NCBI RefSeq assembly: GCF_900162815.1
Contig: NZ_FUGD01000055.1
Coordinates: 1 to 64,000, forward strand
Length of the DNA stretch: 64,000 nucleotides
Direction: 5' to 3'
DNA from: Psychrobacter pasteurii
GTDB taxonomy: Bacteria > Pseudomonadota > Gammaproteobacteria > Pseudomonadales > Moraxellaceae
Part shown: piece by piece, positions 1 through 64,000 of the stretch
Layout of the letters: each line of letters opens with the position of its first letter
How positions within the stretch are numbered: position 1 is the stretch's first letter
Program-made: the position numbers and the translations under genes
Notes under the pieces: generated by a model
What the model saw: only the letters and a program-made list of their open reading frames with translations
Databases searched by the model: none
Told to the model about the DNA's origin: nothing

Positions 1-48
1 GGTTAGGTTTTGCGATAATATATTTATGAGCTGATTAAGGTTTGGCAT

Positions 49-121
49 AGTGTGGTTCGTAAGAAAAATTACTATTATGCCTTGTCCTTAGTCAGCTTTT
101 TTGTTTTTGTCGTGTACAGAG
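49..121. repeat. 73-bp repeat, copy 1 of an inverted pair
   Basis: This stretch is the reverse complement of 60650-60723, with one substitution and one single-base length difference in a T run. Similarity stops sharply at both ends. The repeat overlaps the apparent TTG start of the recombinase fragment that follows, so that gene has lost its original 5' end here. The copy at 60650 also abuts a gene fragment. The repeat is therefore probably the end or remnant of a mobile element, but I do not recognise which one. Confidence 0.8.
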
Positions 122-523
122 ATAGAGTATATAAAGCAGTTTGCAGCACTACACAACGTTATTTACCCCTCTGTACAATTTCCAATAGAAGATATTCTTA
201 ACTCTCGCCAGCCTTTAATTCAGCTTTTTAGTAAAAACCCCAAAGGCTTTTCCGGTATTAAACCCAGTAAAGTACGTTATCAGTTAAAAGGCTTTTTTAG
301 TCATCAAGATAACTGGCTTCGACATCAACTGCGTACTTTGCTGACTAATAGAGCACCTGAGCATTTAATATGCGCTTTATATGGTCATGAACAACCTGAC
401 CAGGAGGCAATGCATCCAATGTCATCACTATCAATTAATGAGATTAAGAGCTTAAGTGACTGCCTTGGTGAGGTGGCATGTGAGCTTAATTTAAAACAAG
501 TTGAGGTAAGGATACATGACTAA
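101..523 (+). pseudogene. tyrosine recombinase, C-terminal fragment (5' truncated)
   Basis: This is the end of a tyrosine-type site-specific recombinase. The motif RHQLRTLL near residue 75 and YGHE near residue 94 resemble the HxxR-to-GH segment of the catalytic domain, and only about 60 residues precede them. No plausible ATG exists: the open frame begins at a TTG inside the 73-bp repeat (49-121), with an in-frame stop at 89-91. The 5' part was therefore probably lost when the repeat arrived. The last 8 bases overlap the start of the large recombinase at 516, which indicates an operon. Elements with two or three recombinases in a row are known (for example Tn554-like TnpA/TnpB); the first member may lie left of the window. 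Whether the fragment is expressed is unknown. Confidence 0.6.
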
Positions 524-3500
524 TTTAGTTGCGCATAAATTAAGAACACAAAATCGTAATAGCTCTCACCAAGATATTAAAGATGAGGCAAAAAGCCTGG
601 TGCAGTCTTATATGAGTGTTAATCCACTCGATCAAACGACTAAGCTGTCTGATTATTATCAGGATATAAACATTCTTTTGGAGAATGCCTTTGATACACC
701 GCTTAGCTTTCAGCTGGCTCGTCAAGGCTTTTTAGAAGCTATCCGTATATACAACAAAAAGCATAATACTCATTTAGATGAGCCAGTAGTTCCCATTTTA
801 GCAGAGCGTGATACGTTAAACATTGGGTATGAATGGTTTGTACAGGGTTCTCAAGTGAGCCTAGCTGTCCAAGATATGATTGGGATATGGCAAAGGAAAA
901 GAAGATTTAGTACCAGTGATCTAATTGAATCAGCGGTATTCTGTAGTATCGTCTATGGCGGTATCAATGATATAGCAGTATTGAAGTCTTTCTATAACTG
1001 GATGCTAGGCAGTCGAGATGTTTATAGATTGGATTTGCCGAATGGCGACGGTGCAGAAGCTACTCAAAGTTTAGCGTTAATTGTATTAACTGTGAAAGAT
1101 GATAGTTATGGCTGTCATGAAACGGATAGCAATGAGTTAATTAGTACGTTTGATAGCGAATTAAATCGTTACGTTGAGTATATTCCTGATGATATGACAT
1201 TGTGCTTTTTATACGCGCTAAGAGATAAGAATGTTAAGCGTGAGAGTATAAAGTCTTTTGATACATTGATTAATGACATTAGTAAGAAGCTGAACCTCAA
1301 GAATAAAGACAAGGCAAAACCACAGTATTCCCAGCTAATTAAATATGCAAACTATAACTGGAGGCAGTTAGAAGGATCTAATCTTGATAATGCCTTATCT
1401 ACTATCAAGCAAGGCACAGTTAAAACAACAGGTCTGCCTAAAGATAAGCTGATTAATTACAACCGAGAGTCAATTAATCAAAGTCCTAAGTCATTACAGT
1501 GGCATGAATTATTTGAAGCAGTCACCTCACAAATCACTACTAATAATAAAAAGAGAAGTAGCTATCCTGCATTTAGTAAAAATTTGATTAGAGAGATGCA
1601 GGAAGCACTTAAAGGTACTAGAGCAGGCTCCACCAACTGTATTGAGCAACTGCTAGATGACTTTCCTCAGCCAAATGCACAACGTATTTTGGGGTGGGTG
1701 CGTCATTTATTAAATGATAAAAGCATAAACCAAGAGAGTATAGCTAAATACGTAGGCTGTATAGGACGTGATTGGCTAATGCTAACAATGGATGAGGATA
1801 TAGATGCGTGGGGTAGCAAAGAGTATGAGACTATCTACGAGCAAATCATTCAAAGCAAAGTTAAAGATGGCCGAAAAAAACCTGTCATGAAAAAAGAATC
1901 TAATCTCATCGGTGAGCTGGCAGGTCAGATTGAGTTTTCATATTTGAATAAGCTAAAAGATACACAGAAATTTACCTATGGCCGTTTGCGAACTTTCCAT
2001 GATTATCAGCGTGATTATTACGACGCACCTTATGTGTATTTTCCTTGGGGTAGTAACCGCCAAGTTATAAAGGCCAACATAATATCTCCTCGAATTTATC
2101 GTGCGATGAAAGCTTATATCAATAACTCAACGCTAGAGGATGAACAGAAAAGACTGTGCTTGGTTGTTTTGAGCTTAGCCTATCGGTCAGGAATGCGCAT
2201 AAATGAGCTCATTGGCATTAAAGTGTCGGATATCGCTGATATATATGTTAGTAATGATGATTTAATAGTAGAAGATCCTAAAATATGGCTAAGACCTAAC
2301 CATTATCGACGATTAAAGAGTAGCAGTGCTAGCCGTGTGATACCACTAGGATGTCTTTTGAAGCAGGATGAGATGAAGCTGTTTATTGAGCATTATCATT
2401 ACCAAGAAAGATTAAAACGAACATATTTATTTTCACAAGGATCAGGTAGGCAGCCGCTCCCAAGCACATTTTTTAGTAATATGATGAAAGTAATCTGGGA
2501 TAGATTACTTGGGAAGCACGATTTTACTTTTCATAGCTTTAGGCATACGGCAATAAGCCATTTAGCTTTAGCATTACGCAAGTCTCCGCTAGTATCTGTA
2601 ATGACTGATTATGAGTTAGAGCAGTGCAATGCAATTAGTAAAAGTATTATTGGATATCATCAAGAGCAGGGGGCCTGGTTTGGGCTAGCAAGTTTTGTAG
2701 GGCACTTAACCTGTGATACCACATTCGAGCATTATATTCATACCGCTCATCTGCTGGCAGGTGTTCAACTAAGTGAGTCAAAATTGAGATTGCCGCTTAC
2801 AGTCTTGCAAGCGGTAACGGGACTTAACTATACCTCAGTGTATAGAAGAGGTGCTACTTCTTATGATCCCGCAACTAAGCAGGTGCAGCTATGGAAGCTA
2901 AGGTCCTACTTAGTGAAGAAGATTAGTGTTAGCAACCAATCTTTGTTTAACTGTGAAGATCTGAACGACAAAGCTCTACCGGCCACAACTAGTGAAAATC
3001 AAACTCACTCTCACTTAGATGAAAAAAGTAACTCTATTTTTATTCACTCGAAATATTATGATGTGATCGCGTTTTTAGAGGAATTAGAGAAGGTTAGTTT
3101 AGACAATCGGAATAAGGCGCTTCCTGAAGTAGCGATAAGGTATGGAATTAGCCTAAGCGAAGCTAAAGAGCTTTACTTGAATGCTAACCATATCTTTACC
3201 GATGATAAGAAATTATTGCTCGGGGCACCAAAAGGTAGTAAAAATCAGGAATTACTAGTTAGAGCCTTAGATAGGGCTTATCGACTATCTATAAAAAATC
3301 CTGAGGCTCTCAGAATTTTCGTAGAGATATTTTCAAATAAGCAAAGTTTTAACTCGTCGTCCCTGCATTTTGGAATCAAGCCTAAACAAGCAGAAATATT
3401 AAAGCATTTTTTAGATGTGGGTTGTCAAATTATTAATGCGTCACACTGGCAGATTAGAGCATCGAGTGAGAAAGCAGTCACCGACTTAAAGCAAAGTTTA

Positions 3501-3680
3501 AGCTTGGATAGTCAGATACGAATTGGAAGTCGTTTAAACTATCATGGTTATGAGATTAGAGTAGTGCAGAAAAAGACTAAACGATCTGATAAAAACTTAG
3601 CTGTTAGTGATGAGTATCTTGCTTCTTCAGGGGTGCTTAAATATTTAGGATATTTATTACAGGTTCTAATTAAAAATTAA
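516..3680 (+). CDS. large tyrosine-type site-specific recombinase/integrase
   Basis: A 1054-residue protein with a phage-integrase catalytic domain in its middle. The first catalytic Arg is in SGMRINEL (about residue 561), the HxxR box is HSFRHTAI (about 672-676), GH is in FVGHLTCDTT (about 729) and the likely nucleophile is Tyr in FEHYIHT. The roughly 550 residues before and 300 after are poorly recognisable; the tail may bind DNA. It is much longer than ordinary integrases (350-450 residues) and fits the big second or third member of multi-recombinase transposons. The ATG is preceded by TAAGGATAC and overlaps the end of the upstream recombinase fragment, so the two are translationally coupled. 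It is the most AT-rich gene of this end of the window, as expected for transferred DNA. Its cargo and target site are not visible. Confidence 0.8.
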   Translation: MTNLVAHKLRTQNRNSSHQDIKDEAKSLVQSYMSVNPLDQTTKLSDYYQDINILLENAFDTPLSFQLARQGFLEAIRIYNKKHNTHLDEPVVPILAERDTLNIGYEWFVQGSQVSLAVQDMIGIWQRKRRFSTSDLIESAVFCSIVYGGINDIAVLKSFYNWMLGSRDVYRLDLPNGDGAEATQSLALIVLTVKDDSYGCHETDSNELISTFDSELNRYVEYIPDDMTLCFLYALRDKNVKRESIKSFDTLINDISKKLNLKNKDKAKPQYSQLIKYANYNWRQLEGSNLDNALSTIKQGTVKTTGLPKDKLINYNRESINQSPKSLQWHELFEAVTSQITTNNKKRSSYPAFSKNLIREMQEALKGTRAGSTNCIEQLLDDFPQPNAQRILGWVRHLLNDKSINQESIAKYVGCIGRDWLMLTMDEDIDAWGSKEYETIYEQIIQSKVKDGRKKPVMKKESNLIGELAGQIEFSYLNKLKDTQKFTYGRLRTFHDYQRDYYDAPYVYFPWGSNRQVIKANIISPRIYRAMKAYINNSTLEDEQKRLCLVVLSLAYRSGMRINELIGIKVSDIADIYVSNDDLIVEDPKIWLRPNHYRRLKSSSASRVIPLGCLLKQDEMKLFIEHYHYQERLKRTYLFSQGSGRQPLPSTFFSNMMKVIWDRLLGKHDFTFHSFRHTAISHLALALRKSPLVSVMTDYELEQCNAISKSIIGYHQEQGAWFGLASFVGHLTCDTTFEHYIHTAHLLAGVQLSESKLRLPLTVLQAVTGLNYTSVYRRGATSYDPATKQVQLWKLRSYLVKKISVSNQSLFNCEDLNDKALPATTSENQTHSHLDEKSNSIFIHSKYYDVIAFLEELEKVSLDNRNKALPEVAIRYGISLSEAKELYLNANHIFTDDKKLLLGAPKGSKNQELLVRALDRAYRLSIKNPEALRIFVEIFSNKQSFNSSSLHFGIKPKQAEILKHFLDVGCQIINASHWQIRASSEKAVTDLKQSLSLDSQIRIGSRLNYHGYEIRVVQKKTKRSDKNLAVSDEYLASSGVLKYLGYLLQVLIKN

Positions 3681-3837
3681 GTATAGGTAGAGTAAGAGTA
3701 CGCTTGAGATGAAGTTTCCTTTAGAAATTGTTTCTCATTAATAAAGTATGGGCATCTTGCGAGTAGATGTAAGGCAGCGATTGACTAAAGGTGTGAGTGG
3801 TAGCCTTTTTGGTAATTAATGCTGTCTTGCAGTTCGG

Positions 3838-5307
3838 TTACTTAAGTAGTTGCTTTGTCAGTTGTTTAATTAAATCATCTGATATACCTTGCGCCTGTAA
3901 ACTCTTAATAAGAATGTTTTTATCATGAATTAGAATATCAGTTGTCTTGCGACGTCTAGCCTGCATGACCTGTTCAAGCTCATCAGGTGACAACAAGTCA
4001 AACTTAACCGCCTTACCTGCACGTAAGTCATCAAGATGATTAGCCCATTCATTCATCATTACTTGGCGCTCTGCTAGATGCTCAGAGGTGTCATATCTTC
4101 TTTTAACGCTACTTTGCTCTAAGTGCGCAAGCTGTATTTCAATAACATCAGATGAGAACTCAAGTTCATAAAGTCCAGTGCTGGCAAGTTGTCTGAACCC
4201 ATGGCCTGTCATCTTAGGGTAGGGGTCACCAGTGTAGCCCATGCGTCTAAGTGCCTGATTAAACCATGCTTCACTATAAGGCTTGTTACTCATAAAGTTA
4301 TAAAAGACATAGTCTGTATCACCTGTAATTGGTCTCATACGCTCTATTATCTCCATGGCCTGTGGTGATAATGGAATAATATGATCTTGCCTCATTTTCA
4401 TCTTATGAGCAGGGATGCGCCATATATTTTTATGATAGTCAATCTCTGACCATTCAAAGTATCTAAGCTCTTTTGTTCTCACAAAGCACAAAGCCATGAG
4501 TTGTAGTCCAGCTGTCGTTTGTGGGTGTGCATACGAACTATCATTACAGTAACTGTCTATGTTTTTTAGTAAGTCAGCAAATTGATGCTGCTCTACTGCC
4601 TTCATACGTTCAGCTCTATGAGGTCTTAAAGCTTTGCTTCTGCCTAGTGCGACATTATTTATATTGTAGCCTTGCGTATTAATTGCATATTCTAATATAG
4701 CGCTTATTAAGCTCATGCACTTGTGGGCGGTTTCTGAGGTTCGTTTGCCTTGTGTCTCAAAGTAACTTTGAATGGCTAGGCCTGTTTGAATTATGTCTTG
4801 TGCGGTAATAGCACTGATTGGATAATCGCCGATATGTTTGAGAATATGATTATTCAAATATCCTTTGAGCTTTTGCACATTTTTTGGGGTGGTATCTTGT
4901 CTCTCTGAGATATAAGCATCTGCTATCACTTTAAATAGATCTTTTTGTTCAAAGCGGTTTTTTTCTTTTTCTCTATGCTCTTTTGGATCGATACCTTCAG
5001 CTAATAACTCTTTAGCTTTATCGCGTTCAATTCTAGCTTGCTTCAGAGATATTTCAGGTGTGAATTTACCATCAATAGTCTGATTGGCGGTTTTATATGA
5101 GCCAATGTGTAATGTCTTTTGTTTAGGTTTTATATCTTTATCAGATTGATAGCGATATGCCATAACCCAGTACAGTGATCCTTTGGGATCGTGAATTAGG
5201 TATAGGCTGTCACCGTCTGAATGTCTCATACGCTTGGCAGGTAGTGACTGTTTGGCAATTGATTTAACGCCATTGTCTGATAGAAGGTAATTTTGTCGCT
5301 TGTTCAT
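3838..5307 (-). CDS. tyrosine integrase beside tRNA-Arg (P4-type)
   Basis: A 489-residue integrase. The N-terminal part (residues 15-110) is the arm-binding DUF4102-like domain; it is followed by a SAM-like core-binding region and a catalytic domain with Arg in VRTKELRY, HGFRQLAS and a final LAHLEQSSVKRRYDTSEH containing GH-like His and the nucleophilic Tyr. I chose the ATG at 5307 because AGGTG lies 6 bases upstream; a GTG at 5313 is possible. The gene starts 164 bases from the 3' end of tRNA-Arg(CCT), the standard position for an integrase whose attachment site is the tRNA 3' end. The integrated DNA should then extend leftwards out of the window and carry the recombinase pair. Confidence 0.9.
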   Translation of the reverse strand: MNKRQNYLLSDNGVKSIAKQSLPAKRMRHSDGDSLYLIHDPKGSLYWVMAYRYQSDKDIKPKQKTLHIGSYKTANQTIDGKFTPEISLKQARIERDKAKELLAEGIDPKEHREKEKNRFEQKDLFKVIADAYISERQDTTPKNVQKLKGYLNNHILKHIGDYPISAITAQDIIQTGLAIQSYFETQGKRTSETAHKCMSLISAILEYAINTQGYNINNVALGRSKALRPHRAERMKAVEQHQFADLLKNIDSYCNDSSYAHPQTTAGLQLMALCFVRTKELRYFEWSEIDYHKNIWRIPAHKMKMRQDHIIPLSPQAMEIIERMRPITGDTDYVFYNFMSNKPYSEAWFNQALRRMGYTGDPYPKMTGHGFRQLASTGLYELEFSSDVIEIQLAHLEQSSVKRRYDTSEHLAERQVMMNEWANHLDDLRAGKAVKFDLLSPDELEQVMQARRRKTTDILIHDKNILIKSLQAQGISDDLIKQLTKQLLK

Positions 5308-5338
5308 AACCACACCTATTTAAACATAGCTAATTATT

Positions 5339-5364
5339 GTGTACAACATTATGTACAACATTCT
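5339..5364. repeat. tandem 12-bp repeats in front of the integrase
   Basis: Two direct copies of TGTACAACATT spaced 12 bases apart lie between the integrase start and the tRNA. Such short tandem repeats next to an attachment site are typical of integrase arm sites or excisionase sites. The role here is inferred from position only. Confidence 0.45.
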
Positions 5365-5471
5365 ATAGGTGTTACTAGGTAATTACAAGTTATGGCAAAA
5401 GATTAAATGCTTTTATAATAGGGGCTTTGGAGGGGGTTAGGTAATAAATGGTAATGAGGAAATATAAAGAT

Positions 5472-5547
5472 TGGTGCGCTCACAGGGACTCGAACCCCGA
5501 TCGATCGCTTAGGAGGCGACTGCTCTGTCCTGTTGAGCTATAAGCGC
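5472..5547 (-). tRNA. tRNA-Arg (anticodon CCT)
   Basis: Read on the minus strand, a full cloverleaf can be drawn. The acceptor stem is GCGCTTA pairing with TGAGCGC, followed by A and an encoded CCA. The anticodon loop CTCCTAA has anticodon CCT (5511-5513), and the T arm contains GGTTCGAGTCC. The 3' end faces the integrase at 3838-5307, so this gene is the likely attachment site of that element. Confidence 0.95.
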
Positions 5548-5670
5548 ATAGAAGCATAGAAAGGAAAAATATTTTATCATAATTAATAAGGCGTTTTGCT
5601 CACTTTTCTACACGTTGATCTGTGAAAATATGAAGAGCGTATCAGTGGGACTAGCAACCACATTCACTAG

Positions 5671-5679
5671 TGCTATAAT
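5671..5679 (+). promoter_or_regulatory. extended -10 promoter of ppiC
   Basis: TGCTATAAT is a perfect -10 hexamer with an upstream TG, 36 bases before the ppiC start. No good -35 box sits 17 bases upstream, which is usual for extended -10 promoters. Confidence 0.5.
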
Positions 5680-5714
5680 GCCGCGACAATCAACATATAT
5701 GAAAGGTTTACATC

Positions 5715-5993
5715 ATGGCACGTACCGCTAGCGCATTACATATTTTAGTGAAAGATAAAGAACTGGCTGAAGATATTATTGCCAAGCTGAAAAAAGGCGC
5801 TCATTTTGATGTGCTGGCTAAGAAGCATTCAACCTGTCCATCTGGTAAAAAGGGCGGTGACTTAGGTGAATTTAGAAAAGGCCAAATGGTACCGGCATTT
5901 GACAAAGTCTGCTTCAATGGCGAGCTGTTAACCCCGCATTTAGTGAAAACAAAGTTTGGCTGGCATGTGGTCAAAGTGCTTTATAGAAACTAA
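5715..5993 (+). CDS. ppiC: peptidyl-prolyl cis-trans isomerase C (parvulin)
   Basis: A 92-residue single-domain parvulin, the same size as E. coli PpiC (93). It isomerises peptide bonds before proline. Visible family features are the N-terminal ASALHILVK strand, the substrate-loop segment [23 protein letters not shown] and the C-terminal strand [11 protein letters not shown]. There is no signal peptide, so it should be cytoplasmic. AAGG lies 9 bases before the ATG, and an extended -10 sits just upstream, so it is probably transcribed alone. It marks the start of stable chromosomal DNA to the right of the tRNA integration site. Confidence 0.95.
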
Positions 5994-6104
5994 ATTCTAG
6001 AGTCAAAGCCTTGATGGGAAAGGCTATGTATCAAAGCAGTAGAGATATCGATAGGGCACAAAGCAAACCTATCTAAAATTAAGATCTAGAATAGACGGAT
6101 AAAG

Positions 6105-6899
6105 ATGGATATTGAAAGCGGCACTGACAGTCAACTAGATAGTCAAACAGATAACCAAACCGACAATCCAATAGAGATTATCTATGAAGATGAGCATCTG
6201 GTAGCCATTAATAAAGAAGCGGGCCTGTTGGTGCATCGCAGTTGGCTTGATAAAGGCGAGACTCGCTTTGCTATGCAATTAACCCGTGATGCTGTCGGTT
6301 GCCATGTCTTTCCGGTACACAGATTAGACAGGCCAACCTCGGGCGTATTGTTATTTTCTAAGAGCTCTGCTGTCGCACGTAGCCTTACCGAAGCCTTTAC
6401 TGAGCATAAGGTTGCTAAGCAGTATTTGGCGGTAGTGCGTGGCTTTATGCCAGAGAAAGGCACCGTTGATTATGCGTTAAGCTTTAAACCTGATGCCATT
6501 GCTGATAAATTTGCTGATTTAGACAAACCTGCTCAGGAAGCAGTGACCCACTGGCAGAGCTTAGCTCAAATAGAATTACCATTTGCCGTATCAAAAAAGC
6601 ATGATACCAGCCGTTATAGCCTAATGAGCTTAATACCTGAGACTGGGCGAAAACATCAGCTACGCCGTCACATGAGACATCTGTTTCACCCGATAGTAGG
6701 GGATACCAGCTACGGTGATGGTCGCCACAATAAGTTTTTTCGTGCTCAATATGATTGTACGCGCATGCTGCTACATGCTCAGATGTTAACACTTGATCAT
6801 CCCGTCACGGGTGAGCCATTAGTGTTGACGGCCGGATTTGATGATCAATGGACCCGCATCTTGCAAGAATTTTCTTGGGTAGATAGTGCTAAGGCTTAG
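6105..6899 (+). CDS. truC: tRNA pseudouridine(65) synthase
   Basis: A 264-residue RluA-family pseudouridine synthase. The catalytic motif HRLDRPTSGVLLF is at about residues 73-85, with the catalytic Asp in HRLD; the PTSG wording is characteristic of TruC, which modifies U65 of certain tRNAs. The N-terminal IIYEDEHLVAINKEAGLLVH and the C-terminal ETGRKHQLRRHMRHL with HPIVGDTSYGDGRHN are also typical. There is no S4 domain, as expected for TruC. The first 25 residues are a Gln/Asp/Asn-rich tail not shared by the family. The ribosome binding site before the ATG is weak. It faces the ModA-like gene convergently. Confidence 0.9.
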   Translation: MDIESGTDSQLDSQTDNQTDNPIEIIYEDEHLVAINKEAGLLVHRSWLDKGETRFAMQLTRDAVGCHVFPVHRLDRPTSGVLLFSKSSAVARSLTEAFTEHKVAKQYLAVVRGFMPEKGTVDYALSFKPDAIADKFADLDKPAQEAVTHWQSLAQIELPFAVSKKHDTSRYSLMSLIPETGRKHQLRRHMRHLFHPIVGDTSYGDGRHNKFFRAQYDCTRMLLHAQMLTLDHPVTGEPLVLTAGFDDQWTRILQEFSWVDSAKA

Positions 6900-6957
6900 C
6901 TTAGCCAGTGTTAGGCTTAGTCTGTACTTGAGGAGATAATATAGTTTGAAATTTTAG

Positions 6958-7701
6958 TTACTCAAGCATCTCTTCAACCGACACATCAACGTCAGAGTTA
7001 GCATCGGTATTAAACAGATCATCTACGCTGTTTTGATAGGTTTCAATGCTCTCTAATTCTGATGATTTCAACACTTTTTGAACGCTGCTAGAGAGTAAGA
7101 AGTGTCTGAAAATCATAGCTGCTGAACTGCCGTTATTGTCTTGTGCGGCAGTGTCTTTAATAGACTCTAAAATATAACCCTGAAACTTTACTTGTGAACC
7201 CTCATTGCTAAAATTTGATTTGCTCATCGCAAAGTCAAAAGGGGGCGTGATGTTTTTTTCAGACAAGCTGCTATCTGTGCTATCAGGTTTAGCTGAGTTA
7301 GAGCTGTTTGACTTAAAAGAGTCTTCAATACGCTTCATGGTTGGTGCATCCGTTAACACTAGATGGGTCTCTGGATTTTCGGAAAGATAGCTGCGTATTT
7401 GCGAGTTATCAACATAGTTAACCGTCGTTGTGATGTGCGGGTTGTGGTGTTTGAACTTGCTTAAAATATCGCTCAAAGGTTGTTTTAGTTCGTGGTTTGC
7501 CACAATATGTAGCGCTTGCTGTGGCTTAGGGCTTTCTTCATTTTTACTTAACCCCAAATCTTCATCATAACTAACGGGCAGTGGATGAGAGATGCTTTGA
7601 TTATGCGAGCGCATAAACATAAGCAGGGTAGATAATCCCAGTAAGGCAAGACTAAGCCCCAGCAAAAAATAAAATAAGACAGGCGTTTGGGTTAATTTCA
7701 T
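6958..7701 (-). CDS. membrane-anchored ModA-like protein
   Basis: A 247-residue protein. Residues 8-28 form one hydrophobic segment (an uncleaved anchor or a signal) followed by a periplasmic domain. The segment LHIVANHELKQPLSDILSKF, then SYLSENPETHLVLTDAPTMKRIEDSF, and near the end SSAAMIFRHFLLSSSVQKVLKSS match the layout of molybdate-binding ModA and related type 2 solute-binding proteins: first strand, DVFLSAD-like strand, then the AFLxFLxSPxxQxIL helix. The domain is much shorter than ModA, with a Ser/Asn-rich replacement in the middle, so ligand binding is doubtful. No transporter genes are adjacent. Confidence 0.5.
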   Translation of the reverse strand: MKLTQTPVLFYFLLGLSLALLGLSTLLMFMRSHNQSISHPLPVSYDEDLGLSKNEESPKPQQALHIVANHELKQPLSDILSKFKHHNPHITTTVNYVDNSQIRSYLSENPETHLVLTDAPTMKRIEDSFKSNSSNSAKPDSTDSSLSEKNITPPFDFAMSKSNFSNEGSQVKFQGYILESIKDTAAQDNNGSSAAMIFRHFLLSSSVQKVLKSSELESIETYQNSVDDLFNTDANSDVDVSVEEMLE

Positions 7702-8046
7702 AAATAAATGAGGCTCGGTAGGTTTGGATGTCGGTCTTAAGGCCTATCCTCAGTGAGGTAATGTATTGTACCTTATACCGTGATATGAAACGGTAACAGG
7801 TTAGTATCTGCTCAATGAGTAGCCTTTCTTGCCAATCTATTAGACTTTTGGCATTGCACAGATTAAGACCCTAGATTAAGAATTCAGTTCACAACAGTAA
7901 GGGCATCCACTCATTGCGACAGTAGTTGACGTATAGTGGTGTTTAATGGTTTTCTTTTTGCCATAATCGGTTATGCTTATCTAACCGTTGTGTCTTTGCA
8001 ATGACCGTATTTATTTGAATTGCCTTTAACAAAAGATTGCACCTCT
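7702..8046. other. 345-base gap before recC
   Basis: This is the divergent region between the ModA-like gene and recC and must hold both promoters. I see a TTGACG near 7926 but no convincing -10 at the right spacing, and no repeat or strong hairpin. Confidence 0.4.
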
Positions 8047-11000
8047 ATGTTCAAAATTATCCAATCGCATCGTACCGAAAACTTAGTTGATGAATTGCTG
8101 GTTGAATATCAATCTGTTCAGCAGTCTATTTTTGATCCCTTTGTGGTTATCGTGCCGTCAATGGTATTGGGTGATTGGCTTGATAAAACCATTGCCAGTC
8201 GTGCCGGTATCAGTACGCTTGTGATGACTAAGTTTTGGGGTCAATATCAGTGGACGCTGATGCAAGATGTCTTAAGTCGCCATAATTCTTATCTACTACA
8301 AAATAATCCTAATGAGACTGTGCTAAATGTACCTGAGGTAGCGGTGCTGTCACCGACTGTGATGCAGTGGCGTCTTTTTGGTTATTTGACCTATTACCAA
8401 CAAGCTATTATTGAAGATGATAAGCATCCGGTGTATCCGCTGCTGTCATCATTAATGGATGAGCCACAAGAGGGTGTTGAGCCGGATAAGGCACAGCAAG
8501 ATGCGAGGATTTGGCAGCTAGCTAGTGATTTGGCACGGGTGTTTAACCGTTATTTGACCCACCGTGAGGATTGGTTAAGTCTGTGGTCAGATAATAAGCC
8601 ACTTAATGTGGATGCATTAATTGCAGAAAAAGACGCCTTATCTTTGCGCTTTGATAAATATGCACGTGGCACCCCTGAGTGGTTGGTTGATCATTATATA
8701 GAGCTTGAAGTAGCTCAGCGTTATCTGTGGTCACACCTATTCGCTGATGTGCATCAGTATCGCGCCGAGTTAGAGAAGACCTTTTGGAAAGCTTTAGAGG
8801 ATAATAAGGCTGGCGAGCGCGAGCAATTACCCAAAGTGCTGCGTATTTTTACCATTCAGCAGCTGCCACAGACTGAGCTTGATTTCTTGCAGCGTCTATC
8901 TCTTTACATGGATATCACGCTACTGCACTACAACCCTTCTAAACTGTTCTGGGCGGACATCGTAGATAAGTCATGGCTACAGCGTCAGCAGATTATTAAC
9001 CCTGAAATCGTGTTTTTACGCGACTATGGGCACAGTTTATTATCGCGTCTGGGCAAGCAGTCCCGTGATACCTTTGCCATGCTTGCTAATTTGTCCGGTA
9101 ATGAGCTGTATCAAGATGCGGTTGTGGACTGGCAGGATAATTTTGATGATGATTTATCTGAGGGCTTTATTGATGATTTTAGTTTTGTAGGTGATGAACA
9201 AAATGATGACTTTGAGCAAGAGTCGGCTTCTCAAACCCAAAACAGCCCCAGTTTATTAAGACGTTTGCAAAATGATGTGTTGATGCTTGATGAGCGCTCA
9301 ACGCAGCAAGCGACTGCGGTTAAAGTGTCACAAGCCATTAGTGAGCAAATTGAGTCAAGCAGTGATGATGCCACTGATACAGAAACGAGCACTCATGATA
9401 ATGATGATAATCAAAGCACGGCTGCTTGGTACGAAGATGAGGTGCTTGAGAATAAACGCTTTGAAAAAGAGCGTGTGTGGTCGATGTCATCTCAAGATAA
9501 TAGCCTAAGCATTCATTCGTGCCACAGTCTACAGCGTCAACTTGAAGTGCTGCGTATTATGATTGGGCGCTGGTTGAATGAGCCACTACCCCCTGGTGCA
9601 AAAAAGCGCCATATTTCAGACATCGTGGTGCTACTGCCTGATGTAGAGCGTCATCATGCGCTCATTAGCTCAATTTTTGTCAGTGGTAAAGGTCAAGATG
9701 GTCTGACTCTACCAGCGAAGGTAACTGGTGTGGTTGATGCCTCTATTCGTCAATTGTGGGAGGCGATTATTGGATTTTATAAGCTACTGGGTAGTGACAG
9801 CGCCCGCTTTGAAGCTGCTGAAGTATTGGATTGGTTAATGTTGCCGCCACTGTACGAAAGCTTTGGCTTGACCCATGATCAGATGAGCCGTGGCTGTGAT
9901 TTATTGGTTGAGGCGGGGTTTATACGCGGTTTTGACGAGTGGCACTTGAAGCAGACCTTAGATGGCAATGACTTTGATTACCGCTTTAGCTTTGCCCAAG
10001 CCTTAGACAGATTAACCTTGGGTTTGATTATGCCCGAAGCGCAAATGAGTGACTGCTTGTATCCGCTTGAAGCGCAGCAGTGGCCAAGTACAGCGATTGC
10101 TGAGATGAGTTTGCCATTGCCTGAGGTGAGTCTTAACGATGCGCCTATTATTGAGGCGCTGTGCCGTATTTATAGCGGCCTGCTTGCCCGCCGTAATGAT
10201 CACAAACAAAAACTGAAAGCCGAGGATTGGCTAGATCAGATTGAGCGCCAAGTGATTCACCGTTATTTTGGTGATGTAGATCAAACCCGTAGTATGCGTG
10301 CCATTTATAACGCCATGAACGGCTTTAAGTCAAGCCTGCGCGCCAACCGTCATTATCGACAATACGCCAGTAGCGATAATACCGATAACCGAGAAGTTGA
10401 GCAAAGGCTGGCGAGAGTTGAGCAATTACCGCTAAAGCTAAGCTTTATGCTTGATAGTATTGAGGCAGAACTTGAAAGCCAGCAGGTGAGTGCTGAGCCA
10501 ACGGGAGTGATTACCTTTGGTCGCTTCGGGGCATTAAGAAACGTACCGTTTGATCTGGTGGTCATGCTCAATATGAACCTCTCTGAGTTCCCAGCGCGTG
10601 ACCGTGACAACCGTTATGATTTGATGAAAGCGACGATTTCACGCCGCGGTGACCGAGTGAGTGAAGATGATGACAATGGGGCGTTCTTGGATGCCTTATT
10701 GTGCGCACGCAGTGCTTGCTGGATATTTTATAACGGTCAGAGTCTCACTGATACCCATGAGCATTTGCCAGCCAACCCTGTCAGCGAATTGTTGCAATTC
10801 TTGCAAGGAGAAGTGCAGTGGCAGGTTAATTCACTCGACAGTCTGCCAGAAGTGGTAGACCCAACCACCGAAAGTCTAAAACGTCATCTGCCTAAGCTGG
10901 TCAAACAGTGGTTGGTTACCGAGCATCCAGCACTGCCTTTTGACAAGAGTTTATTTGAGCAAGCGGTGGAGGCTGGGCAGTCTGAGCCGAGCTTAACAGA

Positions 11001-12597
11001 CAAAGCCTCTTTATCAGAAAATAGCCTAAGCAATAAAAATCAAGGCTCAAGCCCGCAACTAGTATTGACTGACTCAAATGATTTAAATAACTCCAATAAC
11101 GAGCCGTCTGATTTTGATGCTTTAGAGGGTATGCTGGATCAGGCAATGCAAAAAACCAAACTGGCCCAGCAGCGTCAGTTCCCGCCAGCCCCTTTATGGC
11201 AAGCAGTGTTTAACACGCTAAAATCTAGAAACTCTAACGACCATCCGCAGTTGGTCAGTTTGCCCAACCAAACGCATTATGAGGCAATCGCTCAGCTATT
11301 GGGTGATGAGTTAGGTCAATTAGGCGATATCGACTCTCAAAATTTGGCCGCTCTAAATGATTTGTTAGCGATTGACACTAAGCTAGAGCCTAATGAGCAA
11401 AATAAAGCCTTGGCTCAAGCGTTGTTTGATATTGGCGAGATTGATGTCGAAGGGGTGCTGGCTTATCAAGTACGTCACCCGGCCAAAGCCTTTTTGCGCA
11501 CGCAAGAGGTGCATATCGTGCAGGGTGAGGAAGCAATGGCGAACCAAGAACCCCTATTTTTGGATAGCCTGAGTACCTATCAGATTAAAGATTATTTAAT
11601 TCATGAGATGGCCAATGCTTCAGTCGCTAATCAGTCAGATAGCTTAGATAGTTTGGATAATTCGGAGAGTCAGGCAGAGACAGAATCTCAAGCCACGCCA
11701 GTCTTAATGTATCAAAAGATTATGCCTGCTGGGGTGGCCCGCCATACTACCTTACCCAATCAACATGAGAAGCTACAACAACAGTGTAAGGCGTTTAAAG
11801 AACAATTGATTATCAATGGCATCGATTTTCAAGAATCGGACACAGACTTTCCAATCATTACACCCATAATTGAGCATCCCGTACAGGTTGAGCTGGCAAG
11901 TGTGTTTAATCAAAAAGGAGATAGCACACTGTTATCCTTTTTGCCGAAGACAATTAAGATTAAAGGTGTAGTGCCGATACAGGTTAATGAGACTGGTGCG
12001 CGCCTAAAAGCAGGCGTATCGTACGCCAAACAGTCGCCTAAGCATTGGTTTAATATTTTGCCCAATTCTGCCAGACCTAGACATTTGCTTAAGTTTTGGT
12101 TATCGCATCTATATTGGCAGGTGGCCCGACGCACCACAGCTGAACAGGTGGCGTTAAATGACGGCATGAGCATTTGGCGTTTTAATAAGGCAGGGTCTAA
12201 GGTTAAAAAGCTTGAAAAAGCCACTGCTTATAAGCTGAGCCCCGTTGTTTACGAGGATGCTGTGATTGAACTGGTTAAATGGGCGGTTTTCGCCAAGCTA
12301 TCAGGTCAGGTGCCTCTGACTTTATTGCCAGAGTATGCCCTTGGTTATTTGGACAAATGCTTAAAAGCTCAAGAAGAAGAGGGTGCTAATTATTGGCCAA
12401 AACGAGGCGACTTCACAGAGTGGCTGTTCCCAAATTACACGTCAGATGCGATATATGATACTTGCTCGCAGCATGCCATTTGGCAATACATTCTGCGCGA
12501 TCAAGATGCGTTTAAGGCATTAACAGCCTCTTTAACCGCCTTGGCTCAGCCTTTATATGAGCCTATGTTTGCCGCGCTTGATGGATTGGAAGGCTAA
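8047..12597 (+). CDS. recC: exodeoxyribonuclease V gamma subunit
   Basis: RecC of the RecBCD helicase-nuclease, which repairs double-strand breaks and reads Chi sites. It starts MFKIIQSHRTENLVDELL, the usual RecC opening; the open frame reaches a TTG at 8020 but the ATG at 8047 fits the family better. Core segments include LHSCHS-like SIHSCHSLQRQLEVLR (about 487-502), ISDIVVLLPD, TGVITFGRFGALRNVPFDLVVMLNMN and the C-terminal REC-domain region ending SLTALAQPLYEPMF. At 1516 residues it is far longer than E. coli RecC (1122). Hydrophilic insertions, one very acidic (about 367-480), one Ser/Asn-rich (about 975-1030), account for much of this. Both contain the repeated 12-mer described in the findings. 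recB follows after 86 bases. Confidence 0.95.
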   Translation: MFKIIQSHRTENLVDELLVEYQSVQQSIFDPFVVIVPSMVLGDWLDKTIASRAGISTLVMTKFWGQYQWTLMQDVLSRHNSYLLQNNPNETVLNVPEVAVLSPTVMQWRLFGYLTYYQQAIIEDDKHPVYPLLSSLMDEPQEGVEPDKAQQDARIWQLASDLARVFNRYLTHREDWLSLWSDNKPLNVDALIAEKDALSLRFDKYARGTPEWLVDHYIELEVAQRYLWSHLFADVHQYRAELEKTFWKALEDNKAGEREQLPKVLRIFTIQQLPQTELDFLQRLSLYMDITLLHYNPSKLFWADIVDKSWLQRQQIINPEIVFLRDYGHSLLSRLGKQSRDTFAMLANLSGNELYQDAVVDWQDNFDDDLSEGFIDDFSFVGDEQNDDFEQESASQTQNSPSLLRRLQNDVLMLDERSTQQATAVKVSQAISEQIESSSDDATDTETSTHDNDDNQSTAAWYEDEVLENKRFEKERVWSMSSQDNSLSIHSCHSLQRQLEVLRIMIGRWLNEPLPPGAKKRHISDIVVLLPDVERHHALISSIFVSGKGQDGLTLPAKVTGVVDASIRQLWEAIIGFYKLLGSDSARFEAAEVLDWLMLPPLYESFGLTHDQMSRGCDLLVEAGFIRGFDEWHLKQTLDGNDFDYRFSFAQALDRLTLGLIMPEAQMSDCLYPLEAQQWPSTAIAEMSLPLPEVSLNDAPIIEALCRIYSGLLARRNDHKQKLKAEDWLDQIERQVIHRYFGDVDQTRSMRAIYNAMNGFKSSLRANRHYRQYASSDNTDNREVEQRLARVEQLPLKLSFMLDSIEAELESQQVSAEPTGVITFGRFGALRNVPFDLVVMLNMNLSEFPARDRDNRYDLMKATISRRGDRVSEDDDNGAFLDALLCARSACWIFYNGQSLTDTHEHLPANPVSELLQFLQGEVQWQVNSLDSLPEVVDPTTESLKRHLPKLVKQWLVTEHPALPFDKSLFEQAVEAGQSEPSLTDKASLSENSLSNKNQGSSPQLVLTDSNDLNNSNNEPSDFDALEGMLDQAMQKTKLAQQRQFPPAPLWQAVFNTLKSRNSNDHPQLVSLPNQTHYEAIAQLLGDELGQLGDIDSQNLAALNDLLAIDTKLEPNEQNKALAQALFDIGEIDVEGVLAYQVRHPAKAFLRTQEVHIVQGEEAMANQEPLFLDSLSTYQIKDYLIHEMANASVANQSDSLDSLDNSESQAETESQATPVLMYQKIMPAGVARHTTLPNQHEKLQQQCKAFKEQLIINGIDFQESDTDFPIITPIIEHPVQVELASVFNQKGDSTLLSFLPKTIKIKGVVPIQVNETGARLKAGVSYAKQSPKHWFNILPNSARPRHLLKFWLSHLYWQVARRTTAEQVALNDGMSIWRFNKAGSKVKKLEKATAYKLSPVVYEDAVIELVKWAVFAKLSGQVPLTLLPEYALGYLDKCLKAQEEEGANYWPKRGDFTEWLFPNYTSDAIYDTCSQHAIWQYILRDQDAFKALTASLTALAQPLYEPMFAALDGLEG
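9499..9510 (+). repeat. 12-mer AATAGCCTAAGC, site A (recC)
   Basis: Exact copy of the repeated 12-mer, in frame as Asn-Ser-Leu-Ser at about residue 485 of RecC, at the end of the acidic insertion. Confidence 0.7.
11020..11031 (+). repeat. 12-mer AATAGCCTAAGC, site B (recC)
   Basis: Exact copy, in frame as Asn-Ser-Leu-Ser at about residue 992 of RecC. Identity with sites E and F extends to AAAATAGCCTAAGCAA (16 bases). It lies inside a hydrophilic, poorly conserved insertion. Confidence 0.75.
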
Positions 12598-12683
12598 ATT
12601 TAAGCTGATTTTGTTAAAGCTAAGCTCTTGATAATTTAATAAGCCCCTTTGGTTTTAAGATAATAATTAAAAGTATACCCCTT

Positions 12684-15600
12684 ATGACAGACATGACCGA
12701 TACCCATAAATTAGACCCGTCTTATCCAAGCTCACAAGAAGATAAGGAGGCACCTCCTGCTGTTAAAACAGGTGCACCTACTCAAGCGCAACAGGCGGAT
12801 AATAAAGAGGTGATACCTGCAGTCGATGTTGCTTTAAGTGGTCGCCATCTTATTGAGGCTTCAGCAGGTACGGGTAAAACTTGGACGTTAACTGGTATTG
12901 TCCTGCGCTTGCTTATTGAAGCGAGGCGTGCGCCTGAACAAATCATTGCTACCACTTTTACTCGGGCGGCAGCGGCGGAAATGCGTCAGCGTATTCATGA
13001 TCGCTTGGTGGATTTCTATCAATTACTGCAATGGATCAATAACCTAAGTGCAGATCTGGCCAATAAAGAGCATTTATATCCAGCTATCCTACAAGTCACT
13101 CCTGAGGGCAGTAAGGATAATAAAACAGAGGAAAATTCAGAGGAAGCCAATTACGGGGCCGATGAGTTAAATCAAGACTTAGCGTATGACAAACAGCAAG
13201 AAGCAGAGCAAAAAGCCACTGCCAAAAAAGCTCGTGCTGATTGGTTAATAGAACAAGCTAAGTCTGCCCGTCTAGATGACATCATGCAGGACCCAATTAA
13301 TCTACACTTGGTGGGTTATCTGTTGGATCATGTGTATAGTTATCCGATGACAGATGCCATTCGCCGCACTGCATTGGTGTTAACCACGCTCGATAAACTG
13401 TTTGTGGGCACACTCGATAGTTTGGCACAAAAATGGCTAGCAGAATACAGTAGTGAGACTGGTCATCAGCAAGGCATGGCGATAATTGAGGATAGCCATA
13501 TTGAGCAGGTGACAGACAGTATCATCCATGATGAGCTGCGTCAATTTCAAAGCCGTTTGTATCATGAACAGCCCAAACTATATGCTTTAATGGAGCAGCA
13601 AGGTAAGCTGACCGCAGTTGGCGATCATAAGTCCTATGTGAACCGCTCGCTCAACTTTATTTCTGCGCCTATTGATGAGATATCGCTGAATGAAGCTTTT
13701 GATTTTGCTGGCTTTGAGAAGCTAATAGAAGCATTTGCTCAGTTAGACCTGACCGATATTCAGCCGTATTTAAATCCTGATTATAGAAAGTCACAAGGGT
13801 TTAATGGGGGATCTAATCTTTATAAACGATTTGAGTCTATTACTGAGGTTCATAAAGTTATCTCACAAAAAGGGATAAACTTTAAAGACTATCTTAGTGA
13901 GGACGCTAAAAAAATAATTGGCTCGATAGAGGATGCGCGTTATCCTAAAGATGATGGCAACTATAAGGGTTTCAATAAAAATAGACAAAAAGAACATGAC
14001 ATTTTTTTTGAGCTAGAAACCATCAGCCAATTAATGGCAATTATGGACCAGATGGAGGGTCTAAATCAGCATATATTATTGTTACTGGCCAATCTAAACC
14101 GTCATATTGTATTGGCAGTGCGCGAAAGATTGCCGGTAATTTTAGAAGAGCGTGGTGAGACTACTTTTAGCCTACAAATGGTCCGTCTCAATCAGGCACT
14201 AACCGGTCGTCAGGGCGAGAAGCTGGCACGTTACATTCGCCATCACTATCCGGTCGCACTTATTGATGAGTCGCAGGATATCAATGGCGAGCAGGCCATT
14301 ATGATTGAAAGCATCTATTTGCCAAAGAGCAAGCGTAAGCAGGCAGAGAGTGATAAGCAGTCAAATAGCAACAAATCCAATCAAGAATTTTTGCTACTGG
14401 TGGGTGATCCAAAGCAAGCTATTTATGGATTCCGTGGTGGCGATGTAGCCAACTACAACTACATGAAGTCTCAATTTGATAAAAGCAGCCTGTGGACGCT
14501 AGATATTAACCGCCGTTCCAATAAGGGAGTCATTGAGTCGTTAAACTGCTGGTTTGGTATGCCCACACCGACAACGGGTGAGAATAAGTTTGCGGAATTG
14601 GGGAGCCAGATTTACTATCAGCACATTACTGCTGCCAAGTCAGAGAAACAACTGTCTTGGTTTAATGACTTAGAGAGCAACCAAGACTCTGCACAAGATG
14701 ATCCATCAGTGAATGTCCCAGATTTAGTTGCTGACGTACTCTCTACTAAACCTGTCAGCTTGCTGCATCTGCCTTATGATAAGGATCTTGAATACGATGA
14801 GTATGAAGTCACGGCCCGTCATATTGCCGCTTTGTTAAATAGTGGTCAGACCCTAAAAGGCAAGCCTATTCAGCCAAGCGACATTGGGGTACTGGCTCGT
14901 GCTAAAAAAGATTTAAAACAGCTAGAAAATGAACTGGTTAAACTAAATGTGCCTACTTTGACTACCAGTGATGTCAGTATCTTTGAGACCATCATGGCCG
15001 AAGACGTGGCGGCTCTGCTTAGTGCCATGCTTTATCCTTACCGTCATGACATGATCAATCGGGTGCTGACCAGTCATCTGTATGGCCTGAGTATCAAAGA
15101 AGTCAAAGCCATGATGACGGATCATGAGTCAGGCATTGCTCAAAGCGATGAAATACCCGTTAAAGCGGCTGATAACACTGACAATAACCTTACTAATACC
15201 AACAAAAAAAGCTATCAAGACTTTATCAGCTATCTAAAAGAAGGGGCTCAGCGCTGGCAAAACTTTGGTATTTTATCAGCGATGCATTATTTGCTTGATA
15301 AAAGCCCAGTACAGTCACAAGGCGTTTGGCAGGCCTTAGCCACACATCCTGAAGGCGATCGACATATCATGGATTTGCGCCATGTAATGGATATCTTGGC
15401 GCAATATGGTATTGGCATGGGTGAGCATGAGCTGCTGGCATGGTTTAGACAGAACATAGATGCTGCGCCTAACAGTGACTGGGCCAAACAGTATCCACTA
15501 CCCACAGAGTCTGGCGTACAGCTGATGACGATTCACAAATCTAAAGGTTTAGAGTTTCCCATCGTCTATGTGTTAGGTATGGGCAGTGCCAGTCGCAAGT

Positions 15601-17117
15601 CAGGTAATAAAGAAGATTATGGCTTGTATTTGTATAACGCCCAGCAAGCGGCTAATGCTTTGGCACGCCAATCTGGTAATCAGCGCCGTTTTTCACCGGT
15701 GAAGGACTCTGCCACCACGCCAGGCTATTACACCGATATCGAGATTCAAGAAGATTTTGAGGAATTTCGTCGCCTGGGTTATGTGGCTTTTACCCGTGCC
15801 AGTGAGCTGCTTTATGTGGTGCTACGAGATCCCAAAGACAGAACTGGGTTTGATTTAAAGCCAGTGTTTTATTGGTTCGATTCAGCCGAGGCGAAGTTTG
15901 AGCTACCCGATAGGCTTAAGAACACAATAGGTATGGTGCGTGGACAAAAAGTGCATCAGTTTTATGACGACAACTATGTTAAAGCTCAGAGTAGTCTTAC
16001 GGGTAGCAGTGAGGCTATTATCCCTCAACCTGACCCAGAGCCTATCAAATACGACAAATTCTCCGATGTGATGCGGGTCAATTATTTCTATGGCTGGGCA
16101 AAGACCAGTTTTACCGCGCTGGCACGTCAATTAGATGAGTCGACACAGGCAATGGCTGTGGTTGATGAGCGTATCGATGATGCCACTTATATTGACATTG
16201 GTGATTCTAATACTGCTGTAAGTGCTCAAGCAGATGACCAAAACATACCCGTTAAAGCGGTAGACGACATTCGTTTTAGCTTTGTCAAAGGGGCCAATGC
16301 CGGTACGTTTTTGCATGAGATATTTGAGAAGATTAATTTCACCGACCCTGAGCAGTGGCCGATAGTCATAGATAGAACCGTCAGTGGCTACCAGTTGCCT
16401 TTAGTATATGCCAGTGTGGCCCATCAAAAGCGCATTTTAGAGGGGGGGAGACAAGGCGCTAATACTAGAAATTACAATATAGACGAGCAAGGGCTTCAGC
16501 ACCAAGCGTTAATGACGTGGATTAATGAGGTGCTGCATACCCCCTTACTAGCCTCAGGTCAAAAGTTGGTTGATATCTCACCCAAGCAGCGCTTTGCAGA
16601 AATGGGCTTTAATATGGGCTTGTCTGAAACCTTCCAAGCACAGCAAATTAACAGCTTATTTGAAAAGTATTTGCCTGATCAAGTTGATAAACACATTCGT
16701 TTAACTGCCCAAAGTAGTAGTCAACTGTATCGTTATCTACGTGGTGAGATTGACTTGGTATATGAGCATGCTGGCAAGTTTTATGTGGTCGACTATAAGA
16801 GTAATTTTTTAGGAAATAGCCTAAGAAATTATGATGAGGCTACCTTAAAGTTGGCCATGAATAAAGCAGGATACTGGTTGCAGGCAGCGATTTACCAAGT
16901 GGCACTGCACCGTTTTTTGTCCATGCGTATTATTGACTATAAGGGCAATGAGGCTAAGTATTTAGGTCCTGTTGAATATGTGTTTTTACGGGGGACTTAT
17001 AGTCCTTCAGCAGAGACTCAGCGTGCTGGCAGTAATACTCGTTATGGACTGGTGACTTGGGATATTCCCATTGAATTCGTCAAAGCATTGGACGAACTGT
17101 TCGGTAAGCCTCAGTAG
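12684..17117 (+). CDS. recB: exodeoxyribonuclease V beta subunit
   Basis: RecB, the 3'-5' helicase and the only nuclease of RecBCD. The Walker A motif is EASAGTGKTWTLTG (about 58-71), followed by the UvrD-type motifs ATTFTRAAAAEMRQR, LIDESQDINGEQ, LLVGDPKQAIYGFRGGD, VQLMTIHKSKGLEFPIVYV and LGYVAFTRASELLYV. The C-terminal nuclease domain is intact, with GEIDLVYEH and VVDYKSNFLG (about 1353-1378) carrying the metal-binding Asp, Asp and Lys. At 1477 residues it is longer than E. coli RecB (1180); the extra length is an N-terminal hydrophilic tail of about 45 residues and charged insertions (about 145-185, 555-575, 820-845). It lies between recC (86 bases upstream) and recD (68 bases downstream), apparently one operon. 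Confidence 0.97.
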   Translation: MTDMTDTHKLDPSYPSSQEDKEAPPAVKTGAPTQAQQADNKEVIPAVDVALSGRHLIEASAGTGKTWTLTGIVLRLLIEARRAPEQIIATTFTRAAAAEMRQRIHDRLVDFYQLLQWINNLSADLANKEHLYPAILQVTPEGSKDNKTEENSEEANYGADELNQDLAYDKQQEAEQKATAKKARADWLIEQAKSARLDDIMQDPINLHLVGYLLDHVYSYPMTDAIRRTALVLTTLDKLFVGTLDSLAQKWLAEYSSETGHQQGMAIIEDSHIEQVTDSIIHDELRQFQSRLYHEQPKLYALMEQQGKLTAVGDHKSYVNRSLNFISAPIDEISLNEAFDFAGFEKLIEAFAQLDLTDIQPYLNPDYRKSQGFNGGSNLYKRFESITEVHKVISQKGINFKDYLSEDAKKIIGSIEDARYPKDDGNYKGFNKNRQKEHDIFFELETISQLMAIMDQMEGLNQHILLLLANLNRHIVLAVRERLPVILEERGETTFSLQMVRLNQALTGRQGEKLARYIRHHYPVALIDESQDINGEQAIMIESIYLPKSKRKQAESDKQSNSNKSNQEFLLLVGDPKQAIYGFRGGDVANYNYMKSQFDKSSLWTLDINRRSNKGVIESLNCWFGMPTPTTGENKFAELGSQIYYQHITAAKSEKQLSWFNDLESNQDSAQDDPSVNVPDLVADVLSTKPVSLLHLPYDKDLEYDEYEVTARHIAALLNSGQTLKGKPIQPSDIGVLARAKKDLKQLENELVKLNVPTLTTSDVSIFETIMAEDVAALLSAMLYPYRHDMINRVLTSHLYGLSIKEVKAMMTDHESGIAQSDEIPVKAADNTDNNLTNTNKKSYQDFISYLKEGAQRWQNFGILSAMHYLLDKSPVQSQGVWQALATHPEGDRHIMDLRHVMDILAQYGIGMGEHELLAWFRQNIDAAPNSDWAKQYPLPTESGVQLMTIHKSKGLEFPIVYVLGMGSASRKSGNKEDYGLYLYNAQQAANALARQSGNQRRFSPVKDSATTPGYYTDIEIQEDFEEFRRLGYVAFTRASELLYVVLRDPKDRTGFDLKPVFYWFDSAEAKFELPDRLKNTIGMVRGQKVHQFYDDNYVKAQSSLTGSSEAIIPQPDPEPIKYDKFSDVMRVNYFYGWAKTSFTALARQLDESTQAMAVVDERIDDATYIDIGDSNTAVSAQADDQNIPVKAVDDIRFSFVKGANAGTFLHEIFEKINFTDPEQWPIVIDRTVSGYQLPLVYASVAHQKRILEGGRQGANTRNYNIDEQGLQHQALMTWINEVLHTPLLASGQKLVDISPKQRFAEMGFNMGLSETFQAQQINSLFEKYLPDQVDKHIRLTAQSSSQLYRYLRGEIDLVYEHAGKFYVVDYKSNFLGNSLRNYDEATLKLAMNKAGYWLQAAIYQVALHRFLSMRIIDYKGNEAKYLGPVEYVFLRGTYSPSAETQRAGSNTRYGLVTWDIPIEFVKALDELFGKPQ
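16815..16826 (+). repeat. 12-mer variant AATAGCCTAAGA, site C (recB)
   Basis: One mismatch to the 12-mer, in frame as Asn-Ser-Leu-Arg immediately after the nuclease motif DYKSN of RecB. This position is conserved in RecB proteins (YKSN-LG), so this match may be due to the protein sequence and not to the repeat. Confidence 0.4.
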
Positions 17118-17185
17118 CAAGGCCAGCTCTCACTCTTAGCCATTACCATTTAAATTTTAAACACATTTATAGGTCTGATAATTTA

Positions 17186-19516
17186 ATGAAAACCAATAAT
17201 AATACTGCTAACACTCGCGTTGAAGAGAGCTGGGCGGGCACCATTAGTGACTATATTTTACAGCGCCGAGCTCAGACGTATTCCGCTTATGTTCAACCAA
17301 ACGATACGGCTACTTCCACACAGTTTGTAGAGACTGATAGCTATCTATTTAAAGCCTTATTTATGGTGCTCGCTAAGCAGCTAGAAGAGGGACATACCGT
17401 CTTAACTTTAAGCCAAGAAGATAGCGAACTAGCTTTACAAGGTAGGGTAGAGGATGAGGTTGCAACGCTTTATGGATGGCAGCGCGATGTATTACAAAGT
17501 TTGGCCGCGCCTTTGTTTGATTTGATTGATAGCCCCACAGTTTTGGCAGCTGTGACACAAGACCAAGATAATAATCAAAGTGAGCTGTTAGGGCTTGAGA
17601 GCAGTGATCCCATCTTTAATTTACTGAATATTTTAATCACTCGTGGCACGCAGCTGTGGTTACAGTTGAATCTGTCTAATAGCAATAAAGCACAGTTGGT
17701 TGAGCGTTTTAAACTGGTCCAGCAGTTATATCAGTTAATGCAGCTCGATAATAATGAAGGGAATGGTTCAGATAAAGAGAATATAGGAAATAACCTAAGC
17801 AAATTCATTCAACATATTAATAGGCATCCCTTATTTACCCAACTATTATCAATACAACCCCAACGCATAGAAATAGAAAATAGCCTAAGCAAAAGCAACT
17901 CAATTTCAAAGAAAACACCGATCATCTATCAAACCACTCAAATAGGTCAAAAAAACGAGATCACCTTTTGGCTACACCGCACTTGGCAAGCGGAATTTAA
18001 CCTTGCTAAAACCGTACAAAACATCCTAAATCAGCCTATTAAGCCGTTAGATATTAATATCCCTGACAATCTAAATGCTCAGCAGGTGCAGGCAGTTAAA
18101 GTCGCCAATGAAAACGCTTTTAGTATTATCACTGGAGGACCAGGTACCGGTAAGACTTATACTGTGGCGCAATTGGTTATTGCTTTACAGCAGGCCCAAG
18201 CAGACAGTGATGCAAAGCAGGCATTAGGGGAGGGCGCAGCCATTCGGTTTAGTACAGACAGCGCTGGACTTGCATTATCGGCACCCACAGGGAAGGCTGC
18301 GCAGCGGATGCAAGAGTCACTGCAAGCCGCTTTAGACAGTGCACAAGTAGAGGTGCAGCTACAAGAGGCGAAGACCATTCACCGTTTGCTAGGCATCGGT
18401 AGAGACGGTAGACCGCGTTACCATGCTGGCAATCCTTTAGGTGAGGACATCGTTATTGTCGATGAAGCGTCAATGCTTGGCGTAGAGCTTGCTAACTATC
18501 TGGTCAGCGCCATTAAGCCAGGCGCCCGCCTAATCTTATTGGGGGATGCCAATCAGCTAGCTGCAGTAGACGCTGGGGCAGTGCTCTCTGACTTGTGCCA
18601 TATCGAGGGACTACAACCCATTCATACTCAGCTGACGGAGAGCCGACGTTTCCATGCGAACTCGGGTATCGGCAAGTTAGCTACTGAGATTAATAAAAGC
18701 GCTGCAGATATGCATCAAGTGTGGCAATTACTAAACAACGATGAAGCATTAAATTTCCAAAGCGTGAATATTCAAAGCGGTAATGCTAGAGACACTGAAT
18801 CCGAGCCAAATAAGGAAGTATCTTCTAATACTCAGCTAAAAAATAGCCTAAGCAATAAAAAAATACTTTCAAAACTCACACAAAATTACATCTCATATTT
18901 AAATAAAATTCATTCACTACTAATAACTCCAATAGCGAAATCCGTGCCAACTGAAGTAAGCCATACTATTTCGGAGCTTATGGACGATTTTAATAAATTT
19001 CGAATCTTAACCGCAGGACATAATGGAGAGTGGGGTGATCACAATCTCAATGATTACCTAACCCGGTGGCATATGACAGAATTGAAACTGCCTTTGGGTA
19101 AAAGTCCTTGGTTCCATGGTAGACCCGTTATGGTCTTACAGAACAATTATGAGTTGGGTCTGTTTAACGGAGATATAGGTATCTGCTTGCAAACACAGCA
19201 AAAAGGTGAAGGCAGCCGACTCGAGGTATTCTTTGAGAATAAGACCCAAGGTATCGCCGTCAATTTGTTAAATGATGAGCTAATTGCCACGGCTTATGCA
19301 ATGACCATTCATAAGTCGCAGGGCTCCGAGTTTGATCACGTTGCCATTACCTTTGATAGCAGCAACAGTCGACTGCTTAGCAAAGAGCTAATTTACACCG
19401 CGGTGACCCGTGCCAAGCAGAAGGTGAGTATTTACAGTACCAAGCATGCCTTACAAAAAGCGGTTCAGACGCCAACGCAGCGTTATACTGGCTTGGCATT
19501 ACAGTTTCAGCAGTAG
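17186..19516 (+). CDS. recD: exodeoxyribonuclease V alpha subunit
   Basis: RecD, the 5'-3' helicase of RecBCD. Walker A is ITGGPGTGKTYTVAQL (about 313-328), Walker B is IVIVDEASMLG (about 422-432), then LILLGDANQLAAVDAGAVL and the C-terminal TAYAMTIHKSQGSEFDHVAI and ELIYTAVTRAKQKVSIY. At 776 residues it exceeds E. coli RecD (608). The extra length sits in three polar insertions (about 185-250, 340-360, 530-590), two of which contain copies of the repeated 12-mer. The ATG at 17186 has a weak ribosome binding site. The gene is the last of recC-recB-recD and is followed by a strong terminator. Confidence 0.97.
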   Translation: MKTNNNTANTRVEESWAGTISDYILQRRAQTYSAYVQPNDTATSTQFVETDSYLFKALFMVLAKQLEEGHTVLTLSQEDSELALQGRVEDEVATLYGWQRDVLQSLAAPLFDLIDSPTVLAAVTQDQDNNQSELLGLESSDPIFNLLNILITRGTQLWLQLNLSNSNKAQLVERFKLVQQLYQLMQLDNNEGNGSDKENIGNNLSKFIQHINRHPLFTQLLSIQPQRIEIENSLSKSNSISKKTPIIYQTTQIGQKNEITFWLHRTWQAEFNLAKTVQNILNQPIKPLDINIPDNLNAQQVQAVKVANENAFSIITGGPGTGKTYTVAQLVIALQQAQADSDAKQALGEGAAIRFSTDSAGLALSAPTGKAAQRMQESLQAALDSAQVEVQLQEAKTIHRLLGIGRDGRPRYHAGNPLGEDIVIVDEASMLGVELANYLVSAIKPGARLILLGDANQLAAVDAGAVLSDLCHIEGLQPIHTQLTESRRFHANSGIGKLATEINKSAADMHQVWQLLNNDEALNFQSVNIQSGNARDTESEPNKEVSSNTQLKNSLSNKKILSKLTQNYISYLNKIHSLLITPIAKSVPTEVSHTISELMDDFNKFRILTAGHNGEWGDHNLNDYLTRWHMTELKLPLGKSPWFHGRPVMVLQNNYELGLFNGDIGICLQTQQKGEGSRLEVFFENKTQGIAVNLLNDELIATAYAMTIHKSQGSEFDHVAITFDSSNSRLLSKELIYTAVTRAKQKVSIYSTKHALQKAVQTPTQRYTGLALQFQQ
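17789..17800 (+). repeat. 12-mer variant AATAACCTAAGC, site D (recD)
   Basis: One mismatch to the 12-mer, in frame as Asn-Asn-Leu-Ser at about residue 202 of RecD, in a polar insertion. Confidence 0.5.
17879..17890 (+). repeat. 12-mer AATAGCCTAAGC, site E (recD)
   Basis: Exact copy, in frame as Asn-Ser-Leu-Ser at about residue 232 of RecD, 90 bases after site D. Confidence 0.75.
18842..18853 (+). repeat. 12-mer AATAGCCTAAGC, site F (recD)
   Basis: Exact copy, in frame as Asn-Ser-Leu-Ser at about residue 553 of RecD, in a Ser/Asn/Lys-rich insertion. Confidence 0.75.
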
Positions 19517-19556
19517 CAGTAGGAATGGGTTTTTGGTAAATACAAAGGTTTAGACA

Positions 19557-19590
19557 CAAAAAAGCACCTAGTATATAGGTGCTTTTTTAA
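19557..19590. terminator. bidirectional terminator between recD and hpt
   Basis: An AAGCACCTA arm, a short loop and a TAGGTGCTT arm, with an A run before and a T run after. It can end transcripts of both recD and the convergent phosphoribosyltransferase gene. Confidence 0.85.
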
Positions 19591-19632
19591 TTAAATAAAA
19601 TCTATTTAGTTAAGAGACTTATTTAATATGGT

Positions 19633-20217
19633 TTACTCTGGGATTTTATCTTCTTTAATTGCATAGATGCCTGGAAGATGACGCAGATAACCATGGAAGT
19701 CCATACCACAGCCATAAACATAACGATCGTCAACATCAAGACCTACGAAATCTACTTTGAAGTCATCCACTTTGCGATCATGTACCTTGTTTAACAGCAC
19801 ACAGCAGTCAACAGATTTTGGATTCTCTTTCTTCAGCTCTTCTACGATGGCTTTTAAAGTAATACCTTCATCAAAGATATCATCCACTAAAAGAACATGC
19901 TCGCCGGTAATGTCTACATCTGGCTTAAATTTCCAAGACAGCTCATTAGTCCCTTCATTATCGCGATAACGAGAGGCATGGATGTAATGCATGCGATGGT
20001 AGAAAGTAAGGTGAGTTAGCAATTGACCTGCTGGAATTAAACCACCATTCATAACCACCATAACAATAGGGTTCAGACCGGCATAATGAAGGTTTAACTG
20101 GGCAGCTAAACGCTCATAAGCAGCAGCAACTTCAATGCTGCTAATTAAACATTCTGAATTACGTAAGGTTTGTTCAATTTCTTTATTGCTAATTTGGCTC
20201 ATAGTGGTAACACGCAT
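19633..20217 (-). CDS. hpt: hypoxanthine/guanine phosphoribosyltransferase
   Basis: A 194-residue type I phosphoribosyltransferase for purine salvage (hypoxanthine or guanine plus PRPP). The PRPP loop motif is HVLLVDDIFDEGITLKAIVEEL (about residues 103-124). The N-terminal MVVMNGGLIPAGQLLTHL and the C-terminal VDFVGLDVDDRYVYGCGMDFHGYLRHLPGIYAI give the base-binding hood of the hypoxanthine class. Two starts are possible (20217, MRVTTMSQ, or 20202, MSQISN) and neither has a good ribosome binding site. It is cytoplasmic and probably monocistronic. The substrate could also include xanthine; I cannot tell from sequence alone. Confidence 0.85.
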   Translation of the reverse strand: MRVTTMSQISNKEIEQTLRNSECLISSIEVAAAYERLAAQLNLHYAGLNPIVMVVMNGGLIPAGQLLTHLTFYHRMHYIHASRYRDNEGTNELSWKFKPDVDITGEHVLLVDDIFDEGITLKAIVEELKKENPKSVDCCVLLNKVHDRKVDDFKVDFVGLDVDDRYVYGCGMDFHGYLRHLPGIYAIKEDKIPE

Positions 20218-20275
20218 TTGTTTTGTTGAAAGGATCTATTTTAACAGGATTTGCCAAATTCGGCCAACCCTGTTA

Positions 20276-20496
20276 TCAACTTTTCAGGGCAATCGCACTA
20301 CAAATCGATTTTAGCTACATTTTAATTAATTATTGACCTTTTACAGATGTTATCACCAACTTTCGGACGCAAATAACAAAAACACGAGATATATAAAAAT
20401 ATTTTAGTTATAGTTTCTAACTATTTAATCCCTTTAATTTAGATAATCTAATTTAAAGCAGCTATTTTCTATAGTGCGATTGCCCTGATCAACTTT
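20276..20496. mobile_element. MITE-like element with 17-bp terminal inverted repeats
   Basis: The element proper is 20284-20488 (205 bp). It begins TCAGGGCAATCGCACTA and ends with the exact reverse complement. The 8-bp sequence TCAACTTT flanks both sides (20276-20283 and 20489-20496), a clean target-site duplication. Inside there is only AT-rich sequence with no open frame, so it is a non-autonomous miniature transposable element that would need a transposase from elsewhere. An 8-bp duplication is typical of IS256, IS1595, ISL3 and some IS1-type transposases; I do not assign the family. Confidence 0.85.
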
Positions 20497-20518
20497 TATA
20501 CCAACAACACGAATTGAG

Positions 20519-21181
20519 TTATTTTTCAATAATGAAAGGGCGATAGAAATTCACTAAACGATTCAAAGATTGATTAGGCAACTGTGGGAATAGCTTGTTA
20601 ATAGCTACTTCAAGTGCTTTGTTGATACCAGCTTTAGCGACAGGCACTGATTTACGCTTAATTAGCCCCAAAGGTAGAGTTTCTGAAAAACGAGTGATAA
20701 AGTGGTCTACAACTGCATGATTCATGGCAAATAGGGCTTCAACCAGTTTTTCTTTATCTACTGAATCGGGGGTAGTTGCATCAAAACCTTCTAAAATAGT
20801 TTTGGCAGTAGCCTCATTTAATTTAAAGCCTACTCGCATATTGCCAGCATTGTCCTCAAAGACAGTTTCATTTTTCATGTATTCAAAGTTCGGCAAAACT
20901 TCTTTGTTTTTATCTTTACCTAACAAGATGTTCAACATGGTTTCAGTGGCACCTTCAATTTTCACCACGATACCACGCATTTTTTCTTGACGTTCTGGAT
21001 CTGGAATCACATTGATTAAATTGACCAGCATATTATCGATTAGCTCACGTCCAATTTGTTGGGCAATATCATTACGCAGAGGATAATACGGTTCATCTTT
21101 GCCAGAGCTAATAATGTGCTCTGCTTCAAAGATCATGTCTGCTAGTTTCTCGGTAGGTTCAAATCCAAAATAGTAGGTCAT
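20519..21181 (-). CDS. conserved protein of unknown function
   Basis: A 220-residue protein I do not recognise. It opens MTYYFGFEPTEKLADMIFEAEHIISS, has no signal peptide or membrane segment, and looks mainly alpha-helical with mixed charge. AAGGACTTACG before the ATG is a good ribosome binding site. It is transcribed alone on the minus strand between the MITE and the lipoprotein pair. No catalytic motif is visible. Confidence 0.75.
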   Translation of the reverse strand: MTYYFGFEPTEKLADMIFEAEHIISSGKDEPYYPLRNDIAQQIGRELIDNMLVNLINVIPDPERQEKMRGIVVKIEGATETMLNILLGKDKNKEVLPNFEYMKNETVFEDNAGNMRVGFKLNEATAKTILEGFDATTPDSVDKEKLVEALFAMNHAVVDHFITRFSETLPLGLIKRKSVPVAKAGINKALEVAINKLFPQLPNQSLNRLVNFYRPFIIEK

Positions 21182-21474
21182 CGTAAGTCCTTTTAGGGGT
21201 GATTAATCGATTTTTTAAGATATATTCCAGAAAGTATTGCTCAGTAAGATATTGAGCAACTAAATGTATTTAGTTATTGTGCTAATATAACTTAATTGTT
21301 ATAGAGTCACGTAATTCGTTTGAATACTGCTTGGTCATCAGCATAGACGCTGTGAAAGGTTTATTCAATATCTTGTTAAACAATTGTTATTCAACACTAT
21401 AGTTCATTAGATTAGGTAGCCACCTGCTTGCCAGCGAATTTCTAAAACTTAAACCTCAGGATCAGTTACGCATT

Positions 21475-23178
21475 ATGAAAATAAAGTCAGCTTTCCATGG
21501 AGTATCGCAAACCTCCCATAAATATACTTTGATACTTCTTTCAAGTAGCGTTCTAACGCTTATTGGCTGTCATTCGACCTCAACTACTCAGTTTGCTTCA
21601 AATCCTGCTCTTAAAAATGGTCCTTTAATTTCTTCTGCTGACTACCAAAAAAACATTCAACGTAATCAACAAAGCTATCAAAATCAGTTTAGTTCCCAGT
21701 CAGGGATTAATAATGATGAAGTAGCCAAGTCAGCACTTATAAAAGCGATAACCCAGCACCTGACTACACCTCATGTTGCCGTTAGTCAAAGCCGAGTTCA
21801 TGACTCCCCTTTTATAAATAAGGGCAGTATTGATGAAGGTTATCAAAGTGCATATGAGACGGTTCTAGATATAGCCATCCAAGAAGCCTATGAAGCAGAG
21901 AACCTTTTAGAATCAGAAGCTTATGCTCTGGAAGATGAAAGCTCTGAAGACTATAACCCTAATGAGTATAACTATGAAGACTATGATCCCTATGGTGAAT
22001 ACGAGGAGGACACAGATTATCAGCAGCTGATGGACACTTTGTATAAATGGTATAACCGCACGCCAGCACAGATTGAAGCCAGCAATTACTACTTCAATCA
22101 GAACATGAGATTAAATAAAATTAGCGAATTCGACCCTAATAATAAAAAAGTGAGTATGGTTTATAGCTATGATTTTGCTTCTCCCACAACTTACTACTCG
22201 ATACAGCTGCCTTTAGCATTGGATTTCAATCGCGCTGAGCTAACCTTAGATCCGAGTGCCTTATTGCCAATGGTAGCTTTAATACTTCCTGAGCACGCGC
22301 CTTTGCCTGAAGAGCTTGAGGCTACTACTGTGGCTTTTAAACTGCCGGAGCAGGTTGTTGAGCAAGTGCCGCCAAAAGTGATATACGACGCTTTTATTTC
22401 AGCCATTAGTTATAGTCTAAGCGAGCTTGAGCCGGCAAACTTCACAGCTTTGGATATTTCCAGAGATGATTATGCCAAAGAGGTAGGCGCTCATTCCGCA
22501 GTGAAGCTAAATCTAGATAGCAAGCAAACCGGTAAGCTGCTTGGTGTTATCCTCAAACACATGTCTAACACTCTTCAAGAGCATGTGGACCTGCGACCTG
22601 ATTTATATCCCAATTCAAGCCCAATTAAATTTGCTTTAGAAAACTGGCAGCAAACTAATAAAAAATTCCAAAGTGGTGATATGGGATCTTTGTTTCAGCT
22701 AATAGAAGCTGTTACCCCTTTGTCTTTTAATCAAAGTAATTATTACTATTTTGATGGCCGTGGAAAGCTAATAGCCTCTCAGTCCAGCACCTTAGCAGGA
22801 GGTGACTTTATGGGAGCAACGAAGACCTTATTAAGTCAGACCATCTATGATGAGCGCAGCTTTAAAGATCATCCATTAAGTGAGGTATATCAGCAATCCT
22901 TTGGACAACCTTTCACACAACAAAAGCCTGCCAGCGTCGATGGCAATGCTTGGATGAAAAAAACCCAAGACCGAAAAGATAAGTTAAATCAAGCGTATGC
23001 TGCGCGTAGTGAGTACGACAGTGAGGATGCTTTGTATGGTAGTGCGCCACAAGAGCCTATTGAAGACGAAGAATATCGACCTTCTATTAGAATTATCGAT
23101 TATGGCAATGTGAATGACTACGACAAGGAAGGTGAGGCGGGTTATGAATACAAATATGAGCGAAAAAACGCTGAATAA
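21475..23178 (+). CDS. large lipoprotein, unknown function (first of a pair)
   Basis: A 567-residue protein with a lipoprotein signal: basic start, hydrophobic segment at about 18-30, and lipobox LIGC (Cys about 32). The mature part has a very acidic, Tyr-rich stretch at about 140-185, and a central beta-rich domain (KVSMVYSYDFASPTTYYSIQLPLALDFNRAELTLDPSALLPMVA) resembling repeated strands of a carrier-type domain. It ends in a charged Arg/Asp/Glu/Tyr tail. The next gene encodes another large lipoprotein with a similar central layout, so the two may be distant paralogues acting together at the outer membrane. Function is unknown to me. Confidence 0.75.
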   Translation: MKIKSAFHGVSQTSHKYTLILLSSSVLTLIGCHSTSTTQFASNPALKNGPLISSADYQKNIQRNQQSYQNQFSSQSGINNDEVAKSALIKAITQHLTTPHVAVSQSRVHDSPFINKGSIDEGYQSAYETVLDIAIQEAYEAENLLESEAYALEDESSEDYNPNEYNYEDYDPYGEYEEDTDYQQLMDTLYKWYNRTPAQIEASNYYFNQNMRLNKISEFDPNNKKVSMVYSYDFASPTTYYSIQLPLALDFNRAELTLDPSALLPMVALILPEHAPLPEELEATTVAFKLPEQVVEQVPPKVIYDAFISAISYSLSELEPANFTALDISRDDYAKEVGAHSAVKLNLDSKQTGKLLGVILKHMSNTLQEHVDLRPDLYPNSSPIKFALENWQQTNKKFQSGDMGSLFQLIEAVTPLSFNQSNYYYFDGRGKLIASQSSTLAGGDFMGATKTLLSQTIYDERSFKDHPLSEVYQQSFGQPFTQQKPASVDGNAWMKKTQDRKDKLNQAYAARSEYDSEDALYGSAPQEPIEDEEYRPSIRIIDYGNVNDYDKEGEAGYEYKYERKNAE

Positions 23179-23218
23179 CCAACTCATAACCTCACATTTG
23201 ATACTCATAAGGATCTTC

Positions 23219-25117
23219 ATGAAAACCCTAAGTAAAAAACCTTACTTTTATAAAAAGAAAAACAAATTAGCTGCCTTGTCTTTAGCCATTCCTTTAGCGC
23301 TTAGTGCCTGTCAGGTAGCCCCTAGTAGCAATCAAAATGTAATTGCTTCTAAAATAAGCCAATTACCCGTCGAGCAGCAGTCTCAGATGGCCAAAGACAC
23401 TTTATTTGAGGCTCTAAAAAAGAAAAGTCGGAGTGATTATGCTTATCAAGTAAATGTATTAGGCTCTAATGAACAAAGAAGAGAGCGACTTTCCAATGCT
23501 ACGCCGCAACAGTTGGCGATGAGTGACAATCCAATCAATCATTGTGAACATGTTCATGATGAAGCTTACGTCGATTTGTTGCAGAGGGCAGAGCAATCGG
23601 GCCTGGAAATATATAATGCCAAATACTCCGCAGAAAGGCAGTCTATCAAGCAAGCCTATCAGCAGTGCGTTGCCGCTTTAGAGGCACCTTACTCACAAGA
23701 GTCTTATGAGCAGTGGTTACAAAAAGCACTTGAGCAAGCAAATATTGATTTGGCTAAGGCTGAAGCAGGTATTAAAGAGGAGGCTATTGAGGAGCAAGAT
23801 AGCTTGAATGAACAGGAGCTAACGGATGACTTTCAATCGCCAGATGAGGCTATTGAGGAGCAAGATAGCTTGAATGAACAGGAGCTAACGGATGACTTTC
23901 AATCGCCAGATACTGTTTCTCTTGATACAGTCTTTGAAGATATAGCTGAAAGTGTCTTACCAGGTTATGATGCCTCTCATACCAAACTTGATGCACGCAA
24001 AGCCAAGCTTTTAAATGCTTATTTATTAAACCCAACCAATCTTACTGCCTCTGGTGTGTATCGAGCTTCTAATGGCAAAGTGAGTATTATGCCGACTATT
24101 GCCTATCAAAGTCGCAATCTACAGCTACTAAACAGCCATTTTATTTATATGGATGCTAGACAAGGTGCGGTATACGTGTGGGCTGATACCTTTGCCTATC
24201 TTTTATCCTCTTCGATAGATCCAAATTTAGGTTTAACATTCAAAAACAAGTGGATAAAAATCAATATCAATGATGGCAGTCTACCAAAAAACTTCCTTCC
24301 AGATTTGCTAAAAGCTCATCTGTTGGCCAAAGATAAAATGCATGTCAGCACGAGTGCAGATCAATACCGTTTTATTTCTACCTCTGATCTGCAAAATAAT
24401 TCCCCCAAACCAGATACAAAGCATCAGCCTTACTTAAAAGATGCTTCGCTGATGATTGAGCGTAAGCTGACTAAGCAGCAATATGAGAAGGAAATACAAC
24501 TGTATCTCACCACTGTATATGATCAGATGACACAGAAATACCCTCAGCTGCTTGAGGTGAAAAACAGCAATGAAGAACAAAGCAGTACTGGGGAGAACAG
24601 CACTCAAACCCTTAGTAGCAAGTATATATTTACTCAAATTTTCAAAGCAATAGAAAAGTTAAAACAGGATAGCTCCTCATCAAAGCTAGAGGACTCTATT
24701 ACTACTAAGACAGTGGAAAGTAATCACGGTGAGGCGGCTAATGACAACAAGCCAAATATTGAGTATGCTGTTAAGGATGCTAAATTAGCAGAGCATGAAT
24801 GGCTGTGGCGTAATGTCTATGGGCTAGATAGTCAGCAACGTATCGTTTGGCAATTAGGACAACACCAGTTAGATTCAAATGCCAGTGCGCTTCATGGGTC
24901 AAATGATCTGTTAACTAGGGTGCGTTTAGAGGTATTGACTCGATATACCAAGGCTTCGGCTACTATTCCTATTTTTGAAGTATTGCCCACAGGAGCCTCA
25001 ATGCCTTCTAAGTCAAATAGTGTGGATATAAAAAACTATTTTGAAAACTTAAAGTTAAGTTATGACAAAGGAGAGGGAAGTGAGCAAGGGAAAGTCTTGT
25101 TTGAAACCCTAAAATAA
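23219..25117 (+). CDS. large lipoprotein with a 22-residue tandem duplication
   Basis: A 632-residue lipoprotein: basic N-terminus, hydrophobic segment and lipobox LSAC (Cys about 31). I chose the ATG at 23219 because AAGGATCT lies just upstream and the signal starts there; the open frame continues upstream into the previous gene. Residues about 188-231 are two identical 22-residue acidic units (EAIEEQDSLNEQELTDDFQSPD-type), identical at DNA level too. The C-terminal half has a Ser/Thr/Lys-rich linker and a final domain. It starts 40 bases after the preceding lipoprotein gene, so both form an operon closed by the terminator at 25141. Confidence 0.75.
   Translation: MKTLSKKPYFYKKKNKLAALSLAIPLALSACQVAPSSNQNVIASKISQLPVEQQSQMAKDTLFEALKKKSRSDYAYQVNVLGSNEQRRERLSNATPQQLAMSDNPINHCEHVHDEAYVDLLQRAEQSGLEIYNAKYSAERQSIKQAYQQCVAALEAPYSQESYEQWLQKALEQANIDLAKAEAGIKEEAIEEQDSLNEQELTDDFQSPDEAIEEQDSLNEQELTDDFQSPDTVSLDTVFEDIAESVLPGYDASHTKLDARKAKLLNAYLLNPTNLTASGVYRASNGKVSIMPTIAYQSRNLQLLNSHFIYMDARQGAVYVWADTFAYLLSSSIDPNLGLTFKNKWIKININDGSLPKNFLPDLLKAHLLAKDKMHVSTSADQYRFISTSDLQNNSPKPDTKHQPYLKDASLMIERKLTKQQYEKEIQLYLTTVYDQMTQKYPQLLEVKNSNEEQSSTGENSTQTLSSKYIFTQIFKAIEKLKQDSSSSKLEDSITTKTVESNHGEAANDNKPNIEYAVKDAKLAEHEWLWRNVYGLDSQQRIVWQLGQHQLDSNASALHGSNDLLTRVRLEVLTRYTKASATIPIFEVLPTGASMPSKSNSVDIKNYFENLKLSYDKGEGSEQGKVLFETLK
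23780..23911 (+). repeat. perfect 66-bp tandem duplication
   Basis: Units 23780-23845 and 23846-23911 appear identical base for base and keep the reading frame. The identity indicates a recent duplication, and the copy number is likely to vary between strains. Confidence 0.9.
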
Positions 25118-25140
25118 ACCAAATAGCGCACAAGGGACAG

Positions 25141-25178
25141 AAAAAAGCCGGTTAAATATAGTTTAACTGGCTTTTTTA
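25141..25178 (+). terminator. terminator after the lipoprotein pair
   Basis: An AAGCCGGTTAAA arm pairs with TTTAACTGGCTT (one G-T pair), followed by TTTTTT. Confidence 0.8.
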
Positions 25179-25383
25179 TTAGCTATAATGGGATTCGTTA
25201 ATTTACAATAAAGCAAGAATTCAGTAATAAAGTCTAGCTAAACAAGCAAGTTTAAAATAGCTCTATTATTGATTCTTTAACCTATAATTCCTTTTATAAG
25301 ACAAGGCTCTTATAGTTATGAAGTAAGCTGTGTCATTAAACTTAGCAGCTGGCCATAAATATAGGCTTTTCAAGGAGTGAAGT

Positions 25384-27051
25384 ATGAACAGTGCAATTGT
25401 ATTACTGTTGGGCGTCTTAGCCATGCTCGTCGGTTTTTTCTTTTATTCTAAATTTTTTGCCAAATATATTTTGGGGTTAGATAACTCAATACCTACTCCA
25501 GCACATACGATGAAGGATGGTATCGACTATGTTCCTACCAATAAGTATGTGTTATGGGGACACCATTTCACCTCAGTTGCAGGGGCAGCACCGATTATTG
25601 GTCCGGCCATTGCGGTTATCTGGGGTTGGGTGCCTGCGGTGCTTTGGGTAGTCCTCGGAACTATTTTTATGGCAGGTATTCATGATATGTCTGCTATTTG
25701 GGCCAGTATGCGCAATAAGGGTCAATCGATTGGCTCAATTGCCGGCTCAGTTATGGGTGGCCGAGTACGTACCTTGATGATGGTAGTGATTTTCTTACTG
25801 CTATTAATGGTAAACGCTGTATTCGGTGTCGTTATCGCCAACATGATGATCAAAACCCCTACGGCAGTTATTCCAGTTTGGGGCGCCTTAGTAGTTGCCT
25901 TTATCATTGGCCAGTGTATCTATCGCTTAAAGATGAATCTGGCTTTGGTTTCAGTCTTTGGGGTTGCTGCTTTATACGGTCTGATTTATCTAGGCACTTT
26001 AATGCCAGTGGTATTGCCTGAAACCATCTTCGGGTTGCCAGATAACGCGGTATGGATTTTATTCTTATTCATCTACGCAGCTGTGGCTTCGTTACTGCCT
26101 GTTTGGATGTTATTACAGCCTAGAGACTACATTAATGGTCTGCAGCTGTTTGTGGGGTTAATTTTATTATTTGGTGCCATCTTACTGGCGACACCAGATA
26201 TCGTGGCTCCAGCTATCAACCACAATTTACCTGCCAGCACACCGTCAATCATGCCATTATTGTTCGTAACGATTGCTTGTGGTGCTATCTCAGGATTCCA
26301 CGGATTGGTGTCTACGGGTACCACTTCTAAGCAAATCGACAAAGAAGAAGATGTGCGTTTTGTGGGTTACTTCGGTGCAGTGGGTGAAGGTCTATTAGCA
26401 CTAGGTGCGGTGTTAGCGACTACAGCAGGCTTTGCTAGCTTAGCTGAGTGGGAAGGCATCTATCAAAAGTTTGGTGACGGCTCAATTGGTGCTTTCATCG
26501 ACGGTGGTGCAACCATCTTAAATAATGGAATTGGCATCGAGCTTGTGTTATCACAAACGATATTGACCGTTATGGCAGCGTTATTCGCGGGCACCACAAT
26601 GGATACTGGGGTTCGTCTACAACGCTATATCTTCCAAGAGTTTGGTGATGTTTATAACTTACCTGTGTTGAAGAAAAGTGTGGTAGCGACCTTACTGGCT
26701 GTGGGTACCTGTTTGTTAATTGCCTTTGGGGCCGGTGGTATCGATGGATCTGGCGGTATGATCATTTGGCCACTATTTGGTACCACGAACCAGTTAATGG
26801 CTGCCTTAACCTTAATGATTGTGACAGTGATTTTATTACGCAAAGGTAAAACCGTTTGGTACACCTTAGCGCCACTGACTTTCTTATTGGTAATGGCGGT
26901 ATTTGCCTTAATCCTTCAGTTGAAAACTTTCTATACTGATGGTAACTGGCTGCTAATCGTGATGGATATCATCATTTTAATCGCAACCATTATGGTTACC
27001 TTTGAGAGCTTCTCTGTCTTACGCCGTGAGTGGAAGCAACATAGAAGTTAG
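25384..27051 (+). CDS. cstA: CstA-family carbon starvation / pyruvate transporter
   Basis: A 555-residue integral membrane protein with many hydrophobic segments throughout. Family signatures are DGIDYVPTNKYVLWGHHFTSVAGAAPIIGPA, DMSAIWASMRNKGQSIGSIAG, ISGFHGLVSTGTTSKQI and the C-terminal WPLFGTTNQLMAALTL. CstA proteins import pyruvate or peptides; this is the shorter form (E. coli CstA is about 700 residues). CAAGGAGTG precedes the ATG. The two genes that follow (a CC-tail protein and an ArsA-like ATPase) are in the same direction but beyond a strong terminator. E. coli CstA works with the small protein YbdD; no YbdD homologue is present here. Confidence 0.93.
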   Translation: MNSAIVLLLGVLAMLVGFFFYSKFFAKYILGLDNSIPTPAHTMKDGIDYVPTNKYVLWGHHFTSVAGAAPIIGPAIAVIWGWVPAVLWVVLGTIFMAGIHDMSAIWASMRNKGQSIGSIAGSVMGGRVRTLMMVVIFLLLLMVNAVFGVVIANMMIKTPTAVIPVWGALVVAFIIGQCIYRLKMNLALVSVFGVAALYGLIYLGTLMPVVLPETIFGLPDNAVWILFLFIYAAVASLLPVWMLLQPRDYINGLQLFVGLILLFGAILLATPDIVAPAINHNLPASTPSIMPLLFVTIACGAISGFHGLVSTGTTSKQIDKEEDVRFVGYFGAVGEGLLALGAVLATTAGFASLAEWEGIYQKFGDGSIGAFIDGGATILNNGIGIELVLSQTILTVMAALFAGTTMDTGVRLQRYIFQEFGDVYNLPVLKKSVVATLLAVGTCLLIAFGAGGIDGSGGMIIWPLFGTTNQLMAALTLMIVTVILLRKGKTVWYTLAPLTFLLVMAVFALILQLKTFYTDGNWLLIVMDIIILIATIMVTFESFSVLRREWKQHRS

Positions 27052-27078
27052 ATTTATTTAAAATAAGACTGCTTATAA

Positions 27079-27118
27079 AAAACGCTAACTTCGGTTGGCG
27101 TTTTTTTATGAAGACTTA
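27079..27118 (+). terminator. terminator after cstA
   Basis: AACGCTAAC, a TTCG loop, GTTGGCGTT and seven T bases. It separates cstA from the next gene, unless read through. Confidence 0.85.
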
Positions 27119-27182
27119 TTGTCAGGATGTGGTATTTTATTAGGTATCATCAAATATTTATATAGATTAAAGGGAGAGGGCT

Positions 27183-27449
27183 ATGAGTAAGGATCAGTCA
27201 CTATTTAGTCGATTTGTGGAAGGTTTAAACGAGTTTTATCATGCCCCTTATCGCCAGACATTGGCAAGAGCAGCGCGTGATGAAGAAGATTTATTCATGC
27301 TACTGCTATTTTCAGAAAGCCTAGGCATTGATAATCCCGCCAGCTTTTATACCTTAGAGCTACAGCCCATATTTTTAGAAAAATTCCACGAATGGCACTT
27401 ACGTATGGGCATGCCTCGCTGTCCACTACAACACGGCGGCTGTTGCTAA
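27183..27449 (+). CDS. cory-CC-star-type small protein
   Basis: An 88-residue soluble protein ending CPLQHGGCC, i.e. with the C-terminal Cys-Cys that defines the cory-CC-star proteins known from Corynebacterium and other bacteria next to CstA and an ATPase. The core FYHAPYRQTLARAARDEEDLFMLLLFSESLGIDNPASFYTLEL is mostly helical. The CC ending parallels YbdD, the small partner of E. coli CstA, which as I recall also ends in Cys-Cys. AAAGGGAGAGG gives a strong ribosome binding site. It is 131 bases after cstA and 48 before the ATPase. A role as accessory protein to CstA is an inference. Confidence 0.75.
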   Translation: MSKDQSLFSRFVEGLNEFYHAPYRQTLARAARDEEDLFMLLLFSESLGIDNPASFYTLELQPIFLEKFHEWHLRMGMPRCPLQHGGCC

Positions 27450-27497
27450 AAGATGGGCACACACAGAGACATTAAAAAGACTTAAAGAAGACCAACT

Positions 27498-28502
27498 ATG
27501 AAAACACTATCAAGCCTAGTCAAGCAGCTACAGAACACGCCGATAAAATTTGTCGGCGGCAAAGGCGGGGTGGGTAAGACCACCACTGCGGCAGCTTTGG
27601 CCTCTCAGTTTGCTGAGCAGCATCAAAAAACACTGGTTATCTCTACCGATCCGGCGCATAGCTTGGGTGATGTGTTTGATATGAATTTAAAAAAAAGCTC
27701 TGCTAAAAATATGCCCGTCGCATTAACTGAGAGCTTGGATGCGCTAGAGTTAGATCCTGATCTTATTATCGATGAGCATTTTGCTAGGGTTGAGCGAACC
27801 ATCAGCAGCTACGCCAACCCGGATATGATGCAAAAAATTAGGGAGCATCTGCAACTGTCAAAAAGTGCACCAGGAGCGCAAGAGGCAGCTATGTTAGAGG
27901 CCATTTGTCGTTATTTGGTCGACAGTGTAGAAAAAGGCATTTATCAGCACATAATTTTTGATACAGCGCCGACCGGACATACTCTAAGACTTCTCATGCT
28001 TCCTGAGATGATGGAGGCTTGGACCGATGGGCTACTTACCCAGCAGCGGCGCCAGGCCAAGTTAAAAGGAGCAGCAGATAACTTTGCCACCAAAAAGTCT
28101 GGCCTAACCAACCCTTTTGAGGACGCAAAACCTGTCGATAAGTGGCAGCAAGCGGTCGATGTGCTAAATGCCCGCAAGAACTTGTTTAAAAGAGCAGGGG
28201 AGCTGCTGCATGATAGACAAAAAACCGCAGTGGTTTTAGTAATGACCGCAGATAACTTGCCCATTGAAGAGACGCGCCGAGCTGTAAATCAGCTAAAAGA
28301 AGCCAAATTAGCGCCTGCAGCCTTAATGGTGAATCAGCTGATTCAAGCTGAGCAAAGTGATGAGTTTTGGCAAAATAGAGCAGTGCGCCAACAAAGCCTG
28401 CTAAAAGACATTCAGCAGCACTTTGTTGATTATCCTATCTATGGCGTTTATCTCCAGCCCTCTGATGTGCGCGGAAGACAGGCGCTTGCTAAGCTCGACT
28501 AA
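27498..28502 (+). CDS. ArsA/Get3-type ATPase
   Basis: A 334-residue P-loop ATPase of the ArsA/TRC40 class. The deviant Walker A is GGKGGVGKTTTAAALA (about 20-35), the A-loop is STDPAHSLGDVF, and FDTAPTGHTLRLLMLPE (about 154-170) is the switch region. ArsA drives arsenite export and Get3 carries tail-anchored proteins. No arsB, arsC or arsR is nearby and I see no Cys triad typical of ArsA, so arsenic resistance is unlikely. The gene follows the CC-tail protein and probably forms a unit with it. It converges on the GTPase gene, with a shared terminator over both stop codons. Confidence 0.85.
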   Translation: MKTLSSLVKQLQNTPIKFVGGKGGVGKTTTAAALASQFAEQHQKTLVISTDPAHSLGDVFDMNLKKSSAKNMPVALTESLDALELDPDLIIDEHFARVERTISSYANPDMMQKIREHLQLSKSAPGAQEAAMLEAICRYLVDSVEKGIYQHIIFDTAPTGHTLRLLMLPEMMEAWTDGLLTQQRRQAKLKGAADNFATKKSGLTNPFEDAKPVDKWQQAVDVLNARKNLFKRAGELLHDRQKTAVVLVMTADNLPIEETRRAVNQLKEAKLAPAALMVNQLIQAEQSDEFWQNRAVRQQSLLKDIQQHFVDYPIYGVYLQPSDVRGRQALAKLD

Positions 28503-28522
28503 TCTTTTGGATTAGTCTTTTT
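28497..28522 (+). terminator. terminator overlapping two convergent stop codons
   Basis: GACTAATC and GATTAGTC arms followed by TTTTTC. The two genes end only 9 bases apart, and the hairpin includes the last codons of both. Confidence 0.65.
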
Positions 28523-30194
28523 CTTCATGTCTTGAGCGCTTTAATTTATCAGATAAGGACCAGGCAGCATCAGCCCTTAATTCTTCAGCCAAGCTGCTTT
28601 TACCACTGGTTAAGCTGCTCCACTGAGGTTTACCGCGGGCCTTTTTTAGCTCGCTAGGTAATTTATTAGGATTCCAAGGTGGTGTCGTGGCTTCTTGTAG
28701 CTCGGCAATAGGGGTATCGGCATTAGCAGCATGGCCGCGATGGCGTAAGGAAGCCAGCAGATCTAAAGAGCGGGTGGCCAGTAAGGTCAAGGTAGCAGGA
28801 TCGATAAATAAACGCTTAACGCCTGTCAGCTTATCAGCGATGGTGCTGGTATTGGACAAGATACCACCGGCAATACCACCAATGGCGGCTCCAAGACCCA
28901 AAGTGGTTCCTAGGGCTGCAGCATCAATCCCTAAGCCCAGTAGCGCTCCTGCGGCTGCGCCTGAAGTGGTGCGTAATCCATAGCTCTTTAACAATTCTGG
29001 GTCAAACGGGTCTTGCTGATACTCGCTTAGCTCAAGGGGCGTTACTACGGCTGTGTTGTCATAAAACTTATATAGGTTTAATAACTTACCCTGCATGGTG
29101 CGCTCGCTTTGGCGAACGGCTTCTTGCATCTCAGTTAACACTGGCAAGGGATCATCATCTTCATCAATTTCACGCACATAGGCGGCGACGTCAATTAAGA
29201 AGTGAGCAATGATGATACTGGCCTGCTCATACAATTGTGCCCAATCTTCACGGCGGCGAACGATAAGCTGATTTAAAGTATCAGGATGAGTCAGCATTGT
29301 GGCTAAATTTTGCCAAAGCGTCATCTCATCTTCAAACTCAAAAGCAACCGAATCAAATCGGGTTGAGATATGTAAATTGCGGCGTGCCAGCATGGTCTGC
29401 CAGTCGCTAATATTGGCATCTTGGCTGTCGGTGAAGTTGAAAACTGGCATCACTGGTATTGCTGACCAAGACAAAATGGCCAATTCATCTTTATACTTAC
29501 CCAGCACTGGCTCTCTAGCGTCAATGACATAGATGGCCATGTCACTAGAGAGCAGCTGACGAATGACTTTGGCTTCTTGAGAGTAATCCTCTAATGCATT
29601 ATTTAATCCATCGCCTTGGGCATCACTTTTAGCAATGTCACTGGCTAAAAACTGCTGTAAGCGCTCAATACCATCTCTACGGCTTGCGGTATTATCCTCA
29701 AGCCAATCCATCAGCCCTGACGCATCTTCTAAGCCTGGGGTATCAAATAAGGCCACTAGATTCTCGCCAGTCTGACTATCACTAATCAAAGCCCGTTCTA
29801 CGTGTCTGGTAGTGGCCGCTTCGTTCTTTACTTCCCCAAAGTACATATCACGCAGTAAAGTGCGTAGTAGGGAGGTTTTACCAGTGTTGGTGTGACCGAC
29901 AACCGCTAACTTTAAAGGCTCACCTTCAGAGACCGTGGTTTTGTTAATATCTTGTAGGTAATCGGTCATGCTTTTTTTAGAGTCAGTACTATTGACTGCT
30001 TCTGGCTTTGTGACAGTTGTAGGCTGCTGAGAAGCGCCTGTGTCATCTTTGACCACCGTGTTAACCTTAGGGTTAGCGTCAACAGCCGCTGGTGAGGAGG
30101 TGCTAATTGGTGTATCGTTAGCCTCCTTGCTAAAGGCTTTATCGCTAAATAAGCCACCTGGATTAGAAGGAGTGTTATTGTCTTGAGTGCTCAT
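28512..30194 (-). CDS. GTPase with DUF3482-type C-terminal region
   Basis: A 560-residue Era/YeeP-like GTPase. After a polar Ser/Thr-rich N-terminal tail of about 85 residues comes the G domain: G1 VVGHTNTGKTSLLRTLL (about 99-115), G2 around TTRHVERAL, G3 LFDTPGLEDASGLMDWL. The C-terminal region includes a Gly/Ala-rich hydrophobic stretch (AAGALLGLGIDAAALGTTLGLGAAIGGIAGG, about 412-442) that may insert in a membrane, typical of the DUF3482 family. It lies 78 bases after the DUF2868 gene, the standard pairing in gammaproteobacteria. The cellular role is not established. Confidence 0.85.
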   Translation of the reverse strand: MSTQDNNTPSNPGGLFSDKAFSKEANDTPISTSSPAAVDANPKVNTVVKDDTGASQQPTTVTKPEAVNSTDSKKSMTDYLQDINKTTVSEGEPLKLAVVGHTNTGKTSLLRTLLRDMYFGEVKNEAATTRHVERALISDSQTGENLVALFDTPGLEDASGLMDWLEDNTASRRDGIERLQQFLASDIAKSDAQGDGLNNALEDYSQEAKVIRQLLSSDMAIYVIDAREPVLGKYKDELAILSWSAIPVMPVFNFTDSQDANISDWQTMLARRNLHISTRFDSVAFEFEDEMTLWQNLATMLTHPDTLNQLIVRRREDWAQLYEQASIIIAHFLIDVAAYVREIDEDDDPLPVLTEMQEAVRQSERTMQGKLLNLYKFYDNTAVVTPLELSEYQQDPFDPELLKSYGLRTTSGAAAGALLGLGIDAAALGTTLGLGAAIGGIAGGILSNTSTIADKLTGVKRLFIDPATLTLLATRSLDLLASLRHRGHAANADTPIAELQEATTPPWNPNKLPSELKKARGKPQWSSLTSGKSSLAEELRADAAWSLSDKLKRSRHEEKD

Positions 30195-30272
30195 AAGTTG
30201 CTCAGATTATAATTATTAATGTGATAAATTTTTGGCTATAACTAATAGCTTCTAGAACTAACATAACAGCTT

Positions 30273-31613
30273 CTAGGAAACCAAGCCGATATTACGCTCA
30301 GCCAAAGCGGTCTGCCATTGTTGTCTACGTACAGAATTGTCATCTTCTAATGCATCACTATCTTGTAATAGTTGTACGATAACCCCTTGTTTGGCATGAG
30401 TCGCTAGCTTATCTAGCTTGCGCATGGTGCCACGGTCAGGAAGGGCTTTAGCATGGATACCTAGCAACACTTGAACGTTATGATTGTCCAAATACTGCAG
30501 CATTCTGTCCATATCTTCTCTATCATCTAATATACCAAAATCCTCAGGCGTCGAGTTGATAAAGGCCTCGCCAGCGGCATGATACCAAGTGGGGTTGTGG
30601 TGTTTGTATTCTAATAAAGCCACCAACTTGTCACCTTGAGTCACCTTGGCCTTAGGGGCAACGGGCTGCACTTTTTCAACAAAGTCGTCTTCATCAACGA
30701 CTTTACGTTGCCAAAAACTAATGATTTTTTGATAGTAAGGTAAGCTTAGGTCAATCTTCATCTTTTTGCGATTGAACATTACGGCACAAAAGGCCCAAGC
30801 TATAGCACGAGGCACAATGCCGTACATCAGCAAACTGCCTACCAGAAGGCTGGCCCATTGTCTGGCGATAGACAGCGGCATAACCTCTGTTACCAAGCGG
30901 CTTTGAACCACCGCATCAGCATCAGGTACGTTAAAGCCAACCAAGCTAGGCAGCCAACCAAGCCAATGGGTTAGGGTCATTAAGGCTTGGTCTGATAGTA
31001 AGGTGGACTCCCAGCTAAAGCTATATTGGCGCACAATTAATAAAAATATAATTGCAAAAAGCATGCCGGTCAAAGTAGCCAGCCACAGCTGATGACTAAA
31101 TCGGCTCAGATACCAACGCATGCCAGTGTGCTGCAATTGTTCATCATAAAGCTCCACAGCAGCTTGGGTCGCATCATCTTTACCCCTAATAAGCGTTTTT
31201 GGGCTGATAAAACTGGTAATAATACTAGGTGACTGACTGCCTCTATTGATAAGCGTAAAGATTAACCAGCCGACCAACATCAGAGTGTGAAAGCCTAACA
31301 GACAAACCAAGACATAAAAGAAGTTCACCACGTTAGACTGCAACAAAGCAAATAAGCCTAAAAACCCTGAGACACACCACAAGATACTCATAATAAGAAT
31401 GATGCCTTTAATACGACCATCAATCTTATTTAAGGTACTAGCTAAGGCCCCATTACTGTCGATACGCTCAGCTCGGCGATGTATTTTTTGTAGAGAAGTC
31501 GCTTGCTCGTCCTGAAGACGTTCTGTAATCAATAAGGGATCTGTAGCAAACACATGATTTTTGGTCTCAAGTTTGCGTACCAATTCGGTGAGTTGATCTT
31601 GTTTGGATAGCAT
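30273..31613 (-). CDS. DUF2868-type membrane protein
   Basis: A 446-residue membrane protein with about four strong hydrophobic segments (near residues 70-95, 98-122, 180-200, 255-280) and a long cytoplasmic C-terminal domain (from about 300). In that domain LEYKHHNPTWYHAAGEAF and the later QVLLGIHAKALPDRGTMRKL are visible. The DUF2868 family is encoded with DUF3482 GTPases, as here, which suggests a two-protein membrane system. Biochemical function is unknown to me. The region from 31614 to 31821 holds the promoter and the terminator of the convergent-side neighbour, nothing else. Confidence 0.75.
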   Translation of the reverse strand: MLSKQDQLTELVRKLETKNHVFATDPLLITERLQDEQATSLQKIHRRAERIDSNGALASTLNKIDGRIKGIILIMSILWCVSGFLGLFALLQSNVVNFFYVLVCLLGFHTLMLVGWLIFTLINRGSQSPSIITSFISPKTLIRGKDDATQAAVELYDEQLQHTGMRWYLSRFSHQLWLATLTGMLFAIIFLLIVRQYSFSWESTLLSDQALMTLTHWLGWLPSLVGFNVPDADAVVQSRLVTEVMPLSIARQWASLLVGSLLMYGIVPRAIAWAFCAVMFNRKKMKIDLSLPYYQKIISFWQRKVVDEDDFVEKVQPVAPKAKVTQGDKLVALLEYKHHNPTWYHAAGEAFINSTPEDFGILDDREDMDRMLQYLDNHNVQVLLGIHAKALPDRGTMRKLDKLATHAKQGVIVQLLQDSDALEDDNSVRRQQWQTALAERNIGLVS

Positions 31614-31759
31614 GGCATTCCTATTGGGCTATTTTTTGTCTTATATGGTTATTTGTCTAATACTAAGAGATATAGAGCGGCGTGTCCTATTTATATTTTT
31701 TTAATCATACTACCAAATGGGAGTAAAGACTAAAGTCGGATTACAACAAGTCTCATAAC

Positions 31760-31791
31760 AAAAAGGGTACTGCCTGGTTAAGCTGTACCCT
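31760..31791 (-). terminator. terminator of the ElaA-type gene
   Basis: On the minus strand AGGGTAC and GTACCCT arms (14-base loop) are followed by a T run. Confidence 0.6.
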
Positions 31792-31821
31792 ATGCATAAA
31801 CTTGCCCGCCAGTTGAATCTG

Positions 31822-32406
31822 TTAAATCAGCAAGTAGAGCAAACCAATAATACCAATGGCCACTAAAAATAATAGCAAATTGGACAGCACACTCTTAACC
31901 GTCACTTCCTTGGCTATGGCAGGTACTGCAACCTTCTTACGCTTTGCGACATTCAACACCATATCAATGTGGTCTAAACCATCTTCTTCATAAGGCTGAC
32001 CTAGCGGCTCAAATCCTAAGGATTGATAGAAGTTAATCAAATAAGTCTGAGCGGCAATTTGAATCGGCTTTTTGCCATATTTAGAGTGACAGTATTTAAT
32101 AGCGCGGGTCATAATTTCGCGCGCGACCCCTTGATGTCTGTTGTCGGGTAACACCAGAACTCGACCGATACGCGGATTGGGGTTGGTCCCATTGCCACCC
32201 ACTGCTGGGGGAATAATGCGACAATAGCCAATAAGCGTTTGGTCCATATGAGCAACCAGATGTAAGCAATCAAAATCCAGCTCATCTATGTCTTGGTATA
32301 GACACTGCTGCTCAATCACAAATACTTGAGAGCGGGCTCGAAGAATATGGTAAATATCAACGCCACTAAGCTCATCAAAGCCTTTAATAGTATATTTAAC
32401 GGTCAT
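31822..32406 (-). CDS. elaA: ElaA-type GNAT acetyltransferase with a C-terminal membrane anchor
   Basis: A 194-residue protein. Residues 1-150 are an ElaA-family GNAT domain: YHILRARSQVFVIEQQCLYQDIDELD at the start, the acetyl-CoA motif IGRVLVLPDNRHQGVAREIM (about 92-111) and the end FYQSLGFEPLGQPYEEDGLDHIDMVL. E. coli ElaA stops here (about 153 residues). This protein adds a Lys-rich linker (KRKKVAVPAIAKEV) and a 20-residue hydrophobic segment at the very C-terminus (LSNLLLFLVAIGIIGLLYLL), so it looks tail-anchored. The acetyl acceptor is unknown. It starts 47 bases downstream of the ABC exporter gene on the same strand, which may drive it. Confidence 0.8.
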   Translation of the reverse strand: MTVKYTIKGFDELSGVDIYHILRARSQVFVIEQQCLYQDIDELDFDCLHLVAHMDQTLIGYCRIIPPAVGGNGTNPNPRIGRVLVLPDNRHQGVAREIMTRAIKYCHSKYGKKPIQIAAQTYLINFYQSLGFEPLGQPYEEDGLDHIDMVLNVAKRKKVAVPAIAKEVTVKSVLSNLLLFLVAIGIIGLLYLLI

Positions 32407-32453
32407 CTAAAAACATCTTATGAGTTATTTGTCAGCCCCAAACACACAGCAAA

Positions 32454-34307
32454 TTAAGTCTCGCTATTTAGGGTTTGGCTAATCTTATCTAAATTTAAAC
32501 TGTCTGACATGGCGTTAAAGATATCATAATACGCGCCATGCTTCGCATACAGCTCTTCATGGGTACCGGTTTCGACCACACGACCATTATCAATAACAAT
32601 CAAGTCATCAGCATCAATAATCTGCGAGATATTGTGCGACACAATAATTACAGTGCGGTCTTTTTTAATCAAGTCTAGGCTGTGCTTAATTTGCTGTGTT
32701 GCAATGGCATCAAGGCTTGCCGTAGGCTCATCTAAGAATACAATCGGAGGGTCTTTTAGGAACATACGTGCCAGCGCAATTCGCTGCTGCTGTCCGCCTG
32801 AAAGCAATTTTGCCTCACTGTCATAACCCTCTGGCATACCCACAATTTGCTCATGAATAGAGGCCTTCTTAGCCGCGTCAACAATCTCGTCATCGGTGGC
32901 CTGCATATTACCATAACGAATGTTGTCAGCGATGGTTCCTGAAAAAATATGGTTCTTTTGCAGCACCAAACCAATTTGTTCCCGTAGATTATGAGTATTA
33001 TAGTCGTCTAAGTTTTGACCATCGAGACAAATCGTACCACTGCTAGGGTCATAAAACTTCACCAATAAATTAATGATGGTACTTTTACCCGCACCACTTA
33101 AGCCAACTAAGGCGGTAATACGGTTGGGGTGAATCTCAAAGCTTACATCATGCAGCGCTTGCTTGCCATTAGGATATGAGAAGTTAACATCTTTTAGGGC
33201 GATGTGACCTTTTAGATCCGTACATTCAATCTTACCTTCACTTTCAATGGCATCATCGTCATCTAAGATATCAAAGAAGCCTTCTGCATAGGTTAGGGCG
33301 TTATTAACCTGATCATAAATACTGTGCAGCTGACGGATTGGCGCCGCCACGTTTTGAAATAGCAGCACATGGAACATAATGGCACCGATGGTCATCTGAT
33401 CATTGAGCACAAAATAGGCGGTCAAAACAATGATAACCACGACCCCAATTTGCTCAATAAAGCTCTTGCCAGCGTTATACATAAACGCAATGCTGCGAAT
33501 ACGCAGCTGGTTGGTGGTCATGTCCTTTTGGATTTCCCAGTGCTTATCCGATTCAATCGGCTCACGCACAAAGGATTTAATGACGGTAATAGACTCAATA
33601 ATTGAGATAACCAGCCCGCTTTTGGTTTCGCGGTACTGACGCATTTGCTTGCGAAAGCCTTGCAGTCTATTGGCTTGTCTTTGACTCACAAAAAAGTAAA
33701 TCGGCACAATAATCAAGCCAACCATGCCCACCCAGAAGTTGGCATTAAACATGATGACAAGTGACACGATGGCGCTGGCAAATAATGGCAGCATGTCGAT
33801 AAAGAAGTTTTGTACCAGCTGAGTTAAGCTGCTCACACCCAGATCAATACGGGTCTGCAGCTTACCACTGGCGTTTTCTTCACTGGTATAAAACGCCATC
33901 TTGTACGACAAAATCCGATCAACCACCTTTTGTGATAAGTCACGCGATAGGTTAATTCGAATACGCTCACCAAAATAGCGCTGACCAAAGGTAATGCCGA
34001 CGTTTAACACCTCTTTTACCAGTAAGATGGTACTGATTAAGATAAGAAGCTGTAGCCCTTCAGTCCACGGGTCAGGTAGGTCGACAATACCGGTTAAGGT
34101 GTCGATGGTGTACTGCAGTACAAAGGCGTTAACCTGAGCGGTAAACGACCCCAACACGGTCAATATCAAGGTAAGAATAAATAGACCGCGATAAGGCCGT
34201 GCAAAAACAGACAATCGCTTGAGGATATACCAAAGCAATCGACCACGGTCTTTGGGTTTTGAAGGTGGCTTTAAATCAAGCGGAACACGTTTTGGAGGTG
34301 AGGCCAT
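32454..34307 (-). CDS. ABC exporter half-transporter (fused permease and ATPase)
   Basis: A 617-residue protein. Residues about 45-340 form a six-helix ABC exporter membrane domain. The ATPase domain follows, with Walker A ALVGLSGAGKSTI (about 405-417), signature LSGGQQQRIALARM, Walker B PIVFLDEPTASLD and the H-loop VSHNISQI. It belongs with the MsbA/MDR-like exporters and should act as a homodimer in the inner membrane. The substrate cannot be read from sequence. It is followed on the same strand by the ElaA-type acetyltransferase. Confidence 0.92.
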   Translation of the reverse strand: MASPPKRVPLDLKPPSKPKDRGRLLWYILKRLSVFARPYRGLFILTLILTVLGSFTAQVNAFVLQYTIDTLTGIVDLPDPWTEGLQLLILISTILLVKEVLNVGITFGQRYFGERIRINLSRDLSQKVVDRILSYKMAFYTSEENASGKLQTRIDLGVSSLTQLVQNFFIDMLPLFASAIVSLVIMFNANFWVGMVGLIIVPIYFFVSQRQANRLQGFRKQMRQYRETKSGLVISIIESITVIKSFVREPIESDKHWEIQKDMTTNQLRIRSIAFMYNAGKSFIEQIGVVVIIVLTAYFVLNDQMTIGAIMFHVLLFQNVAAPIRQLHSIYDQVNNALTYAEGFFDILDDDDAIESEGKIECTDLKGHIALKDVNFSYPNGKQALHDVSFEIHPNRITALVGLSGAGKSTIINLLVKFYDPSSGTICLDGQNLDDYNTHNLREQIGLVLQKNHIFSGTIADNIRYGNMQATDDEIVDAAKKASIHEQIVGMPEGYDSEAKLLSGGQQQRIALARMFLKDPPIVFLDEPTASLDAIATQQIKHSLDLIKKDRTVIIVSHNISQIIDADDLIVIDNGRVVETGTHEELYAKHGAYYDIFNAMSDSLNLDKISQTLNSET

Positions 34308-34461
34308 AGTAGTATACTTATCGTTGATTAATGTTCAAAAATACTATTTTAACCATCTTAGCGGCTGCTCAACAGCGCAACTATGTATAAAGCTTGTTGT
34401 TAATCTAGGCTAAATACATATGAATTAAGGTTAATCACTGCTAACTTTTATATTTCTTTAA

Positions 34462-34495
34462 AAAAGCACTTACCCTATTAAGAATAAGTGCTTTA
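34462..34495 (-). terminator. terminator of the prp cluster
   Basis: AAGCACTTA and TAAGTGCTT arms with a T run on the minus strand, just beyond the prpF stop codon. Confidence 0.8.
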
Positions 34496-34529
34496 GAGTT
34501 TTTATTGCAGATGGATTAATATTAAATGG

Positions 34530-35753
34530 TTAGAAACCATCTGCCGGTACAAACACTTGACCAACCATAATACGGCGAGCAGATCGGCTCATCGATACTT
34601 TTTTGGCCTGCCAGCGACCATCAACGTGCTCTGTTTTACCGCCCACAAGTAGCGTACCTGACGGATGACCAAAACGAACTTCTGATAAGCTACCACCGCC
34701 AGCCGCTTTATTCACCAGCGTGCCTTGGGTGGTTGCTGCAGCTGCAATGGCAACCGCTGCTGTCCCCATCATCGCATGGTGTAGCTGCCCCATACTCATG
34801 GCGCGCACCACCAAATCAATATCCTTTTCATCAACTGCCTTACCACTTGAAGCTGTATAACTTTGTGCTGGGGCTACCCAAGCAATCTTTGGAATATGCT
34901 GGCTTTTTTCTGCTTCCTTCACATCCTCAAAGATGCCCATTGCCACGCCGCCTTTGGCACGGATTTTCTCAAGCTTGGCTTGTAGCTCTGGATTGCTATT
35001 CACATCAGGCTGTAGCTCAGTACCTGTAAAGCCCAAATCTTCAGCATTCATAAAGATGGTTGGGATACCCGCATTGATAAACGTTGCTTGAACATTATCT
35101 TTATCCAGGTCGCAACCGGCCACATCAAAATCATCAACCAGATTTCCGGTCGGGAACATGGCACTTGAGGCATCAACTGGATCGATAAATTCAATTTTGA
35201 CCTCAGCGGCAGGGAAGGTAACCCCATCTAACTCAAAGTCGCCGGTTTCTTGAACTTGGACATTACCTTGTTCATCTTGATAAACAGGTACGTGAGCGAC
35301 AATGGTTTTACTGATGTTTTGCTGCCAAATGTTAACTTCACAGATACCGGTCTCGACACTGGCGGCGACTTTATCTGCATCGACCAGACCCATGTTAATG
35401 GCACAAGCTCCCACAGCAGCGGTTAGGTTGCCGCAGTTACCCGCCCAATCAATCATCGGCTTGCTAATATTAACTTGTCCAAATAGATAGTTCACATCAT
35501 GACCGTCCTTATCAGATTCGGACAAAATCACAGTTTTTGAGGTGCTTGAGGAGCCATTGCCTAAGCCGTCTATTTGTTTGCCATAAGGGTCTGGACTACC
35601 GATAACACGTAATAAGAAGTTGTCTCGAGCGCTACCGGGCTGCTGACAACGCTCAGGTAGGTCATTTAGGCTAAAAAACACCCCTTTTGAGGTGCCGCCA
35701 CGCATATAGGTGGCTGATACAGGAACTTGTGGTTCGAATTTTGGTTGAGACAT
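34530..35753 (-). CDS. prpF: 2-methylaconitate cis-trans isomerase
   Basis: A 407-residue PrpF. It converts the trans-2-methylaconitate made by AcnD to the cis isomer, so that aconitase can finish the methylcitrate cycle. Hallmarks are MRGGTSKGVFF at residues 18-28, GNCGNLTAAVGA (about 100-111) and the C-terminal QLHHAMMGTAAVAIAAAATTQGT. The length is usual for the family (about 395). It is the last gene of prpB-prpC-acnD-prpF, but a strong terminator-like hairpin (35838-35878) lies between acnD and prpF, so its expression may be lower than that of the upstream genes. Confidence 0.95.
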   Translation of the reverse strand: MSQPKFEPQVPVSATYMRGGTSKGVFFSLNDLPERCQQPGSARDNFLLRVIGSPDPYGKQIDGLGNGSSSTSKTVILSESDKDGHDVNYLFGQVNISKPMIDWAGNCGNLTAAVGACAINMGLVDADKVAASVETGICEVNIWQQNISKTIVAHVPVYQDEQGNVQVQETGDFELDGVTFPAAEVKIEFIDPVDASSAMFPTGNLVDDFDVAGCDLDKDNVQATFINAGIPTIFMNAEDLGFTGTELQPDVNSNPELQAKLEKIRAKGGVAMGIFEDVKEAEKSQHIPKIAWVAPAQSYTASSGKAVDEKDIDLVVRAMSMGQLHHAMMGTAAVAIAAAATTQGTLVNKAAGGGSLSEVRFGHPSGTLLVGGKTEHVDGRWQAKKVSMSRSARRIMVGQVFVPADGF

Positions 35754-35835
35754 AAGACTTATTTCCTTAATGAGATTTTATTATTATCAGATATTAGAGT
35801 GGTTAATCCGTTTTATTAGATAAAAAATGTGCAAT

Positions 35836-35878
35836 AAAAAAGCGCACAAGCACAATAGAAGGTGACTTGTGCGCTTTA
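35836..35878 (-). terminator. hairpin between acnD and prpF
   Basis: AAGCGCACAAG and CTTGTGCGCTT arms (11 base pairs, 15-base loop) followed by six T bases on the minus strand. It has the form of an intrinsic terminator inside the operon, so it could act as a partial terminator that lowers prpF expression. Confidence 0.75.
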
Positions 35879-35914
35879 TTAAACGCGGCTGATTGGCTTA
35901 TTTATTCATAAAAA

Positions 35915-38617
35915 CTAAGCCACGCTACCTTCTAAAAACTCTTTAGCAAAGCGTTGTAGCATACCGCCAGAGTTATACATCTTCACTTCATCAGCGGTAT
36001 CTAAGCGGCATTTAACCGGTGCTTTATCTACGCTACCATCTTTACGGTGAATGACTAGAGTCATCTCGCCACCAGCAGATACTTCACCTTCGATGTCGAA
36101 CACTTCAGTGCCGTCGATGTTTAACGTTTTGCGGGTTGTACCTTCCTCAAATTGAACCGGTAGGGCGCCCATACCCACTAAGTTTTGACGGTGGATACGT
36201 TCAAAGTCTTCAGCAACGACCACTTCTACACCTGCCAAACGAACCCCTTTTGCGGCCCAGTCACGGCTTGAGCCTTGACCATAGCCATCACCGGCGATGA
36301 TGATTAGCGGCTGTTTGCGGTTCATGTAAGTCTCAATTGCTTCCCACATGCGCATGGTTTCGCCTTCTGGTTCAACTCGAGCCAGCGAGCCTTGAATGAC
36401 TTCACCGTTTTCATCACGAACCATCTCGTTTAGCAGTTTCGGGTTAGCAAATGTAGCACGTTGAGCGGTTAAGTGATCACCGCGGTGGGTGGCATATGAG
36501 TTGTAGTCTTCTTCTGGCAGACCCATTTTATCTAGATACTCGCCAGCAGCACTTTCAGCCATAATCGCGTTTGATGGTGATAAGTGGTCTGTCGTGATGT
36601 TGTCACCCAGTACAGCCAATGGACGCATGCCTTTTAGCTTGTTCGCTTCAGCCATTGTGCCTTCCCAGTAGGGTGGACGACGGATATAGGTACTCATTTC
36701 ACGCCAGTCGTACTGAGGGTTGATTACATCGGCGTTATTGCGGCCTGCATCCGCTTTGGCTTCATCAAACATTGGAATGTAAACCTGATTGAACTGTTCA
36801 GGCTTCACCGCAGATTTAACAATAGCATCGACTTCTGCATCATCAAACCAGATGTCTTTTAGGTACACGTCATTGCCGTCTTTATCTTTACCTAACGAGT
36901 CTTTTTCGATATCGAAGCGGATGTTACCGGCAATCGCATAGGCCACAACCAGAGGAGGAGAGGCTAGGAATGCTTGCTTGGCATACGGATGAATACGACC
37001 ATCAAAGTTACGGTTACCAGACAGTACCGCGGTTGAGAATAGGTCACGATCAATGATTTCTTGCTGAATCTCTGGATCTAGTGCGCCACTCATACCGTTA
37101 CAAGTGGTACAGGCGAATGCCACCACATCAAAGCCAAGCTTTTGTAGCTCAGGAAGCAAGCCAGCTTCTTCTAGATACAATTTAACGGTTTTTGACCCTG
37201 GTGCTAGCGATGACTTCACCCAAGGCTTACGAACCAAGCCCTTTTCAACCGCATTACGCGCAACGATACCGGCAGCAACCATGTTGCGTGGGTTAGACGT
37301 GTTGGTACAACTTGTGATAGCCGCAATAATAACTGCACCATCTGGCATTTGGCTGTCATCTTGCTCTGATAGAGGCTGATTATCAGCGTGAGCAATACCA
37401 GCTTCCACTAGATCGGTGGTAGATACACGAGCATGTGGACGTGATGGACCGGCGATATTACGCACAACTTTTGATAAATCAAATTTTAGTACGCGGCTGT
37501 ATTCAGCGTCTTCCATGCCATCGGCCCACAGACCCGTTTGCTTGGCATACGCTTCAACGATTTTGATTTGTTCTTCACTACGGCCGGTTAGGCGTAGATA
37601 ATCGATGGTCTGCTCATCAATTGAGAACATAGCCGCCGTTGCGCCGTACTCTGGAGTCATGTTAGAGATAGAGGCTCTATCGCCTACAGTTAGGTTGCGT
37701 GCGCCGTCACCGAAGAACTCGATATACGCAGAAACCACACCTTCTTCACGCAAGAATTCAGTCATTGCTAGCACTAAGTCAGTACCGGTAATACCTTCTT
37801 GCAGCTTACCAGTTAGCTCAACACCAACGATGTCTGGCAAACGCATATATGAAGGATTACCTAGCATGACGCTCTCGGCTTCTAGACCGCCCACACCGAT
37901 AGAGATGACGCCTAGCGCATCAACCATAGGGGTATGGCTATCTGTACCGACTAGCGTATCTGGGAAAGTGACCGCATCACCATTTTGATCAGCGACTACT
38001 TGTACTACTGGCGACATTTTCTCAAGGTTAATTTGGTGCATGATACCGTTGCCTGGTGGTACCACGTTCACGTTATCAAAGGCATACTGACACCAGTTAA
38101 TAAAGTGGAAACGGTCCTCGTTGCGGCGCTCTTCAATAGCACGGTTTTTCTCAAAAGCATCTTCTTCAAAACCTGCGTGTTCAACCGCTAATGAGTGGTC
38201 GACAATCAATTGTGTTGGCACAATTGGGTTTACTTTTGAAGGATCACCACCTTCAGCGGCGATGGCATCACGAAGGCCAGCTAAGTCAACAAACGCCGTT
38301 TGACCCAAGATGTCGTGACACACAACACGGGCAGGGTACCAAGGGAAGTCAACTTCTTGTTTACGGTAGATATGCTGCGATAAGGCTTCTTTTAAATCTT
38401 CTGGTGGGCAGCGGCGTACCAAGTTTTCACACAGTACTTTTGAGCTAAATGGCAGCTTGGCATAAGCGCCTGGCTCAATCTCGTTAACAGCTTGTTCAAC
38501 GTCAAAATAAAACAAATCCGTACCAGGCAATGGCTTTTTATATTGCTCATTCATGGTTTGCGGATTGGTCTGGGTTAAAGGCTGCTTATTGTCATTGGCG
38601 TTTGGCATTTCAAACAA
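35915..38617 (-). CDS. acnD: Fe/S-dependent 2-methylcitrate dehydratase
   Basis: A 900-residue aconitase-family enzyme that dehydrates 2-methylcitrate. The iron-sulfur ligands are visible in ITSCTNTSNP and FACTTCNGMSG; the C-terminal swivel domain has VLGDNITTDHLSPSNAI and AGDGYGQGSSRDWAAKGVRLAGVEVV. The initiator is either MFEMPNAND at 38617 or the Met three codons later. The presence of prpF and the placement between prpC and prpF identify it as AcnD and not AcnA. It belongs to the cytoplasmic methylcitrate pathway. Confidence 0.95.
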   Translation of the reverse strand: MFEMPNANDNKQPLTQTNPQTMNEQYKKPLPGTDLFYFDVEQAVNEIEPGAYAKLPFSSKVLCENLVRRCPPEDLKEALSQHIYRKQEVDFPWYPARVVCHDILGQTAFVDLAGLRDAIAAEGGDPSKVNPIVPTQLIVDHSLAVEHAGFEEDAFEKNRAIEERRNEDRFHFINWCQYAFDNVNVVPPGNGIMHQINLEKMSPVVQVVADQNGDAVTFPDTLVGTDSHTPMVDALGVISIGVGGLEAESVMLGNPSYMRLPDIVGVELTGKLQEGITGTDLVLAMTEFLREEGVVSAYIEFFGDGARNLTVGDRASISNMTPEYGATAAMFSIDEQTIDYLRLTGRSEEQIKIVEAYAKQTGLWADGMEDAEYSRVLKFDLSKVVRNIAGPSRPHARVSTTDLVEAGIAHADNQPLSEQDDSQMPDGAVIIAAITSCTNTSNPRNMVAAGIVARNAVEKGLVRKPWVKSSLAPGSKTVKLYLEEAGLLPELQKLGFDVVAFACTTCNGMSGALDPEIQQEIIDRDLFSTAVLSGNRNFDGRIHPYAKQAFLASPPLVVAYAIAGNIRFDIEKDSLGKDKDGNDVYLKDIWFDDAEVDAIVKSAVKPEQFNQVYIPMFDEAKADAGRNNADVINPQYDWREMSTYIRRPPYWEGTMAEANKLKGMRPLAVLGDNITTDHLSPSNAIMAESAAGEYLDKMGLPEEDYNSYATHRGDHLTAQRATFANPKLLNEMVRDENGEVIQGSLARVEPEGETMRMWEAIETYMNRKQPLIIIAGDGYGQGSSRDWAAKGVRLAGVEVVVAEDFERIHRQNLVGMGALPVQFEEGTTRKTLNIDGTEVFDIEGEVSAGGEMTLVIHRKDGSVDKAPVKCRLDTADEVKMYNSGGMLQRFAKEFLEGSVA

Positions 38618-38778
38618 TCCTTAATATTGGTATTTGTGACTGACGGTCAGCCCTCATTAATCTCTTTGCTACTCATTTGAGCATAGTTCTTTAAACACGA
38701 GCAAACTAACAAGGGCGACAGTCATAAAGCGGGGTTGTCTTTCTAGTTCTTATTCACAGTCTAACGACTGGTCAGATA

Positions 38779-39909
38779 TTAACCACGCTCGCTAATTGCT
38801 GGTACTGATCTTGGCTCTTCGCCAGTGTACTCTGCGCTTGGGCGGATAATGCGGTTATCAGCACGTTGCTCAAATACGTGAGCGGCCCAGCCAGTTAAGC
38901 GAGAGCATACGAAGATTGGCGTGAATAACTTAGTTGGAATACCCATAAAGTTATAAGTCGACGCATGGAAGAAGTCAGCATTACAGAACAGTTTCTTCTC
39001 GCGCCACATTACCTCTTCACAGCGTACTGATACTGGGTATAACACCTCATCACCCACATCAGCGGCTAGTTTTTCAGCCCACTGTTTAATAATGACGTTG
39101 CGAGGATCTGATTCGCTGTAAATTGCGTGACCAAAGCCCATAATTTTGTCTTTGTTGTCTAGCATGCGCAGTAAGCCTTGTTCAGCCGCATCTGGTGAGT
39201 CAAAGCTTTCGATTAACTCCATCGCTGCCTCATTCGCGCCGCCGTGTAATGGGCCACGTAACGAGCCGATAGCACCCGTGATACAAGAGAAGATGTCTGA
39301 TAGAGTTGATGCACACACACGAGCAGTAAAGGTAGAGGCGTTGAACTCATGCTCAGCATATAAGATAAGTGAGACGTTCATCACATGCTCATGCAATTCG
39401 CTTGGTTTTTCACCTTTTAGTAGGTGTAAGAAGTGACCACCGATGGTTTCAGAATCAGTCACACAGTCAATTTTCACGCCTTCATGGCTAAAGCGGTACC
39501 AGTAGTTAATAATCGCTGGGAAAGCTGACAACATACGGTTGGTTTTGTCCAACTGCTGCTCGAAGCTGTCTTCTGGCTCTAAGTTACCTAGCATTGAACA
39601 ACCGGTGCGTAGCACGTCCATTGGGTGCGCATCTTGTGGAATACGCTCTAAGACGTCTTTTAGAGGTTGTGGAAGGTCACGAAGCTGCTTTAGCGTTGCT
39701 TTGTAGTCATCAAGCTGGGCTTGGGTTGGTAGCTCACCGTATAACAATAAATAGGCGACTTCTTCAAAGATGCAGTTTTCGGCTAAGTCTTTTACATCAT
39801 AACCGCGATAAGTTAGACCTGAGCCTGATTTACCTACCGTTGATAATGCGGTTTTACCTGCTACTTGACCACGTAAGCCTGCGCCTGATAATTGTTTACC
39901 TGCTGCCAT
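38779..39909 (-). CDS. prpC: 2-methylcitrate synthase
   Basis: A 376-residue type II-like citrate synthase that condenses propionyl-CoA with oxaloacetate. Active-site segments are GPLHGGANEAAMELI, KIMGFGHAIYSESDPR and NADFFHASTYNFMGI. I chose the ATG at 39909 (MAAGKQLSGAGLRGQ), with AAAAGGAC upstream; the frame stays open to 39996, but those 29 residues lack family similarity and a ribosome binding site. It lies between prpB and acnD on the same strand, with 161 bases before acnD. Confidence 0.95.
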   Translation of the reverse strand: MAAGKQLSGAGLRGQVAGKTALSTVGKSGSGLTYRGYDVKDLAENCIFEEVAYLLLYGELPTQAQLDDYKATLKQLRDLPQPLKDVLERIPQDAHPMDVLRTGCSMLGNLEPEDSFEQQLDKTNRMLSAFPAIINYWYRFSHEGVKIDCVTDSETIGGHFLHLLKGEKPSELHEHVMNVSLILYAEHEFNASTFTARVCASTLSDIFSCITGAIGSLRGPLHGGANEAAMELIESFDSPDAAEQGLLRMLDNKDKIMGFGHAIYSESDPRNVIIKQWAEKLAADVGDEVLYPVSVRCEEVMWREKKLFCNADFFHASTYNFMGIPTKLFTPIFVCSRLTGWAAHVFEQRADNRIIRPSAEYTGEEPRSVPAISERG

Positions 39910-40029
39910 AATAAAAGTCCTTTTTTTAGGTGATGGTATATTAAATGATTGAGTTTGCGCTTCATTGTTAAAATTAGCTTTTACAATGAAACGCAATTAG
40001 GGTCTTAGTTACTATTTATTTGTTTTGAA

Positions 40030-40923
40030 TTATTTCTTTTGAGCAAATAACTGATCTAACTTCTTCTCAAAATCGTGATAGTTTAAGAAGTCGTATAGCT
40101 CCATACGGGTTTGCATAGTATCAACCACAGCTTCTTGAGTGCCGTCATCTAATAGATGCTGATAGACGTTTAACGCCGCTTTGTTCATCGCACGGAAGGC
40201 AGATAGTGGATATAACACCATGTCCACACCAACGTTGAATAACTGCTCAGTGGTGTATAGGTCAGTCTGACCAAACTCAGTCATGTTCGCTAATACTGGG
40301 ATGTCTAACACATCAGTGAACTTACGATACATCTCGATATCGGTTAGTGCTTCAGCGAAAATCATATCCGCGCCCGCTTCTTGGAAAGCCACAGCACGTT
40401 CAACAGCCGCCTCTAAGCCTTCAACCGATAAAGCATCGGTACGTGCCATAACCACAAAGTCTGGATCAACTTTGGCGTCTAAAGCGGCTTTTAGACGGTC
40501 AACCATTTCAGAAGTTGAAACGATTTCTTTGTTTGGACGGTGACCACAACGCTTTTGCGCTACTTGGTCTTCGATATGAACCGCAGCAACACCTGCTTTT
40601 TCCATCTTCTTGATGGTCTGTGAGATGTTGAATGCACCGCCCCAACCGGTATCGATATCAACCAATAGTGGGGTATCAACTGCGTTAGTGATACGGCTGG
40701 CATCTTCTAATACGTTATCAAGGCTGGTCATACCTAAATCTGGTAGGCCGTATGATGCGTTCGCCACACCGCCGCCTGATAGGTAGATGGCTTTATGACC
40801 AACTTGGGTTGCCATCATGGCTGTATAGGCATTGATAGTACCGACAATTTGTAGAGGTTGGTTGTTTGCTTTTTGTTCAGAGATGGCATCGCGGAAGCGT
40901 TTACCGGCAGAAATAGTTGTCAT
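40030..40923 (-). CDS. prpB: 2-methylisocitrate lyase
   Basis: A 297-residue enzyme that cleaves 2-methylisocitrate to pyruvate and succinate, the last step of the cycle. The catalytic loop KRCGHRP (about residues 123-129) and the metal-binding DIDTGWGG and IEDQ segments are intact. PrpB is the first gene of the cluster, 120 bases before prpC. The 286-base gap upstream holds an LTTR-like palindrome at 41070-41084 and presumably the operon promoter. Confidence 0.96.
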
Positions 40924-41069
40924 AATCTTTCCTTAGATACAAGAAGGGGAGGAGTACAATAAGGCTTGTCTTTGACGATAGAGTACCGCTTATTTGGGCA
41001 ATAAGGAAGAGGGGCTAGTAACTTAATAAGTAAGTTTAATTAAAATAACTATGTATTTTTGATTATAGT

Positions 41070-41084
41070 ATTCAATTTATGAAT
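41070..41084. promoter_or_regulatory. candidate LysR-type operator upstream of prpB
   Basis: ATTCA-N5-TGAAT is a perfect short dyad of the T-N11-A kind, 147 bases before prpB, with half of another copy (ATTCAT) at about 41099. It lies beside a LysR gene. The assignment is by position and form only. Confidence 0.4.
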
Positions 41085-41209
41085 GGTTCTATTTAAAAAT
41101 TCATGGTTTGCCGGTCAAGTTATTTATAAACTGTAAATTGAGAAGAATAATCAAAGATCAAAATACACATTTTGTTACAATTATATCTGTGAAATAGTGC
41201 AATAAAACC

Positions 41210-42166
41210 TTATTGCGCACGGCGATAGGTAATTCCCCGTTCTTCATAAATCCCGTAAATCACTTCAAGTAAAGTGTCGAATGCAGGGTGGGTGGGGTTT
41301 TGTAAGGCACACAAATAAATAGGGGAGGTCGCATCTTCGTGAACCAGTTTGCGATAACTGATTTGTTCAGTACGTACAGACTTCAAGCTATCAGGCACCA
41401 AAGTTATGCCCTCGCCAGCTGCCACAAGACCCAAGGCGATTTGAATATCACTTACCGAGGTGGTTTGATGCGGTAAAGCCGACTGCTTGGCAAATAGATG
41501 TAATAACGGCTCACCAATTAGAGCAGGGCTGTCATATTCTGAGTGCTGTGAGGCGGATATATGAGCCGCTGGTAAATGAGTTTGATGATACAAGATAATC
41601 CGGCTGTCTTGCAGCTGGGATAGGTGAATCTCTTGCTGCTCGGTTAAGGGATGAGCTTTTGGCAGTGCAGCCACATAACGCTCATGGCGCAATAACAGCT
41701 GCTTGATACTGGCGTCATCATGAGAAAAACGACCAAAACCCACATCAATCTCGCCTGCCTTTAACGCACCCACTTGTTTAAAAGAGCTAATGTCTTTTAA
41801 ATGCACCGCTAAATTAGGAAGGCGCTGTTTGGTACGGGAAATAATGGTAGGCAATAGTCCATATAACACGGAAGGCACAAAGCCGATATTTAAAGTATCC
41901 GGTGGGTGGGCAATTTTTTGAGTTAAGCTGATACTGCTTTCAAGCTCTTTTAAAATAGAGTCTACCTTGTCATAAAAAAACAGCCCAGCTGCGGTTAATT
42001 GCAAAGGGCGATGGTAACGGTCAATAAGCTCGACCCCAATATCATCTTCTAACTGCTTAATTAATCGGCTTAAAGTAGGCTGTGATAATTGGGTGACCAA
42101 GGCCGCCTCACTGAAGCTTTTTAGTTCGGCTACCGTATGAAAAGCAGTCAGTCTTTTTAATTGCAT
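41210..42166 (-). CDS. LysR-family regulator upstream of prpB
   Basis: A 318-residue LysR regulator. The winged helix-turn-helix is at residues 1-60 (LKRLTAFHTVAELKSFSEAALVTQLSQPTLSRLIKQLEDDIGVELIDR), followed by an effector domain beginning LNIGFVPSVLYGLLPTI. GAGGAATAA precedes the ATG. It is directly upstream of prpB in the same direction, so it is the likely regulator of the methylcitrate cluster, whereas enterobacteria use PrpR and pseudomonads a GntR-type protein. The effector (possibly a methylcitrate-cycle intermediate) is an inference. Confidence 0.85.
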   Translation of the reverse strand: MQLKRLTAFHTVAELKSFSEAALVTQLSQPTLSRLIKQLEDDIGVELIDRYHRPLQLTAAGLFFYDKVDSILKELESSISLTQKIAHPPDTLNIGFVPSVLYGLLPTIISRTKQRLPNLAVHLKDISSFKQVGALKAGEIDVGFGRFSHDDASIKQLLLRHERYVAALPKAHPLTEQQEIHLSQLQDSRIILYHQTHLPAAHISASQHSEYDSPALIGEPLLHLFAKQSALPHQTTSVSDIQIALGLVAAGEGITLVPDSLKSVRTEQISYRKLVHEDATSPIYLCALQNPTHPAFDTLLEVIYGIYEERGITYRRAQ

Positions 42167-42185
42167 TTATTCCTCGTTAGGACTT

Positions 42186-42938
42186 TTACTCAAATTCAAT
42201 GACACGACCATCAGCTAACGTCATCTGCCCATTGGTCACCACAATCTCAACATTTTGAGGGTTTTGGATGGCTTTCATGACATTGGTGTCTGAGATACTC
42301 ACATCTGTAATTATTTTATTGGCATTTCTGGGCGCAATCGGAGGCTCAAATTTGGTCAGCGGAATCACCACAGGTTTCGGTTTTTTGAAAGCCGGATAGC
42401 GTAAAAGTAGCGTTGCCTTAAAGCTATTAATAGCCACATCCCCTCTGTTAGCCAACACAAAAGACAGCTCGACATTGTTTAAGCTATCGGTAGCGCTAGT
42501 ATGAGCCGGTAGTAAGGTCAATGTGAACTCATTTTGTTGTGCATTTTGACTGACTGGGCTTTTACGACCCGTTGGATTATTGGGGTGCAATGCCTCATAT
42601 CGGCGTTGTTGATCTAACGCCTTACCGATAGTTATTCGCGGCATAGCCCCTTTTTCATAGGCCTCACTCAAACGCATACGTATCATATAGCGGCTTAACA
42701 GCTGTCTGTCTTCTTCTGATAACTGCTCTAAGGTATCGCCTAACTTATCCTGCCATTTTTCAGCATCCGTGGGAATGGTTTGTAACATGGGGTTTTGGGG
42801 CTGAGGCTTACAGCCGGTCATCGCTAAGGGAGCCGCACTTAGCAAGAGCGCTAGCATTACGCCATAACGACGACAAGCACTGTGACTATGGGCTGATGAG
42901 GTAATTTTTGTGGTTTTTAACGACCCGAAACCTTTCAT
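42186..42938 (-). CDS. lipoprotein of unknown function
   Basis: A 250-residue lipoprotein. The signal has a basic N-region, hydrophobic LALLLSAAPLAM and lipobox MTGC (Cys about 42). I chose the ATG at 42938 because GGAGG is 5 bases upstream. The mature part has a helical segment (DAEKWQDKLGDTLEQLSEEDRQLLSRYMIRMRL) then a beta-sandwich-like domain with alternating strands up to the end. It lies 19 bases upstream of the LysR gene and may be co-transcribed with it. I do not recognise a family. Confidence 0.7.
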   Translation of the reverse strand: MKGFGSLKTTKITSSAHSHSACRRYGVMLALLLSAAPLAMTGCKPQPQNPMLQTIPTDAEKWQDKLGDTLEQLSEEDRQLLSRYMIRMRLSEAYEKGAMPRITIGKALDQQRRYEALHPNNPTGRKSPVSQNAQQNEFTLTLLPAHTSATDSLNNVELSFVLANRGDVAINSFKATLLLRYPAFKKPKPVVIPLTKFEPPIAPRNANKIITDVSISDTNVMKAIQNPQNVEIVVTNGQMTLADGRVIEFE

Positions 42939-43061
42939 GTAAGCCTCCAAATTGCTTTATTATTCCCTAGAGCGAAATGAAAAAGGGTTATTAAGACTAT
43001 ATAACGTAACCAGTAGCTGATACAACAGCAATTTTACAACGCTTGTTCTGTGAGTTAAAAA

Positions 43062-43092
43062 AATAGAGCTGCTTTGAATTCAAAGCAGCTCT
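43062..43092 (-). terminator. terminator of the first Nramp-like gene
   Basis: A perfect 28-base palindrome (43065-43092, arms AGAGCTGCTTTGAA / TTCAAAGCAGCTCT) followed by seven T bases on the minus strand. Confidence 0.85.
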
Positions 43093-43145
43093 AGATAATT
43101 CATCTTATGTTTAGTGGGTTATGAAAGACAATCCTTAACCGCAGA

Positions 43146-44411
43146 TTAATCAATCATCCCTAATAGCTGAGCCATAAATAATAGCGCAATACCGCCTAAG
43201 AAGATTAGACCGGCAATACTATACAGCTTCATGCCTGAAGATAACTGCTGATGGTTTTTGGCAAGAGAGTAGTTTAACCAACCAAAGATGGGAGCAGATA
43301 CGAAAGCTGTGATCATAGCAAATTTAAGCATAGCGCCTAACTGACCTGTGAAGAAGGTAATAATAATAAACCCGCCCCAAACACAGTATGTAGTCCAAGC
43401 TAGAATTTGCTTTTGCGAAACCTCTAGATCGCCTTTTACCAAACGCCAGCTTTCAGCGTTCACGCGGCCATAGCCATCAGCACAGGTAATAGTGGTTCCA
43501 AACATCACCATAAAGGCAATAAAGGCGACCAACAATCTTGCCCATTCACCAATGGTGGCTGTGTACATGTTAATCAGCTGATCGACATAAGCACCACCTT
43601 GGGTCTGAATTTCTACACCAGAGCCATACTGAACAAATACACCCAGGGCTAAGAATAACAAAGCCAAAACAGAGGTAGCAATAAAGCCGACATTAAAGTC
43701 AATTAAGCCTTGACGGTGCGTGGTCTGGTCGTTTTTAACCTTCGCAGAAATCCACATTGAGTTAATGGCAGAGAACTCAAGCGGTGCTGGCATCCAGCCC
43801 ATTAATGCCACGATAAAGCCTAAGGTCGCCATATTCCAAGGTGAGGTGGCAACAAAGTCTGGTGAGATGGCAGTAGGCTTGCCAGAAGCAATCATAACGG
43901 CCGCTAAGGTCGCCACAGTCAATGCCACCATGATCCATTTGGTAACCCTATCGAGCATTTTATAATGCCCTAGGATAAGGAATAACCAAGAGACAACCAT
44001 AACAATTAACGATAAGGTCGTGGTGGATAATCCAAGGCTTTCAGGTAGCATGAACCCTAGAATAACGGCAGCTAACAACGCCACTGCGCCGGTACTAATA
44101 ACTGAGGCTGCAATGGACAATATAAAAAAGGCCCACAAATAAATTTTTGATTTTTTTGCATATCCAGCAACTAAAGATTCGCCCGTTTCATAGACATAAT
44201 CAGTGCCAAACTTAAAGAAGGGATACTTAAAAAAGTTAGCCAAAATAATCATAATCGCTAACTGCCAGCCGTACATTGCCCCAGCCTGAGTCGATGAGAT
44301 CAAATGCGAGCCACCGATAGCAGCTGTCGCTAATAAAATACCTGGGCCAAAGGCTTTCCAGTTAACACCACTGGGTGCTTTTTCAGCTACTCCACTGTTA
44401 TTCATAAACAT
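43146..44411 (-). CDS. Nramp-fold transporter without the DPGN motif (copy 1)
   Basis: A 421-residue membrane protein with about 11 hydrophobic helices. It begins like Nramp transporters (FGPGILLATAAIGGSHLISSTQAGA) but where Mn/Fe Nramps have DPGN in helix 1 it has IGGSH. In helix 6 the usual MPH is replaced by MPAPLEF. The key metal ligands are thus missing, so the substrate is probably not Mn2+ or Fe2+. AAGGACGC precedes the ATG. A paralogue lies 165 bases upstream on the same strand; the two look alike along their whole length, including these altered motifs. Confidence 0.85.
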   Translation of the reverse strand: MFMNNSGVAEKAPSGVNWKAFGPGILLATAAIGGSHLISSTQAGAMYGWQLAIMIILANFFKYPFFKFGTDYVYETGESLVAGYAKKSKIYLWAFFILSIAASVISTGAVALLAAVILGFMLPESLGLSTTTLSLIVMVVSWLFLILGHYKMLDRVTKWIMVALTVATLAAVMIASGKPTAISPDFVATSPWNMATLGFIVALMGWMPAPLEFSAINSMWISAKVKNDQTTHRQGLIDFNVGFIATSVLALLFLALGVFVQYGSGVEIQTQGGAYVDQLINMYTATIGEWARLLVAFIAFMVMFGTTITCADGYGRVNAESWRLVKGDLEVSQKQILAWTTYCVWGGFIIITFFTGQLGAMLKFAMITAFVSAPIFGWLNYSLAKNHQQLSSGMKLYSIAGLIFLGGIALLFMAQLLGMID

Positions 44412-44576
44412 GCGTCCTTAACATATATTTTTAATCCAAATAAGTCTTTAAGCCTTTAGCGTTTCAAACTTTCATCAGTTTTTTTATTATGCATCGCTAA
44501 AGGCAATAAAGTGAAAATTTAAGTCAGTATTTTCGGCTAATAGAATAGCCATTAATTTGCTATGTCTGCAACTAAA

Positions 44577-45830
44577 TTAACTTAGCAGACCCAATAGCTG
44601 GGCCATAAACAATAGCGCAACCGCACCTAAGAATATCAGGCCCGAAATACTGTAAACCGTCATCGCTGTAGATAGCTTCTTGTGACTCTTAACCAGGGAG
44701 TAGTTTAACCAGCCGTATACTGGGGCTAAGACAAATGCCGAGATCATGGCAAATTGCAGCATCATGCCCAGCTGACCTTTGAAGAAGGTGATTAGAATAA
44801 ACCCGCCCAATGCTGAAAAAGTAGTCCACCAAAAGATAGATTTTTGAGAGGCTTCATTAGGGTTGTTATTAATCAGACGCATGCCTTCAGCAATCGAACG
44901 ACCATAACCGTCAGCACACGCAATGATGGTGCCAAACATCACCATAAACGCCACAAAAGAGACCAAGTACTTAGACCAATCGCCAATGGTTGCGGTATAC
45001 ATGTTCATCAGCTGAGTAATGTAGGCACCACCTTGGGTCTGAATTTCAGTACCTGAGCCATACTGAACGAACACACCAAGGGCTAAAAACAGAATGGCCA
45101 AAATAGCACTTGAGATATAACCGGCATTAAAGTCGATCAAACCTTGTCTGTGCGTGGTGTGGTCCGTCTTCACTTTTTCTTTGGTCCACATAGACGTCAT
45201 AGCAGCAAACTCAAGTGGTGCTGGCATCCAGCCCATTAGTGCGACAATGAAACCCAGTGAGGCCATATTCCAAGGTGATATTGCCACAAAGTCTGTCGCT
45301 ATTTCAGTGGGGTTACGTGCTGCAATAAATACTGCCAAAATGGTGCTGATAATAAGTGCGGCCATGATCCATTTGTTAAAACGGTCTAGCACCTTGTAAT
45401 GCCCCATTACCAAGAATAACCAAGAGACACTCATAACAATAAACGACAACGTTGTCATAGATAGGCTTAAACTTTCTGGAAGCATAAAGCCTAAGATGAC
45501 TGTAGCTAATAAGGCAACGGCACCAACGCTGATTAGTGCAGACGCTAATAACAAGATCGTATATAGCCAAAGATACACACGCGATTTTTTAGCATAACCG
45601 GCAATAAGAGATTCGCCCGTGTCATACACATAATCGGTACTAAATCTAAAGAAGGGATATTTAAAGAAGTTGGCAAGAACAATCATAACGGCCAGCTGCC
45701 AACCATATATCGCACCCGCTTGGGTTGATGAAATAAGGTGAGAGCCGCCAACTGCGCCCGTTGCTAATAGGATACCTGGCCCAAAAATACGCCAGTTTAG
45801 CTTCCCGTGATTTGGAGATGCTGTGCTCAT
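44577..45830 (-). CDS. Nramp-fold transporter without the DPGN motif (copy 2)
   Basis: A 417-residue paralogue of the protein at 43146-44411, with the same changed motifs (GPGILLATGAVGGSHLISSTQAGA in helix 1, MGWMPAPLEFAAM in helix 6). Differences are spread along the protein, so this is an old tandem duplication. AGAGGTCTTT precedes the ATG. It is the first gene of the pair, transcribed away from the aldehyde dehydrogenase gene. The region between the pair (44412-44576) shows no terminator. Confidence 0.85.
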   Translation of the reverse strand: MSTASPNHGKLNWRIFGPGILLATGAVGGSHLISSTQAGAIYGWQLAVMIVLANFFKYPFFRFSTDYVYDTGESLIAGYAKKSRVYLWLYTILLLASALISVGAVALLATVILGFMLPESLSLSMTTLSFIVMSVSWLFLVMGHYKVLDRFNKWIMAALIISTILAVFIAARNPTEIATDFVAISPWNMASLGFIVALMGWMPAPLEFAAMTSMWTKEKVKTDHTTHRQGLIDFNAGYISSAILAILFLALGVFVQYGSGTEIQTQGGAYITQLMNMYTATIGDWSKYLVSFVAFMVMFGTIIACADGYGRSIAEGMRLINNNPNEASQKSIFWWTTFSALGGFILITFFKGQLGMMLQFAMISAFVLAPVYGWLNYSLVKSHKKLSTAMTVYSISGLIFLGAVALLFMAQLLGLLS

Positions 45831-46323
45831 AAAGACCTCTAATGAGTAGTTGTAATGGGAGTTTGGCTGACCAGATATACAATAAAATTAAAAGATAGCT
45901 GTGCTGTCAGTTCATAAAAGCTGAATATACTATCACGTATATTATTCAGACCAATCACAATTTGCTATGTGTCGACTGCCTTTTAGTTATGGGTGTTCAG
46001 CAAAAATCACACACTTGAATAGCCAAGCTAAAGGCTGTCTTAAGACACCGTACAGTCAAATAAAATCCATTTAAATGAAAAGCTTAACTTCCTTTTAAAA
46101 CTGCCTGTGCATATGAGCATCAATAGGCTTATATAACCCAGTCATCTGCAATAAAATAATACCATAACTAATAATTATCAATATGACTAGCACTGCATAC
46201 TATTCGGAACTTTTACTTGGCTTGATTAGTCAGTACGATGGAGCGAGTGCGCAACGGAAATTGCGCCTTAGTAAGGGCTTTAAAATCTAAAGCATAATAA
46301 ATAATGAGAACAAGGAGCGTTAC
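45831..46323. promoter_or_regulatory. 493-base divergent regulatory region
   Basis: The region between the Nramp-like gene and the aldehyde dehydrogenase gene. It holds an imperfect dyad at 45921-45949 (CTGAATATAC and GTATATTATTCAG around TATCAC), a candidate operator, and a GCGCAA / TTGCGC hairpin at about 46250-46267. I see no gene here. Roles are inferred from position. Confidence 0.4.
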
Positions 46324-47850
46324 ATGCTATACCAAACCCCGAATACCGAGAACAGCTTGGTAAAATTCCGCGAAAAATATGACAACTTTATTGGCGGAGA
46401 ATGGGTTGCTCCCGTTGATGGTGAGTATTTCGAAAATACCAGTCCAGTTGATGGTAAAGTCATTTGCCAAGTCGCTCGCTCAAAAGCGGCTGATATCGAA
46501 AAAGCACTAGATGCTGCTCATGCTGCTAAAGATGCTTGGGGTAAAACCAGTGTCACTGAGCGCTCAAATATTTTGCTTAAAATGGCTGACAAGATGGAAG
46601 AGCATCTTGAGCAAATCGCTGTGGCCGAGTGTTATGAAAACGGTAAGCCCGTTCGCGAAACCTTAGCGGCAGATATTCCTTTAGCGGTTGATCATCTGCG
46701 TTATTTTGCTGGTGCGATTCGTGCACAAGAGGGCGGAATTAGCCAAATTGATGACGATACCGTTGCTTATCACTTCCATGAGCCTCTAGGGGTGGTGGGT
46801 CAGATTATCCCTTGGAACTTCCCACTACTAATGGCAATTTGGAAAATTGCCCCTGCGTTAGCTGCCGGTAACTGTATTGTATTAAAACCTGCTGAGCAGA
46901 CGCCAGCGTCTATCTTATATATGCTAGAGACTATTGGTATTGCTGATCTTCTACCAAAAGGCGTACTAAATATTGTTAATGGTTTTGGTGTTGAGGCCGG
47001 CAAGCCACTAGCATCCAACCCACGTATCAGCAAAGTTGCGTTCACCGGTGAAACCACAACTGGTCGCCTGATTATGCAATACGCCAGTGAAAACATTATC
47101 CCAGTTACGCTAGAGCTTGGTGGTAAAAGCCCAAACATCTTCTTTGCCGATGTGATGGATGAAGATGATGATTTCTTAGATAAGGCAGTTGAAGGCCTTG
47201 TGATGTTTGCGCTTAACCAAGGTGAGGTATGTACTTGTCCATCACGTGCTTTAGTTCATGAGAGTATCTATGATGAGTTTATCAAGCGCTGTATTGAGCG
47301 TGTCAATGCCATTAAGCTTGGTAATCCACTTGATACAGAAACTATGGTTGGGGCACAAGCCAGCTCAGATCAGCTAGAGAAAATCCTATCTTACTTAGAT
47401 ATTGGTAAAAAAGAAGGCGCGAAAGTACTGGTTGGTGGTGAGCAAGATCAGCGTGATGATGAGACCAAAGGCGGTTATTACGTGAAGCCGACCATTTTTG
47501 AGGGCACTAACGACATGCGTATTTTCCAAGAAGAGATTTTTGGACCGGTATTGTCAGTGACGACCTTCAAAGATGACGAAGAAGCAATGCAAATTGCTAA
47601 CGATACACTTTATGGTCTAGGTGCTGGTATTTGGACACGTAATGTTCATAAAGCCTACCGCTTTGGCCGTGGTATTCAAGCCGGCCGCGTATGGACCAAC
47701 TGCTACCACGTGTACCCAGCTCACTCAGCATTCGGCGGCTATAAGCAATCCGGTATTGGCCGTGAAAACCATTTAATGATGCTAGATCATTATCAGCAAA
47801 CCAAAAACATGCTGGTGTCGTATAGCACCAAAGCGATGGGCTTTTTCTAA
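46324..47850 (+). CDS. NAD-dependent aldehyde dehydrogenase (ExaC/AldB type)
   Basis: A 508-residue aldehyde dehydrogenase. Catalytic residues are visible: Asn in [11 protein letters not shown], Glu in [13 protein letters not shown] and Cys in [14 protein letters not shown]. The EVCTCPSR wording and the ending are those of acetaldehyde dehydrogenases of the ExaC/AldB group. AAGGAGCG precedes the ATG. It is followed by adhP and a DUF779 gene, a usual arrangement: together adhP and this enzyme would oxidise ethanol via acetaldehyde to acetate. A hairpin at 47901 separates it from adhP. Confidence 0.93.
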
Positions 47851-47900
47851 ACTAGCTGTAAGTTCTAAAGTAAGTGGTAAGTACTAAGTAAGTGACAAAC

Positions 47901-47932
47901 TGCTTTACAGATTAGTCTGTAAAGCACCTTTT
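47901..47932 (+). terminator. hairpin between aldehyde dehydrogenase and adhP
   Basis: TGCTTTACAGA and TCTGTAAAGCA arms with a TTAG loop, followed by CCTTTT. The T run is weak, so it may act as an mRNA stabiliser or partial terminator. Confidence 0.55.
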
Positions 47933-47979
47933 AATACCAAGCGTGATTAATACGTTATGCATTTACAAGGAGAAGCAAT

Positions 47980-49008
47980 ATGTCTAATAAAATGAAAGCA
48001 GCTGTTTTACATGAGTTCAAACAGCCATTACAGATTGAAGAAGTTGATATCCCAACCGCGGGCCCTGGTCAGATTGTTGTAAAAATGGAAGCATCAGGCG
48101 TTTGTCATACCGATCTTCATGCAGTCGAAGGTGATTGGCCAGTTAAACCCAATCCGCCGTTTATTCCAGGTCACGAAGGGGTAGGTATTATTACCGAAGT
48201 AGGTGATAACGTTCATCATGTTAAAAAAGGCGACCGCGTTGGTGTGCCATGGCTGTACTCGGCTTGCGGGCATTGTACTCACTGTTTAGGTGGCTGGGAG
48301 ACGCTTTGTGAAAAACAAGAAAACTCTGGCTACTCAGTAAACGGTAGTTTTTCAGAGTATGTGCTAGCAGACGCCAACTACGTCGGTATTATCCCTGAAG
48401 GTGTCGACTCTGTTGAAATCGCTCCTGTGTTATGTGCCGGTGTCACCGTATATAAAGGTCTTAAGATGACGGATACCAAACCAGGCGATTGGGTGGTGAT
48501 ATCTGGTATTGGCGGACTGGGACATATGGCAGTTCAATACGCGATTGCTATGGGGTTAAACGTTGCAGCGGTAGATATTGATGATGAGAAACTAGACTTC
48601 GCTAAACGACTGGGCGCAAAAGTGACCGTTAATGCCAAAAACACCGACCCAGGTGAGTATCTACAACAAGAGATTGGCGGTGCACATGGTGCTTTAGTTA
48701 CCGCAGTTTCTGCTAAAGCATTTGATCAAGCGCAAGCTATGCTACGCCGCGGCGGTACATTGGTTTGTAATGGTCTGCCTACTGGCGATTTCCCAGTTTC
48801 TATTTTTGATACGGTTCTAAATGGTATTACCATTAGAGGCTCAATTGTAGGTACGCGTTTGGACTTACAAGAATCACTGGATATGGCAGCTGCAGGTAAG
48901 GTGAAAGCAACCGTAGCTGCTGAGCCGCTTGAAAATATTAACGATATTTTTGATCGTATGCGTGAGGGTAAGATCGAGGGTCGAATTGTTATTGATTACT
49001 CCAAGTAG
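47980..49008 (+). CDS. adhP: zinc-dependent alcohol dehydrogenase
   Basis: A 342-residue medium-chain alcohol dehydrogenase of the AdhP type. Catalytic zinc ligands lie in [15 protein letters not shown] and GHEGVG; structural zinc Cys residues lie in [15 protein letters not shown]; the NAD site is [13 protein letters not shown]. It oxidises primary alcohols such as ethanol. AAGGAGAAG precedes the ATG. It is placed between the aldehyde dehydrogenase and the DUF779 gene, which supports an ethanol oxidation unit. Confidence 0.95.
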
Positions 49009-49030
49009 CGTTTAGCATTCATTAGAGGCA

Positions 49031-49060
49031 TGATTTATTAGCACTTATACTAATAAATCA
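49031..49060 (+). other. stem-loop after adhP
   Basis: TGATTTATTAG and CTAATAAATCA arms (11 base pairs, 8-base loop) without a T run. Probably a 3' stabilising structure. Confidence 0.5.
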
Positions 49061-49072
49061 TCACAACAATAG

Positions 49073-49134
49073 GCCGTATCGTTTTATCGCACTGTCATTC
49101 GTTGCATGCGTATAAAGCGATATGGCTTTTTTTA
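49073..49134 (+). terminator. terminator-like hairpin in front of the DUF779 gene
   Basis: Arms 49073-49087 and 49111-49125 pair over 15 bases when G-U pairs are allowed, and are followed by TTTTTTT. The hairpin ends only 17 bases before the DUF779 start codon, so it may end adhP transcripts or act as an attenuator. Confidence 0.6.
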
Positions 49135-49150
49135 TCAAAAGGATATTGAT

Positions 49151-49477
49151 ATGAAAGTAGACGCAACCCAAGCAGCACTAGAGCTTATAGAGCTTTTAAA
49201 GTCTAAGCATGGCGAATTAATGTTTCATCAATCAGGAGGATGCTGTGATGGCAGCTCACCCATGTGCTATCCGCTAGGAGAGTTTAAGGTCGGTGGGCAG
49301 GATATTTTAGTCGGTGAAATTGGCGGTTGTCCTTTTTACATGGGCAAAGCACAACATGAATTATGGCAGCATACTGACCTGACCATCGATGTAGTTAATG
49401 GCCGTGGTGCCAGTTTCTCTCTAGAGATACCAGAGGGCAAACGATTTATTGTGCGCTCTGAGATTTGTGAGCGATAA
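49151..49477 (+). CDS. DUF779 protein
   Basis: A 108-residue protein with the DUF779 signature: FHQSGGCCDGSSPMCYP near residue 26 and GCPFYM near 60, Cys-rich segments that could bind metal. It is habitually encoded next to aldehyde dehydrogenases, as here. I chose the ATG at 49151 because AAGGATATTG is upstream; the open frame reaches 49106 through the hairpin. No enzymatic role is established. Confidence 0.88.
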   Translation: MKVDATQAALELIELLKSKHGELMFHQSGGCCDGSSPMCYPLGEFKVGGQDILVGEIGGCPFYMGKAQHELWQHTDLTIDVVNGRGASFSLEIPEGKRFIVRSEICER

Positions 49478-49669
49478 ATATTGTTTAGTTGCCGATATTG
49501 ACTGCTGCTTGTCGTTATTTGGTATTGTTTTAAGACGATATAAATTCAGATTAAAACGATAATGAACGCATCGTTTTTATTAACTCATTGCTTAGCCTTA
49601 TCTATTTTCATACTATGAATGTTGAATAAAATCACTTTATAACCTAAACCACTCGTTAAGGATGACGAT

Positions 49670-50821
49670 ATGACTATAGAACCTTTCAAAAGTAACTGGG
49701 CAACTGAAGAACATGAAATGGTATACGACAGTGCCTTAAAGATGTTCAAAAGCTGGGAAGAAAAAGACGAGCAATGGCGTGAAGATGGCAAAATCGCCCG
49801 TACCGCTTGGAATGAAGCCGGTGAGATGGGCTTTTTATGTGCTTCAGTACCAGAGCAGTATGGCGGCGGCGGTGGCGACTTTGGTCATGAGGCCATGTTG
49901 CTATTGGCACAAGCTCAAGCCAACCAATCAGGTTTTGGCGGGCAAGTTCACTCAGGTATTGTCGCCCCTTATATCCTCAAGCACGGCACAGAAGAACAAA
50001 AGAAAAAATGGCTTCCAAAAATGGCCTCAGGCGAATATGTCGCTGCCATTGCCATGACTGAACCCACCACAGGCTCTGACCTGCAAAATATCAAAACCTA
50101 CGCCGTAAAAGACGGTGATGACTACATCATTAACGGCTCAAAAACCTTTATCACCAATGGCCAACACGCCAACTTAATTGTACTGGCCTGCAAAACAGAC
50201 CGTGAATTGGGTGCAAAAGGCGTATCACTTATCGTGGTCGAAACAGATGGGTTAGAGGGCTTTGAGCGTGGCCGAAATTTAGACAAAGTCGGTATGAGCT
50301 CGCAAGATACCTCAGAGCTGTTTTTTAGCAATGTGCGTGTGCCACAATCCAACCTATTAGGCGACACAGAAGGCCTGGGCTTTATCCAAATGATGCAAGA
50401 GCTGCCACGTGAGCGCTTAATCATTGCTATTAGCGGTGTCGGTGCCATGAAACTTGCCATTGAGCTCACCCTCGATTACGTCAAACAACGTGAAGCATTC
50501 GGCAAACCTATTTGGAGTTTCCAAAATACCCGCTTTAAGTTAGCCGAATGTCAGGCCGATTACTTAGCTGCCAAGAGTCTGTGTGATTCAGCCATTAGCG
50601 CCTTAATGGACGATACGTTAACCGCGGCACAAGCCTCACTGATTAAATACTGGGTCACTGAAAAGCAGTGCAAAGTTATTGATGAGTGCTTACAGTTATT
50701 TGGCGGCTATGGGTACATGAAAGAATATCCAATCGCTCGTTTGTTTGCCGATGCGCGCGTGCAGAAGATTTACGGCGGCACTAACGAGATTATGAAAGAG
50801 CTGGCCTCACGCTATATGTAG
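49670..50821 (+). CDS. acyl-CoA dehydrogenase
   Basis: A 383-residue FAD-dependent acyl-CoA dehydrogenase. Signatures are AIAMTEPTTGSDLQNIKT (FAD site), FITNGQHANLIVL, and the C-terminal QLFGGYGYMKEYPIARLFADARVQKIYGGTNEIMKEL with the catalytic Glu in TNEI. It carries out the first step of beta-oxidation. TAAGGATGA precedes the ATG. It heads the run acyl-CoA dehydrogenase, thiolase, multifunctional protein and AMACR-like gene, all on the plus strand with gaps of 159 and 119 bases and a final overlap. Confidence 0.95.
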   Translation: MTIEPFKSNWATEEHEMVYDSALKMFKSWEEKDEQWREDGKIARTAWNEAGEMGFLCASVPEQYGGGGGDFGHEAMLLLAQAQANQSGFGGQVHSGIVAPYILKHGTEEQKKKWLPKMASGEYVAAIAMTEPTTGSDLQNIKTYAVKDGDDYIINGSKTFITNGQHANLIVLACKTDRELGAKGVSLIVVETDGLEGFERGRNLDKVGMSSQDTSELFFSNVRVPQSNLLGDTEGLGFIQMMQELPRERLIIAISGVGAMKLAIELTLDYVKQREAFGKPIWSFQNTRFKLAECQADYLAAKSLCDSAISALMDDTLTAAQASLIKYWVTEKQCKVIDECLQLFGGYGYMKEYPIARLFADARVQKIYGGTNEIMKELASRYM

Positions 50822-50980
50822 TCTTTATCAAACAAGCTTTATATTTAATTATAGTGTTTATAGTAGCTTGAACATTATCATCGAAACATTAAATGGATTT
50901 ACTGTTTAAATAAACCCTAATGCATTGATTGATCTATTTAAAGTGGTCAGTGTATTAGGGAAAGTAATAAAGGGATTTTT

Positions 50981-52189
50981 ATGACGCAAGTTGCCTATAT
51001 TTATGATGCCATTCGTACGCCTCGTGGCAGGGGTAAAAAGGATGGCTCACTTCACCAAGCCAGCCCGATTTGGCTGGTCCGCACCTTATTAAAAGAAATG
51101 CAGCAGCGCCACAATTTAGATACCAGTTTGGTAGATGACGTGGTGCTTGGCTGTGTCACACCTGTGGGCGAACAAGGCTCGGATATTGCGCGTATTGCGG
51201 TCATTGATGCTGGCTGGCATCAAAGTGTGGCTGGCGTGACCTTGTCTCGTTTTTGCGCCTCGGGTCTTGAGTCAATCAACTTAGCAGCCACCAAAGTTAT
51301 GTCCGGTATGGAGGATATGGTGGTGGCAGGCGGCGTGGAGTCTATGAGCCGCGTTGCTATGGGCTCAGATGGCGGTGCTTGGTATATGGATCCCAGAGTC
51401 AATGACGTCACCCAGTATGTGCCTCAAGGTATTGGCGCAGATACCATTGCGACACTGCGTGGCTTTAGCCGAACGGATGTGGATGCTTTTGCGGCTGAAT
51501 CTCATAGACGAGCGGCCAATGCGTGGGAGAAGGGATATTACGATAACTCGGTTGTGCCTGTGACCGACTTAAATGGCATGCTGTTGCTCGATAAAGACGA
51601 AACCATTCGCCCTAATACCTCTGTTGAAACCTTAGCAAAATTAAATCCCTCATTTGCCAAGCTGGGCGCTATGGGCTTTGATAGCGTTATTTTGGATAAA
51701 TACACCACCATCGAGCGTGTTAACCATGTGCATCATGCCGGCAACTCATCAGGTATTGTGGATGGTTCAGCGCTGTGTCTGGTGGGTAATAAATCAGCTG
51801 GTGAGAAAGCCGGTTTAAAACCTCGGGCTAAGATTACCATGGCTTCTGTGATAGGTTCAGAGCCGACAATTATGCTAACAGGTCCAACACCTGCCTGCCA
51901 AAAGGCGCTTGCTAAGGCAGGCATGACTCCAGACGATATTGACCTATGGGAGATTAACGAGGCCTTTGCGTCTATTCCGATGAATACCGCTGCCGATTTA
52001 AACGTTGATTTGGATAAAGTAAACGTCAATGGCGGCGCCATTGCAATGGGACATCCACTGGGTGCAACCGGTGCCATGCTATTAACTACCGTACTAGATG
52101 AGCTTGAGCGTCGTGACTTAAATACAGCGATGATTACGCTTTGTGTTGGTGGTGGTATGGGTATTGCGACCATTATCGAGCGTGTTTAA
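50981..52189 (+). CDS. acetyl-CoA C-acyltransferase (thiolase)
   Basis: A 402-residue thiolase. The nucleophilic Cys is in [15 protein letters not shown] (about residue 92), the His in [15 protein letters not shown] (about 356) and the second Cys in [12 protein letters not shown] (about 387). It completes beta-oxidation by thiolytic cleavage. It lies between the acyl-CoA dehydrogenase and the multifunctional protein in the same direction, and AAAGGGATTTTT precedes the ATG. Confidence 0.95.
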
Positions 52190-52308
52190 CGGCCATTATT
52201 GAACGCTTTCAACTGCAGTAGTCAGCCACTAGCTAATCACTCTCATTTTTCTTAAATGTGATGAGATAGCACAAGATACGGATAACAGTAAAAATATAGG
52301 GATATACC

Positions 52309-54519
52309 ATGAGCACAAGTAGCACAATGGCTATTAATAAATTATCAGATTTTTCAGCCCCTCATTTTTCAACTGAGTTAGACGACGGTATTGTCACCGT
52401 TACTATTGATCAGACCGACCGAAAAATGAACGTCATTGGTGATGGCTTTAATGAAGCCTTTGCTGCCTTAACCGATGCCTTTATTACCGATGAAGAAGCC
52501 AAAGGCTTAATCTTAACCTCAGGCAAGTCCACTTTTGTGGTGGGTGCCGATATTGATAGATTGTCAGAGGTGGAAACCGCAGAGCAGGCATTTGATTTGG
52601 TAGAGGATTTAAAGCACAGTCTGCGCAAATTAGAAACAGCAAACAAACCCGTTGTGGCCGCCATAACCGGTACCGCATTAGGCGGCGGGTTAGAGCTTGC
52701 GTTAGCCTGTCATCATCGTATTGCTATCGATTCATCCAAAACGCAGCTTGGACTGCCCGAAGTTAAGCTTGGCCTTTTGCCAGGGGGTGGCGGTACCCAA
52801 AGATTACCGCGTCTTATCGGTATTCAAAAAGCCGTCGAGCTAATGACTCAAGGCAAAGCACTGCGTCCGAAGCAAGCATTAGAAGCCGGTCTAATTGATG
52901 CCCTAGCAACAGACAAAGCTGATTTAATTGACCAAGCCAAGCAGTGGATTAAAGACCATCCTGAGGCTCGCCAGCCATGGGACAATAAAGGCTTTAAAAT
53001 CCCTGATGGTAACAGCACTCATCCAAAGTCGGTGCAAGTATTGTCTGTAGCGCCTGCCATGGCCAATCAAAAATCCCATGGCAATTATCCTGCAGTCACT
53101 CATATCTTATCGAGCGTGTTTGAAGGATGTCTGACTGATATTGATAATGGTCTTGAGATTGAATCGCGTTATTTTGCAGCGTGTGTATTGTCACCTGAAT
53201 CCAAAAATATGATTAATACCTTATGGACTCAGCTCAATAGTATTAAAAAGGGACAATCTCGACCTGCAGGTTTTGAGCGCAATAAGATCTCTAAAGTAGG
53301 GATACTCGGTGCTGGCATGATGGGCGCAGGCATTGCATACGTCGCTGCTAAGGCTGGCATTGAGGTGGTGCTATTAGACAGCAGCTTGGAGAATGCTGAA
53401 AAAGGAAAAGGTTACTCAACTAAGCTGTTAGATAAAGCCATTAGTCGTGGCCGCTCAGCAGACGCTAAAAAACAAGCTTTATTAGCGCTTATTCAACCAA
53501 CCACCAGTTATGAGGATCTTAAAGACTGCGAGCTGGTTATAGAAGCAGTATTTGAAGACATTAAAGTAAAAGCTGAGTGTACTGCTCAAGCTGAGGCAGT
53601 GATTGCTGATTCCGCTTTATATGCATCAAATACCTCAACATTACCTATTACTAGCTTAGCAAAGGCCAGTAAGCGACCCAATCAATTTATCGGATTACAC
53701 TTTTTCTCACCTGTCGATAAGATGCCATTGGTAGAAATCATCGTCGGCGAGCAAACAGATGAGGCTACATTGGCTAAAGCCTTTGATTTTGTCACCCAAA
53801 TTGGGAAAACACCCATAGTGGTTAATGACAGTCGCGGATTTTATACCTCTCGTGTCTTTGGCACCTATGTCTCAGAGGGCATCGCCATGCTCAGCGAGGG
53901 CGTGCATCCTCGCAGTATTGAAGTGGCAGGCTTAAAAGCGGGTATGCCTATGCCGCCTTTGGCACTACAAGATGAGGTTTCTTTAAGTTTATCATTAAAG
54001 GTTAGAGAGCAAGCACAACAGGCATTAGAAGCAGAAGGAAAATCCTTAAATGAGCATCCTGCACATGCTGTGATTAAAAAGATGGTCAATGAGTTTGGTC
54101 GTGAAGGAAAAAAAACAAGTAAAGGGTTTTATGACTATCTTGAAGGCAGTGACAAGCACTTATGGCCTGAGCTAACCACCCATTATCCTGTTAGTGACAA
54201 TCAACCTGAGCAACAAGAGCTGATAGATCGCCTGCTATATATTCAAGCCAATGAATCTGCAAAATGCTATGAAGAAAACGTGGTACGTTCGGTAGCTGAT
54301 GCCAATGTGGGTTCACTGTTTGGTTGGGGGTTTGCGCCAAATCATGGTGGCACGCTGCAATTTATTAATTCAGTCGGTGTTGAGCATTTTGTTCAGCACT
54401 CTCGAGAGCTTGCGGAAGCTTATGGTGAACGATTTGCACCTGCCAAGATTTTAGTCGATATGGCAGAGTCTGGTAAAACTTTTGGTGATGTAGTTGGTGG
54501 TGGAGAGAGTCATGACTAA
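52309..54519 (+). CDS. multifunctional enoyl-CoA hydratase / 3-hydroxyacyl-CoA dehydrogenase (FadB/FadJ type)
   Basis: A 736-residue fusion. Residues about 20-205 are the crotonase domain, with [19 protein letters not shown] and [22 protein letters not shown] containing the two catalytic Glu residues. Residues about 325-505 are the NAD-binding domain ([49 protein letters not shown]). The C-terminal dehydrogenase domain follows ([33 protein letters not shown]). It catalyses the hydration and NAD-linked oxidation steps. Its stop overlaps the start of the AMACR-like gene by 8 bases, so the two are translationally coupled. Confidence 0.95.
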
Positions 54520-55582
54520 TACATTGTTAACTCAAATGGCTGACTGCTTAACTGATATTAAAGTGGTTGATTTAACCCGTAATCTACCTGGACCTTTTGC
54601 TACTCGATTATTGGCTGATTTGGGCGCAGAGATTATCAAGATTGAGCCATTACAAGGCGATCCAGCTCGTGCTTTTGGAGATATATTCAGCTCGCTTAAC
54701 CATGGCAAACAGTGCATCAAGATTGATTTTCGTAGCCGGGAGGGCCTCGAGTTGATTAAACAACATCTCAAAGATGCCGATGTCATGCTGGATAGCTTTC
54801 GCCCCGGTGTGCTTGATGCAATTGGGCTAAGGAGCGATGTTTTACAAGCACTGAACCCTAAATTGGTTATGGTCTCAATTACCGGTTATGGCTTCGCTGA
54901 TGGAGAGCACATCACTCACGACTGGAGCCAAAAGGCAGGGCATGACATTAACTTTATGGCGATGAGCGGTGTACTTGATCAATTAAAGACCGCAGAGGGC
55001 GGGCAATCTATGCCCAACGTACAGTTTGCTGATTTGGCAGGTGGTAGTGATACCGCGATTATTGCACTACTCGCTGCTGTACTGTCTGCCAGAGCAACCG
55101 GTAAAGGCCGTCATATCAATGTCAGTATGACGCACAGCTTATATCATCATCTGGTTATGCCTAAGGCCACTGGCAAGCTCATTGAACAAATGACCGGTGA
55201 AACCCCAAAGCCGCAGCATGACTTTTTAGGCGGTGTACTGCCATGTTACCGGTTATACAAAACGTCAGATAATCGCTATATGGCTGTCGGCTCACTTGAG
55301 CTTAAGTTTTGGCAAGAGCTATGTGATGTGTTGGAGTTACCTAAGCTTAAAGAAGTGCATTGGCAACTTGGCGTATTACCTAGCATGCCGGCGAGTATCG
55401 AGGCTATTAAAACTGTCACGGCAACCTTTGCTAGCCAGCCTTTAGCCCATTGGCAACAAGTGTTTAATGATACGGATGTGTGTGTCACCCCTGTATTGAC
55501 GTTAGCTGAGGCTGAGGCGCATCCTTTGTTTGCACATCAAGATGAGTATAAAGCGACGGCAGGCTGGCAGGTGGTTGGGTAA
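54512..55582 (+). CDS. CaiB/BaiF CoA-transferase family, alpha-methylacyl-CoA racemase-like
   Basis: A 356-residue class III CoA-transferase fold protein. DLTRNLPGPFATRLLADLGAEIIKIEP is the family N-terminus; LDSFRPGVLDAIGL and GHDINFMAMSGVLDQL are the wording of alpha-methylacyl-CoA racemases, which convert (2R)- to (2S)-methyl-branched acyl-CoA. I chose the ATG at 54512 because GGAGAG is upstream and it overlaps the previous stop; the frame is open from 54494. Coupling to beta-oxidation genes suggests use of methyl-branched acids, whose breakdown gives propionyl-CoA. Confidence 0.85.
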   Translation: MTNTLLTQMADCLTDIKVVDLTRNLPGPFATRLLADLGAEIIKIEPLQGDPARAFGDIFSSLNHGKQCIKIDFRSREGLELIKQHLKDADVMLDSFRPGVLDAIGLRSDVLQALNPKLVMVSITGYGFADGEHITHDWSQKAGHDINFMAMSGVLDQLKTAEGGQSMPNVQFADLAGGSDTAIIALLAAVLSARATGKGRHINVSMTHSLYHHLVMPKATGKLIEQMTGETPKPQHDFLGGVLPCYRLYKTSDNRYMAVGSLELKFWQELCDVLELPKLKEVHWQLGVLPSMPASIEAIKTVTATFASQPLAHWQQVFNDTDVCVTPVLTLAEAEAHPLFAHQDEYKATAGWQVVG

Positions 55583-55727
55583 GCCGCACTGATATGAGGT
55601 GAGACAGTTAATTGAGCATAGCCATAATTGACCCCTGCCGTCAAATCCGTACACCTAAACTTGGGAGATTTTAATTACGCAGCCTGACGGTAGAAATCAA
55701 CCCAAACCTGTCTTGGCGATCTCATAC

Positions 55728-56687
55728 CTAAATCTTGCTGAATCCTCGTTCCACTCGAGCATAGCTCTCACCTTGCGTCGCTGCAAAGCAGTGCTTTGCT
55801 AATCGCTCCTCATTGTAATAAAACTCAATATATTTGATGATACTGTTGATAGCCTCAAATCGAGTTGTGTAATTATGATGATATACCAACTCATTCTTTA
55901 AAACGCCCCAGAAGCTCTCTATTGGCGCGTTATCATAACAGTTGCCTTTAGCACTCATAGATCCTTTAAAACCGTATTTACTGATGATTTTGCGATAATC
56001 ATCGCTGCAATACTGACTACCTCTATCTGAATGCACAATAAGACCTTGGCTAGGTCGTTTATCCTTGATTGCTTTATTTAAGGCTCTACAGACTAAATCT
56101 GCTTTCATGCGTTTATCGATAGCGTAGCTAACCAGTTCTTTGGTATACAAGTCTTTGACGCCTGCCAAATAAAGCCAGCCCTCATCTGTCCAGATATAGG
56201 TGATATCACTGACCCATGCACAATTAGGACGATTAACGCCAAATTGTTGTTTAAGCAAATTAGGATAGATTCGCTTGTTATGGTCTGAGTCTGTTGTCAC
56301 TTTAAAGCGCTTATGACGTCTACATTTGATGTCATGTTCTTCCTTGATACTACGTACCATATACTTGCTGACATCGTGCCCTTGTTCACTTAAATGTGCG
56401 TGTAGACGCTGATAACCATATCGCTCTTTGGTTTCACTGTGAGCAGCTTTTACAAGCAGTTCACAGCGGTTACGATGTATTTGCTGAGCACTGATATCAC
56501 GCTTCGTCCAGTCATAGTAGCTTGATGGTTTGATATCAAGGATTTTACACATGCTGGTAATGCTAAATTCATATTTGTGATGGTCAATAAAGGCGTACCT
56601 TACTGACCGTTCCTTGCAAAGTACGCCGTGGCCCCACTCGAGCATAGCTCTCGTCTTGCGTCGGGGCGAAGCAGTGCTTCGCTTCAT
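55728..56687 (-). pseudogene. IS3-family transposase ORFB, altered at both ends
   Basis: The open frame gives 319 residues with an rve-type integrase core: WVSDITYIWTDEGWLYLAGVKDLYTKELV (first Asp), LIVHSDRGSQYCSDDYRKII (second Asp), NCYDNAPIESFWGVLKNEL (Glu). The first 23 residues and the last 22 are encoded by two copies of a 64-bp palindromic repeat, not by the transposase. Downstream of the present stop the original C-terminus is still readable in another frame (IQQDLGMRSPRQVWVDFYRQ, original stop at 55675-55677). The gene is therefore a disrupted ORFB with an intact catalytic core. Confidence 0.8.
55751..55814 (-). repeat. 64-bp palindromic element, copy 2 (ORFB end)
   Basis: Shares about 44 of the first 50 bases with 56634-56698. 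It contains the stem GCAAAGCAGTGCTTTGC and a smaller GAGC-ATA-GCTC hairpin. It lies inside ORFB just after the codons for YYNEER and splits off the native C-terminus. Confidence 0.8.
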
Positions 56688-56698
56688 TCCTCCTCATT
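56634..56698 (-). repeat. 64-bp palindromic element, copy 1 (ORFA/ORFB junction)
   Basis: Contains the stem GCGAAGCAGTGCTTCGC, where copy 2 has A-T instead of G-C at one pair: a compensatory change that keeps the hairpin. It replaces the frameshift region between ORFA (EREIL) and the shared YFA segment, and so separates the two transposase parts. Confidence 0.8.
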
Positions 56699-56999
56699 TA
56701 GTATCTCTCGCTCTTCTTGTGCAATCTTCAACTCTCGCCTTAAACGCTTATTCTCTTCAATAACGGCCATTAATTCAGAATCAAACTGTTTAGTACCTTT
56801 GAGCTTACCTTGATTAGCTTTCCGTTGCCAATTAGCTAGCGTTTGCATTGGTAGCCCTAACTGCCTTGCTGTGGCACTGACATTGCCACCATTATCTTCT
56901 ATTGCTTTGACCGCTTCTGCTTTAAATTCTTCACTATATCTCTTAACTTTGAACCGCCCCGGTATTGTCAGAGACTTAATATTCTGAGAGAATACGACA

Positions 57000-57263
57000 A
57001 TGAAAAGACAAACCTACACTCCTGCCACATGGTCAGCTATTCAAGCCATTGCCCCTAAGATTGGCTGCACGCCTGAAACCCTGCGCTCATGGCACAAGAA
57101 GCATATAGATCAAACTATCCCTGCATCGGTACAAGCTCAAAGCCAAGAGCAACGTATTAAAGATCTTGAACGTGAATGCAGAGAACTCAAACAGGCCAAT
57201 GAGATCATACGTAAGGCAGCGGCTTTTTTCGCCCAGGCGGAGAAGGGCCGTCCACCGAAATAA
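57000..57263 (+). CDS. IS3-family transposase ORFA (inner element)
   Basis: An 87-residue DNA-binding protein with a helix-turn-helix (IQAIAPKIGCTPETLRSWHKK) and a coiled-coil zipper (EQRIKDLERECRELKQANEIIRKAAAFFAQAE). The TAA stop overlaps the ATG of ORFB by one base (TAATG). In IS3 elements the full transposase is usually made by frameshifting near the AAAG region before this stop. Confidence 0.93.
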   Translation: MKRQTYTPATWSAIQAIAPKIGCTPETLRSWHKKHIDQTIPASVQAQSQEQRIKDLERECRELKQANEIIRKAAAFFAQAEKGRPPK

Positions 57264-58165
57264 TGGTCAAATTTATCGATGATCACAAGCAGAAATACGG
57301 GATCGAGCCAATATGTAGAGTACTACCGATTGCCCCATCAACCTACTACCGTACTAAAGACTTGGAGAGTTGCCCTGAAAAGCGCTCGTTGCGTCAGCAG
57401 CATGACGACTATTATATCAGCGAGATTAAACGCATCTGGCAGGACAGTAAATGCCGTTACGGTGTTCGTAAAGTCTGGCAGCAGATGAAGGCAGATGGTA
57501 TTCATGTGGCTCGTTGTACGGTAGAGCGTTTAATGAAGCAGTATGGTATGCAAGGCATCTGGCGCGGTAAGGGCAAGATCACCACCAACAGCCGTGATGA
57601 CCAAAAACGCGCTGATGACCTAGTCAATCGTAACTTTAATGCCCATCGTCCCAATCAGCTATGGGTAGCTGACTTCACCTATATAAAAACAACTAGCGGC
57701 TGGGTATATACTGCTTTTATTATTGACGTGTTTGCCCGTAGCATTGTCGGTTGGAAAGTATCTAATCGCATGAACACGGATATGGTTATGGCTGCGCTAA
57801 ATCAGGCGATAGCAGACAGGAACAACCCTAAGGATGTCATTCATCACAGTGATCGAGGGGTTCAGTACTTATCCATTCGCTATACTGACAAAATGTGTGA
57901 CTCTGGTATCATAGCTTCTGTCGGCACGACTGGTGATTCATACGATAATGCACTGGCTGAAACGGTCAATGGACTCTATAAATCTGAGGTAATTGACTAT
58001 TTAAAGGAGAACTGGACTGGTATCAATGATATTGAACTGGCAACCCTTGAATGGGTGGATTGGTTTAATAAAATACGACTGCATAGCACGATTGGTTATG
58101 TGTCGCCCTTTGAGTTTGAAAAGCGGTATTATGATAATTTAATCCTGTCAGGCATTGCTGCCTGA
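57263..58165 (+). CDS. IS3-family transposase ORFB (inner element)
   Basis: A 300-residue DDE integrase-core protein: HTH_21-like region YYISEIKRIWQDSKCRYGVRKVWQQM, then LWVADFTYIKTTSGWVYTAFIIDVFARSIVGW (first Asp), VIHHSDRGVQYLSIRY (second Asp) and TTGDSYDNALAETVNGLYKSEV (Glu), ending with LEWVDWFNKIRLHSTIGYVSPFEFE. It is complete and of normal length. Confidence 0.95.
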   Translation: MVKFIDDHKQKYGIEPICRVLPIAPSTYYRTKDLESCPEKRSLRQQHDDYYISEIKRIWQDSKCRYGVRKVWQQMKADGIHVARCTVERLMKQYGMQGIWRGKGKITTNSRDDQKRADDLVNRNFNAHRPNQLWVADFTYIKTTSGWVYTAFIIDVFARSIVGWKVSNRMNTDMVMAALNQAIADRNNPKDVIHHSDRGVQYLSIRYTDKMCDSGIIASVGTTGDSYDNALAETVNGLYKSEVIDYLKENWTGINDIELATLEWVDWFNKIRLHSTIGYVSPFEFEKRYYDNLILSGIAA

Positions 58166-58332
58166 CTCAAGTAAATCAGCCTCCGATAAAGTCGGGGCGG
58201 TTCACTTTCTTAGTCATGGTGAACTCCTATTTGTCTTCTTTAGTTTACCAAGTTTTTCTCTACGGTTTTTTCAGCATACACCAGCAAGTGCTTAGCCGAT
58301 TGTAGCGGATATACTGTATTGATAAAGTAAAT

Positions 58333-60465
58333 CTAACCATCATTGCCCCAACGTATCTTACTTAACTCATCAAGTAAGGCTGGTCGTCTTGGCTTAGTAC
58401 TAAATCGGGCTTGCCATCCTGCGACCATCGGTTGCCATACCTTTTTGCCCTCAGGAAGTGCCTCTAACATGATTTGAATATCCTGTGCCAACTCATGATA
58501 ATGCTTGCGTTCACCGACATTTTCAATACATTTTTGCCAATGTTGTAGATAAAAATCTATCAACCAACTTGCATCATTAGCAATCAATTCATCTTGATAA
58601 CGCTTGATATAATAAATATCAGGATGAGCTTTAATCAAAGCTGATAGCGCTTCGCTTTGTTTTTCTAGTTCATAGATTTGAATTAATACAGCATAGGTAC
58701 TTCTGTCAAAGGTTGAACGGGCAAAATATGAGTTCATAGAAGGTGCATCATTAATACTTTTATCAATGCTTTGTTGCAAGCTGTGTTGTAACTCTACCTG
58801 TTTCGCCTTGATAGTTTTTTGCCATTCAGTTTCTGTATAGCTATCCTTCCATTGTTGATAATAAGACTCATTAATTCTACCGCTACTCGCTTCAATTGCT
58901 AACGCTTTACTGTTCTCACGCAAGATAGTCAATAACTTATCTTTATCGTACCTTTTAGTTTGTAATGTGTCATTTTTTAATGCCTGACTGGCTATATTGA
59001 CAAACTGTATTTGCCATTCCTCTATCTCACTATGATAACCCCTATCTTTTCTCTTAGCTATCCTCACGCCTTCTTCAATGAAGCTCATAGCATCTTCTAA
59101 CTTACCTTCTTGCATGGCATTATTTATCAGCATAAGGCGAATGGCTGGCAGATGTTGATAATCTTTTATCAGCTGGGCAACAGGCTCAACAACCTTAGAA
59201 TAAATAGCCAGCTTAGGCGTATTATGAATATAATTTAATAAGCCAATTTTTAGTACCATCATGTTTTTAAGCTCAAAATCCCTATAAGAGGAAATTTTGG
59301 TCTTCTCGATACTTTGGTTTAAAAAATTAACCGCACCTAGCCAATCTTGCTTAGCAATAAATAAATCAAAGTACAATCGTTCCATATGATAGTTGTCAGA
59401 GATTTGACGTATATCACCTTCATATTGCCAGTATTGTATTTTCTCTTTTATCTCAGTGATTAAGGTATCAGGCAGGTAGGTATGGTATACCGTAAAATCT
59501 TGTGACCAATCTGGCAAATATCCAATACCATAGTCATTATCTTCAACATTAAACAATACTTTGCCAAGCTTGGCAAAACCTACATTAACAGGCTCATATA
59601 AGTCTGAGTCGGGATACTCATCATACAGCCTGAGTATCGTATCCATCCAATATATTGCCATACTAAGTTGGTATTGAGGCTGAGTAGTAAACTGGTTAAA
59701 CAACATATCAAATTGATATAAAGGCTCACTGACATCAGGTTCATAGCCATATAATTGATAATCATCTAAGTCTAGTAGGCTATCAATTTGACGATATAAA
59801 GACTGCAAAACGATAGGGTGATGCTCAAAGCTTTCGTATTTGGAAGATATGTCTTGGATTCTTTCGTCTTTTAAATTAGAAAACTCATAATCCTGTTTGG
59901 CACTGGCATTTGTATTGACTTTGCTATGGGCATTATTTTCATGGGCCTTTGCCTGATACTGGCTGTGCCAGATGACCAATTCATCGATAAGCTCAGGATG
60001 ACGCAAAAAGCAATGCTGAACGAAATTGCGCAGTGCTTTTTCATCAAGGGAATGTATCATCTTATCCTTATCAATTATGCCATCAAGCACCTCAGCACTT
60101 CCAACATCATTATAACAATCCATACCAGTCGCCGAGTCGATTGTAGGCAGTTGACCGCCTGCTTGTAACGTACGAACTTTTAGTAACATTGCTACCATAT
60201 GCTTGCAATAATCATCATAAGGGCATTGGCAGCTCATAGACTCAATCACCATATCTTTATCTGGCAAATCTGTGAGCAATAGCTTGACTTGATAAGAACG
60301 ACTGCCAATCACATAAGAGACATATTGCTTGGTTTTTATACCGTGGGTACTGACACTTTGCTTTGATAGCTGAGTCACTCGCCCCATGTTTTCATAGTCA
60401 CACCCACGCTCGATGATAGTATTTCTAAATAGCTTCTCAAAGCGTGATAACTTGCCAAGTGCCAT
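58333..60465 (-). CDS. SWIM zinc-finger protein
   Basis: A 710-residue protein with an N-terminal SWIM zinc finger, CQCPYDDYCKHMVAMLL (about residues 79-95), the CxCx(n)CxH pattern. The rest (about 190-710) is helical and repeat-like, rich in Tyr, Gln and Asp, with no recognisable enzyme motif; such tails are common in bacterial SWIM proteins of unknown role. AGGGTACAAG precedes the ATG. It is transcribed alone between the IS pair and transposase remnants. Confidence 0.8.
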   Translation of the reverse strand: MALGKLSRFEKLFRNTIIERGCDYENMGRVTQLSKQSVSTHGIKTKQYVSYVIGSRSYQVKLLLTDLPDKDMVIESMSCQCPYDDYCKHMVAMLLKVRTLQAGGQLPTIDSATGMDCYNDVGSAEVLDGIIDKDKMIHSLDEKALRNFVQHCFLRHPELIDELVIWHSQYQAKAHENNAHSKVNTNASAKQDYEFSNLKDERIQDISSKYESFEHHPIVLQSLYRQIDSLLDLDDYQLYGYEPDVSEPLYQFDMLFNQFTTQPQYQLSMAIYWMDTILRLYDEYPDSDLYEPVNVGFAKLGKVLFNVEDNDYGIGYLPDWSQDFTVYHTYLPDTLITEIKEKIQYWQYEGDIRQISDNYHMERLYFDLFIAKQDWLGAVNFLNQSIEKTKISSYRDFELKNMMVLKIGLLNYIHNTPKLAIYSKVVEPVAQLIKDYQHLPAIRLMLINNAMQEGKLEDAMSFIEEGVRIAKRKDRGYHSEIEEWQIQFVNIASQALKNDTLQTKRYDKDKLLTILRENSKALAIEASSGRINESYYQQWKDSYTETEWQKTIKAKQVELQHSLQQSIDKSINDAPSMNSYFARSTFDRSTYAVLIQIYELEKQSEALSALIKAHPDIYYIKRYQDELIANDASWLIDFYLQHWQKCIENVGERKHYHELAQDIQIMLEALPEGKKVWQPMVAGWQARFSTKPRRPALLDELSKIRWGNDG

Positions 60466-60585
60466 CTTGTACCCTTTTATTTACAGCTTTATAGTTAATA
60501 CCCCGCTCTCAACACTTTTAGGGGTTGAAAAAAATGACACCTCACTATCCTTAAAGTTTTCGACCAAGAAGACCAAGGACAATGA

Positions 60586-60697
60586 GATGCCACTTGACGA
60601 ATTTATCATTAATATCTATCTAATGGTAGAGCAATATTATACCAATTCCCTCTATACACGACAAAAAACAAAAAAGCTGACTAAGGACAAGGCATAA
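60586..60697 (+). pseudogene. probable transposase N-terminal remnant
   Basis: MPLDEFIINIYLMVEQYY resembles the start of some IS transposases (xFIIxVYxxVE-type N-termini) and then runs into the 73-bp repeat at 60650. Upstream, 60500-60530 holds an ACCCCGCTCTCAACACTTTTAGGGG-like dyad region that may be an IS end. I cannot assign the family with confidence. Confidence 0.35.
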
Positions 60698-60723
60698 TAG
60701 TAATTTTTCTTACGAACCACACT
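60650..60723. repeat. 73-bp repeat, copy 2 of an inverted pair
   Basis: Reverse complement of 49-121 (one substitution and a single-base length difference). It cuts off the transposase-like fragment to its left and lies just before an IS256-type fragment on its right. Confidence 0.8.
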
Positions 60724-60753
60724 TGATGAAATGAGAGTCGCCTAATTCATTAA

Positions 60754-60942
60754 ATGGTGACAACTATGTTGACAAACACCGAGCGTAAGATATTCCCATC
60801 TGATCAAGCGGCGTTTAAGGTTGTTTATCTAGCAACTCAGCAGGCTTCTAAAAAGTGGTCGATGCCTATCCGTAACTGGACGTCTGCTCTTAATCGCTTT
60901 ATGATTATGTTCGATGAGCGTGTTAGTAAGCATTTAATCTAA
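60754..60942 (+). pseudogene. IS256-family transposase, C-terminal remnant
   Basis: About 60 residues matching the conserved end of IS256-type (Mutator-like) transposases: FPSDQAAFKVVYLA, then ASKKWSMPIRNWTSALNRFMIMFDERV. The whole catalytic part is missing. After the stop, GTTACACAGAATCTGGGA at about 60955 looks like the IS256-type terminal sequence. Confidence 0.75.
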
Positions 60943-61310
60943 ATTGCAGTTACACAGAATCTGGGATGGGCTCTCTTAACGATTTTTATTTATCAACTTG
61001 ACTGTCAGCGCAACTAATTAGCATATACTCTGTTAGTTGGATTTCATTTTCTAGATTACCTCTAATTATCATCTCATACCTTTAGCTTCCTATAAACCTT
61101 ATAAAAACATTCTCCTGCCAACAATAATAGCAGATAGCCCTAGATGCATAAGACTCCATAGGTGATTACAACTTATTAACAAACAAGACATTTAGGATAA
61201 AGGATAGTTGGCTATTATGGAGTATTATTATTAAACGTTTGTATAATATAACTACAAAACTTATTTTACCGATTTTACCGCCTAAAAAAACGAGCAAGGG
61301 AGATGTCATA
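60943..61310. other. intergenic stretch after the IS256 remnant
   Basis: Holds the presumed right end of the IS256 remnant (up to about 60985) and the AT-rich promoter region of the PepSY-like lipoprotein genes. I see no gene or clear repeat in the rest. Confidence 0.4.
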
Positions 61311-61730
61311 ATGAAGGCTAATCATTCAGTACTTAAAAAAATGCTGTCACTGGCAATAGGGGCAACGTTAATTGGTGGCCTAGCTGGCTGTATTGTGACA
61401 CCTGATTACGACTATGGTGATCGTCCTATTTATAAGGATGATAGACACCAAACCAACAAACATCATGATAGAAAGTATAAGCACGACTATAAAAAGAAAT
61501 ATAAAGGCGATGATGTTGAAGATAGAATTAAACGAGAAGCTCGTTACCCTGCTATAAAAAGACAGGCTGTAAGAAAGGTTCAATCAATGGGTTATCGTGT
61601 TGATGAGATTGAACTAGATGAAAAGAATGGCCGTGGTATTTTTGAGATTGAAGCCAAACGTGGCGGGCAAGAGTACGAAATTGAACTCGGCTATCCCAAC
61701 CTAAATGTCATTAAGATTGAAAAAGACTAA
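61311..61730 (+). CDS. PepSY-like lipoprotein (first of a pair)
   Basis: A 139-residue lipoprotein with signal LSLAIGATLIGGLAGC (Cys about 28). A Lys/His/Asp/Tyr-rich linker (about 35-75) leads into a C-terminal PepSY-like domain: KRQAVRKVQSMGYRVDEIELDEKNGRGIFEIEAKRGGQEYEIELGYPNLNVIKIEKD. I chose the ATG at 61311 because AGGGAGATG is upstream and the signal starts there. A paralogue follows 53 bases later. PepSY domains are thought to bind or inhibit partner proteins in the envelope; the partner here is unknown. Confidence 0.8.
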   Translation: MKANHSVLKKMLSLAIGATLIGGLAGCIVTPDYDYGDRPIYKDDRHQTNKHHDRKYKHDYKKKYKGDDVEDRIKREARYPAIKRQAVRKVQSMGYRVDEIELDEKNGRGIFEIEAKRGGQEYEIELGYPNLNVIKIEKD

Positions 61731-61783
61731 ATTACTGCAAACATCTTTTTAAATATTATTTTAATACTTAGAGGTAAGTTTTC

Positions 61784-62170
61784 ATGACAAATATTAAGCT
61801 ACTATCAGCAGGCCTTATGGCTGCTACTTTAGGGGTTGCCACAGGCTGTACATCAACTCCATTAATCCTAGATGGTCCTATTTATCATCCTAATGGAGGC
61901 GTTTATTACCCGGATGGTAAAGGCGATTATAAAAAGCATGATGACTATAAAAAGAAAAATAAGAAGAAACACAAGAAGAGTGAGTACAATCGAGTTAATG
62001 CAGAGAGAGTGGCCACTCGTAAGTTAAACAGTATGGGCTACCGAGTTGAAAAGGTAGACTATAAGCACAGCCAAGGCATTGTCAAAACAAAAGCATACCG
62101 TGGTGGCAGTAAATATAAAATTGACTTGGCTTATCCAAGCATGAATGTGGTCAAGCTAAAGAAAGACTAG
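61784..62170 (+). CDS. PepSY-like lipoprotein (second of a pair)
   Basis: A 128-residue lipoprotein with signal LLSAGLMAATLGVATGC (Cys about 22). It has a highly basic linker (KKKNKKKHKKSEY) and a PepSY-like C-terminal domain (ATRKLNSMGYRVEKVDYKHSQGIVKTKAYRGGSKYKIDLAYPSMNVVKLKKD) parallel to that of the preceding gene. AGAGGTAAG precedes the ATG. The linker charge is unusual for an exported protein and may bind a polyanion such as LPS; this is inference. Confidence 0.8.
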   Translation: MTNIKLLSAGLMAATLGVATGCTSTPLILDGPIYHPNGGVYYPDGKGDYKKHDDYKKKNKKKHKKSEYNRVNAERVATRKLNSMGYRVEKVDYKHSQGIVKTKAYRGGSKYKIDLAYPSMNVVKLKKD

Positions 62171-62191
62171 TAGAGTAGGGGAGCGCCTACA

Positions 62192-63457
62192 TTAACGACT
62201 GCTCAGGCTGTCTATATAGTCTGCCCAGTGCTGCATCATTTGAGTACGTGTGTCTATCTCATCAAGTCGGTTATACGCTCCACCATGGGTATCTTTGATT
62301 CTATGGCCAAGCTGTAGCTCTGTCACAATGTCTGAATAGCGAAGTTCAGGTTGTTCCATCAGTAAAGTTTTGGCAGATGCCCTAAATCCATGTGCACAGT
62401 GCTTACCTTTATAGCCTAGACGATGAAAGGCTTGAACCAAGGTCGCTTTACTCATGTATGCATTATTTGATGAGCGAATTGACGCAAATACATAAGGCTT
62501 ATAACCGGTTATCTTTTGAATCTCACGCAGGCGGTAGATAACTTGATCTGCCAATGGCACTACCAAGCTTGAGACCATATCCTCACGACCTTCACCCTTA
62601 GTAGGTGAAAACTCCCATAGTTTATTATCCCAATCAATCTCATCCCAGCGCATAGAGCGCAGATCGATACTGCGCACAAAGACATAAGGCAATAAATTCA
62701 TTGCCATCAAGGTCAGCTCGCTTGCTGCAGTAAACTCTGACATATCCCTTAATAACATAGCAAACTCATCGGGTTTAGTCAGTGCTGGCAAGTGTTTACC
62801 AGAGTTGGCTGGTGCCAATTCTCCACGGGTGTAAATGGCAACGTTGTTATCGCACAAACCCCGTGCAACAGCGAATGAAAATACTTTTTCTGTATATAAA
62901 CGGGTACTGGCACCGACAAAGGCTGCTTCATTATCGTTATTTTGAATAGATTCACAGACGTTTAGGATGGTTTCGCTGGTAATATCATTAATACGTAAGT
63001 CGCCAATCTCAGCACACATATAACCCAAGCACAGATCCCAAAACTTTAAGGTAGATTCACTAAAAGAGCGCTTACCAGATTTGCGTTGACGGCGGCTATT
63101 AATTTTATTGTCCTTCCAGGCTTCAGCAATCTCAGAAAAAGTGGCATTTTTTAGATGAGCGTATTTATTAACCCGTTGCTGTTGGCGTATGGCTTTAGGG
63201 TCAGTGCCATTTCGAACCATATCTAATACAGATTCTGCTTTGGTTTTAGCCTCGTTTAAACTAATATCCTCTACAGAGCCCAAAGTCATACGTGGACGTT
63301 TATTAGGCTGATGTGGGTGGGTATAACGTAGATAATATTCTTTTTTACCATTAGGGTAGGTGCGTACACTTAACCCCGGCACACCAGCCACCGCAACTAG
63401 GTAATCTTTATCACGGCACTCAAGTCTATTGATGTCCCGTTTATTATGAATAATCAT
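62192..63457 (-). CDS. P4-type tyrosine integrase
   Basis: A 421-residue integrase. The N-terminal DUF4102-like arm-binding domain (LRYTHPHQPNKRPRMTLGSVEDISLNEAKTKAESVL) is followed by the core-binding region, then catalytic residues Arg in VRSIDLRSMRWDEID, HGFRASAKT and LGHRIKDTHGGAYNR with the Tyr. I chose the ATG at 63457 (MIIHNKRDINRL); the frame is open to a GTG at 63511. It converges on the PepSY-like pair with 21 bases between stops. It is not adjacent to a visible tRNA. Confidence 0.9.
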   Translation of the reverse strand: MIIHNKRDINRLECRDKDYLVAVAGVPGLSVRTYPNGKKEYYLRYTHPHQPNKRPRMTLGSVEDISLNEAKTKAESVLDMVRNGTDPKAIRQQQRVNKYAHLKNATFSEIAEAWKDNKINSRRQRKSGKRSFSESTLKFWDLCLGYMCAEIGDLRINDITSETILNVCESIQNNDNEAAFVGASTRLYTEKVFSFAVARGLCDNNVAIYTRGELAPANSGKHLPALTKPDEFAMLLRDMSEFTAASELTLMAMNLLPYVFVRSIDLRSMRWDEIDWDNKLWEFSPTKGEGREDMVSSLVVPLADQVIYRLREIQKITGYKPYVFASIRSSNNAYMSKATLVQAFHRLGYKGKHCAHGFRASAKTLLMEQPELRYSDIVTELQLGHRIKDTHGGAYNRLDEIDTRTQMMQHWADYIDSLSSR

Positions 63458-63639
63458 ATTTCTCACTTTATTGCTTTTATCAGTTAGATAAAGTGCACCT
63501 GTTTTTTGCACAACTTTTTATAAAATAATTTTTGTACAATCTAGATAATTATTGTGCTAAAGTATTCCTAACAAACAGCGTTCGCTGTCTCTCATTGCTA
63601 CTATCTCTTCTCAAATCCAGTGCCAAATCACTTCTTTAT

Positions 63640-63662
63640 TTGGACACCAAACTGGACACCAA
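63640..63662. repeat. tandem TGGACACCAAA repeats
   Basis: TTTGGACACCAAAC followed directly by TGGACACCAAAA. Two direct copies upstream of the integrase are candidates for integrase arm sites or one side of the attachment region. Confidence 0.4.
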
Positions 63663-63816
63663 AACCACATAAAATAAAATACAAACCCTTTATTATTATA
63701 GCTTTTATACTAAATTATCCCCAAGTATCCCTTGGGGATGATTTGGTTTATTATAGATGAAATAAAACATAAATGCTGGCAAGTGACGGTTTATTGGATA
63801 AAAAGGTGAATTTTTA

Positions 63817-63885
63817 TGCAAATAATAGGCGCCTGTATTTGCACAGAATTATAAAAGCAGGGTCTTAGTACTGTTCTGTGCAAAT
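63817..63885. repeat. nested palindromes with repeated GCGCCTGT
   Basis: TGCAAATA and TATTTGCA surround a central AGGCGCCT palindrome; ATTTGCACAGAA recurs inverted as TTCTGTGCAAAT 25 bases on, and GCGCCTGT recurs directly after it. No open frame covers it. Confidence 0.6.
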
Positions 63886-64000
63886 ATGAGCGCCTGTTTT
63901 TTAGCCTAAAATCCGGATAAAGGGTTTTATTTGACAAGCCATTGGATTTCAAGGATATTGAGTTAAATAACACCCAACTAGCAAGGATGCTAATATGAAA

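Follow-up and report, generated by a model that had tools for sequence, protein, structure and literature searches.

A conserved Cys-Cys-tailed protein encoded between a short CstA transporter and a single-domain ArsA/Get3-type ATPase in Psychrobacter pasteurii and its relatives

In Escherichia coli, the genes for the CstA-family transporters CstA and BtsT each precede one for a small protein with two cysteines at its end, YbdD and YjiX, respectively. An earlier note on the DNA analyzed here gave such an ending for YbdD, and rightly so: the C terminus is RCC in E. coli, as it is in the paralogue YjiX. In CstA-dependent pyruvate uptake, deletion of ybdD leaves 20% of the wild-type level and deletion of cstA leaves 13% (PMC5847655), and both E. 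coli transporters use the proton gradient as their driving force (PMC7730263). Another arrangement, the cstA-cstX-arsA cluster, was described by Castillo and Saier in 2010 (PMC2963123). Among the members of cluster 18 in that paper are Psychrobacter arcticus, Psychrobacter sp. PRwf-1, Idiomarina, and Pseudomonas stutzeri; the ArsA homologue has a single domain of about 330 amino acids (aa), CstX has about 90 aa and is described as a single-TMS protein that is never found without cstA, and a cysteine tail is not mentioned in the part available.

The stretch that we analyzed, called the window below, comprises 64,000 nucleotides of Psychrobacter pasteurii. It contains the cstA-cstX-arsA layout, that is, cstA, a small gene about 90 codons long, and a gene for a single-domain ArsA homologue next to one another, without ars genes, as follows.

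25384..27051, + strand: cstA, short form, 555 aa (PF02554, 436.9 bits), a member of the CC-star clade in the CstA tree
27079..27104, + strand: intrinsic-terminator stem-loop with a UUCG loop followed by a T run, in the gap separating cstA from the CC-star gene
27183..27449, + strand: CC-star gene (cory-CC-star), 88 aa, predicted two-helix protein (NF041419, 127.5 bits)
27387..27398, + strand: codons for H69-E-W-H72 of CC-star, within F-H-x-W-H, invariant in three phyla
27441..27446, + strand: codons for Cys87-Cys88, the C-terminal end of CC-star; CC is kept and the codons vary
27498..28502, + strand: single-domain TRC40/GET3/ArsA-type ATPase, 334 aa (TIGR00345, 239.6 bits)
27555..27584, + strand: ATPase P-loop GGKGGVGKTT, with conservation of 97% or more across 45 sequences

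The earlier note had placed a Cys-Cys protein between cstA and an ArsA/Get3-type ATPase without arsenic genes around it. The protein indeed ends in HGGCC followed by the stop codon, and no arsenic-resistance family was found among ten proteins neighboring the trio. Like the E. coli systems, the trio consists of a CstA-family transporter and then a small Cys-Cys-ending protein, and, like btsT-yjiX, it has a SIMIBI NTPase next in line (YjiA in E. coli). Unlike the trio, the E. coli systems have a long CstA (about 700 aa), a PF04328 small protein, and a COG0523 GTPase. Elsewhere in the window, a 66-bp unit, DEAIEEQDSLNEQELTDDFQSP, is repeated 2.1 times with 98% identity at positions 23776-23911, inside a 667-aa open frame (23114-25117) whose product matches no Pfam family. 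A PrpF-family gene (34533-35753; PF04303, 481.7 bits) is encoded on the opposite strand some 6 kb downstream of the trio, with long open frames after it.

Size, position, and organisms indicate that CC-star most likely corresponds to CstX in the 2010 paper. It differs from CstX as published there in that it scores as soluble, by hydropathy only, lies away from cstA in one gammaproteobacterial group, and has an invariant tail. The association is also not specific to Corynebacterium, from which the earlier note knew it, since the published table of the cstA-cstX-arsA association already includes Psychrobacter. A full-text literature search found no paper naming "cory-CC-star." The trio itself is thus already known, and its functional link is solid at the level of sequence; what is new here is the pairing with CstA clades, the unlinked group, the Psychrobacter terminator, and a cysteine tail that is invariant and in places expanded.

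To compare loci, we used a genome-contig scan that gave 80 loci (the best-scoring 80 of at least 534 confirmed relatives), which became 87 with seven others, the window's own among them, and 98 with 11 more from a Campylobacterota search; a twelfth, L204, duplicates L066. Because Psychrobacter accounts for 42 of the 80 scan loci, the locus counts are not independent observations. Across the 98 loci, which include the best 80 of at least 534 relatives, the ATPase gene adjoins the CC-star gene in every case, as an obligate pair, and cstA does so in 83. The trio was seen in Pseudomonadota, Campylobacterota, and Bacillota, and none of the viral contigs yielded a CC-star. This arrangement is far above chance, because it recurs in three phyla and 87 of 87 tails retain the CC while its codons vary.

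Outside Psychrobacter, the CC-star and arsA genes frequently overlap, typically by 10 nt. A terminator downstream of cstA and ahead of the CC-star gene was detected in 41 loci, the window included, all of them in Psychrobacter (nearly all loci of the genus), and in 0 of 240 shuffled gaps that served as a control. Because this terminator separates cstA from the CC-star gene, the trio in Psychrobacter is not a simple operon. The two genes remain adjacent in this genus despite the conserved stem-loop at 27079-27104. Two loci deserve separate mention. On a Cytobacillus plasmid, an additional 95-aa gene of unknown type separates cstA from the CC-star gene (L007:5675-5962). The CC-star and CstA of L066 (contig DDHL01000117.1), a record named Campylobacteraceae, are unusually near the Gamma- and Betaproteobacteria versions (68% identity to the window), making it a candidate for transfer or contamination.

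The CC-star protein of the window matched NF041419 (CC_star_Cory) over profile positions 2 to 80, above the curated cut-off of 80 bits. The earlier emphasis on the terminal cysteines is borne out by their conservation: CC was present at the C terminus of all 87 CC-star proteins (the best 80 of at least 534, plus 7) and of all 98 once Campylobacterota were added, and both codons switch between TGC and TGT in overlapping and nonoverlapping loci alike. The idea that overlap with the arsA start forces the CC was ruled out, as the tail is also kept in loci without overlap. Tails in Campylobacterota read GCC, PCxCC, PCLNCC, or PCxCCC, most of them expanded. F68, H69, W71, H72, G76, C87, and C88 are invariant in all 59 aligned CC-star sequences from three phyla. 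AlphaFold2 predicted helices at residues 2-46 and 52-74 and a loose tail (pLDDT 81), with a helix packing that is not to be trusted because pTM is only 0.45, and this model had no fold match in the PDB. Our search found no solved structures related to CstA, CC-star, or YbdD. The maximum 19-residue Kyte-Doolittle mean was 1.09 in the window protein and at most 1.54 among 87 relatives; by hydropathy only, CC-star seems to lack a transmembrane-grade helix and scores as soluble.

The 334-aa ATPase was assigned to the TRC40/GET3/ArsA family from its scores against TIGR00345 (cut-off, 135) and PF02374 (227.8 bits). It consists of one domain and, with 154.5 bits against TIGR04291, stays below the cut-off of 650 for two-domain ArsA. 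Like the ArsA pump ATPase, it belongs to superfamily PF02374 and has conserved P-loop and switch motifs; unlike ArsA, it is a one-domain protein without arsenic genes nearby, and its alignment has no conserved cysteine column, the arsenite-binding cysteines being absent. With Get3/TRC40 it shares a single domain, a length of about 330 aa, and a similar predicted fold. The AlphaFold2 model (pLDDT 90) had Methanothermobacter thermautotrophicus TRC40 (3zq6) as its best PDB match, and the closest solved structures were archaeal TRC40 and Get3, eukaryotic TRC40/Get3 included. It differs from Get3/TRC40 in its linkage to a transporter, in lacking the CxxC zinc motif of the Get3 dimer interface (0 of 85 ATPases), and possibly in a more polar stretch at the position matching the client-binding insert (mean hydropathy −1.19 versus −0.63 in M. 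thermautotrophicus TRC40, the single yardstick). The ATPase fits the canonical form of neither ArsA nor Get3, and the earlier view that it is not an arsenic gene is supported. Among 249 Pseudomonadota, intact single-domain TIGR00345 ATPases over the cut-off occurred only in the four CC-star genomes; the other matches over the cut-off were two-domain ArsA proteins or, in one genome, fragments.

The earlier note had named frequent occurrence of the Cys-Cys gene without cstA as evidence against its reading. With respect to adjacency, such loci exist: CC-star and its ATPase lie apart from cstA in 15 of the 98 loci (including the best 80 of at least 534 relatives). This counts against the reading only in part, because 9 of the 13 genomes with an unlinked CC-star encode a short CstA of the matching type at another site. 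One of the 13 has only a long CstA, and a CstA search of another three found none; because these four records are metagenome-assembled genomes, the missing short CstA is weak evidence. Most unlinked pairs (for example, L063, L065, and L072) lie at the end of a block of genes that, reading the names from the sequence, we take to be smpB, in some cases an NSS-type transporter gene, ratA, and rnfH, a placement seen in one group of Gammaproteobacteria. We considered the NSS transporter as an alternative client at these loci and rejected it, as it is part of the smpB-ratA-rnfH block and missing in some.

We then aligned 88 CstAs and built a tree with FastTree. One clade (support, 0.993) comprises 34 CC-star-linked CstAs, 8 from genomes with an unlinked CC-star, and the CstA of genome G015, and another (support, 1.0) comprises the 26 CstAs of the YbdD type. 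CC-star goes with the short CstA clade and YbdD with the long one; partner type follows CstA clade, a stronger pattern than the earlier note expected and one that holds at a distance from cstA. G015 is the sole exception, having a CC-clade CstA, no CC-star even at an E value of 10, and no ATPase over the TIGR00345 cut-off. In the 249-genome sample, the 4 CC-star genomes are among the 5 with a CC-clade CstA (hypergeometric p = 3e-8, uncorrected for kinship). In a further clade of 11 CstAs, mainly of family f30, neither partner is present in the genome, and no evident partner gene was found downstream of cstA; because this related clade has neither, CstA as a family does not need CC-star or YbdD. 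A search for the partner site in CstA itself yielded no candidate that held up. The window CstA has the motif CGAxSGFH (PF02554), whose Cys and His are present in 88 of 88 aligned CstAs, and partner-less clades have the same motif, which rules it out. A clade-specific cysteine (C443 of L013) is found in 42 of 43 CC-clade CstAs and is absent in several Campylobacterota and Cytobacillus.

Per genome, the mutual exclusion of ybdD and CC-star that the earlier note had proposed to test does not hold: 4 of 27 CC-star genomes also carry YbdD, each copy beside a long CstA, which is about the background rate of 41 in 249 genomes (Fisher p = 1.0). Co-occurrence in one operon, which the note would have counted against itself, was not seen, ybdD being near none of the 98 CC-star loci (including the best 80 of at least 534 relatives). 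Exclusion therefore operates per operon and not per genome, because each partner accompanies its own CstA. The genome of the window has no Sel_put/YbdD-type protein, and the control genome, Corynebacterium glutamicum, has a YbdD-type protein and no CC-star.

Outside the tail, we detected no similarity between CC-star and YbdD, whose own tails are CC or, in two genomes, CPC; in this the earlier judgment that the rest is not alike stands. The window CC-star had no Pfam match, PF04328 (YbdD/Sel_put) included, at E values up to 1. Both families are small, paired with CstA, and collinear in G-x-P ... F-[HF] ... terminal C-C, as would be expected if they were very distant homologues with an inherited rather than convergent tail. 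We regard this as rather unlikely: the profiles did not match significantly (probability about 1%), and the score of the real YbdD alignment was reached by 45 of 150 column-shuffled versions in which the CC was retained. Because the proteins are only 65 to 90 aa long, undetected homology does not prove independent origin. The convergence of CstA accessory proteins suggested in the earlier note is accordingly plausible, its independent-origin part being unproven.

We put at about even the chance that the trio forms one transport system, in which a short CstA, a CC-star accessory subunit, and a dedicated ATPase would act together through the thiol tail. The short-clade CstA would be the transporter, its substrate probably pyruvate or a related small molecule, and CC-star (CstX) would be the small soluble two-helix subunit of this clade, as YbdD would be for the long clade. 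We infer a complex in which an ATPase dimer would bind CC-star and ATP hydrolysis would either load it onto CstA or release it from CstA, a step that would set transport activity; the C-terminal cysteines may provide the functional handle, through soft-metal binding or a reversible thiol contact. Several observations argue for this model. The ATPase accompanies CC-star in 98 of 98 loci (the best 80 of at least 534, plus 18), often with a 10-nt overlap; CstA clades split by partner; cysteines are retained or gained in the tails; among the 249 Pseudomonadota, intact single-domain TIGR00345 ATPases over the cut-off are confined to CC-star genomes; no CC-star has a transmembrane-grade helix (maximum, 1.54); and the analogous YbdD is required in E. 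coli CstA-dependent pyruvate uptake (PMC5847655). Against it stand the many YbdD-type CstA loci, the majority, that manage without a neighboring NTPase, the related CstA clade (mainly f30) lacking both partners, G015 with its CC-clade CstA and neither CC-star nor a matching ATPase, and the unlinked genomes without CstA (3 of 13) or with long CstA only (1 of 13).

Two other roles for the ATPase seem improbable to us to a similar degree. It might energize transport through CstX/CC-star, so that a proton symporter would become a pump powered by ATP, on the model of ArsA and ArsB; Castillo and Saier proposed this on the same gene association and mirrored trees (PMC2963123), and the ArsA/ArsB precedent favors it. 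However, the E. coli CstA and BtsT are proton driven (PMC7730263) and have no ATPase of the ArsA/Get3 kind encoded alongside, and the ATPase of the trio has one domain only and none of the arsenite-site cysteines.

The trio might instead handle metal, with CC-star as a carrier that the SIMIBI-class ATPase (compare YjiA and CooC) would load, or from which it would load CstA; candidate ligands would be the invariant H69, H72, C87, and C88 and the CxCC of Campylobacterota. Expansion of the tail to CxCC and CxCCC and the invariance of F-H-x-W-H fit this reading, as does the position of YjiX next to the COG0523 GTPase YjiA, whose family carries a CXCC motif that putatively binds metal. Of 30 Sel_put loci examined, 8 have YjiA-like genes close to ybdD; together with YjiA beside YjiX, these make a partial parallel to CC-star and its ATPase, one absent from most ybdD loci. 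That lack of linkage argues against metal handling, as does the ATPase without any conserved cysteine, and we know of no metal requirement of CstA. Least probable is a Get3-like targeting factor that inserts CstA or another membrane protein with CC-star as adaptor, since, for all the nearness of archaeal and eukaryotic TRC40/Get3 structures, the CxxC zinc motif is missing in 85 of 85 ATPases, the insert stretch is more polar than in one archaeal TRC40 (−1.19 versus −0.63), and CC-star has no tail anchor.

Returning to the single transport system, the comparison with YbdD matters because in E. coli the small partner is required for full pyruvate uptake. The two partner types, each with its own CstA clade and nothing but the cysteine tail in common, offer a clean comparison; provided that the tail does the work, an identical two-residue change should inactivate the CC-star and YbdD systems alike. 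If CstX is CC-star, the rule in the 2010 paper that CstX never occurs apart from cstA is corrected. We consider it possible, though improbable, that YbdD and CC-star are unrelated families of small cytosolic proteins whose cysteine tails evolved independently for different CstA clades, with a SIMIBI NTPase, either an ArsA/Get3-type ATPase or a YjiA-type GTPase, working on both tails. If true, this would point to a general thiol- or metal-based, nucleotide-driven switch of CstA transporters.
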